In this document: positions 1 to 64,000 of the stretch, in pieces | Layout of the letters: every line of letters begins with the position of its first letter | Numbering within the stretch: the first letter of the stretch is position 1 | Assembly (NCBI GenBank): GCA_017477505.1 | Contig: JAFUVQ010000054.1 | Location: 124,001-188,000, forward strand | Length of the DNA stretch: 64,000 nt | Direction of reading: 5' to 3' | Source of the DNA: Eubacterium sp. | GTDB lineage: Bacteria > Bacillota > Clostridia > Lachnospirales > Lachnospiraceae | The notes under the pieces: model-generated | The model's input: the letters and a program-made list of their open reading frames with translations, nothing else | Databases searched by the model: none | Told to the model about the DNA's origin: nothing | Made by a program: the position numbers and the translations under genes

Positions 1-322
1 CCTTGGAGAAATCATATCCATTGGTATAGTTATAGGCGAGAAGTGTGCCGTTATGAGCCCGGTCCCAGAGTTCATGGTAGAATGGAATCATGGACTCATG
101 CCCGCTTGCCGTCATGATGTCTTTGGAGCCGAAGGGGGCGATTCCACCCATGGCAAGACCGACAATGGTAAGTATAAATGGAACGATGAATGAAACTATA
201 TATAATGGCGGAATCCGAAAGCCTCCTGATATAGCTTTTGTTCCTGCCTTCGTCCCGCTTTTTGATCTGGTATCAGATATAGTGTTATTAGCGTTTTTTA
301 TGCTTTTTGAATTCTTTGACAT
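1..322 (-). CDS. YfhO-family multipass membrane protein, N-terminal fragment
   Basis: The gene runs off the left edge; only about the first 107 codons are present, read right to left from the ATG at 322. After a polar N-terminal tail of roughly 35 residues comes one strong membrane segment (IVSFIVPFILTIVGLAMGGI) followed by PFGSKDIMT and HESMIPFYHELWDR. That resembles the start of YfhO-type proteins (first helix, then a conserved PFG...DL/Y..Q..PF element). Members of this family are large GT-C-like membrane proteins implicated in glycosylation of lipoteichoic acid or other envelope polymers. An AGAGG Shine-Dalgarno element lies about 8 nt upstream and a consensus-like promoter at 411-439. 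The family call rests on one end of the protein only. Confidence 0.7.
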   Translation of the reverse strand, partial: MSKNSKSIKNANNTISDTRSKSGTKAGTKAISGGFRIPPLYIVSFIVPFILTIVGLAMGGIAPFGSKDIMTASGHESMIPFYHELWDRAHNGTLLAYNYTNGYDFSK

Positions 323-410
323 TATAAAACCTCTGTTTCTGTATATATGTGGTCTAACCCTTGTTTTGTATCAGTAAAACGGCTGAAAATGTGGGTTTTA
401 CCATTCTAAT

Positions 411-439
411 ATTATACTTATTATAAGAAATTCTTTCAA
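411..439 (-). promoter_or_regulatory. Sigma-A-type promoter for the YfhO-like gene
   Basis: On the minus strand, TTGAAA (434-439) is separated by exactly 17 nt from a perfect TATAAT (411-416). This leaves a leader of roughly 80 nt before the ATG at 322. The rest of the 323-612 intergenic stretch is AT-rich; I see no convincing promoter in it for the rightward gene. Confidence 0.7.
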
Positions 440-612
440 TAAAATTATAGAATATATGCTTGTGCTTTTGACATGGAAACGATACAATAATAAGGATTGT
501 GGATGTTTGAAATATGAAGTAATTAATTCAAACAGCGGATGTATGATATATGTTGATTATATGCAGTATTATGCGGATTGTTATATGATGATATGTAAAT
601 TTGGAGGATGTC

Positions 613-1308
613 ATGGCGCTTAGGATGAAAGAAACCGAAGAACTCAGATCTGACGGACCACAGCCGCTTAAGGAAGGTTTTATAGACATGTCGGATCCTA
701 CAGTCACTGAGAATAAGAACCCATATGTTATTCACAGTACATATGTACCAACGGATAAAAAAGAGAAGGCAAGTCCCTGGGTGCTTATCGTTATACTGCT
801 TTTATTGGTCGGGGCAGCAGTCGGAGGGTTCCTTTTTGTGAAGAACAAGTATTTTTCACCTATAGACCTTACTGCAGATGTCAGGCTTCCTGAAGAGGAT
901 TTTGCCAAAAAGTATGATCTTAAGTTCGAGCAGGATGATTATATGACTAAGATGGTTCCGAGATGGACAAATTCTGCAGTTACAGTAAAGTCTGCCGGAG
1001 ACATAGGTCTTGTTTATGCAAATGGGAAAAGGGTCGGACTTCATACTGCAAACAAGAGATATACTATCTATGGTATAAAGGTTGGCGATGCGGATATTTC
1101 AGTGGAAGGCAAGATGACATTTGCCCAGAAAGGTAATTTTGCTGTGCTGAATGATATAGGTCAGGGTAGCGCTACTACTTATTACTATTATAACTGGGAG
1201 AAAAATGAGGGGATTGCTCTTGCAATAAATGATACTTCACACCGTGTTGTTGCAATCACATATTTTTCAGACCTTAAGCTTATGACAGAGACACTTAGTT
1301 TTGATTAG
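613..1308 (+). CDS. Single-pass membrane protein of unknown function
   Basis: About 231 residues. The start is placed at ATG 613 because GGAGG at 603-607 sits 5 nt upstream; an in-frame TTG at 601 would lie inside that ribosome-binding site. The first ~50 residues are polar and probably cytoplasmic. One hydrophobic helix follows (SPWVLIVILLLLVGAAVGGF, about residues 55-77), then an extracytoplasmic domain of about 150 residues rich in beta-forming sequence, with no cysteines or recognisable catalytic motif. I do not recognise the family. It is 23 nt upstream of the Gls24-like gene and so could share its envelope-related context, but this is only inference. Confidence 0.6.
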   Translation: MALRMKETEELRSDGPQPLKEGFIDMSDPTVTENKNPYVIHSTYVPTDKKEKASPWVLIVILLLLVGAAVGGFLFVKNKYFSPIDLTADVRLPEEDFAKKYDLKFEQDDYMTKMVPRWTNSAVTVKSAGDIGLVYANGKRVGLHTANKRYTIYGIKVGDADISVEGKMTFAQKGNFAVLNDIGQGSATTYYYYNWEKNEGIALAINDTSHRVVAITYFSDLKLMTETLSFD

Positions 1309-1331
1309 GATTATTGACGGAGGATTAATAT

Positions 1332-1715
1332 ATGGATAATTCAAAAGACAATACATTTACAATAGGAGAAGAGAGTGCCGGAATAATCCAGGTTGCCGAT
1401 GATGTGGTATCCAGCATAGCTGCACTTGCTGTTCTTGAGGTGGACGGTGTATCAAGACTTACCGGAAATATCAGTAATGATCTGGTGGCAAAGCTTGGAA
1501 AAAGGAATCTTTCCAAGGCTTTAAGGGTTATCTTTGAAGAAGATAAAGTAAGAGTAGATGTGACCATTGAAGCAAAATTCGGTTATAACCTTATAAAGAT
1601 TTCAAATGAGGTGCAGGAGAAAGTCAAGAGCTCGCTTATGACTATGACGGGACTTGAATGCACATCAGTAAATGTAAAAATATCCGGAATAGATATGGAT
1701 GGAGAAAATGTATGA
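1332..1715 (+). CDS. Asp23/Gls24 family envelope stress protein
   Basis: 127 residues. The sequence begins GIIQVADDVVSSIAALAVLEVDGVSRLTG and continues with VRVDVTIEAKFGYNLIKISNEVQEKVKSSL, the usual two halves of the Asp23/Gls24 (DUF322) fold. These small proteins act at the membrane in Gram-positive envelope homeostasis. In Clostridia a copy commonly stands just before nusB, as here. GGAGG lies about 8 nt before the ATG. The stop overlaps the nusB start (ATGA at 1712-1715), so the two are probably translationally coupled. Confidence 0.88.
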   Translation: MDNSKDNTFTIGEESAGIIQVADDVVSSIAALAVLEVDGVSRLTGNISNDLVAKLGKRNLSKALRVIFEEDKVRVDVTIEAKFGYNLIKISNEVQEKVKSSLMTMTGLECTSVNVKISGIDMDGENV

Positions 1716-2269
1716 CCAGGCGTGAAGAAAGAGAATATATATTTAAGACCATTTTCAGAAATGATTTCAGCGAAGATGTAGATATGAACGAACAGGTTGA
1801 TCTGTTCATGATGGATGTTATATCTGACATGGGATATACAGCTGAGGCTGAAGAAGCTGATTTTGAAAGTGAATCAGATTATGCCGGGACGTCAGGCAAA
1901 AAGACAGGCAGGAAAAAGAAGAATAAGGAAGAAGACGAAGAGAAAATTCCGGATATCGAGTTTATTGAGAAGATATGTGCCGTTCACAAGGATATTGAGT
2001 TTGTCAGAAATACAGCCAAAGATATAGTCGGCAAGGTTAACGAACTGGATGATATCATAAGGCAGTATTGCGCAGGATGGACGCCTGAACATATGGGTAA
2101 GGCGGAACTGTCCATACTCAGACTTGCGATTTATGAGATTAAATACAGAGATGATGTACCATACGGAATTGCTATAAATGAAGCAGTTAACCTCGCGAAG
2201 GCTTATGGTGATGACAAGGCACCTTCATTTATTAACGGAGTACTTGCAAAGGTGCCGGAAAATATATGA
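1712..2269 (+). CDS. nusB: Transcription antitermination factor NusB
   Basis: 185 residues from the ATG at 1712, which overlaps the preceding stop codon. The N-terminus (MTRREEREYIFKTIF) and C-terminal half (WTPEHMGKAELSILRLAIYEIKY...YGIAINEAVNLAKAYGDDKAPSFINGVL) are textbook NusB, the all-helical protein that joins NusE/S10 on boxA RNA during rRNA antitermination. It is longer than the usual ~130-150 residues because of an acidic then lysine-rich insertion (around residues 50-75, KKTGRKKKNKEEDEEK) between the first and second helical parts. The insertion looks disordered. The product should still act as NusB because the C-terminal core is intact. Confidence 0.93.
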   Translation: MTRREEREYIFKTIFRNDFSEDVDMNEQVDLFMMDVISDMGYTAEAEEADFESESDYAGTSGKKTGRKKKNKEEDEEKIPDIEFIEKICAVHKDIEFVRNTAKDIVGKVNELDDIIRQYCAGWTPEHMGKAELSILRLAIYEIKYRDDVPYGIAINEAVNLAKAYGDDKAPSFINGVLAKVPENI

Positions 2270-2320
2270 TCAGATGAACCGACAGAGATAGTTCAGAGAG
2301 TATAGAAATAAATCAGGATT

Positions 2321-3520
2321 ATGGCAAGAAGAGAGTATACAGTTACAGAAGTCAACAATTACATAAAGAATCTCATTGCCTCTGATTATGTTTTGTCAAA
2401 TATTCTGGTTAAAGGTGAAGTTTCTAATTGTAAATATCACAGCGCAGGGCACATCTACTTTACATTAAAGGATGAGAAGAGCAGTGTGAGCTGTGTTATG
2501 TTCCGTGGAAAGACTGTCCATGGCATAGATTTCAGGATGGAAGACGGACAGGAAGTTGTGGTTGCGGGATCCTTCGGGCTGTATGAGGTTGCCGGAAGTA
2601 TTCAGATATATGCAGAAAAGATAATCCAGTCCGAGAATAAAGAAGGAAAGCTTTTTGCTGAGTATAATAAATTAAAGGAAAAGCTTTCCGAGGAAGGGCT
2701 TTTTGATTTTGAACATAAGAAGGCTATACCGCCATTTCCAAAGAAGGTAGGTATAGTTACTGCAAGTACCGGCGCGGCAATCCATGATATAGAGAGCGTG
2801 GCAAAGAGACGAAATCCATTTGTCCAGCTTATATTGTATCCTGCAAAGGTACAGGGTGAGGGGGCTGCTCTTACTATTATAAAAGGTATTAAGGTCCTGG
2901 ATGAGATGGGACTTGATACCATCATCATCGGAAGAGGCGGAGGTTCCATAGAGGATCTTTGGGCATTTAATGATGAGGCTTTGGCCAGAACCATATTTGC
3001 GGCAAAGACACCTGTCATTTCGGGAACAGGTCATGACGTTGATAATACCATAGCTGATTATGTGGCAGACCTTAGGGCACCTACTCCATCAGCTGCAGCG
3101 GAACTGGCAATTCCCGATGTAATGACACATATCAGAAAGGCCGAAGCTGCAAGGAATGTCCTGGATAACAGGATGAAAGCTATGCTTAACGAATATGACC
3201 TCAGATTGAAGAATTACAGACTCCGGCTTGAGAGGATGAGTCCGGAGAGAAGCATATATGATAAGCAGCAGTATCTCACAGAGGTGACAGACCGGCTTAA
3301 TGCCCTGATGCAGGATAAATTCCGCAGTTATAAGCATAGATTTGAGGTGGATACAGTCAGGCTCAACAGCCTTTCACCGACGGCTAAGCTGGTTGGCGGT
3401 TTCGGGTATGTTGTTAATGAAAGTAATGAACCGGTATTATCTGCAAAGAGTGTTTCACCGAGCGATAAACTGGAAATCATTATGCATGATGGTTCGATTA
3501 AAGTGAAAGCTGTTAATTGA
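2321..3520 (+). CDS. xseA: Exodeoxyribonuclease VII large subunit
   Basis: 399 residues, normal for XseA. An N-terminal OB fold (YTVTEVNNYIKNLIASDYVLSNILVKGEVSN, residues ~5-100) is followed by the catalytic domain with GIVTASTGAAIHDI and the hallmark GRGGGSIEDLWAFNDE near residues 204-219, then TGHDVDNTIADYVADLRAPTPSAAAEL, then a long helical region. Exo VII degrades single-stranded DNA to short oligonucleotides and needs several XseB subunits per XseA. The xseB gene is 67 nt downstream, fitting one complex made from one operon. Confidence 0.97.
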   Translation: MARREYTVTEVNNYIKNLIASDYVLSNILVKGEVSNCKYHSAGHIYFTLKDEKSSVSCVMFRGKTVHGIDFRMEDGQEVVVAGSFGLYEVAGSIQIYAEKIIQSENKEGKLFAEYNKLKEKLSEEGLFDFEHKKAIPPFPKKVGIVTASTGAAIHDIESVAKRRNPFVQLILYPAKVQGEGAALTIIKGIKVLDEMGLDTIIIGRGGGSIEDLWAFNDEALARTIFAAKTPVISGTGHDVDNTIADYVADLRAPTPSAAAELAIPDVMTHIRKAEAARNVLDNRMKAMLNEYDLRLKNYRLRLERMSPERSIYDKQQYLTEVTDRLNALMQDKFRSYKHRFEVDTVRLNSLSPTAKLVGGFGYVVNESNEPVLSAKSVSPSDKLEIIMHDGSIKVKAVN

Positions 3521-3587
3521 GTATACGTGACAGATGCAAAGAAAGGCTACAAGTACGAGCATTTTTGTATAGAATCAGAGGAATGAT

Positions 3588-3803
3588 ATGAAAGAAGCTG
3601 AAATTAAAGAAGAAAAGTTCGATATTGAAGAAGCATTTAAGAGGCTGGAGGAGATAAATGAACAGCTGGCGGATAAAGGAACTAAGCTGACTGATGCGAT
3701 AGCTTTATACTCTGAGGGCGTAAAGCTGGCTGAAAGATGCAAAGCCGAGCTTGAAGGGGTTGAGAAGGAGATTCAGATTCTGTCCGGTGAAGAGCTTCAG
3801 TAA
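3588..3803 (+). CDS. xseB: Exodeoxyribonuclease VII small subunit
   Basis: 71 residues with the conserved core FDIEEAFKRLEEINEQLADKGTKLTDAIALYSEGVKLAERCKAEL, a two-helix hairpin typical of XseB. It packs on the helical C-terminal part of XseA and is required for exonuclease VII stability and activity. GAGGA lies 6 nt before the ATG. It follows xseA and precedes the polyprenyl synthase, a standard order in Firmicutes and proteobacteria. Confidence 0.95.
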   Translation: MKEAEIKEEKFDIEEAFKRLEEINEQLADKGTKLTDAIALYSEGVKLAERCKAELEGVEKEIQILSGEELQ

Positions 3804-3875
3804 CTGCGAAACTCATGGTGATGATGTGGTTTCGGACTTGAACATAAATGAATGTTGTCAGGTGGGAGATTTGGT

Positions 3876-4856
3876 ATGTCAGAAAATATGGACAAGATTA
3901 AAGAGTATATAGAGAGTGTGATCGAAGGAAGTCTTCCTGAGGAAGAAGGTCATGCAAAGCCTGTTATAGAGGCGATGAATTATGCTGTCAGGGGAGGCGG
4001 AAAGAGAATCAGACCGCTCCTTATGTATCTTACTTATATGAGTTTCTGCAATGATGTCAGTGATGAGACTGAACAGAGCGGGAACAATGATAATAGTACA
4101 GATAATGCGAGTGAGAAAAGGGCAGGTAATAATGTGTCAAGTATAGTCGAACCATTTATGGCAGCACTTGAAATGATTCACTGTTATTCTCTTGTACATG
4201 ATGATATTTTAGACAATGATGACCTTAGACGTGGCAAACCGTCATGTCATAAGCAGTATGGAAAGGACATGGCTCTTCTTGCAGGTGACGGGCTGCTAAA
4301 CTATGCATATGAAACAGCAGCCAGAGCATTTACCATGAAGCCGGGTGACATCGATGTAGAGAAAGCATTCTTTGTTCTTACATTTAAGCCGGGACTTTAC
4401 GGCATGCTGGGCGGACAGACAGCGGATGTCTATCTTACCGGTAAGCCTGTAGACGAAAACCAGCTGGAATACATATACAGGAATAAAACATCAGCCCTTA
4501 TCGAGTGCGCTATGATGATCGGAGCTATTCTTGCGGGACTTCCGCAGGACCTGGTAGACAGCCTTGAAAATGTTGCTTATAAGGTTGGCATGGCATTTCA
4601 GGTAAGGGATGACATACTTGATATCGAGGGTGATGAAAAACTTCTCGGTAAGACAGTAGGTCAGGATGCAGATAACGATAAATATACATTTGCAAGAATA
4701 CATGGCCTTGATGAGTCAAGAAAGTATGTTGAGGATATAACGAAAGAGGCTTTGGAAATCCTTGCAGAAATCGGTAAGGAAGCTGATTCTGTAAATGAAG
4801 AGTATTTTTCTTTGCTTACGGATGTACTTAAATCCCTTGCAACGAGGAATATGTAG
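3876..4856 (+). CDS. ispA: Short-chain polyprenyl diphosphate synthase (IspA-type)
   Basis: About 326 residues. ATG 3876 is chosen because GTGGGAG lies about 8 nt upstream; an in-frame ATG at 3852 lacks such a site. Both aspartate-rich motifs that bind Mg-diphosphate are present: DDILDND (about residues 109-115) and DDILD in VRDDILDIEGD (about 244-248). GGGKRIRP, the N-terminal substrate-binding element, is also intact. The enzyme condenses IPP with allylic diphosphates, most likely giving farnesyl or geranylgeranyl diphosphate for bactoprenol and quinone-type lipids. An unusual Asn/Ser/Glu-rich loop of roughly 30 residues (around residues 58-90) is inserted before EPFMAALEMIHCYSL. Dxs, which feeds the same pathway, is the next gene. 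Confidence 0.93.
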   Translation: MSENMDKIKEYIESVIEGSLPEEEGHAKPVIEAMNYAVRGGGKRIRPLLMYLTYMSFCNDVSDETEQSGNNDNSTDNASEKRAGNNVSSIVEPFMAALEMIHCYSLVHDDILDNDDLRRGKPSCHKQYGKDMALLAGDGLLNYAYETAARAFTMKPGDIDVEKAFFVLTFKPGLYGMLGGQTADVYLTGKPVDENQLEYIYRNKTSALIECAMMIGAILAGLPQDLVDSLENVAYKVGMAFQVRDDILDIEGDEKLLGKTVGQDADNDKYTFARIHGLDESRKYVEDITKEALEILAEIGKEADSVNEEYFSLLTDVLKSLATRNM

Positions 4857-4998
4857 TTAGAATATTTGATCATAATATATATAGGAACGCATCATGCGTC
4901 CAAACATTAAGCCCGGTATACGGGTAATTAAATGTGCCATGAATTATAATATAGTAATGACAGAGATTGATGAATGGTGGCATATATAGGGAAACAGC

Positions 4999-6861
4999 AT
5001 GATATTAGATAGAATAGAAAAAGCAAATGATATAAAAAAGCTAAAGAAAGCCGAACTTGCTCCTCTTGCCGGGGAGATAAGGGAATTCATACTGGATAAG
5101 GTAAGTAAGACAGGTGGACATCTTGCCTCAAATCTCGGAACCGTAGAGATAACCATGGCGCTTCACAGATGTATGAATTTTCCTGAAGATAAGCTTATCT
5201 TTGATGTCGGACATCAGTGTTATACGCATAAGCTTCTGACAGGCAGAAAAGACGGCTTTGATACGCTCCGTCAGATGGGCGGTATGAGCGGCTTTCCAAA
5301 GCGTGACGAAAATGAGGCGGATGCCTTTGATACTGGACACAGTTCTACGAGTATTTCTGCGGCAATGGGATTTATGAAGGGAAGGGAACTCCGTGGTTCT
5401 CACGAAAGGATTGCCGCTGTGATAGGCGACGGTTCCATGACCGGAGGAATGTTCTATGAGGCTATAAACCAGATAGGACAGATGAAGGGCAGTGTTGTCA
5501 TAGTCTTGAATGATAACGAGATGTCTATCAGTAAAAATGTAGGCAGTATGTCGAGAGCTCTTAACCGTATCCGTGTGGGTGAAGGATATAATGACCTTAA
5601 AAAAGGCGTTGAGAAAAAGCTCATGGGCATTCCCGATATTGGTGAAGCCATCGCCAAGAAGATAAAAAGACAGAAGGATAATCTTAAGAATTTTCTGGTT
5701 CCGGGGCACTTTGTTGAAGAACTCGGAATCACTTATATAGGACCGGTTGACGGTCACAATATAGATGAGCTTGAAAGCATATTTGAAAGAGCATTCAGGC
5801 TCGGAAGACCTATACTTGTGCATGTAAAAACCAAGAAGGGTAAGGGATATGCTCCGGCGGAAAAATATCCTACTCATTTTCACGGAGTCGGACCATTTGA
5901 TCCGAAGACCGGAAAGGATATAACACCGAAGAAGGGTAAAACATATACGGATGTATTCTCAGAGGCTCTGGTTGATATCGGTACTGCAAATGAAAAGATA
6001 GTTGCCATTACCGCTGCCATGTCCAGAGGAACCGGAGTTCATGAATTCAAGAAGCGTTTCCCTGACAGGACTGTTGATGTGGGAATAGCGGAAGAGCATG
6101 CAGTTACATTTGCTGCCGGACTTGCAGCATCAGGTTATATACCGGTTGTAGCTATATACTCCTCATTTCTCCAGAGAGCCTATGACCAGATACTTCATGA
6201 CGTCTGCCTGCAGAACCTTCATGTGGTATTTGCCATTGACAGATCGGGTATAGTTCCCGGGGATGGAAGCACTCATCAGGGAATCTATGATACTGCATAT
6301 CTTTCGGATATGCCTAATCTTACAATGATAGCACCGAAAAATGCTGCTGAAATGACTGCTGCCATGAAATTTGCGGTTGATTCGTGTACCGGTCCGGTTG
6401 CCATAAAGTATGCAAAAGGAACGGCGTATACTGGAGGTACATGTCAGGGCTTCGGTATGGGAGTTTCGGAGAGACTTTATCCGGCGGGTGATATAGATAT
6501 TATCGCTGTCGGAAATATGGTTGAACAGGCTGTATATCTCAGAGAAAAGCTGGAAAATGATGCCGGAATCAAGACCGGACTTGTAAATGCAAGGTTTATC
6601 AAGCCGCTTGACCTGAATATGGTGAAGAATGCTGCAGAGGGCAGCCGTATGCTGGTCGTTATGGAAGAGGCAGTAAGATCCGGAAGTGTGGGAGATGCTG
6701 TGGCAGCGTATCTTTTCGAAAAGGGTATAAGTACAAAACTCCTTCATTTCTATGTCAATAAAGATATAATACAGCATGGATCTGTGGAGGAGCTGAGGAA
6801 GGATATGGGGCTCGATGTAGACAGCATGTATGTTGATGTTGTGAAGAGCTTTAAATCATGA
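4999..6861 (+). CDS. dxs: 1-deoxy-D-xylulose-5-phosphate synthase
   Basis: 620 residues, full length. It condenses pyruvate and glyceraldehyde 3-phosphate in a thiamine diphosphate-dependent step, the entry to the MEP isoprenoid pathway. Visible elements are the N-terminal GGHLASNLGTVEITMALH, the TPP/Mg motif GDGSMTGGMFYEA...LNDNEMSIS (from about residue 144), the transketolase pyrimidine-domain glutamate in GIAEEHAVTFAAGLA (about residue 365), and DRSGIVPGDGSTHQG. The 142-nt gap upstream holds two small GC-rich hairpins and no gene. It is followed after 44 nt by tlyA. Confidence 0.97.
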   Translation: MILDRIEKANDIKKLKKAELAPLAGEIREFILDKVSKTGGHLASNLGTVEITMALHRCMNFPEDKLIFDVGHQCYTHKLLTGRKDGFDTLRQMGGMSGFPKRDENEADAFDTGHSSTSISAAMGFMKGRELRGSHERIAAVIGDGSMTGGMFYEAINQIGQMKGSVVIVLNDNEMSISKNVGSMSRALNRIRVGEGYNDLKKGVEKKLMGIPDIGEAIAKKIKRQKDNLKNFLVPGHFVEELGITYIGPVDGHNIDELESIFERAFRLGRPILVHVKTKKGKGYAPAEKYPTHFHGVGPFDPKTGKDITPKKGKTYTDVFSEALVDIGTANEKIVAITAAMSRGTGVHEFKKRFPDRTVDVGIAEEHAVTFAAGLAASGYIPVVAIYSSFLQRAYDQILHDVCLQNLHVVFAIDRSGIVPGDGSTHQGIYDTAYLSDMPNLTMIAPKNAAEMTAAMKFAVDSCTGPVAIKYAKGTAYTGGTCQGFGMGVSERLYPAGDIDIIAVGNMVEQAVYLREKLENDAGIKTGLVNARFIKPLDLNMVKNAAEGSRMLVVMEEAVRSGSVGDAVAAYLFEKGISTKLLHFYVNKDIIQHGSVEELRKDMGLDVDSMYVDVVKSFKS

Positions 6862-6905
6862 TAGACATGCTTAATCTTATTATAAAATGAAATGAAGACG
6901 GACAG

Positions 6906-7742
6906 ATGAAGAAGAGATTAGATGTCCTGGTTTATGAAAAAGGGCTTGCTGATTCCAGGGAAAAGGCAAAGCGGCTTATCATGGCAGGAATTGTATATGT
7001 AGATAATATAAAAGAAGATAAGTGTGGCGACACATTTGAGGAAACTGCAGTTATAGAGGTCAGGGGGAATACTCTTAAATATGTGAGCCGCGGCGGGCTC
7101 AAGCTTGAAAAAGCAATGGAGCATTTCGGACTTGACCTTACAGGGATGATATGCATGGACGTAGGTGCATCAACAGGTGGATTTACGGACTGCATGCTTC
7201 AGAATGGTGCTGTTAAGGTATATTCTGTAGATGTCGGTCATGGACAGCTTGACTGGAAGCTCCGGAATGATGACAGAGTTGTCGTTATGGAGAAAACCAA
7301 TATAAGATATGTGACCCCTTCGGATATAGATGACGTTCTGGACTTTGCGTCGATAGACGTTTCATTTATATCACTTTCAAAGGTGTTCCCTGCAGTTAAA
7401 GAACTACTTAAGGATGGAGGAGAGATAGTGTCACTTATAAAGCCTCAGTTCGAAGCCGGACGTGAAAAGGTCGGAAAGCATGGGGTTGTAAGAGACAGGG
7501 CTGTACATAAAGAGGTTATAGGAAATGTGCTCGGCTTTGCCAAAGAGTTTGGACTTACTCCTCTCGGCCTTACATTTTCACCTGTAAAAGGACCTGAAGG
7601 AAATATCGAATATCTGCTTTATCTGAGAAAACAGAGCGGTGAGAAGGATGAGCAGCAGGGTACTTTGTTCTCCGATGAAGCTGAGATGGAAAAAATCATC
7701 GGGAATGTGGTCCGTGAAAGTCATGATACTCTCGATAAATGA
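6906..7742 (+). CDS. tlyA: TlyA-type rRNA (cytidine-2'-O)-methyltransferase
   Basis: 278 residues. An S4 RNA-binding domain (RLDVLVYEKGLADSREKAKRLIMAGIVYVDN, residues ~3-35) precedes an FtsJ-like Rossmann methyltransferase domain with the SAM site DVGASTGGFTDCMLQNGA (from ~85). It continues through SIDVSFISLSKVFPAV and LIKPQFEAGREKVGKHGVVRD, the usual TlyA sequence. Family members 2'-O-methylate cytidines in 16S and/or 23S rRNA; some were first called hemolysins. Its place between dxs and nadK matches many Clostridia. Confidence 0.93.
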   Translation: MKKRLDVLVYEKGLADSREKAKRLIMAGIVYVDNIKEDKCGDTFEETAVIEVRGNTLKYVSRGGLKLEKAMEHFGLDLTGMICMDVGASTGGFTDCMLQNGAVKVYSVDVGHGQLDWKLRNDDRVVVMEKTNIRYVTPSDIDDVLDFASIDVSFISLSKVFPAVKELLKDGGEIVSLIKPQFEAGREKVGKHGVVRDRAVHKEVIGNVLGFAKEFGLTPLGLTFSPVKGPEGNIEYLLYLRKQSGEKDEQQGTLFSDEAEMEKIIGNVVRESHDTLDK

Positions 7743-7757
7743 AAATGAGAAGCACTA

Positions 7758-8675
7758 ATGATCATCTATGCTGATAACAAAAGGAGTTTGAAGGACATAA
7801 GAATCATGGATGTAAGGGAAAATTATAATTATCTGAATGAAAATCTGTGGCAGTCAGGTGAGGATGGAATTGAATATATGATATCCTCCAAAACCGAGAC
7901 TGCTTTTTCTGATGACACAGAAGAAAACCTTATGAGCCTGGAGGATGATTCCTGGTGGTTCCGTTACAGGGCAGAGGTAATAACCGGATTCATGAAGGAA
8001 TACATGGATAAGAATAAAGTAACTGTGGATATAGGCGGAGGAAATGCATATACTTCTTCCGTGGCCGGAAAGAAGGGATTCAGGACGGCGGTTATCGAAC
8101 CGGCCCCCGCTGCCTGCAAAAATGCTAAGAAGAGAAATATTGATGAGGTATGCTGCGGCGCGGTTACGGATGAAAGTGTAAAGGATTCATCCATTGAGCA
8201 GGCATTGCTCCTTGATGTGCTTGAGCATATTGAAGATGATAAGGGCTTTCTGAAGCTTCTCAGAAAGAAGATGAAAAAGGGCGGAATCCTTATTATGACA
8301 GTTCCTGCATTTAATGCGCTCTGGAGCAGTGAGGATGATGCAGCGGGACATTTCAGAAGATACAGGAGCAACTGGCTCTGTTATCTGCTTGGAAGAAATG
8401 GATTTAAGATTCTATACAGAAACTATTTTATGAGTTTTCTCTTCCTGCCCATACTGTTTATCAGAGTAGGCATGGAGAAAATAGGACTGCTTAAGAAACA
8501 GGATGACCGTACCGAAGAAGAGAGGAAGGATATAGCCGAATCCCAGTTTAAGACAGAGAATCCTATTACCAAAATGGGACTTAAGTTCTTTGAAGATATA
8601 GACAGGCGGATGCTTAAAAAGTCGGGATTTGTTCCTTTCGGAAGCAGCATTATCGTGGTTGCACGCCGCAAATAG
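7758..8675 (+). CDS. Class I SAM-dependent methyltransferase, substrate unknown
   Basis: 305 residues from ATG 7758; an alternative start at ATG 7806 would remove 16 residues and is possible because the first site has only a weak ribosome-binding sequence. The fold is recognisable from VDIGGGNAYTSSVAGKKG (glycine-rich motif I, about residue 90), VIEPAP (motif II acidic position replaced by Glu), LLLDVLEHIEDDKGFLKLL and GGILIMTVPAFNALWSSEDDAAGHFRRY, typical of Methyltransf_11/23-like enzymes. The C-terminal part has a hydrophobic stretch (YFMSFLFLPILFI) suggesting membrane association and a lipid-linked substrate. It is not part of the usual tlyA-nadK-argR-recN order, so it is an accessory insertion in this operon. 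Confidence 0.75.
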   Translation: MIIYADNKRSLKDIRIMDVRENYNYLNENLWQSGEDGIEYMISSKTETAFSDDTEENLMSLEDDSWWFRYRAEVITGFMKEYMDKNKVTVDIGGGNAYTSSVAGKKGFRTAVIEPAPAACKNAKKRNIDEVCCGAVTDESVKDSSIEQALLLDVLEHIEDDKGFLKLLRKKMKKGGILIMTVPAFNALWSSEDDAAGHFRRYRSNWLCYLLGRNGFKILYRNYFMSFLFLPILFIRVGMEKIGLLKKQDDRTEEERKDIAESQFKTENPITKMGLKFFEDIDRRMLKKSGFVPFGSSIIVVARRK

Positions 8676-8680
8676 ATCGA

Positions 8681-8840
8681 TATTGTTGACGGAGCATGAC
8701 ATGACAATGCGAGGCGTGATATGACAATGCGAGGTGTGACATGACAATGCGAGGCGTGATATGACAATGCGAGGTGTGACAAGATAGGAAGAGACGTGAC
8801 AAGATAGGACGAAACGTGACAAGATAGGACGAGGCAGGAT
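8681..8840 (+). repeat. Seven-unit 20-bp tandem repeat between methyltransferase gene and nadK
   Basis: Seven contiguous units in perfect 20-bp phase occupy 8701-8840. Four have the form ATGACAATGCGAGGYGTGAY (8701, 8721, 8741, 8761), alternating GCGTGAT and GTGTGAC endings, so the pair itself is a 40-bp higher-order unit. Three have the form AAGATAGGACGARRCRKGAY (8781, 8801, 8821). A degenerate unit is visible at 8681-8700. There are no spacers, so it is not a CRISPR. No gene is encoded. The 233-nt gap is otherwise featureless. Confidence 0.95.
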
Positions 8841-8908
8841 AAGTCAAAGATTTAGTATCAGGAGTTTATTCCGCAAGGCATGAGCGGTGATGGATTGGAT
8901 AGTAAAAT

Positions 8909-9763
8909 ATGAATCGCAGGATTACAAAATTCCTTATAATAGCTAATTATTCAAAAAAAGGAGCGGTGGAAGCTGCTAATCGTGTTCTTGAGTATATTGA
9001 GGATAAGGGACTCGAGGCAAAGATATCGATCAGTGATGAAGATATAAAGGATGGCCTTATTAGAGAGGACCTTATTAAGGATGCGGAGTGTGCCATAGTT
9101 CTGGGAGGAGACGGAACTCTGATCAGGGCAGTTCATACCATAAGAAAGCATCCTATCCCTATGGTGGGGGTAAATTTCGGGACTATTGGATTCCTTACGG
9201 ACGTTGATATAGAAGACACGCAGAGCATGATCGACAGGCTGATCGAAGGCGACTATGAAACAGAAGAGAGGATGCTTCTTTCGGGAACCGTAAGAGGTGT
9301 CATGGAAGAAAGGATGATCGCTCTGAATGATATAGTCGTTGCCCGTTCAGATGCACTTCGTCTTATAGCTCTCAGAATATCACTGAATGGCCAGTTTTTT
9401 GATGAGTATGAGGCGGACGGAGTTATAGTTTCGACTCCTACAGGGTCAACAGGCTACAATCTTTCCGCAGGAGGGCCTGTGGTTAATCCCAAAACCAGTC
9501 TTCTTGTGATAACACCTATATCTCCATTTGCCATGGCGAAAAAAAGCATTGTTTTTGACGCTGATGACAAGGTTGAGATAGAACTTATGGAGAAGAGGAA
9601 GGATCAGGATGACGGGGCTCTCGTATCATTTGACGGATATGAAAATATTCAGCTTCAGGTTGGAGATGTAGTTGACATAAGACGGTCGAAGCATACGGTT
9701 ACCCTGCTTCGATTCAGTGATATGAATTTCTATGAGAGATTGAGGAGTAAAATCAGAAACTGA
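8909..9763 (+). CDS. nadK: NAD kinase
   Basis: 284 residues. It phosphorylates NAD to NADP using ATP or polyphosphate. The GGDGT signature (VLGGDGTLIRAV, about residues 65-73), GVNFGTIGFLTDV and the second nucleotide-binding element DGVIVSTPTGSTGYNLSAGGPVV (about residues 169-191) are all intact. The last seven codons and stop (KIRN region) form the left copy of a 23-bp direct repeat that reappears just before argR, so the original nadK-argR junction has been split by a cassette. Confidence 0.96.
   Translation: MNRRITKFLIIANYSKKGAVEAANRVLEYIEDKGLEAKISISDEDIKDGLIREDLIKDAECAIVLGGDGTLIRAVHTIRKHPIPMVGVNFGTIGFLTDVDIEDTQSMIDRLIEGDYETEERMLLSGTVRGVMEERMIALNDIVVARSDALRLIALRISLNGQFFDEYEADGVIVSTPTGSTGYNLSAGGPVVNPKTSLLVITPISPFAMAKKSIVFDADDKVEIELMEKRKDQDDGALVSFDGYENIQLQVGDVVDIRRSKHTVTLLRFSDMNFYERLRSKIRN
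9741..9763 (+). repeat. Left 23-bp direct repeat (nadK 3' end)
   Basis: The sequence beginning TGAGGAGTAAAATC and ending at the nadK stop is identical at all 23 positions to 10150-10172. The two copies bound a 386-bp insert that carries the toxin-antitoxin-like locus. They look like target-site or attachment-site duplications. Confidence 0.93.
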
Positions 9764-9790
9764 ATACTTCGGACAATTAATTCAAATGTG

Positions 9791-9819
9791 TTGAATAATG
9801 GTACTTACTGTGGTAATAT
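9791..9819 (+). promoter_or_regulatory. Promoter of the putative antitoxin RNA
   Basis: TTGAAT (9791-9796), a 17-nt spacer and TAATAT (9814-9819), with TGG immediately before the -10 giving an extended -10. The predicted start is near 9826. It lies 28 nt after nadK and is followed by no + strand reading frame, only a short segment ending in a terminator. Confidence 0.75.
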
Positions 9820-9825
9820 AGTCTT

Positions 9826-9896
9826 GTAATGTGGACATATTAAAGGCGAACCCCCCGACACATTGTCGTAAATGTCGGGGGGTTCTTCCTCTTTTT
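9826..9896 (+). ncRNA. Putative antisense (antitoxin) RNA of a type I toxin-antitoxin locus
   Basis: A predicted RNA of about 70 nt from the promoter at 9791-9819 to the terminator at 9848-9896. Its 5' end contains TGTAATGTGGACAT (9825-9838), identical to 10002-10015. Because the toxin gene is read from the opposite strand, the RNA is complementary over 14 nt to the toxin start codon and codons 2-5 (AUGUCCACAUUACA). The terminator stem is also shared with the toxin transcript. This is the geometry of the Fst/par type I family: convergent RNAs, common terminator and dispersed direct repeats that create the antisense pairing. Transcription has not been shown. Confidence 0.68.
9848..9896. terminator. 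Shared bidirectional terminator of the convergent locus
   Basis: A perfect 13-bp stem, GAACCCCCCGACA (9848-9860) with TGTCGGGGGGTTC (9873-9885) and a 12-nt loop. On the + strand it is followed by TTCCTCTTTTT, a fair U-tract; on the minus strand only by GCCTTTAAT, a weaker one. It ends both the putative antisense RNA and the toxin mRNA and would also stop transcription running from nadK towards argR. Confidence 0.88.
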
Positions 9897-9922
9897 ATGG
9901 TAGTGAGGTGGCTACAGGCTGA

Positions 9923-10015
9923 TTATCGTTCCTGTTTTCTGTCCAGCCATTTGCAGATATAATTGCTGATTATACCTGCCATGACAGATATGAGCAGGCT
10001 ATGTAATGTGGACAT
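9923..10015 (-). CDS. 30-residue hydrophobic toxin-like peptide
   Basis: A 30-codon gene read leftward from ATG 10015 to TAA 9923-9925. It has one of the best ribosome-binding sites in the window (AAAGGAGGTG, 5 nt before the start). The peptide has a short polar start, a single hydrophobic helix (about residues 4-20, ending SNYIC) and a charged tail KWLDRKQER. That matches Fst/Ldr-like and related small membrane toxins, whose helix is followed by a tryptophan/leucine and charged residues. The start codon region is exactly repeated at 9825-9838 in the opposing RNA. Too short for routine gene callers. Membrane toxicity is inference from architecture. Confidence 0.75.
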   Translation of the reverse strand: MSTLHSLLISVMAGIISNYICKWLDRKQER

Positions 10016-10061
10016 TTTCTCACCTCCTTTCAGGATGCTGAGAATAGTCGATAATGAAATA

Positions 10062-10091
10062 ATTGTATTATTATAGTATATAATAAGTAAA
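10062..10091 (-). promoter_or_regulatory. Candidate promoter of the toxin-like gene
   Basis: On the minus strand TTTACT (10086-10091) and TACAAT (10062-10067) are 18 nt apart. A perfect TATAAT at 10070-10075 lies in the same AT-rich tract but has no good -35. Either would start an mRNA some 40-50 nt before the peptide start. Confidence 0.45.
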
Positions 10092-10149
10092 GGGAAAAAA
10101 GGCTAGTATTCCTGTCATTATTATGTAAACTGGTCAGCCGACATTGACA

Positions 10150-10172
10150 TGAGGAGTAAAATCAGAAACTGA
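10150..10172 (+). repeat. Right 23-bp direct repeat (before argR)
   Basis: Perfect second copy of 9741-9763. It ends in the TGA that once would have closed nadK, 4 nt before the argR ATG at 10177. Removing the cassette plus one repeat copy gives a compact nadK-TGA-TATT-ATG-argR junction, which implies ancestral translational coupling and a later insertion. Confidence 0.93.
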
Positions 10173-10176
10173 TATT

Positions 10177-10623
10177 ATGAGAAAAACAGAAAGACAGAGA
10201 AAAATCGTTGAGATTATAAATGAAAAGAATATAGAAACGCAGGAAGAACTGCAGGCAGAGCTGTCAGGTCATGGGATTAAGACAACCCAGGCGACGCTGT
10301 CACGTGATATAAGGGAGCTTGGTCTCAGAAAGACCGGAGCCGGCAGCGGAAAACAGCATTATATAACCGGCGAGAGCGGAAGTATTAACGGTGCAGGATA
10401 CTACAGGGAGGTTCTCAGAACAGGTATCATATCTGTTGAGGAGGCTGAGAATCTTGTAGTTGTAAAAACAGTATCCGGAGCTGCCATGGCAGCCGCTGCA
10501 GCCATAGATAACATGAATATAGAAGGTGTGGCCGGCTGTATAGCAGGTGACGATACTATATTTATAGCTGTAAAGAGAAGAGATGATATCCCCAGCATAA
10601 TCTCGGAACTAGGAAAAATGTGA
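10177..10623 (+). CDS. argR: Arginine repressor ArgR
   Basis: 148 residues. The N-terminal winged helix (RQRKIVEIINEKNIETQEELQAELSGHGIKTTQATLSRDIRELGLRKT) and the C-terminal oligomerisation and arginine-binding domain (NLVVVKTVSGAAMAAAAAIDNM...GVAGCIAGDDTIFIAVK) are complete. ArgR represses arginine biosynthesis and can activate catabolism as an arginine-bound hexamer. No good Shine-Dalgarno sequence precedes the ATG. The gene probably relied on translational coupling to nadK before the 10-kb cassette separated them. It keeps its usual place upstream of recN. Confidence 0.95.
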   Translation: MRKTERQRKIVEIINEKNIETQEELQAELSGHGIKTTQATLSRDIRELGLRKTGAGSGKQHYITGESGSINGAGYYREVLRTGIISVEEAENLVVVKTVSGAAMAAAAAIDNMNIEGVAGCIAGDDTIFIAVKRRDDIPSIISELGKM

Positions 10624-10674
10624 CAAAATGATAACATCATAATGGCATTAGAGGAAAATGAGAAAGGGATATAA

Positions 10675-12351
10675 ATGCTACAGAATTTACACATTAAAAA
10701 TCTGGCTCTTATAGATGAGCTTGATATTGAACTGGGAGAAGGACTTAATATTCTCTCAGGCGAGACAGGAGCCGGAAAATCTATAATCGTAGGCTCTATA
10801 GGTATAGGACTCGGTGGAAGGTTCGGGAAAGACCTTCTGCGTGACCCGGAAAAGGACGGTCTGGTGGAGCTTATCTTTACGGTAGACAGTGAGGCGGTCC
10901 GTGAAAAGCTCAGTGCAATCGAGATAGAAACTCCGGATGATATGGTCATAATATCGAGAAGGGTTTCGGGAACCAGGACAGTAAACAGGATAAATGATGC
11001 GACAGTTTCGGTAGGAAAACTCAGAGAAACGGCGGAAATACTCATTAATCTTCATGCACAGCATGAACAGACAACGCTTCTTAAGGAATCCAGGCATCTT
11101 GAGATAATAGATTCTTCTGATGACAGAATTGAAGAAGTAAAGAAGACTGTTGCAGAAACCTATCATGAATATAAAGATGTATGTGACAGGCTCAGCAGCC
11201 TTAATATGGATGAGGGTGAAAGAAGAAAGAGACAGGACTTCCTGCAATATCAGATAGAAGAGATAGAGAAAGCCGGCCTGAAAGAAGGCGAGGATACTGA
11301 ACTTGAGGAACTTTATTCAAGGATAAGTGCATCGCATGATATAACCGAAATAGCCGAGGATGTTCACAGTGTCACAGGCTATGACAATGTTTCCTCTGCG
11401 GGAAGCATGTTTTCCCGTGCATGTCAGAGGATCAGGGAACTGGAAAAGTATGATAACGGGGAGGCGGCAGCAAGCCTCATAAACAGTCTGTCGGATATAG
11501 ATTCTCTGCTGAATGATTTTAATAATGATATAGCGGAATACATGAAGAATATGGAGTTTGATCCGGAACTTCTGAGAGAGACCGAATCAAGACTTGACCT
11601 TATAAATACGCTTAAGAGTAAATTCGGAAAGACTGTTCCTGATATCATGGAGACTCTCAGCAGTCTTAAACAGGAATATGAAGAACTAGAAGGCTTTAAT
11701 GAAACTCTTGCGGAACTTAACGAAAAGGAAAAGGTGCTTTTTAAGCGCCTTAAAGCAGAATCGGACAAGCTGACGGAAATCAGGAAGGATGCTGCGGAGA
11801 AGCTTACAGCAAAGATTAAAGAAGCTCTTCTCGGACTTAACTTTTCTGAAGTGATATTCTATGCTGCTTTCAGTGAAACAGAGAATTATACTGCTAACGG
11901 ACATGACAGCGTTTCATTTATGATTTCGACAAATGTGGGAGAGAAGGAAAGACCTCTTGCCGAAGTGGCATCGGGTGGTGAACTTTCCAGAGTCATGCTT
12001 GCCATAAAGAGTACACTTGCGGACAAGGATGAGACGCCTACTCTCGTGTTTGACGAGATTGATGTTGGAATAAGCGGTATTACAGCACAGAAAGTGGCTG
12101 ATATGATGAAGCTTCTGTCAAAGACTCATCAGATAATAACCATAACTCATCTGCCTCAGATCGCGGCGGCGTCGGATATTCATTTTCTTATTGAAAAGAC
12201 CGTGGAGGATGGCAAGACTCATACAGGAATCAGACGTCTTGATGAAGAAGAGATTATTTACGAGATTGCACGTATTCTCGGGGGTGAAAAAATAACTGAG
12301 AGCGTTCTCAGCAGTGCCCGTGAACTAAGAACAGCGGGACCCGTGAACTAA
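10675..12351 (+). CDS. recN: DNA repair ATPase RecN
   Basis: 558 residues, normal for RecN, an SMC-like protein of double-strand break repair. The N-terminus MLQNLHIKNLALIDELDIEL leads to Walker A GETGAGKSIIVGSIG (about residues 28-36). A central coiled coil contains QLQ-like FLQYQIEEIEKAGL, then the signature VASGGELSRVMLAIKS and Walker B TLVFDEIDVGISG (about residue 456), then TITHLPQIAAASD. The C-terminal residues ELRTAGPVN are encoded inside a 23-bp tandem repeat that runs past the stop, so the last few residues look like a repeat-derived extension. Confidence 0.96.
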   Translation: MLQNLHIKNLALIDELDIELGEGLNILSGETGAGKSIIVGSIGIGLGGRFGKDLLRDPEKDGLVELIFTVDSEAVREKLSAIEIETPDDMVIISRRVSGTRTVNRINDATVSVGKLRETAEILINLHAQHEQTTLLKESRHLEIIDSSDDRIEEVKKTVAETYHEYKDVCDRLSSLNMDEGERRKRQDFLQYQIEEIEKAGLKEGEDTELEELYSRISASHDITEIAEDVHSVTGYDNVSSAGSMFSRACQRIRELEKYDNGEAAASLINSLSDIDSLLNDFNNDIAEYMKNMEFDPELLRETESRLDLINTLKSKFGKTVPDIMETLSSLKQEYEELEGFNETLAELNEKEKVLFKRLKAESDKLTEIRKDAAEKLTAKIKEALLGLNFSEVIFYAAFSETENYTANGHDSVSFMISTNVGEKERPLAEVASGGELSRVMLAIKSTLADKDETPTLVFDEIDVGISGITAQKVADMMKLLSKTHQIITITHLPQIAAASDIHFLIEKTVEDGKTHTGIRRLDEEEIIYEIARILGGEKITESVLSSARELRTAGPVN

Positions 12352-12408
12352 GAACAGTGGAGCCTGTAGGATAATAACAGCGGGACCCGTTAAATGAGGC
12401 GTTAAACG
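12317..12408 (+). repeat. 23-bp tandem repeat spanning the recN stop codon
   Basis: Units begin at 12317, 12340, 12363 and 12386. The first two share the first 18 bases (CCCGTGAACTAAGAACAG); the third is diverged (CCTGTAGGATAATAACAG); the fourth retains CCCGT and then decays. recN stops at 12349-12351 inside the second unit. Confidence 0.85.
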
Positions 12409-12421
12409 TAAACTATTTTGT

Positions 12422-12450
12422 TTGCGTGTACTAATGAAATATGCTAGAAT
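12422..12450 (+). promoter_or_regulatory. Promoter for the CheX/receiver pair
   Basis: TTGCGT (12422-12427), a 17-nt spacer and TAGAAT (12445-12450), with TGC before the -10 (extended -10). The predicted start, near 12457, coincides with the first base of the inverted repeat at 12456-12508, leaving a leader of about 110 nt. Confidence 0.65.
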
Positions 12451-12455
12451 ATATG

Positions 12456-12533
12456 TAACTGTTCAGGTGTGAAGAATTACTGGTTTTCAGATGGGGTCTG
12501 AACAGTTATCGATAAGGGATTTGGGTGAATCCC
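12456..12533 (+). promoter_or_regulatory. Structured 5' leader of unknown class
   Basis: TAACTGTTCAG (12456-12466) pairs perfectly over 11 bp with CTGAACAGTTA (12498-12508), closing a 31-nt internal region. A second hairpin follows: GGGATT (12516-12521), six-base loop, AATCCC (12528-12533). The gene's ribosome-binding site GGAGGGGG comes after. I see no U-tract, and no match to the GEMM (c-di-GMP-I) riboswitch core. It may be a regulatory leader or a copy of a palindromic repeat; the same arm sequence recurs at 58103-58138. Confidence 0.5.
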
Positions 12534-12569
12534 GGAACAAAAAAGCAAAGAATTTGGAGGGGGTAAACT

Positions 12570-13475
12570 ATGTTTGGTGTTTATTTTGGAAGATTTCTCC
12601 TTGAATCGGGAACCCTCAGTAAGGCTCAGTATGATGATATCATCGCTGTTAACAGAACAGCAAGACTTAAGCTTGGTGTCATAGCTGTAGCGGAAGGTTT
12701 TATGACTGAGAAGCAGGCTGATGAAGTTAACCAGATTCAGGTTATGGAAGACAGGAGATTCGGCGATATAGCTATAAGCAAGGGGTATATCACAGACGAG
12801 CAACTTGGAATCATATTGAAGAAGCAGGGTGATTCATATCTTCTTTTCGTGAATGCTCTTAAAGACAGAGGCATCATGACAGATGAAGAGATTGCAAATT
12901 CACTTGTTCGTTTCAAGAAGGTTAACGGATTTACGGACTTTGAGATGGAAGCCATTAAGAGTGGCGATATCAATCGTATAGTTCCTATATTCACAGCCAA
13001 CAGGGACTGTCCTGTTGAAGTAAGGGACTATGTAGCGCTTATGGCAAGAAATGTTGTTCGTTTTATAGACAACAAGGTCAGATTCGGATATCTTGAGAAG
13101 ATCAATTCATATACTGCTGAAGCTATCTCAATACAGGAACTTGCAGGGGATTATAATTTCTTTGTAGGTATCGGTTGTGACGGCGATAAGGAAGGACTTC
13201 GTATAGCAGGTTCCATCTATGGAAGATGGGATTTCGATACAGTTGATGAAGATGTTCTGGATGCGGTCTGTGAATTTATAAATGTATCGAACGGTCTTTT
13301 CGCAAGAGAAGAAGGCGATAACGGTGTTGTAATAGATATGCTTCCTCCTGTTATGCATGCTGAGAAGACGGTTGTCAGCTCAGAGGGAGTATATTATAAG
13401 ATTCCATTCTACCTTTCAGACAACAAACTGGATATTATAATATCCATGGGTACTAAGTGGAATATTCAGGGTTAG
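12570..13475 (+). CDS. MshEN-like repeat protein with CheX-type phosphatase domain
   Basis: 301 residues. The N-terminus contains four repeats with an exact 29-residue period (24-residue motif plus 5-residue spacer) at residues 5-28, 34-57, 63-86 and 92-115. The third, RFGDIAISKGYITDEQLGII..KKQ, fits the c-di-GMP-binding MshEN motif R-L-G-x6-G-x6-L-x3-L-x2-Q almost position for position; the others are more degenerate. The C-terminal domain (about 130-300) resembles CheX/CheC phosphatases. DAVCEFINVSNGL gives the E235-x2-N238 pair that such enzymes use to hydrolyse CheY phosphate, followed by G242. A CheY-like receiver gene is 13 nt downstream, the expected partner. GGAGGGGG lies before the ATG. 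c-di-GMP binding is inference. Confidence 0.72.
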   Translation: MFGVYFGRFLLESGTLSKAQYDDIIAVNRTARLKLGVIAVAEGFMTEKQADEVNQIQVMEDRRFGDIAISKGYITDEQLGIILKKQGDSYLLFVNALKDRGIMTDEEIANSLVRFKKVNGFTDFEMEAIKSGDINRIVPIFTANRDCPVEVRDYVALMARNVVRFIDNKVRFGYLEKINSYTAEAISIQELAGDYNFFVGIGCDGDKEGLRIAGSIYGRWDFDTVDEDVLDAVCEFINVSNGLFAREEGDNGVVIDMLPPVMHAEKTVVSSEGVYYKIPFYLSDNKLDIIISMGTKWNIQG

Positions 13476-13488
13476 GAGGCTTTTGGAG

Positions 13489-13851
13489 ATGGCAAAGATA
13501 CTTATTGTTGATGATTCCAGAACATCGAGAAGGATTCTGCGTAGCATACTTGAGGAAGCAGGACATGAGATAGTCGGTGAAGCAAAGGATGGACAGGAAG
13601 GCTTTGATCTGTACAAGGAGCTTGCTCCTGATGTTGTTACACTTGATATTACAATGCCGGTTATGGATGGTATTGAGTGTCTTAAGCTTATAAAGGCTGA
13701 CGATCCTGATTCAAAGGTTATCATGGTTACTGCAGCCGGTCAGAAGACTAAGATGATCGAGGCTGTTTCAAACGGAGCAGATGAGTTCGTTTCAAAGCCT
13801 TTTGATGCAGATGATATCAAGGATATAATAAGCGGAATCGTAGGCGAGTAA
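13489..13851 (+). CDS. Stand-alone CheY-like response regulator receiver
   Basis: 120 residues from ATG 13489, which has AGGAGG 9 nt upstream. It is a single receiver domain: acidic pair in ILIVDDSRTSR, phosphoacceptor D53 in TLDITMPVMDGIECL, threonine in MVTAAGQ and K103 in FVSKPFDADD. No output domain. It is the likely substrate of the CheX-like protein encoded 13 nt upstream. No histidine kinase or flagellar motor gene is in the window, so the upstream phosphate donor and the downstream target are unknown. Confidence 0.92.
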   Translation: MAKILIVDDSRTSRRILRSILEEAGHEIVGEAKDGQEGFDLYKELAPDVVTLDITMPVMDGIECLKLIKADDPDSKVIMVTAAGQKTKMIEAVSNGADEFVSKPFDADDIKDIISGIVGE

Positions 13852-13864
13852 CAAAGGATCATAC

Positions 13865-13899
13865 AGGCATCGAGGGTACTCTCTCGGTGCCTTGTTTTT
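13865..13899 (+). terminator. Intrinsic terminator after the receiver gene
   Basis: AGGCATCGAG (13865-13874) pairs with CTCGGTGCCT (13883-13892) over 10 bp including one G-U, followed by TGTTTTT. Confidence 0.85.
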
Positions 13900-13914
13900 G
13901 GGAGAGACATAAAT

Positions 13915-14853
13915 ATGATAACTACAGTGGTGTCCGTTAAGGTTACTGTCGGTGAAAATCTCATGATTAAGAAGAACCGGCTCGCGCCTGATTTCCCTAC
14001 GGGGGACGAAAAACGTATATGCATTGTTTCAGGTCTTTATGGTGATGAGCTTCAGGGACAGTATGTCTGCTATGAGATTATCAAGCGGATCAAGAAACAG
14101 TTTGATATGCTTACGGGTATAGTTGATATATATCCATTTGTAAATCCATATGCCCTTGAAGCAAAGACCAGAGAGATTCCGGGAACGGAGCTTGATATGA
14201 ATACACTTTTTCCCGGTACTCCGGACGGAGCACTGGGAGAGTATATAGCCTATTCACTTATGGCTGATATGGAGGGGGCTGACTTCTGTCTTGATGTGCA
14301 TGGAAGTAACCTTTATCTTCATGAGATACTTCAGATAAGGATGAACGATGAGGGTGAGGATGAGCTGATGCCTTATGCGAAGCTCCTCAATACTGATATG
14401 ATCTGGGTTCACCCTTCATCTCAGGTTCGTAAAGGAAGTATGGCATATGAACTCAATAAGAGGGGTGTAAAATGCTTCGTAACGGAATCTAATTTTGCCT
14501 ATAACATTAATCAGAATTATTGCAATCAGCTTGTTGACGGAATATTTGCCCTTATGAAGGATATGGGTATATGGCAGGGACGTATCAGAGAACCTAGAAA
14601 GAGTCCAGTTGTTTATGATGATCAGATGACTTTCATAAATGCCGAATCCAGCGGAATCTTTGTTCCGAAGAGGAAGGTATATGGCAAGGTCAGAGAGAGA
14701 GAGGTTATAGGATACATCATAGATGCGATGACAGGTTCTGTTTCTGAGGAGATTCTTTCTCCGAGAGATGGTATGATCACTGCCATGAGAGCTTATCCTG
14801 CCATAGAGGAAGGGGCACTTTTGGCTAGAGTAGTGGGGATAACCGATGAATAA
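13915..14853 (+). CDS. AstE/AspA-family (M14-like) protein, copy 1
   Basis: 312 residues of the succinylglutamate desuccinylase/aspartoacylase family. These are zinc carboxypeptidase-fold enzymes that deacylate N-acyl amino acids. Recognisable parts are IVSGLYGDELQGQYVCYEII (position of the H-x-x-E zinc motif), NPYALEAKTREIPGTELDMNTLFPGTPDG, FCLDVHGSNLYLHE (second zinc His) and a C-terminal beta domain ending SPRDGMITAMRAYPAIEEGALLARVVG. The first zinc His of the family (GTHGNE) is Tyr here (GLYGDE), and the usual DxNRxFPG arginine is Thr. Activity may therefore be altered or absent. It overlaps the next paralogue by 8 nt. Confidence 0.8.
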   Translation: MITTVVSVKVTVGENLMIKKNRLAPDFPTGDEKRICIVSGLYGDELQGQYVCYEIIKRIKKQFDMLTGIVDIYPFVNPYALEAKTREIPGTELDMNTLFPGTPDGALGEYIAYSLMADMEGADFCLDVHGSNLYLHEILQIRMNDEGEDELMPYAKLLNTDMIWVHPSSQVRKGSMAYELNKRGVKCFVTESNFAYNINQNYCNQLVDGIFALMKDMGIWQGRIREPRKSPVVYDDQMTFINAESSGIFVPKRKVYGKVREREVIGYIIDAMTGSVSEEILSPRDGMITAMRAYPAIEEGALLARVVGITDE

Positions 14854-15787
14854 GATTGAGCTTTTTAATATGTCTACTGCATTCCGCGGAGAAACTGCCA
14901 TATATGGTTACACCTTCGGCAGCGGGCAGAAGTCTGCGGCCATCGTCGGTGCCATGCGCGGTAATGAATTTCAGCAGCTTTATATATGTTCCCAGCTCAG
15001 CAAAAGGCTGGCGGAACTTGAGGAAAACGGTTCAATAGTTACAGGAAAAGAGATACTTGTGGTGCCGTCTCTTAATTACAGTGCTCACAATGTATATCAT
15101 AAATACTGGCTGGCAGATGATACGGATATTAACAGACAGTTTCCCGGAAATCCGGACGGGACTGCTACCAGCAGGATTGCATTTCATGTGCTGGACACAC
15201 TGGTTCAATATCTTTATGGCGTGCAGTTTCCGAGCTTTTATCTGGATGGTGAGTTTATACCTCATGTCAGAATGATGAAGACGGGAATGGAAAATGAAAG
15301 GCTGGGACTTGCAAACCAGTTCGGCCTTCCATTTGTCATGATAAGTGAGATAAGGTCTTACGATACCCTGACTCTGAACTATAACTGGCAGATTTCCGGA
15401 ACGGAAGCTTTTTCGATATACTCCGGAGGAACTGACAGGATAAATGAGGATTATGCGGATCTTGCAGTCTCTTCGGTGCTGCGTTTTCTGTCAAGAATGG
15501 GTATCATTAAATATAATTGCCAGGGCGGATTCATGTCTACAGTCATGAATGAAGAGAGTATGGTTAATATCAAGGCCGACGATGCAGGCTTTGTAAGAAA
15601 TCTTGTCAGGGCGAATATGGAGGTCAAGAAAGGTGATATACTTGCCAAGATAATCGACCCTATGGACGGACGTGTGAAGTCCGAGATAAGAGCGCCTCTC
15701 AGCGGAATAATCTTTTATTCGCAGGAGCATCCGCTGGTTGCACAGAATGAAGTGGTATTTAAGATGATAAAGAAGCTACATAAATAG
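14846..15787 (+). CDS. AstE/AspA-family (M14-like) protein, copy 2
   Basis: 313 residues, a diverged paralogue of the preceding gene, overlapping it by 8 nt and surely cotranslated. It keeps the substrate motif DINRQFPGNPDG, which copy 1 has lost. The first zinc motif reads GAMRGNEFQQ (His replaced by Arg). The segment equivalent to LDVHGS is shortened to LDGEF with no histidine. The C-terminal beta domain (IDPMDGRVKSEIRAPLSGIIFYSQEHPLVAQNEVVFKMI) resembles a biotinyl/lipoyl-like half barrel, as in aspartoacylases. Each copy lacks different key residues, so a heteromer with complementary defects is one possibility; a non-catalytic binding role is another. Both are inference. Confidence 0.78.
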   Translation: MNKIELFNMSTAFRGETAIYGYTFGSGQKSAAIVGAMRGNEFQQLYICSQLSKRLAELEENGSIVTGKEILVVPSLNYSAHNVYHKYWLADDTDINRQFPGNPDGTATSRIAFHVLDTLVQYLYGVQFPSFYLDGEFIPHVRMMKTGMENERLGLANQFGLPFVMISEIRSYDTLTLNYNWQISGTEAFSIYSGGTDRINEDYADLAVSSVLRFLSRMGIIKYNCQGGFMSTVMNEESMVNIKADDAGFVRNLVRANMEVKKGDILAKIIDPMDGRVKSEIRAPLSGIIFYSQEHPLVAQNEVVFKMIKKLHK

Positions 15788-15817
15788 TTTTAACATATAT
15801 ACATATGGAGGAAAAAG

Positions 15818-18800
15818 ATGAGCGTTAGAAGAATCTACGTAGAAAAGAAAGCAGACTTTGCAGTGCGTGCAAATGATCTGGAGAACCAGTTCAGGACATT
15901 CCTTGGGCTTAAGGATGTTACCGTTCGTGAGCTTGTGCGTTATGATGTTGAGAATGTATCAGATGATATATTCGAGCAGGCAGTAGTAACGGTATTTTCA
16001 GAGCCGCCTGTAGATATAGTCTATAGAGAGGAGTTTCCAAAAGATCCGGGTGACTTTGTTTTCTCCATGGAATATCTTCCGGGACAGTTCGACCAGAGAG
16101 CTGATTCCGCGGAGCAGTGTGTTAAGCTCCTTAAGGAGGATGAAGAGCCTGTAATCCGTTCGGGAGTAACTTATATAGTTAAGGGTACCCTCACGGAAGA
16201 AGATAAGAAGGCTATAGAAGAGTATGTAGTTAATCCGGTTGATTCACGTATAACAGACGGTACCAAGCCGGATACACTTATCATGAATTATGAGGACCCT
16301 GAAGATGTTAAGATTTTTGACGGATTCAAGGATATGCCTGAGGCTGAGCTTAAGACTCTTTATGACAGTCTCGGACTTGCTATGACTTTCAAGGACTTCC
16401 TCCATATTCAGAATTATTTTAAAAATGAAGAGTCAAGAGATCCGTCCATGACAGAGATCAGAGTTCTTGATACTTACTGGTCAGATCACTGCCGTCATAC
16501 TACATTTGCTACAGAACTTACAAAGGTTACCTTTGAAGAAGGAAAGTATAAACCGGTCATCAGCGGTACATTTGAAAAATACAAGGCTGATATGAAGGAA
16601 ATGTATAAAGACAGGAACGATAAGTTCATCTGTCTTATGGATATAGCCCTTATGGGTATGAAGCGTCTTAAGGCCGAGGGCAAGCTTGCCGATCTTGATG
16701 AGTCGGACGAGATCAATGCCTGTACTATAGTTGTTCCTGTTGAGATAGACGGAGTGACCGAGGACTGGCTGGTTTCATTTAAAAATGAGACACATAACCA
16801 TCCTACCGAGATTGAGCCTTTCGGTGGGGCAGCAACCTGTCTCGGCGGTGCTATACGTGATCCGCTTTCAGGACGTACATATGTATATCAGGCTATGCGT
16901 GTTACCGGTGCTGCAGATCCTACAAAGAGCCTTAAGGAAACACTTGCGGGCAAGCTTCCTCAGAGAAAGATCGTTACTACGGCAGCTCAGGGCTATTCAT
17001 CCTATGGTAATCAGATAGGACTTGCAACAGGACTTGTAGATGAGATTTATCATCCGAATTATGTTGCAAAGCGTATGGAGATCGGTGCTGTTATAGGTGC
17101 GGCTCCAAAGAAAAATGTAAAGAGGCTTACTTCAGATCCGGGTGATGTGATCATCCTTATGGGTGGAAGAACAGGCCGTGACGGCTGCGGCGGAGCAACA
17201 GGTTCATCCAAGGCTCATAACTCAGAGTCACTTACATCCTGCGGTGCCGAGGTTCAGAAGGGTAATGCTCCTACAGAGAGAAAGCTTCAGAGACTTTTCA
17301 GAAGAGAAGAGGTTGCTTCACTTATAAAGAAATGTAATGATTTCGGTGCCGGCGGCGTTTCAGTTGCCATAGGTGAGCTTGCACCGGGTCTTGATATCGA
17401 CCTTGACAAGGTACCAAAGAAATATGCAGGTCTTGACGGAACAGAGCTTGCCATATCCGAATCTCAGGAAAGAATGGCTCTTGTAGTTGATCCTAAGGAT
17501 GCTGACAAGATGATAGAATTTGCAAGAGAAGAGAACCTCGAGGCTGTTAAGGTTGCGGTAGTAACAGAAAGCCCGAGACTCGTACTTCGCTGGAGAGGAA
17601 AGGAGATAGTTAACCTTTCACGTGCTTTCCTTGATACAAACGGTGCTCATCAGGAGACTGAAGCAGTAGTTGAGATGCCAGATGAGAAGAATCCTTACTT
17701 TAAGGATGAAGAGGTATCAAATGTAAAGGATACATGGCTGAATGTACTCGGCAGTCTCAATGTCTGTTCGGAAAAAGGTCTTGTTGAGATGTTTGACTCA
17801 ACCATAGGTTCAGGAACAGTTACCATGCCTTACGGCGGAAAGTATCAGCTCTCACCTATACAGACCATGACAGCAAAGCTTCCTGTACTTCACGGAAAAA
17901 CAGATACAGTTACACAGATGAGCTATGGTCTTGATCCGTATCTTTCAAGCTGGAGCCCATATCATGGAGCAATCTATGCAGTGGTTCATTCAGTTGCAAA
18001 GATAGCGGCAGCCGGCGGTGATGTATCAAAGATAAGACTTACCTTCCAGGAATACTTCGAGAGAATGACAGAAGATCCTAAGAGATGGGGCAAACCGCTT
18101 GCAGCACTTCTCGGTGCATACAGTGCCCAGATAGGACTCGGACTTCCGTCTATAGGCGGTAAGGACAGTATGAGCGGCTCATTTAATGATATAGATGTAC
18201 CGCCTACACTCTGTTCATTTGCTGTTGATGTAAACAGCTATATGAACGTTATAACAACCGAGCTTAAGGAAGCGGGAGACCTTCTCGTTAAGCTTGATAT
18301 AGATAAAGATGAGTATGATCTTCCATCATATGAAGATATGCTCACTAAGTATGCACTGGTAAGAAAGGCGGCTGAGAACGGACTTATAGAAGCGGCATAT
18401 GCAGTAGGTTTCGGCGGAATCATCGAAGCTGTATCCAAGATGGCTTTCGGTAACAAGTTCGGTGTTACTATTGAGAACAGTGTTGTTAAGAAAAATGAGC
18501 TTACCCGTAAGGAATACGGTTCGATCATCTTTGAAGTCAAGAAGGATAATCTTAAGGCTCTCGGAATACCTGTAACTGTTATAGGTGAGGTTACCGATGA
18601 CGCTGCATTCAGATATGGAAATGTAAAGATTACCGTTGATGAGGCAATCGCTGCTTGGACAGGAAAACTTGAGAAGGTATTCCCTACAAGGTCAAAGGTT
18701 AAGGAAGAGCCTGTCGAGACAGGTCTCTACACTGCAAAGAACCTTTATGTTTCCAGAAATAAAGTTGCAAAGCCGCGTGTATTCATACCTGTATTCCCGG

Positions 18801-19567
18801 GCACAAACTGCGAGGATGATACAGTAAGGGCATTTGAGAGAGCGGGCGCTATCGCAAAGGCTGTTGTACTTAATAATATGGATGCGGAAGGAATCAGAGC
18901 TTCTGTTGACCGTTTCGCACATGAGATAAGAAATGCACAGATCGTTATGTTCCCGGGCGGTTTCTCAGCCGGTGACGAGCCTGACGGATCTGCCAAGTTC
19001 ATAGCAACTGTATTCAGAAATGAGAAGATCAAGGAAGAAATCCTTAAGCTCATAAATGAAAGAGACGGACTTGCTCTCGGTATCTGTAACGGATTCCAGG
19101 CACTTATGAAACTCGGACTTGTTCCTTACGGAGATATCCGTCCTCAGACAGATGACAGTCCTACACTTGCACGTAACTCTATCGGACGTCACCAGTCCAA
19201 GATTGCGTATACAAAGGTAGTTTCCAATAAGTCCCCATGGCTTAGAAAGGCTGAACTTGGCGGAATATACAGCATTCCGATTTCACATGGTGAAGGACGT
19301 TTCGTGGCTTCAAAGGAATGGCTCGATCAGCTCTTTGCAAACGGACAGGTTGCCACACAGTATGTTGATCTTGACGGTAATCCTACAATGGATGAGGAGT
19401 ATAACATCAATGGTTCATACATGGCTATTGAGGGTATCACAAGTCCTGACGGAAGGATACTCGGAAAGATGGGCCATTCAGAACGTCGAAGCACTGCTAC
19501 GTACATCAATATCTACGGCGAGAAAAACCAGTATATTTTCGAGTCGGGTGTTGAATACTTCCTGTAA
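15818..19567 (+). CDS. purL: Phosphoribosylformylglycinamidine synthase, single-chain
   Basis: 1249 residues. It converts FGAR, glutamine and ATP to FGAM in purine synthesis. This is the large form in which synthetase and glutaminase are fused. The synthetase part shows WSDHCRHTTF, FKNETHNHPTEIEPFGGAATCLGGAIRD and GGRTGRDGCGGATGSS. The C-terminal glutaminase has FPGTNCEDDT, PGGFSAGDEPDGS and the nucleophile cysteine in ALGICNGFQALMKLGL. It replaces the three-gene PurS-PurQ-PurL version found in Bacillus. GGAGG stands 9 nt before the ATG. No other purine genes are adjacent. Confidence 0.97.
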   Translation: MSVRRIYVEKKADFAVRANDLENQFRTFLGLKDVTVRELVRYDVENVSDDIFEQAVVTVFSEPPVDIVYREEFPKDPGDFVFSMEYLPGQFDQRADSAEQCVKLLKEDEEPVIRSGVTYIVKGTLTEEDKKAIEEYVVNPVDSRITDGTKPDTLIMNYEDPEDVKIFDGFKDMPEAELKTLYDSLGLAMTFKDFLHIQNYFKNEESRDPSMTEIRVLDTYWSDHCRHTTFATELTKVTFEEGKYKPVISGTFEKYKADMKEMYKDRNDKFICLMDIALMGMKRLKAEGKLADLDESDEINACTIVVPVEIDGVTEDWLVSFKNETHNHPTEIEPFGGAATCLGGAIRDPLSGRTYVYQAMRVTGAADPTKSLKETLAGKLPQRKIVTTAAQGYSSYGNQIGLATGLVDEIYHPNYVAKRMEIGAVIGAAPKKNVKRLTSDPGDVIILMGGRTGRDGCGGATGSSKAHNSESLTSCGAEVQKGNAPTERKLQRLFRREEVASLIKKCNDFGAGGVSVAIGELAPGLDIDLDKVPKKYAGLDGTELAISESQERMALVVDPKDADKMIEFAREENLEAVKVAVVTESPRLVLRWRGKEIVNLSRAFLDTNGAHQETEAVVEMPDEKNPYFKDEEVSNVKDTWLNVLGSLNVCSEKGLVEMFDSTIGSGTVTMPYGGKYQLSPIQTMTAKLPVLHGKTDTVTQMSYGLDPYLSSWSPYHGAIYAVVHSVAKIAAAGGDVSKIRLTFQEYFERMTEDPKRWGKPLAALLGAYSAQIGLGLPSIGGKDSMSGSFNDIDVPPTLCSFAVDVNSYMNVITTELKEAGDLLVKLDIDKDEYDLPSYEDMLTKYALVRKAAENGLIEAAYAVGFGGIIEAVSKMAFGNKFGVTIENSVVKKNELTRKEYGSIIFEVKKDNLKALGIPVTVIGEVTDDAAFRYGNVKITVDEAIAAWTGKLEKVFPTRSKVKEEPVETGLYTAKNLYVSRNKVAKPRVFIPVFPGTNCEDDTVRAFERAGAIAKAVVLNNMDAEGIRASVDRFAHEIRNAQIVMFPGGFSAGDEPDGSAKFIATVFRNEKIKEEILKLINERDGLALGICNGFQALMKLGLVPYGDIRPQTDDSPTLARNSIGRHQSKIAYTKVVSNKSPWLRKAELGGIYSIPISHGEGRFVASKEWLDQLFANGQVATQYVDLDGNPTMDEEYNINGSYMAIEGITSPDGRILGKMGHSERRSTATYINIYGEKNQYIFESGVEYFL

Positions 19568-19651
19568 ACAATGCTAGTTACGTTATTTATTCTGTAAACA
19601 GATTGATGGTGCATTATTGCATCATCAATCGTAACCGGAACTGGTGATGGT

Positions 19652-20608
19652 ATGGATATAACAAATGTAAGAGAAACATATACACGCGTTCTCGAAAATG
19701 TGAGGAAAGTCATTGTGGGGAAGGATGAGCTGTTTACGCTCATCTATACCGCAATGCTGACCGGCGGTCATATTCTTATTGAGGATAACCCGGGAACAGG
19801 TAAGACGCTTCTGGCAAGGACTATAGCCAGGAGTATCGAAGGCGATATGAAGAGAGTGCAGTTTACTCCGGATCTTATGCCGCAGGATATTACAGGTCTT
19901 AATGTCTTTGATCAGAAGGAGAGCAGCTTCCGGCTTGTAAAGGGACCTGTTTTTACGAATATTCTTCTGGCGGACGAGATCAACCGTGCGACTCCGAGAA
20001 CTGGAAGCAGTCTTCTTGAAGCTATGGAAGAACGGAGTGTTACTATAGATGGTGAGACCATGAAACTGGACAAACCATTTATAGTTATGGCTACGGAGAA
20101 TCCTATAGAGACGGTTGGTACCTATCCGCTTCCGGAAGCCCTTCTGGACCGTTTTCTTATAAAGGTTTCCATGGGGCATCTGCCGACAGATGAAGAGTGC
20201 GAGATACTTTCCAGATTCATGTCGGTTAATCCTTTTGATACGCTGGAGCCTGTAGTGACGAAAGAAGATATCCTCAGCAGCATGGAGGCAGTAAAAACAG
20301 TATTTGTTCATCCTGCAGTAGTAGAGTATATAGTTAATATAGCAGATGCCACAAGGAAGGCATCGAAGGTTTCCATAGGGGTAAGCCCGAGGGCGTCCCT
20401 GAGCCTTATGCATGCTGCTCAGAGTTTTGCCGCTATATCGGGCAGAGACTTCGTTACACCTGATGATGTAAGATATCTTGCAGCCTATGTATTTAACCAC
20501 AGAATCATCCTGTCCCGTGGAGACGGCGGATTTGATGCCGCAAAGGATATTCTGGAAGAGCTTATTCGAACAGTCGCAGTACCTGTTGAAGACTGGAGCA
20601 GAGGATGA
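19652..20608 (+). CDS. MoxR-family AAA+ ATPase
   Basis: 318 residues. Walker A EDNPGTGKTLLA (about residues 46-55), Walker B FTNILLADEINRATPRT, sensor region MATENPIETVGTYPLPEALLDRF and the C-terminal lid are all present. MoxR ATPases act as chaperone-like remodelers, usually together with DUF58 and VWA or transglutaminase partners. Here DUF58 follows with a 4-nt ATGA overlap and a TgpA-like membrane protein next. The 84-nt gap from purL holds a 13-bp hairpin with one mismatch (19601-19630) and no U-tract. Confidence 0.93.
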   Translation: MDITNVRETYTRVLENVRKVIVGKDELFTLIYTAMLTGGHILIEDNPGTGKTLLARTIARSIEGDMKRVQFTPDLMPQDITGLNVFDQKESSFRLVKGPVFTNILLADEINRATPRTGSSLLEAMEERSVTIDGETMKLDKPFIVMATENPIETVGTYPLPEALLDRFLIKVSMGHLPTDEECEILSRFMSVNPFDTLEPVVTKEDILSSMEAVKTVFVHPAVVEYIVNIADATRKASKVSIGVSPRASLSLMHAAQSFAAISGRDFVTPDDVRYLAAYVFNHRIILSRGDGGFDAAKDILEELIRTVAVPVEDWSRG

Positions 20609-21726
20609 GATTACTATCGGCAGTTATAATATTTGCAATTATATATGTCGTACAGAAAATGGTTTTTTCTAAAAACTGGAGAAAAGGGCTTGCTGTGTCC
20701 ATGGGATTCAGCAGGAACTATATAGAGTGCGGGGAGAAAGCATGTCTTTTGGAAACTATTACAAATGACAAGCTTCTCCCTCTTCCTGTTTTTCATATCA
20801 AGTTTGCCATAGACAGAAGCCTGGAATTTGATGATATGAACAACTCTGTCGTAACGGATTTTTATCACAGGACAGATGTGTTCTCGCTTATGGGGCGTCA
20901 GAGGGTGGAGAGAAGTCTTTCATTTACCGGCACAAAAAGGGGTATATACAGCGTTCCTGCTGCAAATATACTGGTGAAGGATTTCTTTCTTGTATCTTCT
21001 TATGCCAGAAGTATCTCACCGGAGGCGGAGATTTTTGTATTCCCCGAGAAGAAGAAATCCGTTCAGTATGACCTGCTTTTTTCCGGTCTTACGGGTGATA
21101 TTCTTTCCACCAGAAGGCTTATGACAAATGATCTTATGTTCCGCGGAGTAAGGGATTATATGCCTTATGACAGGTACAGGGATATCAACTGGAAGCAGTC
21201 CGCAAGGGGAACAGGGCTTAAGACAAATATCTATGATTTCAGTATGGATATTGAGGTCAGGATTCTTATCGACCTTGATACCGATACCATGATCAGACCT
21301 GAAAAGCTGATAGAGGAGTCAATATCCATAGCCAGTTCCATAGCTCTTGATCTCCTTAGGAAGAATCTCTCTGTGTCACTTGAATCAAACGGAACGGATA
21401 AAGACGAAAGACCGGTTCCTGCCGTAGCGGCCGGGGCTGAAGGTTCTCATATTCTGGATATTGACAGAAATCTGGCAGCTATAGAGGGCTCATCATTTTA
21501 TGAAAGATTTCTTGATATGGTAAAAAATGAAATGATGCGCGGCAGTAGAAATGTGCATTATATTATCATTTCCCCATATTCCAAGGAAAGCCTTCTTTCC
21601 ATCCTTGACAGAATGGTTAAGGAAGGAAGAAGCATATCTATGATAGTGCCTTATTATAATTCCCTGGGTTACAGCCCTGTGAGGGATTATATAAGGGGCT
21701 GGGAGGTAGATATCTATGGAACATAA
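20605..21726 (+). CDS. DUF58 domain protein
   Basis: 373 residues. Starts with a hydrophobic segment (LLSAVIIFAIIYVVQKMVF) and contains the defining DUF58 element GVRDYMPYDRYRDINWKQSARGTGLKTNIYD (around residues 180-210), followed by a VWA-like strand EVRILIDLDTD. DUF58 proteins are partners of MoxR ATPases in many bacteria. ATG overlaps the MoxR stop; the 3' end overlaps the next start by 11 nt. The trio is therefore a tight operon. The cellular target is unknown. Confidence 0.9.
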   Translation: MRLLSAVIIFAIIYVVQKMVFSKNWRKGLAVSMGFSRNYIECGEKACLLETITNDKLLPLPVFHIKFAIDRSLEFDDMNNSVVTDFYHRTDVFSLMGRQRVERSLSFTGTKRGIYSVPAANILVKDFFLVSSYARSISPEAEIFVFPEKKKSVQYDLLFSGLTGDILSTRRLMTNDLMFRGVRDYMPYDRYRDINWKQSARGTGLKTNIYDFSMDIEVRILIDLDTDTMIRPEKLIEESISIASSIALDLLRKNLSVSLESNGTDKDERPVPAVAAGAEGSHILDIDRNLAAIEGSSFYERFLDMVKNEMMRGSRNVHYIIISPYSKESLLSILDRMVKEGRSISMIVPYYNSLGYSPVRDYIRGWEVDIYGT

Positions 21727-22906
21727 AGTAGGAATTATCAGAAAAATCCTCAGGTTCATATATGATCTGATCCTGTCCGGAATGCTCCTTATGGCAGCCA
21801 CCCTTCTGGTCGATAAGGAGTATACGGAAGTGAGATTCCTGATTGTTATGGCAGGCATCACGCTGGTATCTTATATAGTAAGAGAATTTGTGGGAAGGAT
21901 ATGGCTTCAGAGCCTGATACATACCGCGCTGGCAGCGACAGCATGTTTTATCCCGGGAGAAGTTACAGCCAAATTTATGCTGGTGGTCATCACGGGAAGA
22001 CTTTTTATAGAAGCATGTTTCTTTATAGCCAGAGATTTCAAAGTGGGATTTCTGACGGAAATCCCCTGGCCTGACATGACCATAGCTTTTATAATGACAG
22101 GCTTCGGATACTATGTAAAAGATAACAGAGTGATAAATGTAGTGCTGATATCCACAGTACTGATGATTATCATTTATTTCATTATTGTCTACACTGACGG
22201 GATCTCATCATATCTAGCCAAGACCAGATATGTGGAGGGGCTTCCCGCGATTAATATCATTAAGACCAATACCATAATAGTAGCCGCAATAGTGATACTT
22301 ACAATTTTCATAATCATACTATGCATCGATCTGGGAATGGGAGATATGGTGCGTATGATGGTAATGTTCATAGCAAGGCTGATGATAATTCTTCTGGCGG
22401 TTGCTCTTATTATACTCCTGGCACCACTGGTCATGCTGCTGGTGGCAACAGGGGCTTTTCCGAATCTTGCCGGAATGGGGCGTGCCATAGACGACCAGAT
22501 CAGGGAGAGAAATATTATAGACAGGATCATAGAGGTGATGGCTACAGCAGTTGTTATCATTTTCTTCTCATATGTTCTCTTCAGATTCGCACGTTATCTG
22601 ATGAAGCTTCTTATGATCAGGCGTAGCCCAAAGACTGACAGGATTGAGTTCCTCGGTAAAGCCGAGCAGAGCGACAGAGTCATAAAGAGGAAAAAAAGCG
22701 ACGCGGATGATAGTTTTATTGACAGTGTGGTCAGAAGAAGGTATAAAAGAACAGTGCGGAAGTATAGAAGATATTTCATTCCGGAAGAGTATGATACAAC
22801 GGGAGATATAAAAAAGAGAATACTGTCCGAGAGTCATGATGATATTTCGGGTATAACATCACGGTATGAAAATGCCAGATACGGAAGAAGCGGGCAGGAT
22901 AAATGA
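21716..22906 (+). CDS. TgpA-like multipass membrane protein lacking a transglutaminase domain
   Basis: 396 residues. About eight to nine hydrophobic helices occupy residues ~10-290 with no soluble catalytic domain between them. The soluble C-terminus (RRRYKRTVRKYRRYFIPEEYDTTGDIKKRIL...YENARYGRSG) resembles the DUF4129 tail that closes TgpA/YebA proteins. In MoxR-DUF58-TgpA operons the third protein usually has an extracytoplasmic transglutaminase-like domain between the helices and this tail; that domain is absent here. It overlaps the DUF58 gene by 11 nt. The DUF4129 match is by eye and should be treated as probable. Confidence 0.65.
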   Translation: MEHKVGIIRKILRFIYDLILSGMLLMAATLLVDKEYTEVRFLIVMAGITLVSYIVREFVGRIWLQSLIHTALAATACFIPGEVTAKFMLVVITGRLFIEACFFIARDFKVGFLTEIPWPDMTIAFIMTGFGYYVKDNRVINVVLISTVLMIIIYFIIVYTDGISSYLAKTRYVEGLPAINIIKTNTIIVAAIVILTIFIIILCIDLGMGDMVRMMVMFIARLMIILLAVALIILLAPLVMLLVATGAFPNLAGMGRAIDDQIRERNIIDRIIEVMATAVVIIFFSYVLFRFARYLMKLLMIRRSPKTDRIEFLGKAEQSDRVIKRKKSDADDSFIDSVVRRRYKRTVRKYRRYFIPEEYDTTGDIKKRILSESHDDISGITSRYENARYGRSGQDK

Positions 22907-22917
22907 AAGGATATAAT

Positions 22918-23976
22918 ATGTTTAACTGGGAATCAAATGTAAGGCGTGTGGACCCATATGTTCCGGGTGAACAGCCGAAGGAAGATAATATCATAAAGCT
23001 TAATACAAATGAAAATCCATATCCGCCTTCACCAAATGTGAAGATGGATGATGTGGATATAAGTTTATTCAGAAAGTACCCCGATCCTACAGCCGGGATG
23101 CTTGTTAAAACAATCGCCGAGTATCATGGAGTGAATGAAGATCAGGTTTTCGTCGGAGTGGGTTCAGACGATGTTCTTGCAATGTCATTTATGACCTTCT
23201 TTAATTCAGAGAAGCCTATACTTTTCCCGGATATAACATATTCTTTCTATCCGGTGTGGGCAGAGGAGTTCAGGATTCCTTATAAGGCGGTTCCTCTGAA
23301 TGATGATTTCAGAATCGTTAAGGAAGATTATTATACAGAAAACGGCGGAATAGTTTTCCCTAATCCGAATGCACCGACGGGAATCGAAGAAAGCCTTTCA
23401 TTTGTAAGAGATATACTTGATCATAACAGAGATTCGGTAGTTATCGTTGATGAGGCATATATCGATTTCGGAGGTGAGAGCGCCCTTTCTCTGATACCGG
23501 AATATGACAACCTTCTTGTTACAAGGACTTTTTCAAAATCCAGATCCATGGCAGGGCTTCGAATAGGCTATGCCATCGGAAATGCAGAGATGATAAAATT
23601 CCTGTCGGATGTGAAATATTCATTTAATTCATATACCATGAACATGCCATCTATCATACTCGGTGTGAAGTCTATCGAAGATGATAAATACTTCAGGGAG
23701 ACGGTTGAGAAGATCAAGGCTACAAGAGAGTGGTTCACTGAAGAATTAAGGAAGAGGGACTTCCACGTGCTTCCTTCATCTTCAAATTTTGTTTTTGCCG
23801 AGCATAAGGAACTTAGTGGTAGGGGTATCTTTGAAGCGGCTAAGAAGAAGGGCATTTATATGAGACATTTCAATGCGCCCCGTATCCAAAATTTCCTCAG
23901 GATCACCATAGGTACTGATGAGGAAATGAGGAGCGTGATCGAATTTCTTGATGAATTTTTTAAAATTTCTGCTTGA
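22918..23976 (+). CDS. hisC: Histidinol-phosphate aminotransferase
   Basis: About 352 residues from ATG 22918 (GAAAGG 7 nt upstream); an in-frame ATG at 22903 overlaps the previous stop and is less likely. A PLP-dependent aminotransferase of the HisC type: NVRRVDPYVPGEQPKED, KLNTNENPYPPSP, GSDDVLAMSF, FPNPNAPTG, VDEAYIDFGGES and the Schiff-base lysine in TRTFSKSRSMAGLRIGYAIG (about residue 206). It makes histidinol phosphate from imidazole-acetol phosphate. Since it stands next to pheA and aroF, it may also serve as an aromatic aminotransferase, as HisC homologues do in several Firmicutes; that is inference. Confidence 0.93.
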   Translation: MFNWESNVRRVDPYVPGEQPKEDNIIKLNTNENPYPPSPNVKMDDVDISLFRKYPDPTAGMLVKTIAEYHGVNEDQVFVGVGSDDVLAMSFMTFFNSEKPILFPDITYSFYPVWAEEFRIPYKAVPLNDDFRIVKEDYYTENGGIVFPNPNAPTGIEESLSFVRDILDHNRDSVVIVDEAYIDFGGESALSLIPEYDNLLVTRTFSKSRSMAGLRIGYAIGNAEMIKFLSDVKYSFNSYTMNMPSIILGVKSIEDDKYFRETVEKIKATREWFTEELRKRDFHVLPSSSNFVFAEHKELSGRGIFEAAKKKGIYMRHFNAPRIQNFLRITIGTDEEMRSVIEFLDEFFKISA

Positions 23977-24001
23977 CGGGAGAAATACAATTTATTATAA
24001 T
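23973..24001 (+). promoter_or_regulatory. Promoter of the pheA leader
   Basis: TTGACG (23973-23978), exact 17-nt spacer, perfect TATAAT (23996-24001). The -35 overlaps the hisC stop codon. Start predicted near 24008, giving a leader of about 375 nt before pheA. Confidence 0.85.
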
Positions 24002-24052
24002 CGTTTTCGTAATTTAAAGGAATAAAGCGTATTGTGCGCAGAGGTTGATTTC

Positions 24053-24166
24053 ATGACAGCATTAAGAACTGAAATGAATATTACAGCACAGGGATGCAGA
24101 GCATCCTTTATTTCTGATGCCTACTTTTACTTTTATTTTTATGGATTTAGGAGCTTAAAAGATTAG
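24053..24166 (+). CDS. Phe/Tyr-rich leader peptide of the pheA attenuator
   Basis: 37 codons from ATG 24053 to TAG 24164-24166, with AGAGG 8 nt before the start. Residues 24-32 read YFYFYFYGF: four Tyr and four Phe in nine codons (24122-24148). A perfect six-base-pair hairpin with a three-base loop (24092-24106) lies in the ORF before these codons. The stop codon abuts the antiterminator arm at 24166-24172, so the position of the ribosome can decide the downstream fold. This is the classical design of a control peptide sensing charged tRNA-Phe/tRNA-Tyr, like PheL of enterobacteria but unrelated in sequence. Confidence 0.85.
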   Translation: MTALRTEMNITAQGCRASFISDAYFYFYFYGFRSLKD

Positions 24167-24242
24167 AAGCCGGCACGGAAGTATAAAGTATGAAATAATC
24201 ATGGTTACTTACAGCGGCTTCTTTGATGAAGCCGCTTTTTAT
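24166..24242 (+). promoter_or_regulatory. Transcription attenuator upstream of pheA
   Basis: Terminator: AGCGGCTTC (24213-24221), six-base loop, GAAGCCGCT (24228-24236), then TTTTTAT. Antiterminator: GAAGCCG at 24166-24172 is identical to the right terminator arm and so can pair instead with CGGCTTC at 24215-24221. A ribosome ending at the stop codon (24164-24166) covers the first GAAGCCG and lets the terminator form; a ribosome stalled on the Tyr/Phe codons leaves it free to block the terminator. An additional pairing of TACTTTTAC (24122-24130) with GTATAAAGTA (24181-24190) is possible. Pairings are seen; function is inferred. Confidence 0.82.
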
Positions 24243-24360
24243 GTAGTAGTAAACTGCGTTTCCTACTACATAACCCTCCGGGGGAAGCGCATTCGCGCGA
24301 GAGGTAGGATGCTTCGCATCCCGCGCTCAGCGCGGCGCATGTCGCGAGCAACATGCTTTA
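24240..24360 (+). repeat. Multi-hairpin GC-rich interspersed repeat, copy 1
   Basis: Begins at the U-tract of the attenuator. A long hairpin (TATGTAGTAG 24240-24249 with CTACTACATA 24263-24272, and AAAC/GTTT inside) is followed by small consecutive palindromes: CCCTCCGGGGG, GCGCATTCGCGC, GATGCTTCGCATC, CGCGCTCAGCGCG and GCATGT...ACATGC. The core AAACTGCGTTT and the following ACCCT...GGG recur at 32891-32953 and, in part, 52891-52925. It is clearly more GC-rich than its surroundings. No protein start belongs here; pheA begins at 24384. Confidence 0.8.
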
Positions 24361-24383
24361 TTATAAGAAAAGAGGAGAGAAAC

Positions 24384-25481
24384 ATGGACGAACTGATGAC
24401 GAGCCGGCAGACTATCGAAGAGATTGATAAGGAAATGGCAAAGCTCTTTGAGAAGCGGATGGATGTGGCTGCTAAGATTGCGGCATATAAAAGAGAAAAG
24501 GGACTGGCTGTTAAGGACAGTGCCAGAGAGGATGCTCTTATAGAGAAAAACACCGGGAATATAGAGAATCCTGATTATGAAGGTTATTACGTAAATTTCT
24601 TAAGAAATACGATTGAGATTTCCAAAAGATATCAGGAGAAGCTTCTTTCGGGAATGAAAGTTGCCTATAGCGGAGCTGCAGGCGCATTTGCATATATAGC
24701 AGCAAAAACACTTTTCAGTGAAGCGGAGCTTATATGTAAACATGATTTCGGTCTTGCATATAAGAGTGTGGAAAATGGTGAATGTGACTGTGCGGTCCTT
24801 CCATTGGAAAACAGTTATGCGGGAGAGGTAAGTACGGTTCTTGATATGGCCTTTTCAGGAAGCCTTTTCATCAATCAGGTAATAGACCTTCCGGTTAAGC
24901 ATTGTCTTCTGGGACTTCCGGGAAGCGACAGAAACAGTATCAAGAAAGTAATCAGCCATCCGCAGGCTCTGGCACAGTGTGGTGATTATATAGAAAGACA
25001 CGGCTTTACTACAAAGGGCTTCGGCAATACAGCTCTTGCAGCCGAAAGAGTTAAAGAGATGAATGATCCTTCTGTTGCTGCTATAGCATCAAAGGAAACA
25101 GCTGAGATCATGGGGCTCGAGATACTAGATGAAAATATTCAGGACAGCGGTATCAATACCACCAGATTCGGAGTTTTCTCAAGATCAGAGAATTCAAAGA
25201 AGCCTGAGGGAAGAAAAGATGATGAACAGTTCATCCTGGTATTTTCTGTAAAAAATGAAGCCGGTGCTCTTGCACAGACACTTAACATTATCGGCGCGCA
25301 CGGTTATAATATGAGAAGCCTCAGAAGCCGTCCTATGAAGGGACTTCTCTGGGAGTATTACTTCTTCATCGAAGCGGAAGGAAATATTAATACTGAAAAC
25401 GGACAGGATATGCTTAGAGAACTCGGAGCACTCTGCGCAAGGCTGAAGATGCTGGGTTCCTACAATACATTTAATGCATAA
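24384..25481 (+). CDS. pheA: Bifunctional chorismate mutase/prephenate dehydratase (P-protein)
   Basis: 365 residues from ATG 24384, with AGAGGAGAG just upstream. The AroQ chorismate mutase domain covers residues ~8-90 (RQTIEEIDKEMAKLFEKRMDVAAKIAAYKREKG). The prephenate dehydratase domain covers ~93-270 (VAYSGAAGAFAYIAA...LPLENSYAGEV...NTTRFGVFS) and a regulatory ACT domain ~285-360 (LVFSVKNEAGALAQTLNIIGAHGYNMRSLRSRP), which normally gives feedback inhibition by phenylalanine. The dehydratase motif has TTRF intact. Expression is probably controlled by the leader-peptide attenuator at 24053-24242. aroF follows 37 nt downstream, so both steps that commit carbon to Phe would be attenuated together. 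Confidence 0.96.
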   Translation: MDELMTSRQTIEEIDKEMAKLFEKRMDVAAKIAAYKREKGLAVKDSAREDALIEKNTGNIENPDYEGYYVNFLRNTIEISKRYQEKLLSGMKVAYSGAAGAFAYIAAKTLFSEAELICKHDFGLAYKSVENGECDCAVLPLENSYAGEVSTVLDMAFSGSLFINQVIDLPVKHCLLGLPGSDRNSIKKVISHPQALAQCGDYIERHGFTTKGFGNTALAAERVKEMNDPSVAAIASKETAEIMGLEILDENIQDSGINTTRFGVFSRSENSKKPEGRKDDEQFILVFSVKNEAGALAQTLNIIGAHGYNMRSLRSRPMKGLLWEYYFFIEAEGNINTENGQDMLRELGALCARLKMLGSYNTFNA

Positions 25482-25518
25482 GTTTAGTTTATCATATTTG
25501 ATTATTAGGAGGAATATC

Positions 25519-26547
25519 ATGAATTTAGAATGGAAGAGAGAACTGCCGTCAGCAAGAGTTGTAAAGGAAATGTATCCTTTATCAGAGAAGGCAGCAGAGC
25601 AGAAGAAGGAAAATGATAAGGCAGTTCAGGATGTATTTCTTGGAAAGAGTGACAAGTTCATCCTTGTTATAGGACCATGCTCAGCAGACAGAGCTGACGC
25701 AGTACTTGAATATATAGGAAGACTTAGAGAGGTACAGGACAAAGTCAGTGATAAGATAGTCATAGTTCCGAGAATATACACCAACAAGCCACGTACAACA
25801 GGCGTTGGATATAAGGGTATGCTTCATCAGCCGGATCCTGAAAGTGCACCTGATATGCTTAAGGGTATTATGGCTATTAGAAAGCTTCATATAACCGCAC
25901 TTGAGGAGACAGGCTTCTCATGTGCCGATGAGATGCTTTATCCGGAGAATCATTCATACCTTTCAGATGTTCTCTCATATGTTGCGGTAGGTGCAAGAAG
26001 TGTTGAAAATCAGATGCACCGTCTTACATCAAGCGGACTTGATATTCCTGTAGGTATGAAGAATCCTACAGGCGGTATGCTTTCGGTTATGATGAATGCC
26101 ATGACTGCCGCACAGTCATCACATACATTTGTATATGCAGGCTGGGAGGTTAAGAGTAAGGGTAATCCTATGGCTCATGCGATACTCCGTGGTTACTCAC
26201 ATAAATCCGGTCATTCTGCGCCTAACTACCATTACGAGGATCTGATGTTCCTTCATGAATTATATGAGAAGAGCAATCTCCAGAATCCTGCCGTAATAAT
26301 CGATACGAACCATGCTAATTCCGACAAACAGTTTGATCAGCAGCCGCGTATCGCAAGTGAGATACTTCACAGCATGAAGCTTTCCGATGATATAAGAAAG
26401 ATGGTAAAGGGACTCATGATCGAGTCTTACCTTGTGGACGGCAATCAGAAGCCTGATGGCGGCGTTTACGGACAGTCCATAACGGATCCATGCCTTGGAT
26501 GGGAAAAAACTGAGAAAATGATATATGATATAGCTGAGAAACTGTAA
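25519..26547 (+). CDS. aroF: 3-deoxy-7-phosphoheptulonate (DAHP) synthase
   Basis: 342 residues from ATG 25519 with AGGAGG 8 nt upstream. It condenses PEP with erythrose 4-phosphate, the first step of the shikimate pathway. Class I-alpha features: VIGPCSADRADAVLEYI, PRIYTNKPRTTGVGYKGMLHQPDP, VGARSVENQMHRLTSSGLDIPVGMKNPTGG, DTNHANSDK and MIESYLVDGNQ. The ending DPCLGWEKTEKMI is also typical of this class. It is likely co-regulated with pheA through the shared attenuated transcript. The symbol is by type; which of the AroF/G/H feedback classes it belongs to cannot be told. Confidence 0.94.
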   Translation: MNLEWKRELPSARVVKEMYPLSEKAAEQKKENDKAVQDVFLGKSDKFILVIGPCSADRADAVLEYIGRLREVQDKVSDKIVIVPRIYTNKPRTTGVGYKGMLHQPDPESAPDMLKGIMAIRKLHITALEETGFSCADEMLYPENHSYLSDVLSYVAVGARSVENQMHRLTSSGLDIPVGMKNPTGGMLSVMMNAMTAAQSSHTFVYAGWEVKSKGNPMAHAILRGYSHKSGHSAPNYHYEDLMFLHELYEKSNLQNPAVIIDTNHANSDKQFDQQPRIASEILHSMKLSDDIRKMVKGLMIESYLVDGNQKPDGGVYGQSITDPCLGWEKTEKMIYDIAEKL

Positions 26548-26551
26548 TTTT

Positions 26552-26596
26552 AATGCCCTCATTACCGGTATTTTTGGTAATGAGGGCATTTTTGTT
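26552..26596 (+). terminator. Strong intrinsic terminator after aroF
   Basis: A perfect 15-bp stem, AATGCCCTCATTACC (26552-26566) with GGTAATGAGGGCATT (26576-26590), followed by a T-run (TTTTTGTT). Confidence 0.95.
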
Positions 26597-26671
26597 GCGC
26601 TTATGTTGCCATTTCAGTGATATAGTATTCCATAGATGTTAAAAATATGTTTCTTTATGGAGGAAAATGAT

Positions 26672-29600
26672 ATGCCTAAATTTCAGGGAATGAAAGAACT
26701 GGACAAATTTGCAAAGCCACATGCTTATCTTCTTAACGAGGAGGAACAGAAGTGGTTTGACAGTGAATGTGACAGGGTATACAAGCAGACAGGTTACCAT
26801 ATTAACAGAAGAAGTTCCGGTGATTCAGCTTTCAGAATGTTCCTTTTATCTGATAAGGGCTTTTCGGTAAAAGATATAGTTGATCTTGGTAAGATACCAA
26901 AGAATACACTTAAGTCATATATGCAGGAATTCTTTAATACCATCGCAGATCCGAAGAAGACTGCTGAAGAAAACCTTAATGAGGTCGGAAGAATTCACAG
27001 GAATGCATCCGAAAAGGTGGCTGAATATACTATTCCAAATCCCGGAAAGATCAAGAATCTTGACAGCCTTGGCGGTATACAGGCAGAGATGTATGTTCTT
27101 AATAACATGTTTATAGATGATACTCAGGATATGAAGGATTTCCTGGATGGTGACAGGGATCTTGAGAAGAAAAATGCTTTCTACAATGGCGCCGGCGGAG
27201 AGGCTAATTATGTTCCTACAAGAGGTAAATGGGCTGTAATGTCACAGTTTTACGGTGATATGTTCAATAAACTCTGTAATGGTTTTTATCAGCCCCATGC
27301 AAGTGCCATGGTATTAGATGTTACCAAGGATTTCTTTGCTGAATTTGGCGGCAAAAAAATTAAGGATATTCCGGCCTACAGAGGCCCTGAATACATGCAG
27401 ATAAGTGGGACTGTTACTATTGTATCAGCCATGGATACCGATAAACTCAGTGATCCGGAATATACTGCATATATTAACGGAAAAGCAAAAACATATCCGG
27501 GCAAAGAACAGTTTTCTCAGCAGATCAATAACAGTATACATGAATCACGAGTGCAGTTTAATAAGAAAACCTCGTTATCAGTTGATAATCTGACAAATCA
27601 TGCATTTGATGTATATGTAAAGGATTTTTCGGAGAATTCACTTAATATTGACCGGGTTGACAAGCTGTCCGAGAAAGAGCAGAAAAGACTCGCTGAAATC
27701 TATGACAGAACTATTGCTAAGCTTTATACCGGAGCTGCAATGCTCACAATCCAGAGCAAAGCGAAAGATCAGTTTGATTTCCTGTCAACTCCTGACGGAA
27801 AAACCATACGTGAAACAGTAAAAGAGAACTATAAGAACCTTTCTCCTCTTGAAGAGGAAAAAATAATGAAGATGGAGACTGTAAGACAGATCCTTAAAAA
27901 TGAGGATGGTGTTAAGATACAGTTTGCCGGTTACGGAAGCAAGGGCGGAATCATAAAGACAGGTGAGAACCGCCTTAAGAAGGTTCCTGATGATATAAAG
28001 TTCAATATTGATAAAGAAATCGTACAGAATGATGTCAAAGATTTTCATAACGATCCACTTAAGAAAAATGGCTGCAGCGATATGGGTCAGAAGTTTGCAT
28101 ACATAATCCGGGATTTTGCATCAAACCATGCAGATATTCTTAAGAAGCACAACATGACTGCCTATGACTGCTTTTATATTGGCGACAAGTCTCTGACAGA
28201 ACTCTATAGGGAGAAGTATCCTAAAGAGAAAATAAATGAACAGGTGGCATCCGGATTCCTGGCTGCCGAGGCGGTAGGAAACAAGCCGATTTTTGCAACT
28301 GCTCTTACCGAGAATGCTAAGGGAGGCCTTATACGTAAGGCGGTTCCTGTTACATTTACAGGACAGGTGAGGGATGACTATAATCGTGTGGCACATAAAG
28401 AAGGTGTCAGAATGATGGGCAATCTTACGATAAAGGGTATCGAAAAGAGAGAAGAGGAAGCAAGGATACATTATGATGCAAAGGGTATAGCTGCATATGA
28501 TTCCATGGTTACCAGGGTGGAAGCCAAGGGAGCTGTGAAAACTGAGAAAACGATGAATAAGAAGAAAAAGGCTGCTAAGGTTCAGTTTGAAGATAAGCCT
28601 GACGAGACCATAAAGGATGTTGAAAAGAACTTTAAGGCAGTTGCAAGATATGGCATGGAAAAGGCTGATATTCTTAATCAGCTTAAGGAATATCGTGCAG
28701 AACTTGCGCTCTCCCAGAAGGATGCTGAGGCTAACTTATTCGGTATGAAGAATGAAAAAGGCGAGGATCTTGTTGAAGGGTCAAAGCTTTATCAGGATAT
28801 GACCAGGTCACTTGCAAAGGCGATAAAGGCATTTGAAGATGATAGCTGCTCTCATATCGAGATGATGGAGGCACTTAGTGAAATGAAGGTTAATTCTAAG
28901 AATTACCATGATGAGAGAGAAGGAGCTATTACAGAAACAGGTAAGATAAGAGAATTTGCATCTCTGGAAATGCTGAACAATGTTGAGAATATGGCTGAAC
29001 GCATGGATAATGCTTTAGAGAGTATAACAAACAGTAAGTCATTTAATCCTGACATGAAGATAGATGATCAGTTCTCTTTGAAAGATATCAATGAAGCTGT
29101 ACGTGATTATGAGAAAACTCTTCCGACTGATCTATATTTAGACGCTGTATTGGATCCAATCAGGGGCAGAATGAGCTTAGAGGCAAAGAATGATCTTAAT
29201 GCTGATAAGGTAGCCCATGAAAGAAAGCTGTTCCTTGAAGAACTTAATGCAAGGCATAAGTTTGATATAGAAAATGCCGCATCATTTGAACCGAAGCAGG
29301 CAGGTGCCGATATAGCTGCACTTGCTGAGAATTATCTCGTAAAGAAGAATATTGACCTGGTGATGAAGGCAGATTCTCCTGAATATATAAAGGATCTTAA
29401 GCAGGATATATTTAAAGACCAGTTTGAAAAGGATCTTAAGAATCTCACGGAAAACAGTGCATTTAAGTATATTGTAGGCAAGTATCCTAATGATTGGGAG
29501 AAGAAATGGTCCAACATAGAACGTAAGTCAGAAGAACTTATGAGATCAAAGGACGACGCTCTCTATAATATCGGTCATAACCATGGTTCGGCAGAGAAAT

Positions 29601-29947
29601 TTATTACATCCGAGGCTTCCAAGGAAAACAGGTATAAGAATATGGCAACCGTTATGGTTGATAAGATTCTTTCTGACCCTGCAAATGAGCTTCTTCGTAA
29701 TACTATGGCATTGGACAGCAAGAAAGAAGACCAGCTGGTTACATATGTAGCCGGAGAGCTTTCAAGAACAAAGATGCTGGATAAGCCTAATAAGATTGAT
29801 ACGAAGAAACTCTCAAGCACCCTCAAGGATGTGAACTTCAGCAAGAAGCTTCTTACCGGATTCTCAAAGGTGGAAAAAGCAAATGCAAAGAGAGAACATG
29901 ATATGAATAAAAAGAAAACAACCGGTAAAGAAGTATCAAAAAAGTAA
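26672..29947 (+). CDS. Large charged cytoplasmic protein of unknown function (1091 residues)
   Basis: The start is set at ATG 26672 because GGAGG lies 8 nt before it. I do not recognise any domain. The protein has no signal peptide, no membrane helix, almost no cysteine, and is rich in Lys, Glu, Asp and Asn. It reads as mostly alpha-helical, with a basic linker near residues 630-645 (MNKKKKAAKVQF) that separates an N-terminal half from a coiled-coil-like C-terminal half, and a lysine-rich tail. The N-terminal half contains the segment SSGDSAFRMFLLSDKGFSVKDI. It stands alone between two terminators. Codon usage looks like its neighbours, so no sign of recent transfer. A structural, effector-like or cargo role are all open. 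Confidence 0.85.
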   Translation: MPKFQGMKELDKFAKPHAYLLNEEEQKWFDSECDRVYKQTGYHINRRSSGDSAFRMFLLSDKGFSVKDIVDLGKIPKNTLKSYMQEFFNTIADPKKTAEENLNEVGRIHRNASEKVAEYTIPNPGKIKNLDSLGGIQAEMYVLNNMFIDDTQDMKDFLDGDRDLEKKNAFYNGAGGEANYVPTRGKWAVMSQFYGDMFNKLCNGFYQPHASAMVLDVTKDFFAEFGGKKIKDIPAYRGPEYMQISGTVTIVSAMDTDKLSDPEYTAYINGKAKTYPGKEQFSQQINNSIHESRVQFNKKTSLSVDNLTNHAFDVYVKDFSENSLNIDRVDKLSEKEQKRLAEIYDRTIAKLYTGAAMLTIQSKAKDQFDFLSTPDGKTIRETVKENYKNLSPLEEEKIMKMETVRQILKNEDGVKIQFAGYGSKGGIIKTGENRLKKVPDDIKFNIDKEIVQNDVKDFHNDPLKKNGCSDMGQKFAYIIRDFASNHADILKKHNMTAYDCFYIGDKSLTELYREKYPKEKINEQVASGFLAAEAVGNKPIFATALTENAKGGLIRKAVPVTFTGQVRDDYNRVAHKEGVRMMGNLTIKGIEKREEEARIHYDAKGIAAYDSMVTRVEAKGAVKTEKTMNKKKKAAKVQFEDKPDETIKDVEKNFKAVARYGMEKADILNQLKEYRAELALSQKDAEANLFGMKNEKGEDLVEGSKLYQDMTRSLAKAIKAFEDDSCSHIEMMEALSEMKVNSKNYHDEREGAITETGKIREFASLEMLNNVENMAERMDNALESITNSKSFNPDMKIDDQFSLKDINEAVRDYEKTLPTDLYLDAVLDPIRGRMSLEAKNDLNADKVAHERKLFLEELNARHKFDIENAASFEPKQAGADIAALAENYLVKKNIDLVMKADSPEYIKDLKQDIFKDQFEKDLKNLTENSAFKYIVGKYPNDWEKKWSNIERKSEELMRSKDDALYNIGHNHGSAEKFITSEASKENRYKNMATVMVDKILSDPANELLRNTMALDSKKEDQLVTYVAGELSRTKMLDKPNKIDTKKLSSTLKDVNFSKKLLTGFSKVEKANAKREHDMNKKKTTGKEVSKK

Positions 29948-29988
29948 AATAAGTTTAAAATAAAAATAAGAGTAATTACACGTAGTTG

Positions 29989-29997
29989 TGTTATAAT
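29989..29997 (+). promoter_or_regulatory. Extended -10 promoter for the TPR-DUF4037-DUF4125 gene
   Basis: TGTTATAAT: a perfect -10 with TG extension, and no clear -35. It is about 60 nt upstream of ATG 30061. Transcripts starting near 30004 would contain part of the terminator hairpin. Confidence 0.45.
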
Positions 29998-30039
29998 ATG
30001 GCAGATGGGGACTCAAAACGGCTCATTTGCCATATTTTT
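29996..30039 (+). terminator. Terminator of the 1091-residue protein gene
   Basis: ATATGGCAGATG (29996-30007) pairs with CATTTGCCATAT (30024-30035) with one mismatch and is followed by TTTT. The stem overlaps the TATAAT listed separately, so the two may influence each other. Confidence 0.6.
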
Positions 30040-30060
30040 GGAAAAGAGAGTGTATAACTT

Positions 30061-32475
30061 ATGGATCAGAAGGGCTTTACCAGAGAATTGGATAAGATGT
30101 TCCGTGAGGGCAGGGCTGATGAGGTGCCCTCATTTTTCGATGCCTGTATGAAAAAGGCAGAGACTGAAAATGATAAAGAAGGCATCGCTGTTATATTAAA
30201 TGAAGAGGTAGGTTATTATCGTCAGAACAGTGATTATGAGCGGGGTATAGCCAGCGGCAGGAAGGCAAAGGAAATTCTCGAGGAGCTTGGGCAGGAGGGA
30301 ACGCTTCCGTATGCCATGACGCTTCTTAATCTTGCGACCATATACAGGGCAGCGGGTGAGCTGGAAAGCGCAGAGAAAACATATGGTAATGTTTATGAAA
30401 TTTTTACCGCAGTGCTTTCACCTGATGACAGCAAGTTTACCGAGTATTATAATAACATTTCTCTTCTCTATGAAGAGCAGGGACGATTTGACAAGGCTGA
30501 AGAATGCCTTATGGAGGCTATCAGAATCGGTGAAGCAAACGGGACTACTGTTTACCGTACGGCTGTCAGCTATGCCAACCTGGGGCAGGTTCTGCTTATG
30601 AATAAAAAGACGGGACTTGCCATGTATTATTTCATTAATTCGGACAAGCTCTTTAATGAAAAGAATCTGTATGACAATCATCATGCTCTTGCGATATCGG
30701 GGATGGCCGAGGTTATGGAGAGGCGCGGTGAAACAGACAGGGCGCTTGAATACTACAGACAGGCTCTTGATATGATCGAGAGTTTCATAGGCAGAAATAA
30801 GGACTGGGACAGGGTTTATGAAAGATATGAGGCCCTTCTTACTGAAGCCTTATGTGTTAAGGATAATGATATAGATAAACGGGAACAAAAAGATTCCAAA
30901 GTGAACGGAATGCTCCTTGCAGAGGATTTCTATGAAAAATACGGAAGGATCATGATTCATGAAAAGTTCCCGGAATACGAATCCCGTATTGCAGTTGGTA
31001 AGGTGGGTGAAGGTTCCGAATGTTTTGGTTATGATGATGCAATATCACGTGATCATGATTTTAAACCCGGATTCTCCATGTGGCTTACCGATGAGGATTA
31101 TGACAAGATCGGAGCAGAGCTTCAGGCAGAGTATGATCTGATATACGAGAAATACATTGCAGAGCCCGGTGACGGTATTGTCAGCAACACTATGAATGAG
31201 GATGATGAGGTCACAGGCAGGACCGGGGTCAGAAAGATAAGTGATTTTTATGCATCACTCACCGGTATTCCGGAAGGTCCGGAAAGTATAAAAGACTGGG
31301 TATCACTGCTGAGTGATGAAATGATCATAGGAGCTGCTGCTGCAACCAATGGCAGGATTTTCAGAGATGATTTCGGAGAGTTTACGAGGGTAAGAAAGCG
31401 ATTCGTTTCATTTTTCCCTGAAAGACTTTACGTTATGAAGGTTGCTGAAACCGTGACCAGACTCGGACAGGCGGCCCAGTATAATTACAAAAGGGCGGCA
31501 GTAAGAGGTGATGCGGTTTCCGCATCCCTTGAAAGAGACAAAGCCGTAAGGTATACTCTTTATGCTGTGTATCTTTTCAACAGAGCATATCATCCACATG
31601 ATAAATGGATGAGAAAGGGGATAGAAAGCTTTATACTTCTCCCTGAACTGGGTTATCTTCTGGATGATCTTGTAAGGCTGGATGTCATGGATATTTCAGC
31701 AAATGAGAGGTATCTTGAGCTGATATGTAAAGATATAATCGCGGTGATCAAGGAAGAAGGGCTGGTTTACGGATACAGCACTTTCCTTCCGGATTATGCA
31801 GCGGGCTTTAACAGGCGTATAGAGCTTATGGATAAAAGCGTTCCTGAGCTTGCAGCTATGATCGCAAGGCTGGAATTCGATACATTTGACAAAGTCAGAA
31901 ATAAGGGCGGCAGGGCCTTCTGTCAAAATGACTGGCCGACTTTCAGTATAATGAGAAAGAGTCAGTATCTTAACTGGACAGAGTCCATGCTTATTCAATA
32001 TATTGTAGATTTTGAGGGAGCGCTTCTGGCCGGAAGGAATATGATAACCGAGAAATACGGTTATATGATGGAATCCACCAGACCTGAGGAGTTTGCCGAG
32101 ATAAAGCGGAAGCTTCCGGAGGTTACCGAAAAGAAGAGAGCTTTAGTGGATGCTCTCGCGAAGATACATGTTGAGTGGACGGAGGATTTCGGAAGACGTT
32201 ATCCGACGCTGATAAAACATGCCAGGACCATTCACAGCAGTGAGGATGTGCCGAGGGATACATCCTCGGAAACCTACCTCAAAGGTGAATTATATACCTA
32301 TACAGACGTAATGCTCACAATGTACGGAAGGTTCATAGTTGAGAACTATAAGGCGGGTATCAACCTTACCGAGAAGACTGTGCTGAATACAGTGAAGATG
32401 TATGGCTATAAGGATCTGGAGGACGCAGCTGCCGGGATGTGTGATAAAAAGAGTAATAATCAGGAGGATCAGTAA
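30061..32475 (+). CDS. TPR protein with DUF4037 and DUF4125 domains
   Basis: 804 residues. Residues ~1-260 form about six tetratricopeptide repeats (AMTLLNLATIYRAAGELESAEKTYGNVYEIF; NNISLLYEEQGRFDKAEECLMEAIRIG; SYANLGQVLLMNKKTGLAMYYF; AISGMAEVMERRGETDRALEYYRQAL). A DUF4037 nucleotidyltransferase-like domain follows (GSECFGYDDAISRDHDFKPGFSMWL, about residue 319). The C-terminal DUF4125 is seen in GGRAFCQNDWPTFSIMRKSQYLNWT...ITEKYGYMMESTRPEEF. The acidic pairs of the DUF4037 part could bind metal as in nucleotidyltransferases, but the reaction is unknown. The zinc-ribbon gene begins 2 nt after the stop, so the two are cotranscribed. Confidence 0.78.
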   Translation: MDQKGFTRELDKMFREGRADEVPSFFDACMKKAETENDKEGIAVILNEEVGYYRQNSDYERGIASGRKAKEILEELGQEGTLPYAMTLLNLATIYRAAGELESAEKTYGNVYEIFTAVLSPDDSKFTEYYNNISLLYEEQGRFDKAEECLMEAIRIGEANGTTVYRTAVSYANLGQVLLMNKKTGLAMYYFINSDKLFNEKNLYDNHHALAISGMAEVMERRGETDRALEYYRQALDMIESFIGRNKDWDRVYERYEALLTEALCVKDNDIDKREQKDSKVNGMLLAEDFYEKYGRIMIHEKFPEYESRIAVGKVGEGSECFGYDDAISRDHDFKPGFSMWLTDEDYDKIGAELQAEYDLIYEKYIAEPGDGIVSNTMNEDDEVTGRTGVRKISDFYASLTGIPEGPESIKDWVSLLSDEMIIGAAAATNGRIFRDDFGEFTRVRKRFVSFFPERLYVMKVAETVTRLGQAAQYNYKRAAVRGDAVSASLERDKAVRYTLYAVYLFNRAYHPHDKWMRKGIESFILLPELGYLLDDLVRLDVMDISANERYLELICKDIIAVIKEEGLVYGYSTFLPDYAAGFNRRIELMDKSVPELAAMIARLEFDTFDKVRNKGGRAFCQNDWPTFSIMRKSQYLNWTESMLIQYIVDFEGALLAGRNMITEKYGYMMESTRPEEFAEIKRKLPEVTEKKRALVDALAKIHVEWTEDFGRRYPTLIKHARTIHSSEDVPRDTSSETYLKGELYTYTDVMLTMYGRFIVENYKAGINLTEKTVLNTVKMYGYKDLEDAAAGMCDKKSNNQEDQ

Positions 32476-32477
32476 AA

Positions 32478-32873
32478 ATGAAATGCAGATTTAGGTGCGG
32501 ATGCGGCAATGTATTCGATGGTAATGAGTATACAAATGTATGCCCAAGGTGCGGAAGACCTCTTCCCGTGCAGAGCTGCGGAGCCTTACAGCTTTATCGT
32601 ATGGGAAATTTCGCAGGCATGGCAGTGGGTATGGGCATCTACATAGATGATGTTCCTTTCGGGCATATTGCAAACAAAGAGAGTATAAGGCTTATAGTTC
32701 CTTATGGAACACATAAGATTCACGTTACTCATACAACTACCAGAGCATGCAATGATCCTCTTGTTACTGTTACGCCACAGATGCCGGTTGCATTTATGAA
32801 GGCACATTTCGCCGGTATGGGATTTACGATTCAGGTGGATTTTGCAAGACCGGAAGAGATGCCGCCGATCTAA
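32478..32873 (+). CDS. Small zinc-ribbon protein of unknown function
   Basis: 131 residues. The N-terminus carries a rubredoxin-like ribbon, with C-x-C at residues 7-9 (FRCGCGNVFDGNEYTNVCPRCGRPL) and CPRC about 13 residues later. The rest looks like a small beta domain (GIYIDDVPFGHIANKESIRLIVPYGTHKIHVTHTTTRACNDP), reminiscent of PEGA-type or DUF2846-like surface domains, without signal peptide. GGAGGATC lies before the ATG. It follows the TPR-DUF4037-DUF4125 gene by 2 nt, which suggests a shared role. Function unknown. Confidence 0.75.
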   Translation: MKCRFRCGCGNVFDGNEYTNVCPRCGRPLPVQSCGALQLYRMGNFAGMAVGMGIYIDDVPFGHIANKESIRLIVPYGTHKIHVTHTTTRACNDPLVTVTPQMPVAFMKAHFAGMGFTIQVDFARPEEMPPI

Positions 32874-32890
32874 GGCTGATCTATATTGTT

Positions 32891-32953
32891 ATGTAATATG
32901 AAACTGCGTTTCCTATTACGCAAACCCTTAAGGGAAATGCATGTTCGTTTAGC
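32891..32953 (+). repeat. Interspersed hairpin repeat, copy 2 (degenerate)
   Basis: GTAATA (32893-32898) pairs with TATTAC (32914-32919) around AAACTGCGTTT, followed by ACCCTTAAGGG and ATGCATGTTCG. It aligns with the first 60 bases of the copy at 24240-24360 but has lost the GC-rich hairpins. It lies between the zinc-ribbon gene and the exporter operon. Confidence 0.7.
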
Positions 32954-33021
32954 ATTGTGTCAGGCTAAAAAATCTAGTTTAAAATAAAAGGAGAGTGGAA
33001 GGAAATCTTCCTAATGGCTAT

Positions 33022-34365
33022 ATGAATAAAAAACGTCTGATCATTATTATTTCAATAATTGCGGTGGTGCTTATAGGGGCCGGAGTAGGTGTATTTTTCC
33101 TCATGAAGAACTTCGGTGGAAAAAATGAAGGTAACGGAAAGCTGGTTTACGTTCAGAAGGTTTCCGAGCTTACCGGAAACAGCCTTGGAAATGCAAACCG
33201 TTTCATGGGAAAGGTTGAATCTCAGGAGATAGTTCCTATCCAGAAGGATGATACCAAGAAAGTAGGAGAAATCTTTGTGGAGGAAGGTGATATCGTAGGT
33301 AAGGGTGACGAGCTTTTTGCTTATGATACCGAAGCTATGAAGATGGATCTGGATTCACTTAAACTTGAACTTCAGAGTATCAGTAATTCCATAGCGAGTC
33401 TTTCTGCATCGGTTAAGGATTTTCAGGCTCAGAGGGCGGAAGCAAATGAAGAGGATAAGAAGGAATATACTGCTCAGATCAACAGTACGAATGCTCAGAT
33501 AGCTGAGGAAAGATATAATTATTCCGTAAAAGAAAAAGAGATAAGCCGTGCGGAAGAGGCAATCAAGAACGCAGTGGTTGTTTCTCCGATGGACGGAATC
33601 ATAAAATCCATAAAGCAGAATGCTGCCGGTGTCGGTGAAGAACAGAATCAGGAGTCAGGTTTTATAAACATTATGGCTGCCGGAGAGTACCGTATAAAAG
33701 GTATCGCAACTGAAGAGACCATAACAACTGTTTATAAGGAAATGCCTGTACTGATTCATTCACGTACAGATGAAACACTTGTCTGGCACGGAACTGTATC
33801 AAGTATTAATCTTGAACCCGAAGCACAGAATGGCGGAGGTGGATATTATGACGGAGGCGGAGAAACCTCTTCAAAATATTCATTTTACGTTGAACCTGAT
33901 AATATAGATAACCTTATACTTGGTCAGCATCTTTATATAGAACCGGATCTCGGAATAGACGCACCCAAGGATGGGCTGTATCTTCCGTCCTATTATGTGA
34001 TGATTGAAGAAGACGGAAGTGCCTTTGTATGGAAGAAGGATGAGAAGGACAGAATCAGAAAGTCTCCTGTGACGCTGGGTGAATATGATGAGGAACGTGA
34101 CTGTTATGAGATTAAGGACGGTCTTACAAAAGATGATTATATAGCGTTCCCTGATATAAATGTAGTTGATGGAAATGAGACGACAACCAACTATGATGAA
34201 GTAATGGAACAGATGATGAATGAAGAGGGAGGAGACGGACAGTCTTATCCTGATGGACAGATTCCTGATGGCATGATAGATGATGGTATGATGGATGATG
34301 GAATGACTGATGGCGGAATGGGTGATGATGTTTACGATATGGCAACACCGGAAGATGCCGAATGA
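33022..34365 (+). CDS. HlyD/MacA-type membrane fusion protein, adaptor 1
   Basis: About 447 residues from ATG 33022 (MNKKRLIIII); an in-frame GTG at 32995 is possible but lies only 1-2 nt from its AAAGGAG. One N-terminal anchor helix (IISIIAVVLIGAGVGVFFLM) is followed by a lipoyl-like half (VGEIFVEEGDIVGKGDELFAYDT), a coiled-coil hairpin (about residues 100-180), the second lipoyl half (VVVSPMDGIIKSI) and a beta-barrel. The tail is an unusual Asp/Gly/Met repeat (DGMIDDGMMDDGMTDGG). It is the adaptor of the exporter encoded at 34381-37795; the ATPase gene begins 15 nt later. Confidence 0.87.
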   Translation: MNKKRLIIIISIIAVVLIGAGVGVFFLMKNFGGKNEGNGKLVYVQKVSELTGNSLGNANRFMGKVESQEIVPIQKDDTKKVGEIFVEEGDIVGKGDELFAYDTEAMKMDLDSLKLELQSISNSIASLSASVKDFQAQRAEANEEDKKEYTAQINSTNAQIAEERYNYSVKEKEISRAEEAIKNAVVVSPMDGIIKSIKQNAAGVGEEQNQESGFINIMAAGEYRIKGIATEETITTVYKEMPVLIHSRTDETLVWHGTVSSINLEPEAQNGGGGYYDGGGETSSKYSFYVEPDNIDNLILGQHLYIEPDLGIDAPKDGLYLPSYYVMIEEDGSAFVWKKDEKDRIRKSPVTLGEYDEERDCYEIKDGLTKDDYIAFPDINVVDGNETTTNYDEVMEQMMNEEGGDGQSYPDGQIPDGMIDDGMMDDGMTDGGMGDDVYDMATPEDAE

Positions 34366-34380
34366 TAAGTGGAGACATAA

Positions 34381-35127
34381 ATGTTACTTGAATTAAAGAG
34401 TATTTATAAAAATTACATACAGGGAAATATGGAAGTTCCTGTTCTTAAGGATATTAATCTGGGCATCAGCGAAGGTGAATACGTCGCTATAATGGGACCT
34501 TCCGGATCGGGAAAGTCCACGCTTATGAATATCATAGGCTGTCTGGATCAGCCGACTTCGGGTGAATACTTCTTTGAGGATGAAGAGATAAGTAACTTCA
34601 ACGACAGAAAGCTTTCAGAGCTCAGAAATAAGAAGATAGGCTTTGTGTTCCAGAATTTTAATCTTCTTCCGAGACAGTCCGCACTTCAGAATGTTGAACT
34701 TCCTCTTCAGTATGCCAAGGTTCCGAGAGGAGACAGACGTGCTATGTGTGAGGAGGCACTCACTAAAGTGGGACTTGCCGAAAGAATGACTTTCGAACCG
34801 AACCAGCTATCCGGTGGACAGAAACAGCGAGTTGCGATAGCAAGAGCTATGGTGAACAAACCGAGCATACTTCTTGCCGATGAGCCCACGGGAGCTCTTG
34901 ACAGTAAATCCGGAATACAGGTAATGAGGCTTTTCAGAGAACTTCATGAGGGCGGAGTTACTATTATAATGATAACTCATTCCCGTGAGATAGCAGAGCA
35001 TGCAGATCGTATCATTACAATATTTGACGGTGAGATACAAAGTGATGAGATAAATACCGAGATAAGGATTCCGCCTGAAATACCGGAAACTGACACGGCA
35101 GAGAAGAAAGAGGATGCGATAGTATGA
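34381..35127 (+). CDS. MacB/LolD-type ABC transporter ATPase
   Basis: 248 residues. Walker [16 protein letters not shown] (from about residue 40), Q-loop VFQNFNLLP, signature [15 protein letters not shown], Walker [13 protein letters not shown] and the H-loop [15 protein letters not shown]. It belongs to the lipoprotein/peptide/macrolide export class that works with FtsX-like permeases. It overlaps the second adaptor by 4 nt (ATGA), and the permease is the last gene. The substrate is unknown; in Firmicutes such systems often move peptides or antimicrobials. Confidence 0.95.
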
Positions 35128-36533
35128 AGAAAGTGATCATAATTATTATTACGGTTGCGGTTTCAATAGCTCTTATAGTAGGTGGTATCTTTATCTACAG
35201 AACCCATAAGAGAAACAGTAATCCGGCAAAGGTCTACAGTGTGAGTAATTTCCTTGATTTCTTCGGCTACAGCAGTGAGTCCATGGATGGTTCCGTGACC
35301 TATGAGGATGAGCAGACTGTCATAGTCGGTGCGGGTCAGACTATTGAAGAGGTCTATGTCAAAAAGGGACAGAAGGTGAAGACCGGAGATCCGATACTTA
35401 AGTATGATATGACATTGTATCAGCTGAAGATAAATACAGTCAGAGCAAATATAAGTCTGAATAACGCCCGTCTGGAGGCGGCTAACAGGAAACTGACAAA
35501 GCTTAAAAATACTACGCCTGTTGAAAAAAATGATGAGCCTGATAATCCGGATGAAACGGATACAGGTGAACCTACTACGGAGCCTGAAACTGAGCATAAG
35601 CCGGTAAAGCCGGATGCAACACCGGGTGATCCGGAATACGGAGTTATCGGAATATTTAATAAGGACGGTACACCGTATAAAGAACCGGGTCAGGACGATG
35701 AAAATGCTGATAACGGTGAAGGTGAAAACGGCGATGCCGGTGACGGAAACACCGGTGATGGCGAAAACGGAGACGGGAATTTCGAACAGTCCTATACCAA
35801 GGAAGAGCTGGCAACTGCCATCAGGGAAACACAGGATACCATCAGAGACCTGAAGCTCAATAATCAGAGAAATCAGCTCCAGATCAAGAAGTACCAGAAT
35901 ACCATTGAGAACGGAACAGTCATTGCCAAGATGGACGGAGTGATCGAAGAACTGGATGTCTCCGAAGAGCAGATAGGTAAGGGTGAACCGGTTGTCAGGT
36001 TAAAGGGTGAAGGTCAGAGCATAGTTTCAGTCAATGTGAGTGAATGGATGATCGACAAGGTTCATGTCGGTGATGAACTGTCTGTATTATGTTATGATAA
36101 TGGAGAGAGTTATGCGGGAAAGATAACGGAAATATCTCTCACACCTTTAGCAGAGGAGGGTATGTCCTACGGAAGTTCTACAGCTTCCCAGTATCCTGTA
36201 ACAATTACCATAACAGATGAAAATGAAATGGATCAGTACTCCTGGGTTCAGGTTAACCTTGAAGACAAGGGTGATTCCGACGAACCGGAAATGGTAATCT
36301 CACTTCCTCTTTTCATGCTGAAGGATGAAAACGGTAATTACTATGTCATGAAGGAAGTTGATGGGGAACTGAAAAAACAGTATGTTAAAACAGGAAAGAT
36401 ATACTGGGGTCAGTATATGAGTATTAAAGAGGGATTGACAGAGGAAGACTGGATCGCATTCCCTTATTCCAAAGATGCAAATGAAGGAAGGACTACGGTT
36501 CATTCCGAAAATCTGGAGGAGCTTGAGAGGTAG
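35124..36533 (+). CDS. HlyD/MacA-type membrane fusion protein, adaptor 2
   Basis: 469 residues. N-terminal anchor (VIIIIITVAVSIALIVGGIFIY), lipoyl halves (VYVKKGQKVKTGDPILKYDMTLYQLK and VIAKMDGVIEELDVSEEQIGKGEPVVRL) separated by two helical arms (about residues 95-135 and 220-260). Between the arms lies an acidic, Gly/Asn-rich low-complexity insert (around residues 150-215; GENGDAGDGNTGDGENGDGN) where MacA proteins have a tight hairpin. The C-terminal part matches adaptor 1 in type but not in sequence detail. The start overlaps the ATPase stop and the permease gene starts 5 nt after the end. Having two adaptors for one ATPase/permease pair suggests a heteromeric ring. Confidence 0.85.
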   Translation: MKKVIIIIITVAVSIALIVGGIFIYRTHKRNSNPAKVYSVSNFLDFFGYSSESMDGSVTYEDEQTVIVGAGQTIEEVYVKKGQKVKTGDPILKYDMTLYQLKINTVRANISLNNARLEAANRKLTKLKNTTPVEKNDEPDNPDETDTGEPTTEPETEHKPVKPDATPGDPEYGVIGIFNKDGTPYKEPGQDDENADNGEGENGDAGDGNTGDGENGDGNFEQSYTKEELATAIRETQDTIRDLKLNNQRNQLQIKKYQNTIENGTVIAKMDGVIEELDVSEEQIGKGEPVVRLKGEGQSIVSVNVSEWMIDKVHVGDELSVLCYDNGESYAGKITEISLTPLAEEGMSYGSSTASQYPVTITITDENEMDQYSWVQVNLEDKGDSDEPEMVISLPLFMLKDENGNYYVMKEVDGELKKQYVKTGKIYWGQYMSIKEGLTEEDWIAFPYSKDANEGRTTVHSENLEELER

Positions 36534-36538
36534 GAAGC

Positions 36539-37795
36539 ATGCTTGAAAATATTAGGCTTTCATTTCAGGGTATACTTGCACATAAGATGAGATCGTTTCT
36601 TACGATGCTGGGTATCATTATAGGTATAGCGTCTATCATTGCGATAGTATCCACTATAAAGGGAACCAGTGATCAGATAAGACGTAATCTTATCGGTAAC
36701 GGAAACAGTAAAGTTGAGGTTTCCATGATGCAGAACGGCTACAAGGTTTCTGTCTCGGAGGCTGACAGCACAAAGATTCCTATACTTACTGACGCTATGG
36801 TGGAGGAGATGGAAGCGCTTCCCGGCGTTGATATTGTTGCAGGTTATTATGATTCAAATGTATACAGCGGTGTCTATTATAAAGATAAAAGCGTTGAAGG
36901 ATTAAATATACTCGGTACCGATAACAGATATCTCGAGATTGAGGATTATGTAGTTACCAAGGGCCGGAAATTCATAGAGAGAGATTTTAAAGAATATAAA
37001 AATGTATGTATAGTCACCAGAGATATAGCCACATCACTCTTTGAAGGAGAGAATCCGGTGGATAAGACTATAGAGATATACGGGATTCCATTTACCGTTG
37101 TCGGAGTCGTTGCCCAGGAGGATAATTTCGATATGAATGTCGAAAGTGTCGCTGAGTGGTATACTTATTTCGGAACTGATAATGCCGGAGCGGTTATCAT
37201 ACCTAAGGTTCTGTGGCAGGAGCTTTTTGCATTTGATAAACCGAGCAATCTTGTCGTAAGAGCAGATTCCGTCGAGGATATGTCAACAGCGGGCAAGGGT
37301 GTTTCGGATTATATGAATCAGTTCATTAAGACAGAAACCGATGATGCCGTTACCTATAAGGCAGAGGATACGCTGGAGAAGGCTAGAGAACTTCAGGAAC
37401 TCTCAAATTCCACGAACAGCCAGCTTATCTGGATAGCCAGTATATCACTTCTGGTAGGTGGTATCGGTGTTATGAATATAATGCTTGTGTCTGTCACTGA
37501 AAGGACCAGGGAGATAGGACTCAAGAAGGCACTCGGTGCGAGAAAGGGCGTTATACTAGGACAGTTTCTTACCGAGGCAGCTGTTCTTACCAGTCTTGGC
37601 GGACTGATAGGAGTCGGAGCAGGTATAGGACTGGCCTTCATAATATCGAAGGCAGCCGAGGTTCCGGTTTCCATAAGCGTTCCTGCCATAGCAGTTTCGG
37701 TTATATTCTCTATGGTAATAGGAATTTTGTTCGGACTTCTTCCGTCGATTAAGGCATCTAATCTTAATCCTATAGATGCCCTCAGATATGAATAA
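36539..37795 (+). CDS. MacB/FtsX-type ABC permease
   Basis: 418 residues. One N-terminal helix after MLENIRLSFQGILAHKMRSFLTMLGIIIGIASIIAIVS, a large extracytoplasmic MacB periplasmic core domain (about residues 45-280), then three C-terminal helices (QLIWIASISLLVGGIGVMNIMLVSVTERTREIGLKKALGARK ...). This four-helix layout and the ERTREIGLKKALGA motif define the FtsX/MacB family. It completes the adaptor-ATPase-adaptor-permease operon. Confidence 0.94.
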   Translation: MLENIRLSFQGILAHKMRSFLTMLGIIIGIASIIAIVSTIKGTSDQIRRNLIGNGNSKVEVSMMQNGYKVSVSEADSTKIPILTDAMVEEMEALPGVDIVAGYYDSNVYSGVYYKDKSVEGLNILGTDNRYLEIEDYVVTKGRKFIERDFKEYKNVCIVTRDIATSLFEGENPVDKTIEIYGIPFTVVGVVAQEDNFDMNVESVAEWYTYFGTDNAGAVIIPKVLWQELFAFDKPSNLVVRADSVEDMSTAGKGVSDYMNQFIKTETDDAVTYKAEDTLEKARELQELSNSTNSQLIWIASISLLVGGIGVMNIMLVSVTERTREIGLKKALGARKGVILGQFLTEAAVLTSLGGLIGVGAGIGLAFIISKAAEVPVSISVPAIAVSVIFSMVIGILFGLLPSIKASNLNPIDALRYE

Positions 37796-37816
37796 GGATG
37801 AGAGGGAGCTTTAGTT

Positions 37817-38905
37817 TTGAAAATAATGCATATAGCGGATGTGCATCTTGATTCGGCAATGAGTGCACATTTATCAAATGAAAAGAGAAGTGAGAGGCGT
37901 GCAGAACTGCTCGCCTCCTTTGTGCGTCTTGTAGAGGCTGCCAAAACTGAAAAAGTAAAGGCAGTACTTATCTCGGGAGACCTCTTTGATACGGGAAAGG
38001 TTAAGTCGGTGACTGCAAAGACTGTTATGAATGCCATAGCAGGAGCTGCTGACATCTCATTTTTCTATATCAGAGGAAATCATGATAATCAGGACGTTTT
38101 CAGAGGAAGAGATGACATTCCGCCGAATCTCCATCTTTTTGGAACGGAGTGGAAGACCTACAGCATCTCTGATGTTATAGATATTACCGGAGTTGAGCTT
38201 GCAGGAAGAAACAGTTCGGCTGTTGATGCATCTCTTGTCCTTAATAATGACAAATATAATATCGTAATGCTTCACGGAAGTGTAGTCATGAGTCATACCG
38301 TGAAGGATAAGGAATTTATAAATGTTAAGGGTCTTAAAAATAAGGGCATAGATTATCTGGCTCTCGGACATATACACTCATTTAAGGATGACAGGCTGGA
38401 TGGCAGAGCAGTACTTGTTTATCCAGGATCTCCTTTTGGAAGGGGCTTTGATGAATGCGGTGAAAAAGGCTATGTCATTCTTGATATTGATGAGTACAGT
38501 AAAAGTGCGGAATACAGATTCGTTTCATTTCCCGCAAGACGCCTTTATATGCCGGAAGTTGATGTCACCGGTCTTAATTCTGTATTTGAGATTACAGGCA
38601 GAATAAGAGAAGAACTTAAATGTTATGACAGAGAAAATCTATTGGAGGTAGTACTTAAAGGAGAGGTTGATGCACTCCTGGAGATAGACCTTCCATTTAT
38701 AGAAAAGTGCTTTGAAGAGGATTATTATTTCTTCAAATGTAAAAATGAAACAAAGATACATGTGGATATTGATGATTTCAGGAAGGATGCGACCCTCCGA
38801 GGAGAGTTCGTACGACTTGTCATGTCCAAAGAGGACATATCCGAAGAAGACAGAGCAAGGATCGTAAGGCTGGGAATTTCGGCACTTGCCGGTGAGAAGA
38901 TATAG
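37817..38905 (+). CDS. SbcD/YhaO-like metallophosphoesterase
   Basis: 362 residues. The start is TTG 37817, supported by GAGGGAG about 9 nt upstream; ATG 37826 is the alternative, too far from that site. The calcineurin-like metal motifs are all present: ADVHLDSAM, ISGDLFDTG, IRGNHDN, VMLHGSV and LGHIHSF, in the order seen in Mre11/SbcD nucleases. With the next gene, an SbcC-like ATPase, it forms the YhaO-YhaN type pair found in Firmicutes, presumably a DNA-end processing nuclease. The ATPase start is 10 nt after this stop. Confidence 0.9.
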   Translation: MKIMHIADVHLDSAMSAHLSNEKRSERRAELLASFVRLVEAAKTEKVKAVLISGDLFDTGKVKSVTAKTVMNAIAGAADISFFYIRGNHDNQDVFRGRDDIPPNLHLFGTEWKTYSISDVIDITGVELAGRNSSAVDASLVLNNDKYNIVMLHGSVVMSHTVKDKEFINVKGLKNKGIDYLALGHIHSFKDDRLDGRAVLVYPGSPFGRGFDECGEKGYVILDIDEYSKSAEYRFVSFPARRLYMPEVDVTGLNSVFEITGRIREELKCYDRENLLEVVLKGEVDALLEIDLPFIEKCFEEDYYFFKCKNETKIHVDIDDFRKDATLRGEFVRLVMSKEDISEEDRARIVRLGISALAGEKI

Positions 38906-38915
38906 GAGGAAGAGT

Positions 38916-41393
38916 ATGAAGCTTATCAGTTGCCATATTGAGAATTTCGGCAAGCTCCATGATCTTACTTATGAATTCTCATCAAAGGTAAATGTGATCA
39001 ATGCCGAAAACGGTTACGGAAAGTCCACCCTCGCTGCATTTATCAAGGTCATGTTTTATGGCTTTGACAACGAGAAGAAACGTGATGTTTTTGAAAATGA
39101 AAGAAAACGTTATTCACCCTGGCAGAAAGGGCCTTACGGCGGAAGTATAAGATTTGAGAAGGATGGCAGGCAGTATTCGGTTGCCAGGATATTCGGTGCC
39201 AAAGAGAGTGAAGACAGCTACAGTTTAAGGAACGCTGTGACCAATCTTGAGACTGATGAATGGAAAGGGAATCTGGGAGAAGAGCTTTTTGGTATAGACA
39301 GCGAATCATTTAAAAGAACTATATATATATCCCAGAGTGATGCCGGAACTCATGCCACTGACAGTATAAACGCAAAGATGGGAAATATCTCCCTTATGAC
39401 AAATGACCTTGCAAATTATGATAAGGTTGACCTGATGCTGAAGGATTCTCTTAATGCTATAAGTCCTAAACGTTCTACGGGAGAACTGTCGAAGCTTAAG
39501 TCGAGGATTACCGAACTTGATGCCGAGATAAAGAGAAAAAATCAGATAGAGAGAAGCCTTAAGGAAATAGCCGATAAAAAAGCTGCAGGTGAGAGTGAAT
39601 ACAAGGAACTTAAAGATAAACAGAACAGTCTTGCTGAAAAAAGCAGGCTTCTTACGAAGAAAAATGAACTCAGACTGAAGAAGGCCGAATATTATTCACT
39701 TTTAGACAAGGCCGACAGCTCAAAAGAAAAAGTATTTTCATATACTCTTACGGCAACAGAGGAAGAAAAACTGAAAAGGACAAATGAAATCTTCAGTGGA
39801 AATGTGCCTTCGGATGAGGATATGAAGAATAATGCTGCTGATATAAGCAGTATCAGAAGTCTTGCAGTGGAAGAAAGACAGTATCTTGTATCGGATGCTG
39901 ACCGAAAGAGATATGAGGAACTTTCGGAACTGTTCAGAGATTCCGAGATTACGGAGAAGGATGCCAGCAGTGCCATAGCAGATATGAATGAAGCTGCTAT
40001 GATAGAGAATTCACTTAAGGATAAAGACAAGCTGCTTCAGGCATATGAAAGAGAGAAGCTGTCGGAAGAAAAAAGACAGAGGGTAAGAAGCTCGCTGATT
40101 CTGGTTGCAGCCGGAATTATCTTCGGACTCGGAGGCGTCGTGTTGATCATGCATAAGGCACTCACACTTTCGGTGATTCTTCTTCTTGCGGGCCTGGTAT
40201 GTATTGTTTTCGGGCTTTATATGAAATTTGTGGCTCCGAAGAAGGATAAAGCGGAAGTTGATCATAGTACAGACAAAATTGATGATCTGAAGAGTGAGAT
40301 GGATCGTGACAGGAGAAATGCCGAGAGATTAAGAAATAATATATCCAGCATACTCGGGCTGTCAGATATAGAGGCAGACAAAAGCGACGCCGAAAGACTT
40401 GCTGCCATAAGAGCTCTCATTTATGAATATGAGGAGCTGGCTCACATAATAAGAGAGAAAGAGTCGGCAAGCAGGCTTTCCGAGATTCAGATGATTAATG
40501 AAAGAGTCAGGTCTTTCCTTGGAGGTTTCTACTATATGGAAGAGGAGCCTCTTGAAAAAGCATATGTGATCACTGATTCTTATATCAGATTTCTTGAGGA
40601 AACTCACAGGAAACTCGAGGATGATATAGAGGATTATACAGAGCTTTCGGGCAAAAAAGCCGAGTATATGCGTGCCATAAAAGGTTATGAGGAAAGGAAG
40701 AAGGCAGCGGATAATTATCTTAAGATAACTGCGGGCCTTGCAGATTTCCTGAATGAAGAAGATGCGGAGGATGACGACGCGGAGGACAGTGGTGATGTTC
40801 TTTCCGGGATAAATCAAAAGATAGAGGAATATACCGAAAGCCTTGAAAAGATCAGCAGAAGCCTGCTGGGGTATGAAAGGCAGGAGGATGATCTTTATTC
40901 CGAACTGGAACAGATACGTGTTTATGAAGATGAACTCGAAGAAGCCGGAAACAGGGAAAAGGAACTGCTTGAAAAAGAAAGACTTATAACCATGACAAGG
41001 AGTCTTCTCAGAGAGGCAAAGGAGAATTTCACGGCTCAGTATATGGCACCGCTCCTCAGTGCATTTTCAAAGTACTATAAGAAACTGTCTCTTAAAGAGG
41101 CGGATAATTATAATATAGATGCGGATATGAAACTCAGTGTTAAGGAGTTTGGCGCTGACAGAGATGTGGGATTCTTAAGCCGCGGCAATCAGGATCTGGT
41201 GGGTATAGCTTTCCGTATGGCACTTATCGAGGCTATGTACAAGGAAGAAAAACCATTTATCATTTATGACGATCCTTTTACCGATTTGGATGAGGAAAAG
41301 GTCAAGTGCGGCATTGAATTCGTAAAGGAAATTTCTGAAGATTACCAGGTTATTTATTTTACCTGTCACAGCAGTCGCGAGATTAAGGACTGA
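38916..41393 (+). CDS. YhaN-like SbcC/Rad50-family ATPase with two central membrane helices
   Basis: 825 residues from ATG 38916 (AGGAGGA upstream). The N-terminal half-ATPase has Walker A NAENGYGKSTLAAFIKVMFYGF (about residues 28-45). The C-terminal half has the signature FLSRGNQDLVGIAFRMAL and Walker B PFIIYDDPFTDLDEEK. Between them lies coiled coil interrupted by two hydrophobic helices (SSLILVAAGIIFGLGGVVLIM and LSVILLLAGLVCIVFGLYM, about residues 390-435). Rad50/SbcC proteins proper have a zinc hook here; no CxxC hook is visible. That combination matches the YhaN branch. It would place the complex at the membrane. Partner of the preceding metallophosphoesterase. Confidence 0.87.
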   Translation: MKLISCHIENFGKLHDLTYEFSSKVNVINAENGYGKSTLAAFIKVMFYGFDNEKKRDVFENERKRYSPWQKGPYGGSIRFEKDGRQYSVARIFGAKESEDSYSLRNAVTNLETDEWKGNLGEELFGIDSESFKRTIYISQSDAGTHATDSINAKMGNISLMTNDLANYDKVDLMLKDSLNAISPKRSTGELSKLKSRITELDAEIKRKNQIERSLKEIADKKAAGESEYKELKDKQNSLAEKSRLLTKKNELRLKKAEYYSLLDKADSSKEKVFSYTLTATEEEKLKRTNEIFSGNVPSDEDMKNNAADISSIRSLAVEERQYLVSDADRKRYEELSELFRDSEITEKDASSAIADMNEAAMIENSLKDKDKLLQAYEREKLSEEKRQRVRSSLILVAAGIIFGLGGVVLIMHKALTLSVILLLAGLVCIVFGLYMKFVAPKKDKAEVDHSTDKIDDLKSEMDRDRRNAERLRNNISSILGLSDIEADKSDAERLAAIRALIYEYEELAHIIREKESASRLSEIQMINERVRSFLGGFYYMEEEPLEKAYVITDSYIRFLEETHRKLEDDIEDYTELSGKKAEYMRAIKGYEERKKAADNYLKITAGLADFLNEEDAEDDDAEDSGDVLSGINQKIEEYTESLEKISRSLLGYERQEDDLYSELEQIRVYEDELEEAGNREKELLEKERLITMTRSLLREAKENFTAQYMAPLLSAFSKYYKKLSLKEADNYNIDADMKLSVKEFGADRDVGFLSRGNQDLVGIAFRMALIEAMYKEEKPFIIYDDPFTDLDEEKVKCGIEFVKEISEDYQVIYFTCHSSREIKD

Positions 41394-41394
41394 T

Positions 41395-41423
41395 TTGACA
41401 TACATTGGGTGAAATGCTAGAAT
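41395..41423 (+). promoter_or_regulatory. Promoter for the Fur-like gene
   Basis: Perfect TTGACA (41395-41400), 17-nt spacer, TAGAAT (41418-41423) with TGC before it (extended -10). It overlaps the end of the YhaN-like gene. Confidence 0.85.
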
Positions 41424-41441
41424 CTAACTTGATTTTGAGGC

Positions 41442-41453
41442 GGCCGCGCGGCC
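41442..41453. promoter_or_regulatory. GC-only palindrome in the leader of the Fur-like gene
   Basis: A perfect 12-bp palindrome GGCCGCGCGGCC, about 12-24 nt after the predicted transcription start and 38 nt before the ATG. It stands out in an AT-rich gap. Candidate operator or small RNA hairpin. Confidence 0.4.
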
Positions 41454-41490
41454 ACTTATATATTCGTTTTATAATTGTTTTGGAGTATTT

Positions 41491-41898
41491 ATGCTTAGGG
41501 AAGAAGTAATAGAAAAACTTAAAGAAAGCGGATGCAGGATTACGAAACAGAGACTTCTCATTCTCGATACCATACTTGAAGGGGATTTCACCTGCGCTAA
41601 GGATATCTACTATAAGGTTGCCGAGGAAAACAGCGGTATAGGCTTTGCGACTGTCTACAGGATGATGAATACTCTTGAAGAGATAGGTGCTATAGACAGA
41701 AGCAGCATGTATAAGATAAACGGTCAGGATGATATCAGTAAGTGCGACAAATGTATGATAAAGCTTTCGGATGATACCACGGTGGATCTTTCGGAAGAAA
41801 AATGGAATGAGATACTCCGCGAGGGACTTAAGGCCTGCGGATATATAGATGATCAAAGAATACAGAACATCGTCAGAAAGGTTGAGAGACAGGTATAA
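41491..41898 (+). CDS. Fur-family-like regulator without the usual metal sites
   Basis: 135 residues. The winged helix is clearly Fur-like (REEVIEKLKESGCRITKQRLLILDTILEGDFTCAKDIYYKVAEENSGIGFATVYRMMNTLEEIGAI, residues 3-70). After it, Fur, Zur and PerR carry a HHHH/HHDH cluster and two CxxC motifs. This protein has only one CxxC (KCDKC) and no histidine anywhere I can find, ending in a short helical tail (LREGLKACGYIDDQRIQNIVRKVERQV). It may be a metal-independent or heme/redox-type repressor, or a degenerate paralogue. It has its own good promoter and lies 18 nt before the lipid kinase gene. Confidence 0.82.
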   Translation: MLREEVIEKLKESGCRITKQRLLILDTILEGDFTCAKDIYYKVAEENSGIGFATVYRMMNTLEEIGAIDRSSMYKINGQDDISKCDKCMIKLSDDTTVDLSEEKWNEILREGLKACGYIDDQRIQNIVRKVERQV

Positions 41899-41916
41899 AA
41901 GGGGGGTTATAGGGGT

Positions 41917-42873
41917 ATGTATTATTTTATAGTAAACAGGACGGGCGGAAGTGGAAGAGCAGCAAAGACCTGGCATAAGGTTAGAATGATGCTCCGTAAT
42001 AATCAGATGGAATATAAGGCATTTCTTACGAAATATGAAGGACATGCGACTGTTCTTGCCAAGAATATTTCCAGGCTTCCGGATTCCGAGATAAAGCTTA
42101 TAGTTGTCGGCGGAGATGGTACGGTAAATGAAGTTCTTAACGGAATAGAGGATTTTGACCGTGTCTCACTGGGCGTTATAGCAACAGGTTCCGCAAATGA
42201 TTTTATTAACGGTATCGGTATTCCGAGGGATACAGAGGCAGCTATTCAGAGAATTCTGGATCCTAAGGATAATCTGACTATAGATATAGGCAGAGTAACC
42301 GCTGACGGAAGAAGACCGAGATATTTCGGTATCAGCTGCGGCGTCGGACTTGATGCCATAGTGTGTAAGAAAGCGCTCACAAGTAAGCTTAAAAGATTTC
42401 TGAATAAGCTCGGATGCGGTTCTCTTACATATGTCATTCTTACCGTAGTCAATCTTTTTACCATGGAATATATCAGGGCAAATGTAAGATATTCTATGGA
42501 CGAGGCAAAGACTGAAGATGATTATAACAGTGAGGGCACTGTTACCGAAGAATATAAGAAACTTATCTTCCTTGCGGCTATGAATCTTCCGGCCGAAGGA
42601 GGAAATGTACCTATGAGACCTGATGCTCTTCCCGATGACGGCAAGATATCAGCTCTTGTTGCCGACGGTATAGGAAAGGTGCGTGCATTTATAAGCCTTC
42701 CTAAGCTTGTTGCTGCAAAACACAGTGGAATCAGAGGTTTCCACTTTGAAGATGCAAAGTATATAGATATTGAACTTGAGAGACCTGCAGTACTCCATGT
42801 TGACGGGGAATACTACGGGGATGTCAGCAATATTCATATAGAATCATGCTATAAAAAACTTAAACTGCTCTAA
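41917..42873 (+). CDS. Diacylglycerol kinase-type lipid kinase (DgkB/YegS family)
   Basis: 318 residues. N-terminal catalytic domain with FIVNRTGGSGRAAKTWHKV, the GGDGT motif in LIVVGGDGTVNEVLNGI (about residues 65-80) and ATGSANDFINGIGIP, the family's nucleotide-binding signatures. The C-terminal beta domain ends with HVDGEYYGDVSNIHI. It phosphorylates diacylglycerol or a related membrane lipid with ATP. A GGGG-rich ribosome-binding site precedes the ATG. It follows the Fur-like gene closely and may be controlled by the same promoter. Confidence 0.93.
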   Translation: MYYFIVNRTGGSGRAAKTWHKVRMMLRNNQMEYKAFLTKYEGHATVLAKNISRLPDSEIKLIVVGGDGTVNEVLNGIEDFDRVSLGVIATGSANDFINGIGIPRDTEAAIQRILDPKDNLTIDIGRVTADGRRPRYFGISCGVGLDAIVCKKALTSKLKRFLNKLGCGSLTYVILTVVNLFTMEYIRANVRYSMDEAKTEDDYNSEGTVTEEYKKLIFLAAMNLPAEGGNVPMRPDALPDDGKISALVADGIGKVRAFISLPKLVAAKHSGIRGFHFEDAKYIDIELERPAVLHVDGEYYGDVSNIHIESCYKKLKLL

Positions 42874-42899
42874 AACGGGCTGAGAAAGGAACTGTAAAA

Positions 42900-44030
42900 A
42901 TGAAGAAGAAAATTGCTCTGTTACTTGCGATGGCTATGATGACCGTAGGTCTTTCCGGGTGCGCCGGAACAGGAAAGGCAACTACCGAAGAACTGATGAC
43001 AACGGGTACAGTGTCAGATGCAACAACGGAAGCTGTGGTCGCTGAAGCTGAGGAGGCAACTCAGGGTGAGGCAACAAAGGGTGAAGCAGAAAAGGCAGAG
43101 GAACCGGCACCGAGTACATTTATAGGCTCAGACAGTGCTGAAATCCGTATAGGTTCTCTAAAAGGACCTACAACCATGGGACTTGTTAATCTTATGGCTA
43201 AGACTGAAGCCGGAGAGGCAGAGCAGAATTATTCTTATGAGATAGCAACAGATGCGTCTGTGATAACCGCAAAGCTTGTTAAGGGTGATCTTGATATAGC
43301 GCTAATCCCCGCAAATGCTGCAAGTGTTCTTTATAATAAGACAGAAGGAAAGATTCAGGTTCTTAATATCAACACACTGGGAGTTCTTTACTGTGTAACA
43401 GGCAATAAGGATATCAAGAAGATATACGGACTTGCAGGTAAGACCGTAGTTATGACCGGACAGGGAACAACACCTGAGTATGTCACCAAGTATCTTCTCA
43501 ATGCATACGGAATTACGGATTGTACTATAGAATATAAGTCAGAGGCAACTGAGGTTGTTGCTGCCATAACTAAGGATCCTGAACTTATAGGAATCCTTCC
43601 GCAGCCATTTGCAACTGTTGCAACTATTCAGAACAGTGACCTCAGACAGGCTTTCTCACTTACAACAGAATGGAACAAGATAGCAGGCAGTGCTACTCTC
43701 GTAACCGGAGTTACGGTTGTAAGAAAGGATTTCGCAGATAAGAATCCGGACAAGCTTGCCGCATTTATGAAGGAAGCAGAGGAAAGTGCCAATACTGCGA
43801 ATAAAGATGTGGCAGGTACGGCAGAACTGGTAGCAAAGTACGGTATCATAGAGAAGGCGCCTGTTGCAGAAAAAGCAATTCCTCAGTGCAATATAACATA
43901 TATTGACGGAGAGAAGATGAAGAACGGACTCTCCGGATATCTTTCTATCCTGGAAGGATATAATCCTGAATCAATAGGAGGAGAGCTTCCGGCAGATGAT
44001 TTCTATTATATTCCGGAGGCTGCGGAATGA
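42900..44030 (+). CDS. NitT/TauT-type ABC substrate-binding lipoprotein
   Basis: 376 residues. Signal peptide and lipobox MKKKIALLLAMAMMTVGLSGCAG, with cysteine 21 as the lipidation site. An acidic, Thr/Glu/Ala-rich linker follows (residues ~22-70), then a type II binding protein fold: IRIGSLKGPTTMGLVNLM, DLDIALIPANAASVLYN, LAGKTVVMTGQGTTPEYVTKYLL, TLVTGVTVVRKDF. The fold is like nitrate, sulfonate and thiamine-precursor binders, and the substrate cannot be told. The permease start overlaps the stop (ATGA) and the ATPase gene follows. Confidence 0.9.
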   Translation: MKKKIALLLAMAMMTVGLSGCAGTGKATTEELMTTGTVSDATTEAVVAEAEEATQGEATKGEAEKAEEPAPSTFIGSDSAEIRIGSLKGPTTMGLVNLMAKTEAGEAEQNYSYEIATDASVITAKLVKGDLDIALIPANAASVLYNKTEGKIQVLNINTLGVLYCVTGNKDIKKIYGLAGKTVVMTGQGTTPEYVTKYLLNAYGITDCTIEYKSEATEVVAAITKDPELIGILPQPFATVATIQNSDLRQAFSLTTEWNKIAGSATLVTGVTVVRKDFADKNPDKLAAFMKEAEESANTANKDVAGTAELVAKYGIIEKAPVAEKAIPQCNITYIDGEKMKNGLSGYLSILEGYNPESIGGELPADDFYYIPEAAE

Positions 44031-44749
44031 AAAAGAAGCTGATCATAGCAGCTGTATGGCTCATTATATGGGAGCTTATTGCAAGGCTGATCAACAATGT
44101 AATACTTATAGCAGGACCGATAGATACGATGCTTTCCCTGGTGAAATCACTGGGGAAAGTGTCTTTTTATATAAGCATACTGGAATCATTTCTGCATATA
44201 ACAGGCGGTTTCCTTATCGGGAGCCTGCTTGGAACAGGGCTGGCTGCTCTTTCCAAAAGATACACTCTGTTCGGGGATTTTATAAAACCGTTTATCCATA
44301 TGCTTAAAACAGTTCCTGTTGCATGTTTTGTTGTAATACTTCTTATATGGTTCGGAAGCAGCGGCATTTCATTTATAATATCCATGATGATAACGCTTCC
44401 CGTACTCTATAACAATACTCTGCGGGGACTAAAGGAAGTTCCTTCCGATATGACCGAACTTGCAAATGTCTATAAAATGAAACGCTTCAGGGTATTCCGT
44501 TATATAACATTTCCCTCTATTCACCCATATCTTCTGGCAGCATTTGAAACGGCCATCGGAATGGCCTGGAAGAGCGGCGTTGCGGCTGAGGTTATTGGAC
44601 AGTCTCAGAATACGATAGGAAACTCGGTATATATATCAAAGATATATCTGGATACGGCAGGGCTTTTCTCCTGGACACTGGTTGTTGTTCTCTGTTCATG
44701 GGTTTTTGAGAAGCTTTTCATAGGATTGTTCAGATTATTAAAGAGATAG
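44027..44749 (+). CDS. NitT/TauT-type ABC permease
   Basis: 240 residues with about six membrane helices. The EAA-like loop that contacts the ATPase is readable in LKEVPSDMTELANVYKMKRFRVFRYITFPSIHPYLLAAFETAIGMAWKSGVAAEVIG. This is the SsuC/TauC permease type. It overlaps the lipoprotein gene by 4 nt and the ATPase gene begins 4 nt after its stop, so the three form one importer operon. Confidence 0.93.
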   Translation: MKKKLIIAAVWLIIWELIARLINNVILIAGPIDTMLSLVKSLGKVSFYISILESFLHITGGFLIGSLLGTGLAALSKRYTLFGDFIKPFIHMLKTVPVACFVVILLIWFGSSGISFIISMMITLPVLYNNTLRGLKEVPSDMTELANVYKMKRFRVFRYITFPSIHPYLLAAFETAIGMAWKSGVAAEVIGQSQNTIGNSVYISKIYLDTAGLFSWTLVVVLCSWVFEKLFIGLFRLLKR

Positions 44750-44753
44750 AACT

Positions 44754-45416
44754 ATGAAGATAAGGTTAGAAAATATAAGTAAATCATTTGAAGAAAAAAA
44801 TGTGCTGCGCGATATATCTTTTGTTTTTGAAGAGGGCAGGATCTATCTTCTTTCCGGTGAATCCGGCTCGGGAAAGTCGACTCTTATTTCCCTTCTGGCC
44901 GGACTGGCTCTGCCGGACGGCGGAAGTATATTTTATGAGGACGGACAGAAAATAACGGAAGTGAATTCCGGGACCAGGCTGAGAAGACTTCCATATCAGC
45001 TTCCGGATATGAGCATAGTATTTCAGGAGGACAGGCTGCTTCCTGACAGAACGGCATTTGAAAATGTAAAGATATTCTGTGACGGGGCAGATTCTTCGGA
45101 GATACGGGAATTGATCGGGAGACTTCTACCGGAGGATGCAGCGGAAAAGAAGATTTCGGAATATTCCGGAGGAATGAAAAGACGTGTGGCACTGATACGT
45201 GCGCTTATGAGAAAGGGGAAGGTGCTTCTTCTGGATGAACCCTTTAACGGATTGGATCCAGAGAATACAAAAAAGGCATTTCAGCTTATAAATGAGAAAA
45301 GAGGAGACCGCATTGTCGTCATGGCATCCCATATACAGAACCTTAACTGTATTTCGGAATTCGGAGATACGAAAAAAACGGTACATTTTCATAATATAAA
45401 TTTAACTTTAATGTAA
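44754..45416 (+). CDS. NitT/TauT-type ABC ATPase
   Basis: 220 residues, slightly short. Walker [19 protein letters not shown] (about residue 33), Q-loop VFQEDRLLPDRTAFENV, signature YSGGMKRRVALIRALM, Walker B VLLLDEPFNGLDPENT and HIQNL where the switch histidine (MASH) sits. It belongs with the lipoprotein and permease genes just upstream. Confidence 0.93.
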   Translation: MKIRLENISKSFEEKNVLRDISFVFEEGRIYLLSGESGSGKSTLISLLAGLALPDGGSIFYEDGQKITEVNSGTRLRRLPYQLPDMSIVFQEDRLLPDRTAFENVKIFCDGADSSEIRELIGRLLPEDAAEKKISEYSGGMKRRVALIRALMRKGKVLLLDEPFNGLDPENTKKAFQLINEKRGDRIVVMASHIQNLNCISEFGDTKKTVHFHNINLTLM

Positions 45417-45435
45417 GTCGCATATATGGTAGAAT
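45407..45435 (+). promoter_or_regulatory. Candidate promoter of the hydrogenase gene
   Basis: TTTAAT (45407-45412), 17-nt spacer, TAGAAT (45430-45435) with TGG in front (extended -10). The -35 is weak and overlaps the end of the ABC ATPase gene. Confidence 0.5.
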
Positions 45436-45465
45436 ATAAGCACGTATGATTAGGAGTCTAGTATT

Positions 45466-46980
45466 ATGGTAACCAACGACGAAGGAATAGTTAGTTTTAA
45501 ACATAAAGTAATGGAAGAGGTCGCAAGGCTTGCCTGGGAAGGAAAGCTTTCCGATGATTATTTTGAGGAACTTGTATATAAGCTTATACCGGGGCCAAAG
45601 GCTACCTATAGATGCTGTATATATAAAGAAAGAGAACTGGTGAGACAGCGTATCAATCTTTCTTTGGGCAAGAATCCTACTCCGGAGAAAAAGAATTCAA
45701 AAAATGTTATCCAGGTGCTTGATCCCGCATGTGATGAGTGCCCGATAGCATCCTATGTTGTGACGGATAATTGCAGGAACTGTATGGGAAAGGCATGTAT
45801 CAATTCATGCCCTTTTGGCGCGATAAGCGTTGGGCGTGACAGAACTCATATAGATCCGTCAAAGTGCAAGGAATGCGGCAAGTGTGCGGCAGCGTGTCCA
45901 TATAATGCCATAGCTCATCTGGAGAGACCATGTAAGAAGGCATGTTCGGTAGGCGCCATAACTTATAATGATGACGGACTCTGTATCATCGATGAAGAAA
46001 AATGTATACAGTGCGGTCATTGCATTCATACCTGTCCTTTTGGCGCAATTACATCCAAGTCATATCTTGTGGATATTATAAATGAGATCAGAGCAGGCAA
46101 GAAGGTTATAGCCATGTGCGCACCGGCTACCGAGGGACAGTTCGGCTCGGATATTTCCATGGCAAGTGTAAGAGAAGCACTTAAAGAGATGGGATTCTTT
46201 GACATGGTTGAGGTCGGTCTCGGCGGTGATATGACTGCGGTATATGAGTCTCTTGAATGGATGGAGGCTCTTGAGGAAGGCAGGAAGCTTACGACATCCT
46301 GCTGCCCGGCATTTATAAATATGATGAAAAAGAATTTCCCGGATCTGTATCATAATAATAAATCAGAAACAATCTCGCCTATGTGCGCTGTTTCGAGATA
46401 TCTTAAAAGCATTCATCCCGGGTGTATTACTGTATTTATCGGTCCGTGCATTGCCAAAAAAGCGGAATCTCAGGACAAGGATATTCCCGATAATGCGGAT
46501 TATGTAATGACCTATGGTGAATTCAGAGCTCTTCTCAGGTCTAAGGATACGAAACTTAAGCCTGTTGAGGAAGGATACCAGGAAGCGTCTCTCTGGGGCA
46601 AGCGTTTTGCGGGAAGCGGCGGAGTTGCCGGAGCGGTTCTCGAATGCATGGCTGAGAGGGGCTGTGATACAAGCAGCATTACTCTCAAAAAATGTGCAGG
46701 CAGTCAGGAATGCAAGACGGCACTTATGCTTCTTAAGGCAGGAAGGCTGCAGGAGGACTTCATAGAAGGAATGATGTGCCCGGGCGGCTGCGTTGGAGGA
46801 CCTTCGAAGCATAAGGCTGAAAATGAGATAATCAAGGCAAGAGAAGGACTGCTTAAGAAAGCAGACAATAGGCATGTAATGGATAATATCAAGAATTATC
46901 CTATGGATAGTTTCTCGATGTACAGAGATGGTCATATGGAGCCGGAGCATGATCCGGATATTGAAAGGAAGGAACAATGA
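45466..46980 (+). CDS. Monomeric [FeFe] hydrogenase (group B-like)
   Basis: 504 residues. Ferredoxin-type [4Fe-4S] binding: CDECPIASYVVTDNCRNCMGKACINSCP, CKECGKCAAACPYNAIAHLERPCKKAC and CIQCGHCIHTCP (residues ~85-200). The H-cluster domain shows three motifs: L1 TTSCCPAF, L2 IGPCIAKKAE and L3 MMCPGGCVGG. TSCCP rather than TSCCPGW, together with the N-terminal cluster arrangement, points to the group B type common in Clostridia. The usual role is H2 evolution from reduced ferredoxin in fermentation. The maturases HydEFG are not in the window. A TonB- or NADH-linked subunit is also absent. The stop overlaps the next start (ATGA). Confidence 0.9.
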   Translation: MVTNDEGIVSFKHKVMEEVARLAWEGKLSDDYFEELVYKLIPGPKATYRCCIYKERELVRQRINLSLGKNPTPEKKNSKNVIQVLDPACDECPIASYVVTDNCRNCMGKACINSCPFGAISVGRDRTHIDPSKCKECGKCAAACPYNAIAHLERPCKKACSVGAITYNDDGLCIIDEEKCIQCGHCIHTCPFGAITSKSYLVDIINEIRAGKKVIAMCAPATEGQFGSDISMASVREALKEMGFFDMVEVGLGGDMTAVYESLEWMEALEEGRKLTTSCCPAFINMMKKNFPDLYHNNKSETISPMCAVSRYLKSIHPGCITVFIGPCIAKKAESQDKDIPDNADYVMTYGEFRALLRSKDTKLKPVEEGYQEASLWGKRFAGSGGVAGAVLECMAERGCDTSSITLKKCAGSQECKTALMLLKAGRLQEDFIEGMMCPGGCVGGPSKHKAENEIIKAREGLLKKADNRHVMDNIKNYPMDSFSMYRDGHMEPEHDPDIERKEQ

Positions 46981-47438
46981 TAGACGAGCAGAAGGTCAGG
47001 CTTATGACTAAGATTGCTGTTTTTGAAGAGAAAGAAGAAAACAGTGAGCTTATAATGAGTAAATATTTCCTGAAGGACTATGTAAAATTCCATTGTCTAA
47101 CAACGTTGCTGAGTTCAACGTTCTGTTACTGGATAATCGTGGCGGCATATGTTTTCATTAATTTTGACAATATTCTGTCAGAGCTTAAACTGGAAGATTA
47201 TTTCGATGTTATAGCACAGCTGATGAAATGGTATGTGATATTCTGCGGCGTTTTCTTCATAATCGGTTTTATTGTTTATACTATAAGATTCATGGTGGCC
47301 AGGAAAGATATTCTGGCATATAACAAGAATCTTACGAGATTATATAATTACCTTGATGATGAGGAAATGCGTGATAATCGCGGTACGGTCGGTAACAGCT
47401 TCGGCGATGACACCTATGATATGGGAGAGGATAAATAG
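46977..47438 (+). CDS. Two-helix membrane protein of unknown function
   Basis: 153 residues. Two hydrophobic helices (TTLLSSTFCYWIIVAAYVFI, residues ~40-60, and WYVIFCGVFFIIGFIVYTIRFMV, ~85-108), a short cytoplasmic N-terminus and a charged, Asp-rich C-terminus. Not recognised as a named family. It overlaps the hydrogenase stop by 4 nt and is 2 nt from the next membrane protein gene, which in turn precedes cdaA; the three appear to be one transcript. Its role may lie in c-di-AMP or envelope control, by position only. Confidence 0.75.
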   Translation: MIDEQKVRLMTKIAVFEEKEENSELIMSKYFLKDYVKFHCLTTLLSSTFCYWIIVAAYVFINFDNILSELKLEDYFDVIAQLMKWYVIFCGVFFIIGFIVYTIRFMVARKDILAYNKNLTRLYNYLDDEEMRDNRGTVGNSFGDDTYDMGEDK

Positions 47439-47440
47439 CG

Positions 47441-48619
47441 ATGAAATATTTACTTAAGATAAGAAACAGGATCAGGGATGCAATCAGAGAATATGATGAG
47501 ATAGTCACTCCTGTATTAAAGTTTATCTGGTGCTTTGTCTGTTTTTATTCAATACACATGATGTTTGGGTATTCTGATCTCTTTGGTCAGATTCCTGTAA
47601 TATTCCTTCTTTCGGTAATATTTGCGATATTCAGTGATAAATTCATGTTCTTCGTGGCGGGTATCATTTTTACCATGAATGTTTATGAAGTATCTCTTGA
47701 AGCGGCAGTTCTTTTCGGAGTTATCTATATAGCAATCTATTGCATGTATATAAGATTCTTCCCAAACTATGGATATGTGATTTTCATCGCTGCTATCTGC
47801 TGTATGATCCATATGGAATTCCTTATTCCACTTGTGGTAGGTATGATCGCAGGTGTAGGCGGCATCGTACCTGCAGCTGCAGGACTTCTTATATATAATT
47901 TCTCGGTTGCACTTAAGGATATTGACCAGATGAACAAAAGTCTTACGGCTCCTGAAGGAACAGAAGCCTTTAAGTTCCTGGTAGAAAATGTGCTTAAGGA
48001 TAAGAATATGATGCTTATGGCTATAGTATTTGCGGTTGCCATAATTGTTATCCATATAGTAAGAAAGATTTCATTTAATTATTCGGTATATGTTGCAGTG
48101 CTGCTTGGTGCTGTATCTTCTGTAGGTGCCTATGTTGTAGCGGCAGGATCCCTCGGAATTGATGCAGATGTACCTTCAGTTTTACTCGGAACCTTCATGG
48201 GACTTGTTATCGCACTTGTGATACAGGTCTTCAGAGGAATCCTGGATTACAAGCATACTGAAAATGTACAGTTTGAGGATGATGATTATTATTACTATGT
48301 GAAGGCTGTACCGAAGATTGATCCTGAAAAGAAGAAACATGTAGCGCCTAAGAGAAAGGTTCGTAAGAAGAAGGTCGTTAAGAAAGTCAGACGTGAATAT
48401 GATGATTATGATTCATATGATGATTATCCTGCAGCTGAGAAGACTGCTCCGGCAGATAATTTTGCTCCTGCCGGTGACCTTGATTCAGGAGATACTAAGG
48501 CAGAAGATACTTCTTCAGCAGAATCATCAGGTGATTCTGTAATGGATAATGCGGCAGAAAGAGGTGAAGAGAGAAGACCTTCATCAGGAAATGACAACAG
48601 AAGAAAGAAAAGAAGATAA
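47441..48619 (+). CDS. Multipass membrane protein with basic/acidic tail, upstream of cdaA
   Basis: 392 residues. About eight hydrophobic helices between residues ~25 and 265, then a cytoplasmic tail. The tail begins with alternating basic runs (KKHVAPKRKVRKKKVVKKVRREY), then an acidic Tyr/Asp stretch (DDYDSYDDY) and a Pro/Ala/Glu/Ser region ending RRKKRR. I do not recognise the family. The tail looks disordered and nucleic acid- or lipid-binding. It lies 48 nt before cdaA, with the same spacing style as a cotranscribed gene. Confidence 0.78.
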   Translation: MKYLLKIRNRIRDAIREYDEIVTPVLKFIWCFVCFYSIHMMFGYSDLFGQIPVIFLLSVIFAIFSDKFMFFVAGIIFTMNVYEVSLEAAVLFGVIYIAIYCMYIRFFPNYGYVIFIAAICCMIHMEFLIPLVVGMIAGVGGIVPAAAGLLIYNFSVALKDIDQMNKSLTAPEGTEAFKFLVENVLKDKNMMLMAIVFAVAIIVIHIVRKISFNYSVYVAVLLGAVSSVGAYVVAAGSLGIDADVPSVLLGTFMGLVIALVIQVFRGILDYKHTENVQFEDDDYYYYVKAVPKIDPEKKKHVAPKRKVRKKKVVKKVRREYDDYDSYDDYPAAEKTAPADNFAPAGDLDSGDTKAEDTSSAESSGDSVMDNAAERGEERRPSSGNDNRRKKRR

Positions 48620-48667
48620 TCCCAAAGGCAGTCACTTAGATTAAAAATAAAGCAGAAAGGAGTCGGA

Positions 48668-49549
48668 ATGGATAGAATTCTTCAATACTTAAGTTCATAT
48701 TTTGACTGGTTTTTCATTCCGAAGATCACTGTATTTGATGTAATTGATGTGGTTGTTGTTACATTAATAGTCTATGAACTCCTGATCTGGATTAAGAATA
48801 CCCGTGCATGGACACTCCTAAAGGGTATAGTATTCATACTTGGCATTATGATAGTTGCGTATGCTTTCAAGCTGAATACTATTCTGTTCATAACCAGAAA
48901 TGTTTTCAGTATCGGTATCATTGCAATCGTTATACTTTTCCAGCCGGAGCTGAGACGTGCCCTTGATGAACTGGGACGAAACAGGTTTACTGACAGTATC
49001 GGTAATTTTTTCGCAAAACTGTTCGGAGTAGGACGAAAAGAGGTGACCATAGGACTCAGTGATAAGAGTATATATGAAATAGTCAAGGCTTCTCTTGATA
49101 TGAGCAGGGCGAAGACGGGAGCTCTTATTGTCATTGAAAATGATACACCTCTTGGTGAATATGAAAGCACAGGTATATCTATAGATGCGGCTATTTCCGC
49201 ACAGCTTCTGACTAATATTTTTGAGAAAAATACACCTCTTCATGACGGTGCGGTAATAGTCAGAGACAATCGTATAGTATCAGCAACCTGTTATCTTCCT
49301 CTTACAGACAGAAATGACCTTACCAAGGAACTTGGTACGAGACACAGAGCCGGTATCGGCATAAGTGAAGTGTCCGACAGTGTCACCATTATTGTATCAG
49401 AGGAGACGGGTTCTATTTCCGTTGCAAAGAAAGGCAATATTCTTAGAAATCTTTCCGAGAATGGTCTCAGAGAGCAGCTTCTCGACCTCCAGATCAAGCC
49501 TGTTGAAAAACACAGGAAGAAATCAAGGAAGGGAGGTCTTAAGATATGA
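48668..49549 (+). CDS. cdaA: Diadenylate cyclase CdaA
   Basis: 293 residues. Three N-terminal membrane helices (residues ~20-90) are followed by the DAC catalytic domain with the two essential motifs, DGA in LHDGAVIVRDNRI and RHR in LGTRHRAGIGISE. It makes c-di-AMP from two ATP. Firmicutes use CdaA for potassium and osmotic homeostasis and cell-wall control. AAAGGAG lies 6 nt before the ATG, and the stop overlaps the cdaR start (ATGA). Confidence 0.97.
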   Translation: MDRILQYLSSYFDWFFIPKITVFDVIDVVVVTLIVYELLIWIKNTRAWTLLKGIVFILGIMIVAYAFKLNTILFITRNVFSIGIIAIVILFQPELRRALDELGRNRFTDSIGNFFAKLFGVGRKEVTIGLSDKSIYEIVKASLDMSRAKTGALIVIENDTPLGEYESTGISIDAAISAQLLTNIFEKNTPLHDGAVIVRDNRIVSATCYLPLTDRNDLTKELGTRHRAGIGISEVSDSVTIIVSEETGSISVAKKGNILRNLSENGLREQLLDLQIKPVEKHRKKSRKGGLKI

Positions 49550-50805
49550 GTCTGAAGAATTTCCTTAAAAAATGGGTTATAAAGAACTTCCAGTATAAAC
49601 TTTTGGCATTTCTTATTGCAGTAGTTCTCTGGTTTATAGTAATGCATGTGGATAATTATATGATCACCAAGACCATATACGGCATTCCTGTAGAGACCTT
49701 GAACGGAGAAGCTATAGAGGAAACAGGCAATCTCTATGCCATAACAGACGGTGAAACAGTTGATATCATCGTAAAGGGTGAGAGAAGTATAGTTGATGAG
49801 CTCCGTGCTGACGACTTCAAGGCGACGGCGGATCTTTCGAAGCTTTCGCTTACAAATGCAGCCAAAATTGATGTGAAGGCTATGAACGGTAAGGTGAGTG
49901 AAGCAATAACCATCACATGTCTTAATGAATATGTGAATCTCAGTATAGAGCCTATGGTAGAGAAGAATCTTTCCATTTCCATCTATCCTGAGGGAAATGT
50001 AGCCAGCGGCTTTGCTCTTGGCAACATGGTGGCAACGCCTAACCTTATAACAGTTTCCGGACCTGAGACGGTTATCGACAAGATCGTTACCGTCAGAGCT
50101 GTTGTAAATGTACAGAATACACGTACTTCTTTCAGTACCGAAGCATCTCTGGTATGCCTGGACAGCAGTGGAAATGCCATAAATGCCAAGCAGGTCAAGC
50201 TCAGCAGTGATAAGGTTGATGTAAGTGTTGCAGTATATCCTGTGAAGTCGGTGAACGTAAGTGTAAAATCAACAGGTAATGTTGCCGATGGATATAAACT
50301 TGAGGAAATAACCTATAATCCTGATGTTATAAATGTTGCTGGCGAAGTGGCAGTTCTCGATGCACTTTCAGCTATAGAGATTAATGATATCTCCGTGGCC
50401 GGCAAGAGTGAGGATTATGAGTTAAATGTAGATATAGCGGATTATCTTCCTGAAGGAGTTATGCTCGCTGATGAAAATACTCAGATAGCAATCAAGGTTA
50501 CTATAGCTAAGATTGTTCAGAAGGTCATATCAGTTACTACCAGTGACCTTTCACTGCTGAATGCTTCTGACGATCTCGAATACAGAGTTGTTATACCGGG
50601 AAGTTACAGGCTGATGGTTTCAGCTACAGAAGATGATATACAGGATATCGATATTTCCGATCTTGAATTATCGCTTGATGTGAAGGACCTCAAAGCAGGT
50701 ACACATGAAGTTGTTGTTAATTACAAGCAGAGTGAAGATTATACAGTTACCATGAATGGGGCGGCGACTGTTATAATCAAGAACAAAGAGGAAGGTGGGG
50801 AGTAA
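49546..50805 (+). CDS. cdaR: CdaR-like YbbR-repeat regulator of diadenylate cyclase
   Basis: 419 residues. One N-terminal membrane helix (YKLLAFLIAVVLWFIVMHV) followed outside the membrane by four YbbR repeats, seen by recurring elements such as IYPEGNVASGFALGNMVATPNLITVSGPETVIDKI and VKSTGNVADGYKLEEITYNPDVINVAGEVAVLDAL. CdaR binds and modulates CdaA in Bacillus and Listeria. It overlaps cdaA by 4 nt. GlmM, which usually follows, is not here; the sirtuin gene follows instead. Confidence 0.94.
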   Translation: MSLKNFLKKWVIKNFQYKLLAFLIAVVLWFIVMHVDNYMITKTIYGIPVETLNGEAIEETGNLYAITDGETVDIIVKGERSIVDELRADDFKATADLSKLSLTNAAKIDVKAMNGKVSEAITITCLNEYVNLSIEPMVEKNLSISIYPEGNVASGFALGNMVATPNLITVSGPETVIDKIVTVRAVVNVQNTRTSFSTEASLVCLDSSGNAINAKQVKLSSDKVDVSVAVYPVKSVNVSVKSTGNVADGYKLEEITYNPDVINVAGEVAVLDALSAIEINDISVAGKSEDYELNVDIADYLPEGVMLADENTQIAIKVTIAKIVQKVISVTTSDLSLLNASDDLEYRVVIPGSYRLMVSATEDDIQDIDISDLELSLDVKDLKAGTHEVVVNYKQSEDYTVTMNGAATVIIKNKEEGGE

Positions 50806-50809
50806 GCTT

Positions 50810-51532
50810 ATGGATGATGAAATCAAAAAATTGCAGGAAGCAGTAGACGAATCAAACTATATCGTATTCTTCGGGGGCGCCGGAGTTTCAACAGAAAGCG
50901 GAATACCTGACTTCAGAAGCCAGGATGGGCTATATCATCAGAAGTATAAATATCCGCCGGAAACCATAGTAAGTCATACATTTTTTGTTACAAAGACTGA
51001 AGAATTCTATGAGTTTTACAGAGATAAGATGATAGCTCCGGATGCAAAACCGAATGCTGCACATCTTAAGCTTGCGGAGATGGAACAAAAGGGTAAGCTT
51101 AAGGCTGTCATTACACAGAATATAGACGGACTTCATCAGGATGCGGGCAGTAAGGAAGTGCTTGAGCTTCATGGTTCGGTAAGGAGAAATTACTGCACAA
51201 GATGTCATAAGTTCTTTGATGTGGATTATATCTATAATTCAAAAGGTATACCAAAGTGCGAATGCGGCGGGCTTATAAAGCCTGACGTGGTTCTCTATGA
51301 GGAAGGTCTCGATAATGATATTATCTCAAGAACCATAGACCATATCCGTAACGCCGATATGCTCATAATCGGAGGTACATCATTGGTTGTATATCCTGCG
51401 GCAGGATTTATCGATTTCTTCAAGGGAAAACATCTGGCAGTTATCAATATGTCGGAGACGGCGCGAAGCACCTCTGCAGATATCATCATACGTGATAAGA
51501 TTGGACAGGTAATGAGTCAGATTACCGTTTAA
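50810..51532 (+). CDS. cobB: Sir2-type NAD-dependent protein deacylase
   Basis: 240 residues from ATG 50810 (GGGGAG 7 nt upstream). The NAD site (FFGGAGVSTESGIPDFRSQDGLY), catalytic histidine in VLELHGSVRRNYC, zinc-binding CTRC and CECGG, and IIGGTSLVVYPAAGFI are typical of class U/III bacterial sirtuins, which remove acetyl or longer acyl groups from lysines using NAD. GAGVSTESGI and TQNIDGLHQDAG are perfectly conserved. The gene begins 4 nt after the cdaR stop, placing it in the c-di-AMP operon. Confidence 0.95.
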   Translation: MDDEIKKLQEAVDESNYIVFFGGAGVSTESGIPDFRSQDGLYHQKYKYPPETIVSHTFFVTKTEEFYEFYRDKMIAPDAKPNAAHLKLAEMEQKGKLKAVITQNIDGLHQDAGSKEVLELHGSVRRNYCTRCHKFFDVDYIYNSKGIPKCECGGLIKPDVVLYEEGLDNDIISRTIDHIRNADMLIIGGTSLVVYPAAGFIDFFKGKHLAVINMSETARSTSADIIIRDKIGQVMSQITV

Positions 51533-51568
51533 TATGTTTGAAATAATAAGACAATGTTTGTAAACTGT

Positions 51569-51608
51569 AAAAGCCTATCGAAAATGTCATGATTTTCGAT
51601 AGGCTTTT
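51569..51608. terminator. Bidirectional terminator between sirtuin and prs genes
   Basis: A perfect 17-bp stem, 51569-51585 with 51592-51608, around a 6-nt loop. The arms start with AAAA and end with TTTT, so it ends both the rightward sirtuin transcript and the leftward prs transcript. Confidence 0.95.
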
Positions 51609-51615
51609 TTATCAT

Positions 51616-52824
51616 TTACAGCATCGGAACCTTGTAGTTCGGGCTGATAGTATGTGTATTTCTGTATTCGTTGATACGGGCCTGTATACGCTCTGAAGGA
51701 TCCAGAAGGTCGCTTATGGATGCGTCATGATTCAGATGATCAATGATGATGGCGATATACTTGCTCATATCTGCACTGTCGTACCAGGTACGGTCGAAGA
51801 GTGCAGGCTTCTGATATGTAAGGTTTGTTGTTATAACCTTGGTTATGATCTTTTCATCAAATGCACGGTCAAATATTTCAAGGCCGGCTGTGAAAAGACC
51901 GAAGGTTGCAAGACAGAATACCCGTTTTGCATTACGTTTCTTAAGTTCCTTTGCAACGTCCAGCATGCTTTCTCCGGAAGCTATCATGTCATCGATAATG
52001 ATAACATCCTTGCCCTCTACGGAGTCACCAAGGAATTCGTGAGCAACGATAGGATTCTTGCCGTTTACGATACGTGTATAGTCACGTCTCTTGTAGAACA
52101 TTCCCACGTCAACGCCGAAGTGATTTGCAAAGTAGATGGCTCTGTGCATAGCTCCCTCATCCGGGCTTATGATCATAAGATGATCTGAATCAAGCTCAAG
52201 ATCAGGAGTAGAGATAAGAAGTCTCTTGATGAACTGATATGTAGGCATGATAGACTCAAAGCCGTTAAGAGGTATTGCATTCTGAACACGTGGATCATGT
52301 GCATCAAATGTAATGATATTCTCAACACCCATTCCTACAAGCTCCTGAAGTGCGAGAGCGCAGTCAAGAGATTCACGGCTGTTACGCTTATGCTGTCTTG
52401 ATTCATAAAGGAAAGGCATTATTACATTTACACGTTTGCTCTTTCCGCCGATAGCAGCGATGATACGCTTAAGATCCTGATAATGATCATCAGGAGACAT
52501 AGGAACCATTCGTCCGCCGAGATTATATTCTATGCTGTAATTTCCTACATCAACGAGAATGTAGATATCAGTGCCTCTGATAGACTCCTTAAGGGTGCCT
52601 TTAGCCTCACCAGAAGCAAAACGCGGGCATTCAGATTCGATTATGTAGGATTCTTTCTCGTAGCCAAGAAGCATAAATTCATCTGCTGAGGCAAGATCAT
52701 CTCTTTCTTTTCTCCATTTAACAAGATAGTTGTTGACTTTCTTGCCGAGTTCGGAGCAGCTGTTCATAGGGATGATGCCCAGGCGTCCTGCAGGTATGGT
52801 GATAAGTTTACTTGAGTCAGGCAT
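51616..52824 (-). CDS. prs: Ribose-phosphate pyrophosphokinase, long form
   Basis: 402 residues read leftward from ATG 52824 (GGAGG 8 nt upstream). It makes PRPP from ribose 5-phosphate and ATP. Recognisable parts are IPAGRLGIIPMNSCSELGKKVNNYL, RVNVIMPFLYESRQHKRNSRESLDCALALQELVGMGVENIITFDAHDPRVQNAIPLNGFESI and the PRPP-binding loop VIIIDDMIASGESMLDVA. Canonical PRPP synthetases are about 315 residues and read DDMIDTAGT in the loop; this one is of the longer clostridial type with IASGES. The metal-binding FDAHDP element is intact. Convergent with the sirtuin gene. Confidence 0.87.
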   Translation of the reverse strand: MPDSSKLITIPAGRLGIIPMNSCSELGKKVNNYLVKWRKERDDLASADEFMLLGYEKESYIIESECPRFASGEAKGTLKESIRGTDIYILVDVGNYSIEYNLGGRMVPMSPDDHYQDLKRIIAAIGGKSKRVNVIMPFLYESRQHKRNSRESLDCALALQELVGMGVENIITFDAHDPRVQNAIPLNGFESIMPTYQFIKRLLISTPDLELDSDHLMIISPDEGAMHRAIYFANHFGVDVGMFYKRRDYTRIVNGKNPIVAHEFLGDSVEGKDVIIIDDMIASGESMLDVAKELKKRNAKRVFCLATFGLFTAGLEIFDRAFDEKIITKVITTNLTYQKPALFDRTWYDSADMSKYIAIIIDHLNHDASISDLLDPSERIQARINEYRNTHTISPNYKVPML

Positions 52825-52890
52825 GTTTAAAACCTCCATTTTTTGAGTGTGTTAATGGGTTCGTTAAGTGGCGGATGAGCCACATATTTA

Positions 52891-52925
52891 TGTAATTGGA
52901 AACTGAGTTTCCGATTATATACCCA
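52891..52925. repeat. Interspersed hairpin repeat, copy 3, at the dnaC-like gene end
   Basis: TAATTGGAAAC (52893-52903) pairs with GTTTCCGATTA (52907-52917) over 11 bp including one G-U, around AAACTGAGTTT, followed by TATATACCC. The core and downstream ACCC match copies at 24240 and 32891. The dnaC-like gene's stop codon (52915-52917, minus strand) is inside the right arm. Confidence 0.65.
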
Positions 52926-53907
52926 GCTTTGAGTATCTGATGTTGCGGCCGAAGAATCGTAAGACTTTATAGTTTCCGAGTATTCTGGAAACAGTTCTCT
53001 CGGTGTATCTTGATTTCAGTTCATTCGGATCCAGGTTAGTGGAAATAATTGTTGAATTCTTTCTTACAAGTCTCTGGTTGATAACTTCGAAAAATGAACT
53101 CTGCACAAATGAGTTTATGCTTTCTGTTCCGAGGTCATCTATTATAAGAAGTTCAGAACTGAAAAGTCTTTTATAGAGTCCTGAAATCCTTTCATCTTTT
53201 CTGTTTCTTACATATTCTGAATAAAGTTCGAAAAGTTCATTACTGGATACGTAAAGCACTTCGTGACCGTTATCCAGAAGCTCTTTGGCAATACAGTTGC
53301 ACAGATAGGTCTTTCCGAGACCTATGGGGCCGAAGAGTAGTATGTTACTTCCTTTCGAACCGGTATCAAATTCTTCGGTAAATGATTTTGCCGCGTTTAC
53401 TACACGCTGTATATTATCATAAGGCGAAATTTTCTCATTTTCTGGAACATTTTTTGAAAAGTAATCAAATGAGAAGTTCTGAAAATTTTCAACGTTAAGT
53501 ACATTTATAAGATTGGAATTCTTATATAATTCGGCAGTGATGGTATTTCTGAGACAGGTGCACATCCTGCCGTCGATGTAGCCTGTATCTTTGCAGATCC
53601 CACAGGTGTATACCCGGTCCATATAATCGGCCGGATATCCGTTTTCTGTCAATATCTTCTTTTTGGATGCGGTAAGTTCTTCGGTTTTTCTCTTTATGGT
53701 TTCGGCATCCGGTGCATTGGCAGGATCGGTAATCCTTTTTCTTGCAGCATCTATGGCGAGAGATTTTATCTCTTTATCGATGCGGTCTATCTCCGGAAGT
53801 TTATCATAAATCTCTTCTTTATGTTTTTCCTGAAGCAGAAGATTCTGAAGACTCCGGTTGCCGTATTCTGCCATGATTCTGTCCATATTAACGGAATATA
53901 GGTTCAT
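52915..53907 (-). CDS. DnaC/DnaI-like helicase loader ATPase
   Basis: 330 residues. The N-terminal part contains a zinc-binding pattern CGICKDTGYIDGRMCTC (about residues 100-117). The AAA+ part has Walker A LLFGPIGLGKTYLCNCIA, Walker B LLIIDDLGTES, sensor I SSFFEVINQRLVRKNSTIISTNLDP and the arginine finger region ELKSRYTERTVSRILGNYKVL. DnaI-type proteins load the replicative helicase DnaB/DnaC at origins and restarted forks. Its partner DnaD gene lies upstream with a 1-nt overlap. The last residues and stop codon lie in the hairpin repeat at 52891-52925. Confidence 0.88.
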   Translation of the reverse strand: MNLYSVNMDRIMAEYGNRSLQNLLLQEKHKEEIYDKLPEIDRIDKEIKSLAIDAARKRITDPANAPDAETIKRKTEELTASKKKILTENGYPADYMDRVYTCGICKDTGYIDGRMCTCLRNTITAELYKNSNLINVLNVENFQNFSFDYFSKNVPENEKISPYDNIQRVVNAAKSFTEEFDTGSKGSNILLFGPIGLGKTYLCNCIAKELLDNGHEVLYVSSNELFELYSEYVRNRKDERISGLYKRLFSSELLIIDDLGTESINSFVQSSFFEVINQRLVRKNSTIISTNLDPNELKSRYTERTVSRILGNYKVLRFFGRNIRYSKLGI

Positions 53908-54986
53908 CAGTCTGTTTCTCCCATAAAGTGCCTTGCAATTCTATTGAAATCGTCATCCTCTGCAGAAGATTTTCCGGAGGCTTTAGGCATTTCGGTATGC
54001 CTCTTAGTTTCCAGAGCGGCAATGTCCGAAACTACATGTACTCCGGCGGTTTTCCATTTTTCAATGATACCATTTACGTATGGAAAGTTTGCGGAATTAG
54101 GTTTTGCAATATTTGCCTTCTTACAGGCTTCTATAATAATGTCATCAGAGAAGAGGTCATCATATACCCATTTATTTATATATTTAAGCTCGGATGGAGT
54201 AGGAGAAACCCTTCCGCCTATGCCCAGATTCTTCATAATATTCTTATAAAGATCCCTGAACTGAGCTATGTCCTCCGCAGCCTGTTCTCTGGTTTTATAG
54301 CCCCGCTTAAACCACTCTATGGCAGTTTTCTCTATAGCGGAACCTGTTGTCTTCTTGAGAGTGGCACAGTATTCAAGAAGATATTCCATCAGTTCAAAGT
54401 TGAAGCCGAGCTTGTCCTGTATATAGATAAATGAGTTGATGTCGCTCTGGGTAAGAGGTCTGTCAAAATATGCTTCGGCCTGGCTCAGAATTTCCTGGAA
54501 GTTCTCATCATAATTCTTGGCATTGACAATTTCACTACTTACTCTGCCTTTGGCAGGAACTACGGGAGTCCGCACTTCCGTTTCAGATGTATCTTCAACA
54601 TCTTCGTTTTTTGCTTTCTTAGTATCCGAAAGATTGAATACGGCTGTGATATCAACTTCCTTCTTGGCTTTGTTTCTGATGGCAGGACTGTTTCTGAGGT
54701 CCTTCAGAATAATGCCGGAGATATTCTCGGAGCTGTCATAGGTGAATGAGAGTACGTCATTCTTAACCCAGTACTTGATAGCCCTGGTCACATCGTTTTC
54801 GGTGCAGTTGAAATGGTCTGCAATATCAGATATATGGAAACTGCTGTTACTATGGAAAAGTCTTACAAGATATATATAGACTTTGACAAAGTCGCCATTG
54901 GCATCTGCCATGTAATGATCGATAAAGATATTAGAAATGCTCGAGTAGGTCTCGTTATTCTCAGTTGATATATTGATTGTGTTCAT
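53907..54986 (-). CDS. DnaD-domain replication initiation protein
   Basis: 359 residues. The N-terminal winged helix (SSISNIFIDHYMADANGDFVKVYIYLVRLFHSNSSFHISDIADHFNCTENDVTRAIKYWVKNDVLSF, residues ~15-80) is followed by a polar linker and one DnaB_2/DnaD domain (about 175-245, YFDRPLTQSDINSFIYIQDKLGFNFELMEYLLEYCA). A similar second helical domain (about 255-330) contains the YxxxIxxxWxxxGV motif as YVNGIIEKWKTAGVH. DnaD acts with DnaB and DnaI in primosome assembly. It has a promoter just upstream (55061-55088). It precedes the loader gene with a 1-nt overlap, a conserved primosome operon. Confidence 0.88.
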   Translation of the reverse strand: MNTINISTENNETYSSISNIFIDHYMADANGDFVKVYIYLVRLFHSNSSFHISDIADHFNCTENDVTRAIKYWVKNDVLSFTYDSSENISGIILKDLRNSPAIRNKAKKEVDITAVFNLSDTKKAKNEDVEDTSETEVRTPVVPAKGRVSSEIVNAKNYDENFQEILSQAEAYFDRPLTQSDINSFIYIQDKLGFNFELMEYLLEYCATLKKTTGSAIEKTAIEWFKRGYKTREQAAEDIAQFRDLYKNIMKNLGIGGRVSPTPSELKYINKWVYDDLFSDDIIIEACKKANIAKPNSANFPYVNGIIEKWKTAGVHVVSDIAALETKRHTEMPKASGKSSAEDDDFNRIARHFMGETD

Positions 54987-55060
54987 TTATGTTATCTCCA
55001 AAAAACCTATAGCATTCACTTCGCGGCATATCTCAGCCGACTGTGAATTCCTGGGATTCT

Positions 55061-55088
55061 GATTATAACACGTTAAAAAATAATTGCA
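55061..55088 (-). promoter_or_regulatory. Promoter of the dnaD-dnaC-like operon
   Basis: On the minus strand TTGCAA (55083-55088), 16-nt spacer, perfect TATAAT (55061-55066) with TGT before it. Leader about 70 nt. Confidence 0.72.
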
Positions 55089-55123
55089 AATCGAGCGGGC
55101 TGTTGTTTTAATCAGTTTACTAT

Positions 55124-55141
55124 ATGTTGATAATGTTGATA
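55124..55141 (-). promoter_or_regulatory. Tandem DnaA-box-like 9-mers upstream of dnaD
   Basis: Two abutting copies of TTATCAACA on the minus strand (55124-55132, 55133-55141), one mismatch from the DnaA-box consensus TTATNCACA, about 36 bp upstream of the -35 of the dnaD promoter. A third copy is at 55223-55231 next to the murC terminator. Sequence matches are seen; binding is inference. Confidence 0.4.
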
Positions 55142-55230
55142 ACTTGTGTTTCTTTTCGATATATATGGCGGGGAATCCTTATAAATACAGCATTCCGGGA
55201 ATTGTCAGTCTATATGTTTCTATGTTGATA

Positions 55231-55261
55231 AAAAACACTGCCGAGAGCTTTCGGCAGTGTT
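55231..55261 (-). terminator. Intrinsic terminator of murC
   Basis: AACACTGCCGA (55234-55244... first arm) pairs with TCGGCAGTGTT (55251-55261) with a 6-nt loop; on the minus strand a run of Ts follows. Confidence 0.88.
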
Positions 55262-55275
55262 GATATGTTGACAGC

Positions 55276-56658
55276 TTATTCTTTCAGCAGGTTTTCTCCA
55301 AGGTTTACAATGTTTCCGGCACCCATAGTTATTAACAAATCATTTTCTTTAGAATTTTTTAAAAAATATTTTTCTATCTCTGAAAATGCACCCAGATATA
55401 CGCAATCCTTACCTTCGTCACGGAGAAGCTTCTCTATATCCATGGATGAAATAGTGCCGTTATCCTTCTCACGTGCAGCATAAATATCCGCAAGCATGAT
55501 ATGATCAGCTATGGATAGAGCTTTAGCGAAGTCAGGCAGAAGAGCGGCAGTTCTGGAATAGGTATGAGGCTGGAATGCCACCCACACATCACCTTTGGCA
55601 ATCTCCTTGGCAACAGTGAGAGTTGCGGCAATTTCAGTCGGATGATGTGCATAATCGTCCACGACTGTGATGCCGTTAGGAAGAGTTCCTTTATATTCAA
55701 AACGTCTTTTGGCACTGCTGCATTTCTTCAGACCTTCAAGTATGCTGTTCATATCTACTCCGAGTATGTCTGCAGCTGCTATGGCAGAAAGAGAGTTAAC
55801 CGCATTGTGAATGCCTGTCACTGAAAGCGATACATTTGTTACATATTTTCCTTCTTTATATAAGTCATATGAAGGGTGACCCAGTGCATTAAGAGTGATA
55901 TCTTTTGCCTGGTAGGTATTTCCGTCCTTCATGCCGAATGTGATGACACGTCTTTCCAGACCTTCGGTTACTCTTTCGGTAAAATCCATATCACCGTTTA
56001 TGATAAGTATTCCTTCCGGCTTGAGTTTTGTTGCAAAAACTCTGAAGGATTCTATGATATTCTCGATATTTTTGAAGAAATCGAGGTGATCGTTGTCTAT
56101 ATTAAGGATAATGCTGATATATGGCTTGAATGAATGATAGCTGTTGGTATATTCGCAGGCCTCTGTTATGAAATATGGAGATTTGCCTACGCGTATATTT
56201 CCGCCTATAAGATCAAGGATTCCGCCTATGGAAATGGTAGGATCCTTTTCGGCCTCCATGAAAATGTGGGAAAGAAGAGAAGTGGTTGTGGTCTTGCCGT
56301 GAGTTCCGGCTACAGCTATGCTGTATTTATAGAAATCCATGATCTGACCGAGAAGCTCGGCTCTTGTGAGCATAGGGATTCCTGCCTCTTTGGCAGCCTG
56401 GAATTCTTCGTTGTCTTCTCTGATGGCAGCCGTATATACCACAAGGTCGATGTTACTCGTTATATTTTCTTTCTTCTGTCCGATATAGACCTTTGCTCCT
56501 TTAGCAATGAGAGCCTTGACTATATCAGATTCACTCATATCAGAACCCTGTACTGTAAAGCCTTCTGAAAGGAGGATCTCAGCAAGTCCGCTCATGCTGA
56601 TTCCGCCAATGCCCATAAAATGAACAGTAATCTTTTCGTCGAAGTTTAAAGTATACAT
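55276..56658 (-). CDS. murC: UDP-N-acetylmuramate--L-alanine ligase
   Basis: 460 residues. It adds the first amino acid to the peptidoglycan precursor in an ATP-dependent step. The N-terminal Rossmann motif VHFMGIGGISMSGLAEILL, the P-loop AVAGTHGKTTTTSLLSHI (about residue 115), EACEYTNSYHSFKPYISIILNIDNDHLDFFKNIENI and VDDYAHHPTEIAATL are intact. It is the only gene in its transcript, ends at a terminator and has a plausible promoter at 56699-56726. Confidence 0.97.
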   Translation of the reverse strand: MYTLNFDEKITVHFMGIGGISMSGLAEILLSEGFTVQGSDMSESDIVKALIAKGAKVYIGQKKENITSNIDLVVYTAAIREDNEEFQAAKEAGIPMLTRAELLGQIMDFYKYSIAVAGTHGKTTTTSLLSHIFMEAEKDPTISIGGILDLIGGNIRVGKSPYFITEACEYTNSYHSFKPYISIILNIDNDHLDFFKNIENIIESFRVFATKLKPEGILIINGDMDFTERVTEGLERRVITFGMKDGNTYQAKDITLNALGHPSYDLYKEGKYVTNVSLSVTGIHNAVNSLSAIAAADILGVDMNSILEGLKKCSSAKRRFEYKGTLPNGITVVDDYAHHPTEIAATLTVAKEIAKGDVWVAFQPHTYSRTAALLPDFAKALSIADHIMLADIYAAREKDNGTISSMDIEKLLRDEGKDCVYLGAFSEIEKYFLKNSKENDLLITMGAGNIVNLGENLLKE

Positions 56659-56698
56659 TTGAAATGCCTTTCTGTTAAAAATACCATGTTACCAATGA

Positions 56699-56726
56699 AT
56701 TGTACCACAGGTGCGGAAGTAGTAAA
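56699..56726 (-). promoter_or_regulatory. Candidate promoter of murC
   Basis: On the minus strand TTTACT (56721-56726), 16-nt spacer, TACAAT (56699-56704) with TGG in front (extended -10). Confidence 0.5.
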
Positions 56727-56750
56727 ATAGTAAAAATAAACATAGATTTC

Positions 56751-56779
56751 TTGATTTATTCAGATTAAAGTGTTATATT
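56751..56779 (+). promoter_or_regulatory. Promoter of the 166-residue zinc-ribbon gene
   Basis: TTGATT (56751-56756), 17-nt spacer, TATATT (56774-56779) with TGT in front. Divergent from the murC promoter. Confidence 0.65.
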
Positions 56780-56851
56780 TGTCGTGTATGTTTAAAAAGT
56801 CATTTATGATGACTTCAATTTTTTTGTATAAATCAGGAAGGGGAAAGATTT

Positions 56852-57352
56852 ATGGTTTGTCAGAATTGTGGTAGCCAGGTTATGGACGGAAGTACAGTAT
56901 GTCCTAATTGCGGTATGATGATACAGGCACCGGGATATGGTCAGGATCCATATGGTCAGCCTGCCCAGAATCCATATGGTCAGCCGGCACAGGATCCGTA
57001 TGCTCAGCAGAATACATATCAGCCACAGGGTGCTTATGGAATGCAGGATCAGTATCAGCAGCCATCATATGCTTCACAGCCAATGGGCGGTGGAATGATG
57101 AATGATCCGGCAGCTGAAAGCAGTGTCAGAGCAGCAAAGACTCTTGGTATTTTAGCTATCTGTATCGGAACTCTCTGTGTTCCGCTTGCAGGATGGATTA
57201 TGGGTGGTATCGGTCTTGGAAAGGCAAATAAAGCTCCGGCTTATCTTGCTGACCAGGCTAAGACTGCAAGAATCCTTAATATCATCGGGCTTATCGGTTC
57301 TACAGTAAATGCTGTACTCGGTGTTGTAATAATGCTTGCACAGCAGAGCTAA
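56852..57352 (+). CDS. Zinc-ribbon membrane protein with PYGQ repeats (DUF4190-like)
   Basis: 166 residues. N-terminal zinc ribbon CQNCGSQVMDGSTVCPNCG (residues ~3-21), then a Gln/Pro/Tyr/Gly-rich low-complexity linker with repeats DPYGQPAQNPYGQPAQDPYAQ (about 30-90), then two membrane helices (LGILAICIGTLCVPLAGWIMGGIGLG and ILNIIGLIGSTVNAVLGVVIML). The order zinc ribbon-linker-TM is that of DUF4190-type proteins. Function unknown. It is convergent with a second protein of the same design at 57458-58075, with a bidirectional terminator between. Confidence 0.85.
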   Translation: MVCQNCGSQVMDGSTVCPNCGMMIQAPGYGQDPYGQPAQNPYGQPAQDPYAQQNTYQPQGAYGMQDQYQQPSYASQPMGGGMMNDPAAESSVRAAKTLGILAICIGTLCVPLAGWIMGGIGLGKANKAPAYLADQAKTARILNIIGLIGSTVNAVLGVVIMLAQQS

Positions 57353-57382
57353 ATTCAGACTGTTATATCTCAGTGATAGAAG

Positions 57383-57416
57383 AAAAAACCATGGGTTTTG
57401 GTTCCCATGGTTTTTT
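57383..57416. terminator. Bidirectional terminator between the two zinc-ribbon genes
   Basis: AAAAAACCATGGG (57383-57395) pairs with CCCATGGTTTTTT (57404-57416) over 13 bp with an 8-nt loop. Confidence 0.93.
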
Positions 57417-57457
57417 GTTGTCTTATGGAATTGTCGGAAATGATAAATTTCTCTATA

Positions 57458-58075
57458 TTATATCTCTCCGAGAGCTGCAATCATGGCAATTACGAAAATG
57501 GCAAGCACTATGGCAGCAATAATCGTGGTTATAAGGCTTGTGACAAATCCGGCCTTTCTCATACCACCGGTATATCCTTTACGTTTTGACGCACCGGCAA
57601 GGCATAGACCTATAATACCGCAGATTACACCGATAAATGAAAGGTAAACCGTAAATGTACATACCAGTGATGATATACCCAGTATCATACTTGCTATGGC
57701 CTGACCTTTGCCATATTGAGGAGCCTTTGGCTGACTGCTGTAATTTGGAACGGAATTGTTGTAGGCAGATGTCGGCTGGGCATAAGAAGGAGCACCACCC
57801 ATTGCAGCCGGAGGGAGAGAATATGATCCCTGTGGCTGTCCGAATATCTCCTGACGGTATCCGCCGCCCATGCTGTCGTAGCTTCCGTTTACTCCCGGAG
57901 CAGGTCCGGGTGAAGGCGCCGGATTAGGTGACATTCCATAATCAGAGCCGAGAGAATCAGGTCTGTAGAAGCCGCTTCCTCCGGCATTTCCCTGATCCTG
58001 ATTTATAGAATTACCGCATACGCTGCAGAAATTAAAACCGTCCGGTATATTATTACCGCAATATATACATTTCAT
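57458..58075 (-). CDS. Zinc-ribbon membrane protein (DUF4190-like), minus strand
   Basis: 205 residues from ATG 58075 (GAGGA upstream; an ATG at 58090 lacks one). Zinc ribbon CIYCGNNIPDGFNFCSVCG (residues ~3-21), a long Pro/Gly/Ser/Tyr linker (about 22-125), and two membrane helices (IASMILGISSLVCTFTVYLSFIGVICGIIGLCL; AGFVTSLITTIIAAIVLAIFVIAMIAAL) separated by a short basic loop GASKRKGYTGGMRKA. Same layout as the convergent gene at 56852, with different linker sequence. Function unknown; the linker composition suggests interaction or phase-like behaviour, which is speculation. Confidence 0.85.
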   Translation of the reverse strand: MKCIYCGNNIPDGFNFCSVCGNSINQDQGNAGGSGFYRPDSLGSDYGMSPNPAPSPGPAPGVNGSYDSMGGGYRQEIFGQPQGSYSLPPAAMGGAPSYAQPTSAYNNSVPNYSSQPKAPQYGKGQAIASMILGISSLVCTFTVYLSFIGVICGIIGLCLAGASKRKGYTGGMRKAGFVTSLITTIIAAIVLAIFVIAMIAALGEI

Positions 58076-58102
58076 ATCTGGTCCTCGCAATTGAATTTTA
58101 TT

Positions 58103-58138
58103 TAACTGTTCGGAAGACTGATATACCCGAACAGTTAT
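58103..58138. repeat. Palindromic element upstream of the minus-strand zinc-ribbon gene
   Basis: AACTGTTCGG (58104-58113) pairs with CCGAACAGTT (58128-58137) around a 14-nt loop. The arms match those of the leader at 12456-12508 (TAACTGTTCAG/CTGAACAGTTA) except for one compensated A/G to T/C change. It lies in the leader of the minus-strand gene. Confidence 0.55.
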
Positions 58139-58144
58139 GCATTG

Positions 58145-58172
58145 TATATAATATTAGCGTTTCATCTGTCAA
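58145..58172 (-). promoter_or_regulatory. Promoter of the minus-strand zinc-ribbon gene
   Basis: On the minus strand a perfect TTGACA (58167-58172), 16-nt spacer, TATATA (58145-58150). Confidence 0.68.
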
Positions 58173-58189
58173 AGTCAAGACATAAATTC

Positions 58190-58217
58190 TTGACATATCT
58201 CAACTTGGTAGTAAAAT
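58190..58217 (+). promoter_or_regulatory. Promoter of ilvE
   Basis: Perfect TTGACA (58190-58195), 16-nt spacer, TAAAAT (58212-58217). Leader about 30 nt. Divergent from the promoter at 58145-58172. Confidence 0.72.
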
Positions 58218-58253
58218 GTTATCTAGTTATTTTACAAGAATGGAGATGTTGTT

Positions 58254-59276
58254 ATGGAGAAGAAAAACATTGACTGGAGTAACCTAGGGTTTGGATATAT
58301 GGAGACAGATAAGAGCTATGTGTCTTTATATAAGGATGGTGCATGGGACGAAGGCACTATGACAAGTGATCATAATATCACGATCAATGAATGCGCATGT
58401 GTTCTTCAGTATGCTCAGACCTGCTTTGAAGGTCTTAAGGCTTATACTACTGAGGACGGAAGGATTGTTACATTCAGACCTGACCTCAATGCAAAGAGAA
58501 TGGAGGATACAGCTAAGAGACTCGAGATGCCTGTATTCCCTGTTGAAAGATTCATCGATGCTGTTGTTGAGACAGTAAAGGCAAATGAAGCATGGGTTCC
58601 GCCATATGGCTCCGGAGCAACACTTTATATCAGACCATATATGTTTGGTTCTAATGCGGTTATAGGTGTTAAGCCTGCAGAAGAGTATATGTTCAGAATT
58701 CTTACAACTCCTGTTGGACCTTACTTCAAGGGCGGTGCAAAGCCGATAACTATCAGAGTAAGCGATTTTGACAGAGCGGCTCCTCACGGAACCGGACACA
58801 TCAAGGCCGGTCTTAACTATGCCATGAGCCTTCATGCAATAGTTGATGCTCATGCAAAGGGATTTGATGAGAATATGTATCTTGATCCGGGTTCAAGAAC
58901 CAAGGTTGAAGAGACCGGTGGTGCCAATATGATATTCATCAAGGACAACAAGTTTATTACACCTAAGTCAGACAGTATACTTCCTTCGGTTACACGTCGT
59001 TCTCTTGAGGTGGTTGCCAAGGATTATCTGGGAATGGAAGTGGAAGAGAGAGAAGTATTCTTCGATGAGGTTTCTTCATTTGACGAGTGCGGTCTCTGCG
59101 GAACAGCAGCAGTTATATCTCCTGTCGGCAAAATCAATGATCATGGCAAAGAGATATGCTTCCCAAGCGGCATGGATGAGATGGGACCTGTTACCAAGAA
59201 GCTTTATGATACTCTTACAGGAATCCAGATGGGCAGAATAGAAGCTCCTGAAGGATGGATCAAAGAGATTATTTAA
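58254..59276 (+). CDS. ilvE: Branched-chain amino acid aminotransferase
   Basis: 340 residues. A fold-type IV PLP enzyme that interconverts Leu, Ile and Val with their 2-oxo acids. Recognised from YAQTCFEGLKAYTTEDGRIVTFRPDLNAKRMEDTAKRLEMP, LYIRPYMFGSNAVIGVKPA, the lysine region GTGHIKAGLNYAMSLHA (PLP Schiff-base Lys) and VEETGGANMIFIKDNKFITP. This is the eukaryote-like long subclass (about 340-360 residues). A 9-bp stem without a good U-tract (59288-59319) follows. Confidence 0.95.
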   Translation: MEKKNIDWSNLGFGYMETDKSYVSLYKDGAWDEGTMTSDHNITINECACVLQYAQTCFEGLKAYTTEDGRIVTFRPDLNAKRMEDTAKRLEMPVFPVERFIDAVVETVKANEAWVPPYGSGATLYIRPYMFGSNAVIGVKPAEEYMFRILTTPVGPYFKGGAKPITIRVSDFDRAAPHGTGHIKAGLNYAMSLHAIVDAHAKGFDENMYLDPGSRTKVEETGGANMIFIKDNKFITPKSDSILPSVTRRSLEVVAKDYLGMEVEEREVFFDEVSSFDECGLCGTAAVISPVGKINDHGKEICFPSGMDEMGPVTKKLYDTLTGIQMGRIEAPEGWIKEII

Positions 59277-59357
59277 TAGATATTTATAAGCCGCACATCC
59301 CTAATCGGCTGTGCGGCTTCTGCTGTATAATAGGAAATGAAAAAAAGGAAACGATTC

Positions 59358-59855
59358 ATGAGTTTTAAGAAGATTTTGATTCTGTCTTTTGTTCTGCTTC
59401 TTTCGCTCAGTCTCTTCACTGCATGCGGCAGGGCCGAGAAATTCCGTAAAGGAAATATAAGTATCACACTTACTGAGGATTTTACCGAAAAGCAGGATGA
59501 GGCTGCGCAGTTTTATTATGAGAGTCCTGATGTTGTGGTTCTTGGAACCAGGACAAGCTCTCAGGATCTGGAGAAGACGGGGGATGAGTATGCAGATTCC
59601 TTTGCTGATTATATCCAGAGCTATATGTCTGCAAATGGAATAAGCCAGAATACTACAATCAATGAAGAAAAGGATTTCTTCTATATAGAAACAACAGAAA
59701 GATTAAATGATACGGATTATGCTTATCTTATAAGCTTCTATGAAAATGAAGGAGATTACTGGGTCGTCAGATTTGCCTGCTACAAGGAGGCATACCCTTC
59801 ATTTGAAAAGAATATGAAGAAATGGGCAGAATCTGTAAGCTTTACCGGAGAGTAG
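59358..59855 (+). CDS. Small secreted lipoprotein of unknown function
   Basis: 165 residues from ATG 59358 (AAGGA upstream; an ATG at 59337 is a weaker alternative). Signal peptide and lipobox: ILILSFVLLLSLSLFTACGRAEKF, with cysteine lipidation after LFTA. The mature part (NISITLTEDFTEKQDEAAQFYYESPDVVVLGTR...YWVVRFACYKEAYPSFEKNMKKWAESVSF) resembles the PsbP/DUF1795-like lipoprotein fold common in Clostridia. It precedes an ABC polysaccharide exporter by 7 nt. No catalytic residues are apparent. Confidence 0.75.
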   Translation: MSFKKILILSFVLLLSLSLFTACGRAEKFRKGNISITLTEDFTEKQDEAAQFYYESPDVVVLGTRTSSQDLEKTGDEYADSFADYIQSYMSANGISQNTTINEEKDFFYIETTERLNDTDYAYLISFYENEGDYWVVRFACYKEAYPSFEKNMKKWAESVSFTGE

Positions 59856-59862
59856 CAGACTC

Positions 59863-60633
59863 ATGGATCAGGATACCAGATCAAAAAATTTATTCATATT
59901 GACAGAATTGGTCAAGAAAGGCATCAAGCTGAAGTACAGACGTTCCTATCTGGGGATTCTCTGGTCACTTTTTGAACCTCTTCTTACCATGATAGTGCTC
60001 ACAATAGTATTCGGAACTCTACTGGGTTATAATGAAAAGACATTTCCTGTATATATACTTTCGGGGCGTCTTCTCTACAGCTTTTTTTCGCAGTCAACCA
60101 CAGCAGCTCTCAAATCCATAAGAGCAAATGCGGCGATGATAAGAAAGGTTTATGTACCCAAGCTTCTGTACCCTCTGTCGGGAATCTTGTTTAATTTCAT
60201 CATTTTCCTGATATCCCTTGTTGTACTGGCTGCGGTGGCTATAATCCTGGGTATTTATCCGACGGTTTATCTTCTCCTTGCAGTTATACCACTTACAGTG
60301 CTGCTGCTTCTGTCTCTTGGTGTGGGAGTAATACTTTCAACTGTGGGCGTATTCTTCAGGGATATGGAGTATCTCTGGAATGTTGCGCTGATGCTTATAA
60401 TGTACACATGCGCAATATTCTATAAGACTGCAAGACTGATGGGATCACGCTGGGCGTTCGTGCTTAAACTGAATCCGCTTTATTGTGTAATTGATAATTT
60501 CAGAAGCTGTATCTTCGGAGAACCGATGAATCTTCATTTTCTGCTGTATTCATTTGCATTCTCGGTCATATCCATAGGCCTGGGAATTCTGTTTTTCAAA
60601 AAGAATGAAGATAAGTTTATTCTCAGTATTTAA
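59863..60633 (+). CDS. ABC-2 type polysaccharide export permease (TagG/Wzm-like)
   Basis: 256 residues, six membrane helices. N-terminal sequence LVKKGIKLKYRRSYLGILWSLFEPLLTMIVLTIVFGTLLG and VPKLLYPLSGILFNFIIFLISLVVLA are typical of Wzm/TagG permeases, which move undecaprenyl-linked polysaccharide or teichoic acid to the outer face of the membrane. The ATPase gene begins in the stop codon (overlap at 60633). Confidence 0.92.
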   Translation: MDQDTRSKNLFILTELVKKGIKLKYRRSYLGILWSLFEPLLTMIVLTIVFGTLLGYNEKTFPVYILSGRLLYSFFSQSTTAALKSIRANAAMIRKVYVPKLLYPLSGILFNFIIFLISLVVLAAVAIILGIYPTVYLLLAVIPLTVLLLLSLGVGVILSTVGVFFRDMEYLWNVALMLIMYTCAIFYKTARLMGSRWAFVLKLNPLYCVIDNFRSCIFGEPMNLHFLLYSFAFSVISIGLGILFFKKNEDKFILSI

Positions 60634-61397
60634 TGGTGCGGCTCGTGGAAAAATATATGGAAGATGTTGTTTTAAATGTTAATAATGTAGGCATGAAGTT
60701 CAACCTGAGTAAGGAGAAGAACGACAGCCTGAAGGAATACTTCATAAAGCTTATGCAGCATAAACTGAAGTATGATGAGTTCTGGGCGCTGAAGGACGTT
60801 TCATTTTCATTGGAAAAAGGAGACAGGCTCGGGATACTCGGACTAAACGGGTCGGGCAAATCGACTTTGCTCAAAGTGGTTGCCGGAGTTTACCGGCCGA
60901 CTACGGGAAGTGTGGAACGCCGTGGCGTCATAGCTCCCCTTATAGAGCTCGGCGCAGGCTTCGATCCTCAGTATACGGGAAGGGAAAATATATTCCTTTA
61001 TGGGGCGGTTCTTGGATTCACCCGTAAATTCCTTAAGGATAAGGTTGATGAGATCATTGAATTCTCAGAACTTTCGGAATTCATCGATGTGCCTGTGAAG
61101 AATTATTCATCAGGAATGAAGGCCAGACTCGGATTTGCCATAGCAACGGTTGTTGAGCCGGATATACTGATACTTGATGAGATTCTTTCGGTGGGCGATG
61201 CCAAGTTCAAGAGGAAGAGTGAGGCGAGACTGATGCAGCTTCTTGACAAAAGGGTTACTGTGCTGTTTGTGTCACATAATCTCCCGCAGGTACGCCGCAT
61301 TTGTAATAAGGCGATCATCCTTGAAAAAGGAAATATGATAATGAGCGGTGATATGGAAAGTGTTACCGCGGTTTATGAAGAGAAAACCGGTAAATGA
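60633..61397 (+). CDS. ABC-2 polysaccharide export ATPase (TagH/Wzt-like)
   Basis: 254 residues from ATG 60633, which overlaps the permease stop; ATG 60657 is an alternative. Walker A LGILGLNGSGKSTLLKVVAGV, signature YSSGMKARLGFAIATV, Walker B ILILDEILSVGD and switch VLFVSHNLPQVRRIC. The absence of a C-terminal carbohydrate-binding extension groups it with short TagH-type ATPases rather than long Wzt. With the permease it makes a lipid-linked polymer exporter. uppP, which recycles the lipid carrier, follows 69 nt downstream. Confidence 0.92.
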   Translation: MVRLVEKYMEDVVLNVNNVGMKFNLSKEKNDSLKEYFIKLMQHKLKYDEFWALKDVSFSLEKGDRLGILGLNGSGKSTLLKVVAGVYRPTTGSVERRGVIAPLIELGAGFDPQYTGRENIFLYGAVLGFTRKFLKDKVDEIIEFSELSEFIDVPVKNYSSGMKARLGFAIATVVEPDILILDEILSVGDAKFKRKSEARLMQLLDKRVTVLFVSHNLPQVRRICNKAIILEKGNMIMSGDMESVTAVYEEKTGK

Positions 61398-61466
61398 CAT
61401 AGTCCGGAAGCACTTTGATCAGGAATAAGGGTAATAAGACTAATGATGATAATGGAAGGAAAAGCT

Positions 61467-62321
61467 ATGATTTTTCTTGAGATACTTAAGATAATTTTTC
61501 ATGGAATTGTAGAAGGGGTAACCGAGTGGCTTCCTATAAGCAGTACGGGACATATGCTGATTGTGGATCAGTTCCTGCACCTCAGGATGTCTGAAGGTTT
61601 CAAGGAAATGTTCTTTGTTGTTATTCAGCTTGGTGCCATACTTGCAGTGGTTTATATGTACTGGGATAAGCTGTGGCCGGTACAGAAGGGAAGTAAGGGA
61701 GAACTGAGTGTCAATAAGAATATCATTGACATGTGGCTTAAGGTCATAGTTGCCTGCATACCTGCGGTTATTATGGGATTCTTCTTTGATGACTGGATGG
61801 AAGAACACTTCTATAATCCTATCGTTATATCCATTGCGCTTATAGTTTACGGTGTTTGGTTTATATGGATAGAGACTAAGAATAAGGGCAGGAAGGCGAA
61901 AATTACTAAGATGTCCAGGCTGGATTTTAAGACGGCTCTTCTTATAGGATGCTTCCAGGTGCTGGCTCTTGTTCCGGGTACATCAAGATCCGGTGCTACC
62001 ATAATAGGAGGACTTACACTCGGGTTATCCAGACAGCTGGCAGCCAGCTTTACATTTTTCCTTGGAATCCCGGTTATGTTTGGTGCAAGTGTTCTGAAGA
62101 TATTCAAGTATGTGACAAGCGACGGCTTTTCACTTAAGGCATATGAAGTGTTCTCGCTTCTTCTCGGAATGCTGGTTGCCTTCGGAGTATCGGTAGTAGT
62201 CATTAAGTACTTTATGGAATATATCAAAAAACATGATTTTAAGGTGTTCGGTTATTATCGAATCGCACTTGGCGTCATAGTACTCCTCATCTTTGGAATC
62301 AAAGCCATTGTTGGGGCTTAA
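61467..62321 (+). CDS. uppP: Undecaprenyl-diphosphatase (BacA type)
   Basis: 284 residues from ATG 61467 (GGAAGGA upstream); ATG 61443 is an in-frame alternative. Integral membrane enzyme that recycles undecaprenyl diphosphate to the monophosphate. Its catalytic motifs are HGIVEGVTEWLPISSTGHMLIVDQFL and LVPGTSRSGATIIGGLTLGLSR, plus FFVVIQLGAILAVV. Sits after a polymer exporter. Confidence 0.96.
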   Translation: MIFLEILKIIFHGIVEGVTEWLPISSTGHMLIVDQFLHLRMSEGFKEMFFVVIQLGAILAVVYMYWDKLWPVQKGSKGELSVNKNIIDMWLKVIVACIPAVIMGFFFDDWMEEHFYNPIVISIALIVYGVWFIWIETKNKGRKAKITKMSRLDFKTALLIGCFQVLALVPGTSRSGATIIGGLTLGLSRQLAASFTFFLGIPVMFGASVLKIFKYVTSDGFSLKAYEVFSLLLGMLVAFGVSVVVIKYFMEYIKKHDFKVFGYYRIALGVIVLLIFGIKAIVGA

Positions 62322-62353
62322 GTATTAAGAAATAAACGAAATTCATAGATTTT

Positions 62354-62420
62354 GGGCTTGATTTTCCATCCTGCATATGTTAGACTATGCAAGCGTGGGA
62401 TTTGAAGCCCTTATTTTTTT
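62354..62420 (+). terminator. Long imperfect terminator after uppP overlapping a promoter
   Basis: GGGCTT (62354-62359) to AAGCCC (62405-62410) closes an imperfect hairpin with TGCAT/ATGCA inside, followed by TTATTTTTTT. Within it TTGATT (62358-62363), 17-nt spacer and TAGACT (62381-62386, TGT before it) form a promoter-like match that would read towards rpmG. Both roles are predicted from sequence. Confidence 0.6.
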
Positions 62421-62436
62421 GCGTGCAATAAAGTAG

Positions 62437-62611
62437 CTGTTCATGTACACATGCACATGTAAATTCGTCAGCTGCTTGCAGCTGTAAGAATTTAGAGGTG
62501 CATGTGTACCTGGAACAGGTACGCCTCACGACATCGATGAACACGAGCAGCTATGCTGCGACATACGCGAAGCGGATGGTTCATCGATTGAGGGATGGCG
62601 TACATGAACAG
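62437..62611. repeat. Nested palindromic element upstream of rpmG
   Basis: Outer arms CTGTTCATGTAC (62437-62448) and GTACATGAACAG (62600-62611) are perfect 12-bp inverted repeats. Inside are four or more further hairpins: GTACACATGCAC (62445-62456) with GTGCATGTGTAC (62498-62509), enclosing AAATTC/GAATTT and CAGCTGC/GCAGCTG; GTACCTG/CAGGTAC (62506-62522); ATCGATGAAC (62533-62542) with GTTCATCGAT (62579-62588), enclosing GCAGC/GCTGC. It occupies most of the 328-nt gap. No open reading frame of interest. Looks like a small non-autonomous mobile or structured repeat. Confidence 0.85.
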
Positions 62612-62649
62612 TGTATTCCCGCTAAAAATAATATATGGAGGTGAAAGTT

Positions 62650-62799
62650 GTGCGAGTAAGGATCACACTGGCATGTCAGGAATGTAAACAGCGTAACTAC
62701 AATCTGACAAAGGATAAGAAAACGCATCCTGACAGAATGGAAACAAAGAAGTATTGCAGATTCTGCAAGGCTCACACTATGCATAAGGAAACCAAATAA
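62650..62799 (+). CDS. rpmG: Ribosomal protein L33
   Basis: 49 residues from GTG 62650 (GGAGGTG 6 nt upstream) to TAA 62797-62799. The sequence starts [19 protein letters not shown], with CxxC and later CRFC forming the zinc ribbon of the C+ form of L33, and ends HKETK. Too short for most gene lists. It stands in the conserved rpmG-secE-nusG-rplK order. Confidence 0.95.
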
Positions 62800-62817
62800 G
62801 GAAAGGGAGGTATAGTC

Positions 62818-63030
62818 ATGTCAGAAAAGACTGAAAAGAAAGAAAAATCACCTGCCCTTAAGAGAAGCTGGTTTCAGGAGCTTAAAGCAGAGTTCGGCAA
62901 GATAACCTGGCCGGGAAAGAGTCAGATCGTTCGTGAGACAGTTGCGGTAACTGTAGTAGCTGTCATTCTGGGACTTATTATAGTCTTCGTTGATTGGGCT
63001 CTTAAGTATGGACTTAGTTTTATTTGGTAG
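62818..63030 (+). CDS. secE: Preprotein translocase subunit SecE
   Basis: 70 residues, the short Gram-positive form. A polar N-terminus leads to the conserved amphipathic helix WFQELKAEFGKITWPGKSQIVRETV and one membrane helix (AVTVVAVILGLIIVFVDWALKYGL). SecE clamps the two halves of SecY in the translocon. AGGGAGG lies 7 nt before the ATG. nusG follows after 9 nt. Confidence 0.96.
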   Translation: MSEKTEKKEKSPALKRSWFQELKAEFGKITWPGKSQIVRETVAVTVVAVILGLIIVFVDWALKYGLSFIW

Positions 63031-63039
63031 GAGGAAGTT

Positions 63040-63702
63040 ATGGCAGATTTTTTAGAAAATGAAGCTGCTGAGGCTGAAAATCTTGAGCCTGTTTCGGAAG
63101 TAACTCCGGAAGAGACTGCAGAAACAGCCGAGACAGAGGTAGTAACACCTGCCAGGCCGCCAATAAAGAGTGTTAAGCAGAAGGCTGACACTGAACCAAA
63201 ATGGTATGTTGTTCATACATATTCCGGATATGAGAACAAGGTTAAGGCAGATATCGAGAAAACCATTGAGAATCGTAAACTTGAAGACATGATGTTTGAA
63301 GTCATGGTTCCGCTTCAGGAAACAGTTGAGATGAAGAATGGTGTCAGAAAGACGATGTCGAAGAAAATGTTCCCGGGTTATGTGCTTGTTCACATGATCA
63401 AGAACGACGTAACATGGTATGTTGTAAGAAATACCAGAGGTGTTACGGGATTCGTAGGACCGGGATCTGAACCGGTACCTCTTACTCCGACTGAGATGGC
63501 CAAACTTGGCGTCAGAGTCGATAATATCGAGATAGACGTTGAAGTGGGCGATTATATCAGAGTAATTGCAGGTGCATGGGAAGGAACGGAAGGAACTATC
63601 AAGAGTGTAAACCCTGCTAAGCAGGTTGTAACTTTAGACGTTGATATATTCGGACGTTCTACATCTGTTGAAATCGGATTAGGTGATATTCAGAAGATGT
63701 AA
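63040..63702 (+). CDS. nusG: Transcription termination/antitermination factor NusG
   Basis: 220 residues. An acidic N-terminal extension of about 45 residues (AAEAENLEPVSEVTPEETAETAETE) precedes the NGN domain (KWYVVHTYSGYENKVKADIEKTIENRKLEDMMFEVMVP...KKMFPGYVLVHMIKNDVTWYVVRNTRGVTGFVG) and the C-terminal KOW domain (VGDYIRVIAGAWEGTEGTIKSVNPAKQVVTLDVDIFGRSTSVEIGLGDI). Binds RNA polymerase and couples it to the ribosome and Rho. The N-terminal extension is unusual but known in several Lachnospiraceae-like genomes by my recollection. rplK follows. Confidence 0.96.
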   Translation: MADFLENEAAEAENLEPVSEVTPEETAETAETEVVTPARPPIKSVKQKADTEPKWYVVHTYSGYENKVKADIEKTIENRKLEDMMFEVMVPLQETVEMKNGVRKTMSKKMFPGYVLVHMIKNDVTWYVVRNTRGVTGFVGPGSEPVPLTPTEMAKLGVRVDNIEIDVEVGDYIRVIAGAWEGTEGTIKSVNPAKQVVTLDVDIFGRSTSVEIGLGDIQKM

Positions 63703-63775
63703 CAACGTGGAAGAGAATGTAAAATATCTCAAATGCATTTTCGTTATTACCACATAATTAGGAGGAAAGCTAAAA

Positions 63776-64000
63776 ATGGCTAAGAAAGTACAAGGATACA
63801 TTAAATTACAGATTCCTGCAGGAAAGGCAACTCCTGCACCACCTGTTGGTCCTGCTCTTGGACAGCATGGTGTAAATATCGTTCAGTTTACAAAGGAGTT
63901 TAATGCAAAGACTGCAAGCATGGGAGATACAATCATTCCTGTAGTTATCACAGTTTATGCAGACAGAAGCTTCAGCTTCATCACAAAGACTCCGCCAGCT
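63776..64000 (+). CDS. rplK: Ribosomal protein L11, N-terminal part (cut by window edge)
   Basis: 75 codons visible from ATG 63776 (AGGAGGAAAG 6-10 nt upstream). Sequence [44 protein letters not shown] is the standard L11 N-terminal domain, where thiostrepton and elongation factor G contact the stalk base. The remainder is beyond the window. Confidence 0.97.

What the first reader, a model, noticed from the sequence alone, without database searches (positions are those of the whole stretch)
9791..10091. Compact type I toxin-antitoxin-like locus with antisense pairing over the toxin start codon
Seen directly: (a) a 30-codon minus-strand gene (9923-10015) with a near-perfect ribosome-binding site and a one-helix peptide ending KWLDRKQER; (b) an opposing + strand promoter (TTGAAT-17-TAATAT, extended -10) with no reading frame after it; (c) a 13-bp shared terminator stem between the two; (d) the 14-mer TGTAATGTGGACAT present at both the 5' end of the + RNA (9825-9838) and the toxin start (10002-10015). 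Because the units face each other, the + RNA is complementary to the toxin start codon and next codons. Known: the Fst/par family of type I systems has convergent RNAs, a common terminator and dispersed direct repeats that give the antisense contact. Inference: the small RNA blocks toxin translation. I know of no description of this peptide in this setting.
Basis: partly seen in the sequence, partly recalled or inferred. Interest (0 to 1): 0.86.

Follow-up and report, generated by a model that had tools for sequence, protein, structure and literature searches.

The report
Par-type antisense-controlled membrane toxin locus
A very small bacterial gene for a one-helix membrane peptide faces a short RNA that pairs with its start codon, and relatives that keep this layout with different pairing sequences show it to be a toxin-antitoxin locus of the known Fst/par kind, in a large and poorly annotated branch.

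Summary
In detail: the 30-codon minus-strand ORF, its ribosome-binding site, the exact 14-mer at 9825 and 10002 and the 13-bp terminator stem are present. The decisive test is evolutionary. In 81 loci (window plus 80 relatives) the complementarity between toxin start and antisense region persists while its sequence changes: the native duplex beats all 20 swapped partners in 72 of 81. The same loci share a two-way terminator, sequestered ribosome-binding site, antitoxin-strand -10 box and a helix closing the 5' end on the stop codon, as in par/Fst (PMC7472228). Rfam's pneumococcal SpF66 matches the toxin RNA end to end (41.1 bits, gathering score 42) and is probably the toxin mRNA of a published Fst-like locus. 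Best reading: a chromosomal par-type type I toxin-antitoxin locus in an "ICKWLD" branch, matched in 63 of 200 genomes of the family and on plasmids. The conserved Trp-Leu codons covary with a motif beside the stop. No curated protein model reaches its cut-off. Toxicity and transcripts are untested.

The parts
9923..10015 (-). toxin ORF, 30 aa, one hydrophobic helix, SxxxG motif, Trp before charged tail
   Evidence: family alignment
10023..10028 (-). Shine-Dalgarno AGGAGG, 7 nt from ATG
   Evidence: sequence
10002..10015 (-). direct repeat copy at toxin start codon (target of antisense)
9825..9838 (+). direct repeat copy at the 5' end of the putative antitoxin RNA
   Evidence: native duplex stronger than all 20 swaps
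9791..9819 (+). putative antitoxin promoter TTGAAT-17-TAATAT with TGn; weak consensus
   Evidence: sequence; not listed by scan; antitoxin-strand TATAAT enriched in relatives
9822..9898 (+). inferred antitoxin RNA, about 72-77 nt (both ends inferred)
   Evidence: promoter and terminator positions; this stretch folded
9848..9885 (.). 13-bp stem-loop, shared two-way terminator
   Evidence: family-wide stems (no shuffled control)
9839..10055 (-). toxin mRNA, full-length match to Rfam SpF66_sRNA (RF02442), 41.1 bits, E 2e-8, gathering score 42
10049..10055 (-). 5' arm (ATTATCG) of the 5'-end helix
   Evidence: in the MFE
9922..9928 (-). 3' arm (CGATAAT) of the 5'-end helix, spans the stop codon
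   Evidence: in the MFE
10017..10044 (-). 5' hairpin that covers the Shine-Dalgarno (TTCTCA...TGAGAA)
   Evidence: MFE; SD unpaired probability 0.21 in the window against 0.28 with shuffled upstream
9944..9948 (-). GGCTG arm inside the Trp-Leu codons
   Evidence: same helix drawn in the Rfam SpF66 consensus
9917..9921 (-). CAGCC partner just after the stop codon
   Evidence: unpaired in the window's own MFE
10062..10091 (-). candidate toxin promoter TTTACT-18-TACAAT (RNA start near 10055 inferred)
9741..9763 (+). 23-bp direct repeat, 3' end of nadK, left flank of the cassette
10150..10172 (+). 23-bp direct repeat, second copy just before argR, right flank of the cassette

Best explanation
A chromosomal type I toxin-antitoxin locus of the par (Fst) type between nadK and argR. 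The minus-strand mRNA encodes a 30-residue single-helix membrane peptide (growth-inhibiting by inference from the family). A convergent RNA of about 70 nt from the + strand shares the terminator with it. The two RNAs are expected to meet at their complementary terminator hairpins and then pair over the 14 nt at the toxin start codon, blocking translation. Within the mRNA a 5' hairpin covers the Shine-Dalgarno site and the 5' end is closed on the stop-codon region, which would keep translation off until the antisense RNA has bound. Shown here: the sequence anatomy and its conservation and covariation in relatives. Inferred: transcription, translation block, toxicity, order of binding.
For: Complementarity kept with changing sequence: shared repeat of 10 or more in 59 of 81 relatives, against 42 of 1,620 swapped pairs and 4 of 81 inverted controls; native start/antisense duplex stronger than all 20 swaps in 72 of 81 and pairing with at least one base of the start codon in 79 of 81. 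TATAAT on the antitoxin strand in 50 of 81 against 17 of 81 on the other strand, TGnTATAAT 23 against 2. Terminator stem of 8 or more in 78 of 81, T-rich 3' side in 77, A-rich 5' side in 73. 5'-end helix of 6 or more Watson-Crick pairs in 46 of 81 against a permuted mean of 14% (maximum 21.8%), 33 different helix sequences. SD less accessible than with shuffled upstream in 68 of 81. Rfam SpF66 end-to-end match, also over plasmid relatives. The sister genome keeps terminator and antitoxin side at the same site without a toxin ORF. Four of 14 genus loci (L003, L008, L010, L014) lack the toxin's SD or start while the terminator side remains (by eye).
Against: No expression or toxicity data. The window's promoters are weak matches, the antitoxin one below the scan threshold; the toxin-direction T-tract is poor. 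No Pfam or NCBIfam model reached its cut-off for the window peptide. Profile comparison with four Fst-model peptides alone gives 10%. 9 of 81 loci do not beat all swaps; L050, L133 and L072 fail clearly; L002, with an intact ORF, has a shared repeat of only 8. The helix test is weaker with a wide 5' region (7 or more pairs in 24 of 81 against 166 of 1,620; 6 or more in 55 of 81 against 501 of 1,620); of three displaced controls (6, 7 and 14 of 81) the last lies above its own permuted mean of 9.2%. The simple SD-stem length test showed no difference from swaps. The terminator count has no shuffled control, and its stem finder took a non-terminator stem in L035.
Confidence: 0.87

Rival explanations
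1. The peptide is a small regulatory or structural membrane protein, not a toxin, whose translation is tuned by the antisense RNA.
For: Chromosomal position between housekeeping genes, shared with the sister genome; no toxicity data; the function of chromosomal par homologues is unclear (PMC7472228, sections 1 and 4 read).
Against: Presence on small and conjugative plasmids, tandem arrays, patchy distribution (63 of 200 genomes; 22 of 61 in the genus at E<=1) and loss of the toxin part with the other side kept fit an addiction-type module better.
Confidence: 0.1
2. The 'toxin mRNA' is mainly a structured regulatory RNA, as SpF66 is filed in Rfam, and the ORF is incidental.
For: Rfam lists the related pneumococcal RNA as an sRNA; conserved RNA structure.
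Against: CKWLD is invariant in the 69 aligned members while the Leu codon takes four forms; part of this is selection by the search pattern, which fixes most of that core, but the hydrophobic stretch and the SD lie outside the pattern. The D39 annotation calls the pneumococcal counterparts toxin peptides (PMC6212727, passages).
Confidence: 0.03

Closest known systems
par locus of Enterococcus plasmid pAD1 (Fst, RNA I/RNA II) and its chromosomal homologues
   Same: Convergent RNAs, shared two-way terminator, direct repeats giving antisense contact over the toxin start, 5' hairpin over the SD, 5'-end helix, peptide of about 30 residues with one helix and charged tail (PMC7472228: sections 1, 2, 4 and figure legends read).
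   Different: SxxxG and ICKWLD in place of the commonest PxxxG form; one clear repeat pair in the window, not two; sequence similarity to Fst models and peptides is weak.
[quoted passage not shown] Rfam SpF66 (F66 of Mann 2012)
   Same: Full-length RNA match over 9839-10055; the Rfam consensus can be read as V-C-K-W-L-D codons (my reading of the alignment); published as Fst-like type I TA RNAs (PMC9812572, section 17 read; PMC6212727, passages).
   Different: That F66 is one of these two loci is inferred from position: F66 lies between SP2168 and SP2169 (PMC3395615, passages), and that SP2168 is fucR is recalled. Window score is 0.9 bits under the gathering score; repeat sequence and host differ.
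Ldr/Rdl of enterobacteria
   Same: Best Pfam hit (E 0.0047) and shared Trp signature (PMC7472228).
   Different: 17.4 bits against a cut-off of 27; Ldr loci are regulated more like hok/sok (PMC7472228).
Clostridioides difficile type I TA modules (CD0977.1 and others)
   Same: Small membrane toxin with a convergent overlapping antisense RNA; NCBIfam NF047374 matches 32 of 69 members at E<=1, best 6.1e-5.
   Different: Window score 13.5 bits against a cut-off of 60; toxins of 30-56 aa with lysine-rich tails (PMC6563280, PMC7699646, passages).

Membership tests
par/Fst type I TA (regulatory anatomy) | Convergent toxin mRNA and antisense RNA sharing a two-way terminator | tested here: met
   Sequence anatomy; family-wide (terminator count without shuffled control). 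Transcription itself not testable here.
par/Fst type I TA (regulatory anatomy) | Direct repeats at toxin start and antitoxin 5' end giving antisense contact | tested here: met
   one repeat pair in the window, two in L013 and, by eye, L012
par/Fst type I TA (regulatory anatomy) | 5' stem-loop sequestering the SD | tested here: met
   MFE; 68 of 81; effect in the window itself small (0.21 against 0.28); stem-length test showed no difference
par/Fst type I TA (regulatory anatomy) | Upstream helix sequestering the mRNA 5' end | tested here: met
par/Fst type I TA (regulatory anatomy) | U-turn (YUNR) in the terminator loop | tested here: inconclusive
   UUUA is in the 12-nt loop by eye; not tested against chance; not present in all homologues (PMC7472228)
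Fst/Ldr toxin superfamily (peptide) | Trp between hydrophobic helix and charged tail, with P/D/S/TxxxG in the helix | tested here: met
   Window has S10xxxG14 and W23; many relatives have SxxxS or another residue in place of the Gly
Fst/Ldr toxin superfamily (peptide) | Score over the curated cut-off of NF033608 (Fst) or PF13940 (Ldr) | tested here: not met
   9.9 bits against 26 and 17.4 against 27. A bridging peptide, L188, is hit by the Fst model (E 0.008, below cut-off) and by the present profile (1.6e-7)
Type I toxin | Growth inhibition relieved by the antisense RNA | not testable with these tools
   needs an expression experiment
Rfam RF02442 SpF66_sRNA | Score over gathering threshold 42 | tested here: not met
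   41.1 bits in the window; over threshold in L035 and L088, 2 of 11 loci searched, and in L179, L182, L183, L184, 4 of 15

The most novel reading that the evidence does not exclude
The 'ICKWLD' loci are a separate, phylum-wide class of par-type systems in which the Trp-Leu residues of the toxin are constrained twice: as protein, and as one arm of a conserved mRNA helix with an AGCC motif beside the stop codon, which together with the 5'-end helix makes a folded-back, translation-silent mRNA. The helix as such is already drawn in Rfam's SpF66 consensus; the new part is its covariation across the class and the double constraint. The cassette may also move as a unit, as the 23-bp duplication of the nadK end around it hints. 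(Odds lowered from 0.35 on checking: the Rfam consensus already holds the helix, and the mobility support shrank.)
Probability: 0.3. Interest if true: 0.6.

Novelty: new member of a known kind. Interest (0 to 1): 0.45.

Why it matters
Close to a third of the sampled genera of this bacterial family (62 of 199), and many plasmid records of enterococci and streptococci, hold matches to a par-like module whose peptides stay under the cut-offs of the Fst and Ldr models as far as tested. The function of chromosomal Fst-type loci is still obscure (PMC7472228), and this gives a large comparative set, in part from commensals, for studying it and its RNA structure. It also suggests that an Rfam 'sRNA' family is a toxin mRNA family.

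Tried and rejected
Direct look-up of the 30-mer with the search for related loci failed (query too short). Pfam and NCBIfam hits other than Ldr, Fst and the C. difficile toxin (holins, ATPase subunit, GntP and the like) are weak hydrophobic-helix matches and were set aside, although the LydA holin model matched 13 of 69 members (best 0.0032), as many as Ldr (12 of 69). Phage records gave 16 hits, 14 of them below 60% identity and several plainly chance. No PDB chain matched at E<=10. First, wide tests of the 5'-end helix were weaker and the SD-stem length test was negative; the narrower tests were chosen after seeing where the helices lay, so their windows are not independent of the data.

Rows dropped. 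Of 118 pattern matches in L031-L146, 32 had no start with a ribosome-binding site by my rule (many look like intact peptides with another start; not re-counted), one more (L109) was excluded by hand, three lay too near an edge (L047, L067, L138) and one (L082) repeated a peptide already counted, leaving 81. For the later tests L036 fell out for lack of flank and the window was added, giving 81 again. For the alignment A2, 69 of the 82 peptides printed were used; near-duplicates and some short or odd starts were left out by eye.

Mobile cassette: flanking direct repeats of 23 or more at 6 of 89 family loci (window not counted) against 29 of 5,062 overlapping anchors elsewhere in the same contigs. 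Of the six, L064 and L095 hold a second copy of the locus (tandem duplication), L127 is similar over the next 60 nt (92%) and L140 over the 60 nt before (80%), so they are longer diverged repeats; L037 and L135, like the window, show no similarity beyond the repeat. This is only a lead.

Full report
What is there. Between nadK (8909-9763) and argR (10177-10623) lies a 413-bp gap holding a 30-codon minus-strand ORF with a strong ribosome-binding site, a 13-bp stem-loop, and a 14-mer present exactly twice in the window, at the ORF start and beyond the stem. Because the two units face each other, an RNA read from the + strand through 9825-9838 is complementary to the toxin start codon. A repeat of 14 or more in this geometry was found at 20 of 20,000 random placements, all of them at this locus; elsewhere it is 0 of 19,848. 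The promoters are weak on their own.

Relatives in the genus. A search of 61 genomes of the genus found matches at E<=1 in 22; 14 places, one in each of 14 genomes (L001-L014, the window included), carry the ICK(W/G)LDR core (by eye; one has VCKWLDR). In most intact ones a repeat is at the same places with another sequence: a 15-mer in L004 and L005, 12 in L006, 11 in L007, L009, L012 and L013, 14 in L011; L002 has only 8. Four (L003, L008, L010, L014) lack the SD or start while the terminator side remains (by eye); whether their antitoxin RNA is made is unknown.

Wider family. The 80 rows listed with titles are labelled Lachnospiraceae, Eubacterium, Phascolarctobacterium, Veillonella, Anaerococcus, Peptoniphilus, Gemella, Synergistaceae and others. 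None of the 118 matches lay in an ORF over 150 codons. For 81 with a scored start, enough flank and distinct peptide, the longest repeat shared by start region and downstream region is 10 or more in 59, against 42 of 1,620 swapped pairs and 4 of 81 inverted controls. With the window added and L036 dropped (81 loci), the duplex between toxin start and antisense region beats all 20 swaps in 72 and pairs with at least one start-codon base in 79. Nine do not beat all swaps; L050, L133 and L072 are the clearest failures.

RNA anatomy. Downstream stems of 8 or more pairs occur in 78 of 81, T-rich on the toxin side in 77 and A-rich on the other in 73; this count has no shuffled control and the finder chose a wrong stem at least once (L035). 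TATAAT on the antitoxin strand: 50 of 81 against 17 on the other strand. The SD is less accessible than with shuffled upstream sequence in 68 of 81 (means 0.22 and 0.38; Wilcoxon 1.8e-10; in the window 0.21 and 0.28), although stem length alone did not differ from swaps. A helix between -50..-28 and the stop region has 6 or more Watson-Crick pairs in 46 of 81, against a permuted mean of 14% (maximum 21.8%); displaced controls give 6, 7 and 14 of 81, the last above its own permuted mean of 9.2%; 33 different sequences fill the helix, in the window ATTATCG/CGATAAT. These correspond to the 5'-SL and 5'-UH of par (PMC7472228; sections 1, 2, 4 and legends read).

A further helix. The GG(C/T)TN of the Trp-Leu codons has its exact 5-base complement near the stop in 38 of 81 (permuted mean 20.9, maximum 29; arms shifted by -3, +3, +6: 1, 2, 3 of 81). 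Leu codons ending in G go with CA(G/A)CC and those ending in A with TA(G/A)CC: 27, 4, 0 and 24 among the 55 loci with just one of the two forms; of the other 26, 7 had both forms (the window among them), 10 only another first base and 9 no such motif. Fisher's 9e-12 ignores relatedness. The Rfam SpF66 consensus structure pairs the same bases, GGCuaG with CuaGCC (my reading of the alignment). The window's MFE leaves the CAGCC unpaired, so the helix may be an alternative or transient structure.

Link to known systems. Rfam SpF66 matches 9839-10055 (-) end to end with 41.1 bits (gathering 42; E 2e-8 in a 501-base search); in the whole-window scan at gathering thresholds nothing was reported. It passes the threshold in 2 of 11 loci searched (L035, L088). 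In a second set of 15, 4 pass (L179, L182, L183, L184), 4 match below threshold (L177, L178, L181 and, in part, L188), and L180, L209 and the five loci brought in by the Fst model (L185, L186, L189-L191) do not match at E<=0.1. F66 lies between SP2168 and SP2169, was seen by Northern, and its mutant had reduced nasopharyngeal fitness (PMC3395615, passages). [quoted passage not shown] PMC6212727, passages). That F66 is one of them is inferred from position.

Protein models are weaker: Ldr 0.0047 and Fst 0.63 for the window peptide, both under cut-off. Among 69 members at E<=1, NF047374 (C. difficile type I toxin) matches 32, Fst 8, Ldr 12, a holin model 13, phrog_738 60. Profile comparison with 4 Fst-model peptides gives 10%; with 6 sequences including L188 it gives 95.7%, but L188 is itself matched by the present profile, so that figure is inflated. 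L188 (MLEVLASLGFPIIAGVITHLICKWLDKEESK) has the PxxxG of Fst and the ICKWLD of this family. In G528 a locus over the Fst cut-off (L185) and a member of this family (L209, METLHSIVIAIMGNVAAYYIVKWLDWLITLIRGN) lie about 0.5 kb apart.

Distribution. 63 of 200 genomes of the family (62 of 199 genera) have a match at E<=1e-3, up to 7 in one genome; 11 of 299 across the phylum. For comparison the Fst model finds 4 of 299 at E<=0.01, 1 of them over cut-off. Plasmids: 436 of 72,556 records match a composite query at E<=10, 366 Enterococcus and 38 Streptococcus. Many of those E-values lie between 1 and 7, but the eight loci that I fetched (L177-L184) each show the ORF, a shared repeat of 10 to 17 and, by eye, a stem; in L184 the longest repeat lies further downstream, with a shorter one at the expected place by eye. 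The 40 rows and the 40 show no annotated feature under the match, though that gene table is incomplete by its own description. Tandem arrays occur: four copies about 395 bp apart in L195.

The site. In the nearest relative by NadK (G003, L148, 85%) the same gap is 228 bp and keeps the stem and the antitoxin side without a toxin ORF; in the next (G059, L149, 80%) the gap is 2 bp. NadK matched in 57 of 61 genomes; of the 30 loci fetched, 23 had argR downstream and 7 did not; only the window and L148 show TA parts in the gap, judged by eye. The window's cassette is flanked by an exact 23-bp duplication of the nadK end, not seen in L148.

Verdict. By anatomy and covariation a real type I toxin-antitoxin locus that should work like par; its peptide fits the broad Fst/Ldr signature but no curated protein model. 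Function in the cell is untested.

Noticed in passing
window 9741-9763 and 10150-10172: Exact 23-bp direct repeat duplicating the nadK 3' end on both sides of the 386-bp cassette, with no similarity beyond it; the sister genome lacks it. Repeats of 23 or more flank 6 of 89 family loci against 29 of 5,062 control anchors, but four of the six are longer or tandem duplications.
   Followed up: partly
L148 (G003), nadK-argR gap: Terminator and antitoxin side kept, toxin ORF gone: a possible orphan antitoxin RNA.
   Followed up: partly
L195, L197, L217, L064: Tandem arrays of two to four of these loci, about 340-540 bp apart, with different repeats.
   Followed up: partly
L140: Family locus flanked by a 41-bp repeat that looks like a tRNA 3' end (recalled pattern, no tRNA scan run), as at integrase attachment sites.
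   Followed up: no
81 family loci, near the stop codon: AGCCT within -6..+25 of the stop in 36 of 81, against 0 and 1 of 81 in two control stretches; explained at least in part by pairing with the Trp-Leu codons.
   Followed up: partly
Rfam RF02442: An Rfam 'sRNA' family (SpF66) appears to be a toxin mRNA family.
   Followed up: partly
window about 8705-8840: Run of short near-repeats (TGACATGACAATGCGAGG and similar, then TGACAAGATAGGA) between two genes, before nadK.
   Followed up: no
L185 494-583 and L209 990-1079 (G528): Skipping-rope RNA (RF02924) about 0.5 to 1 kb from an Fst-model locus and a member of this family.
   Followed up: no
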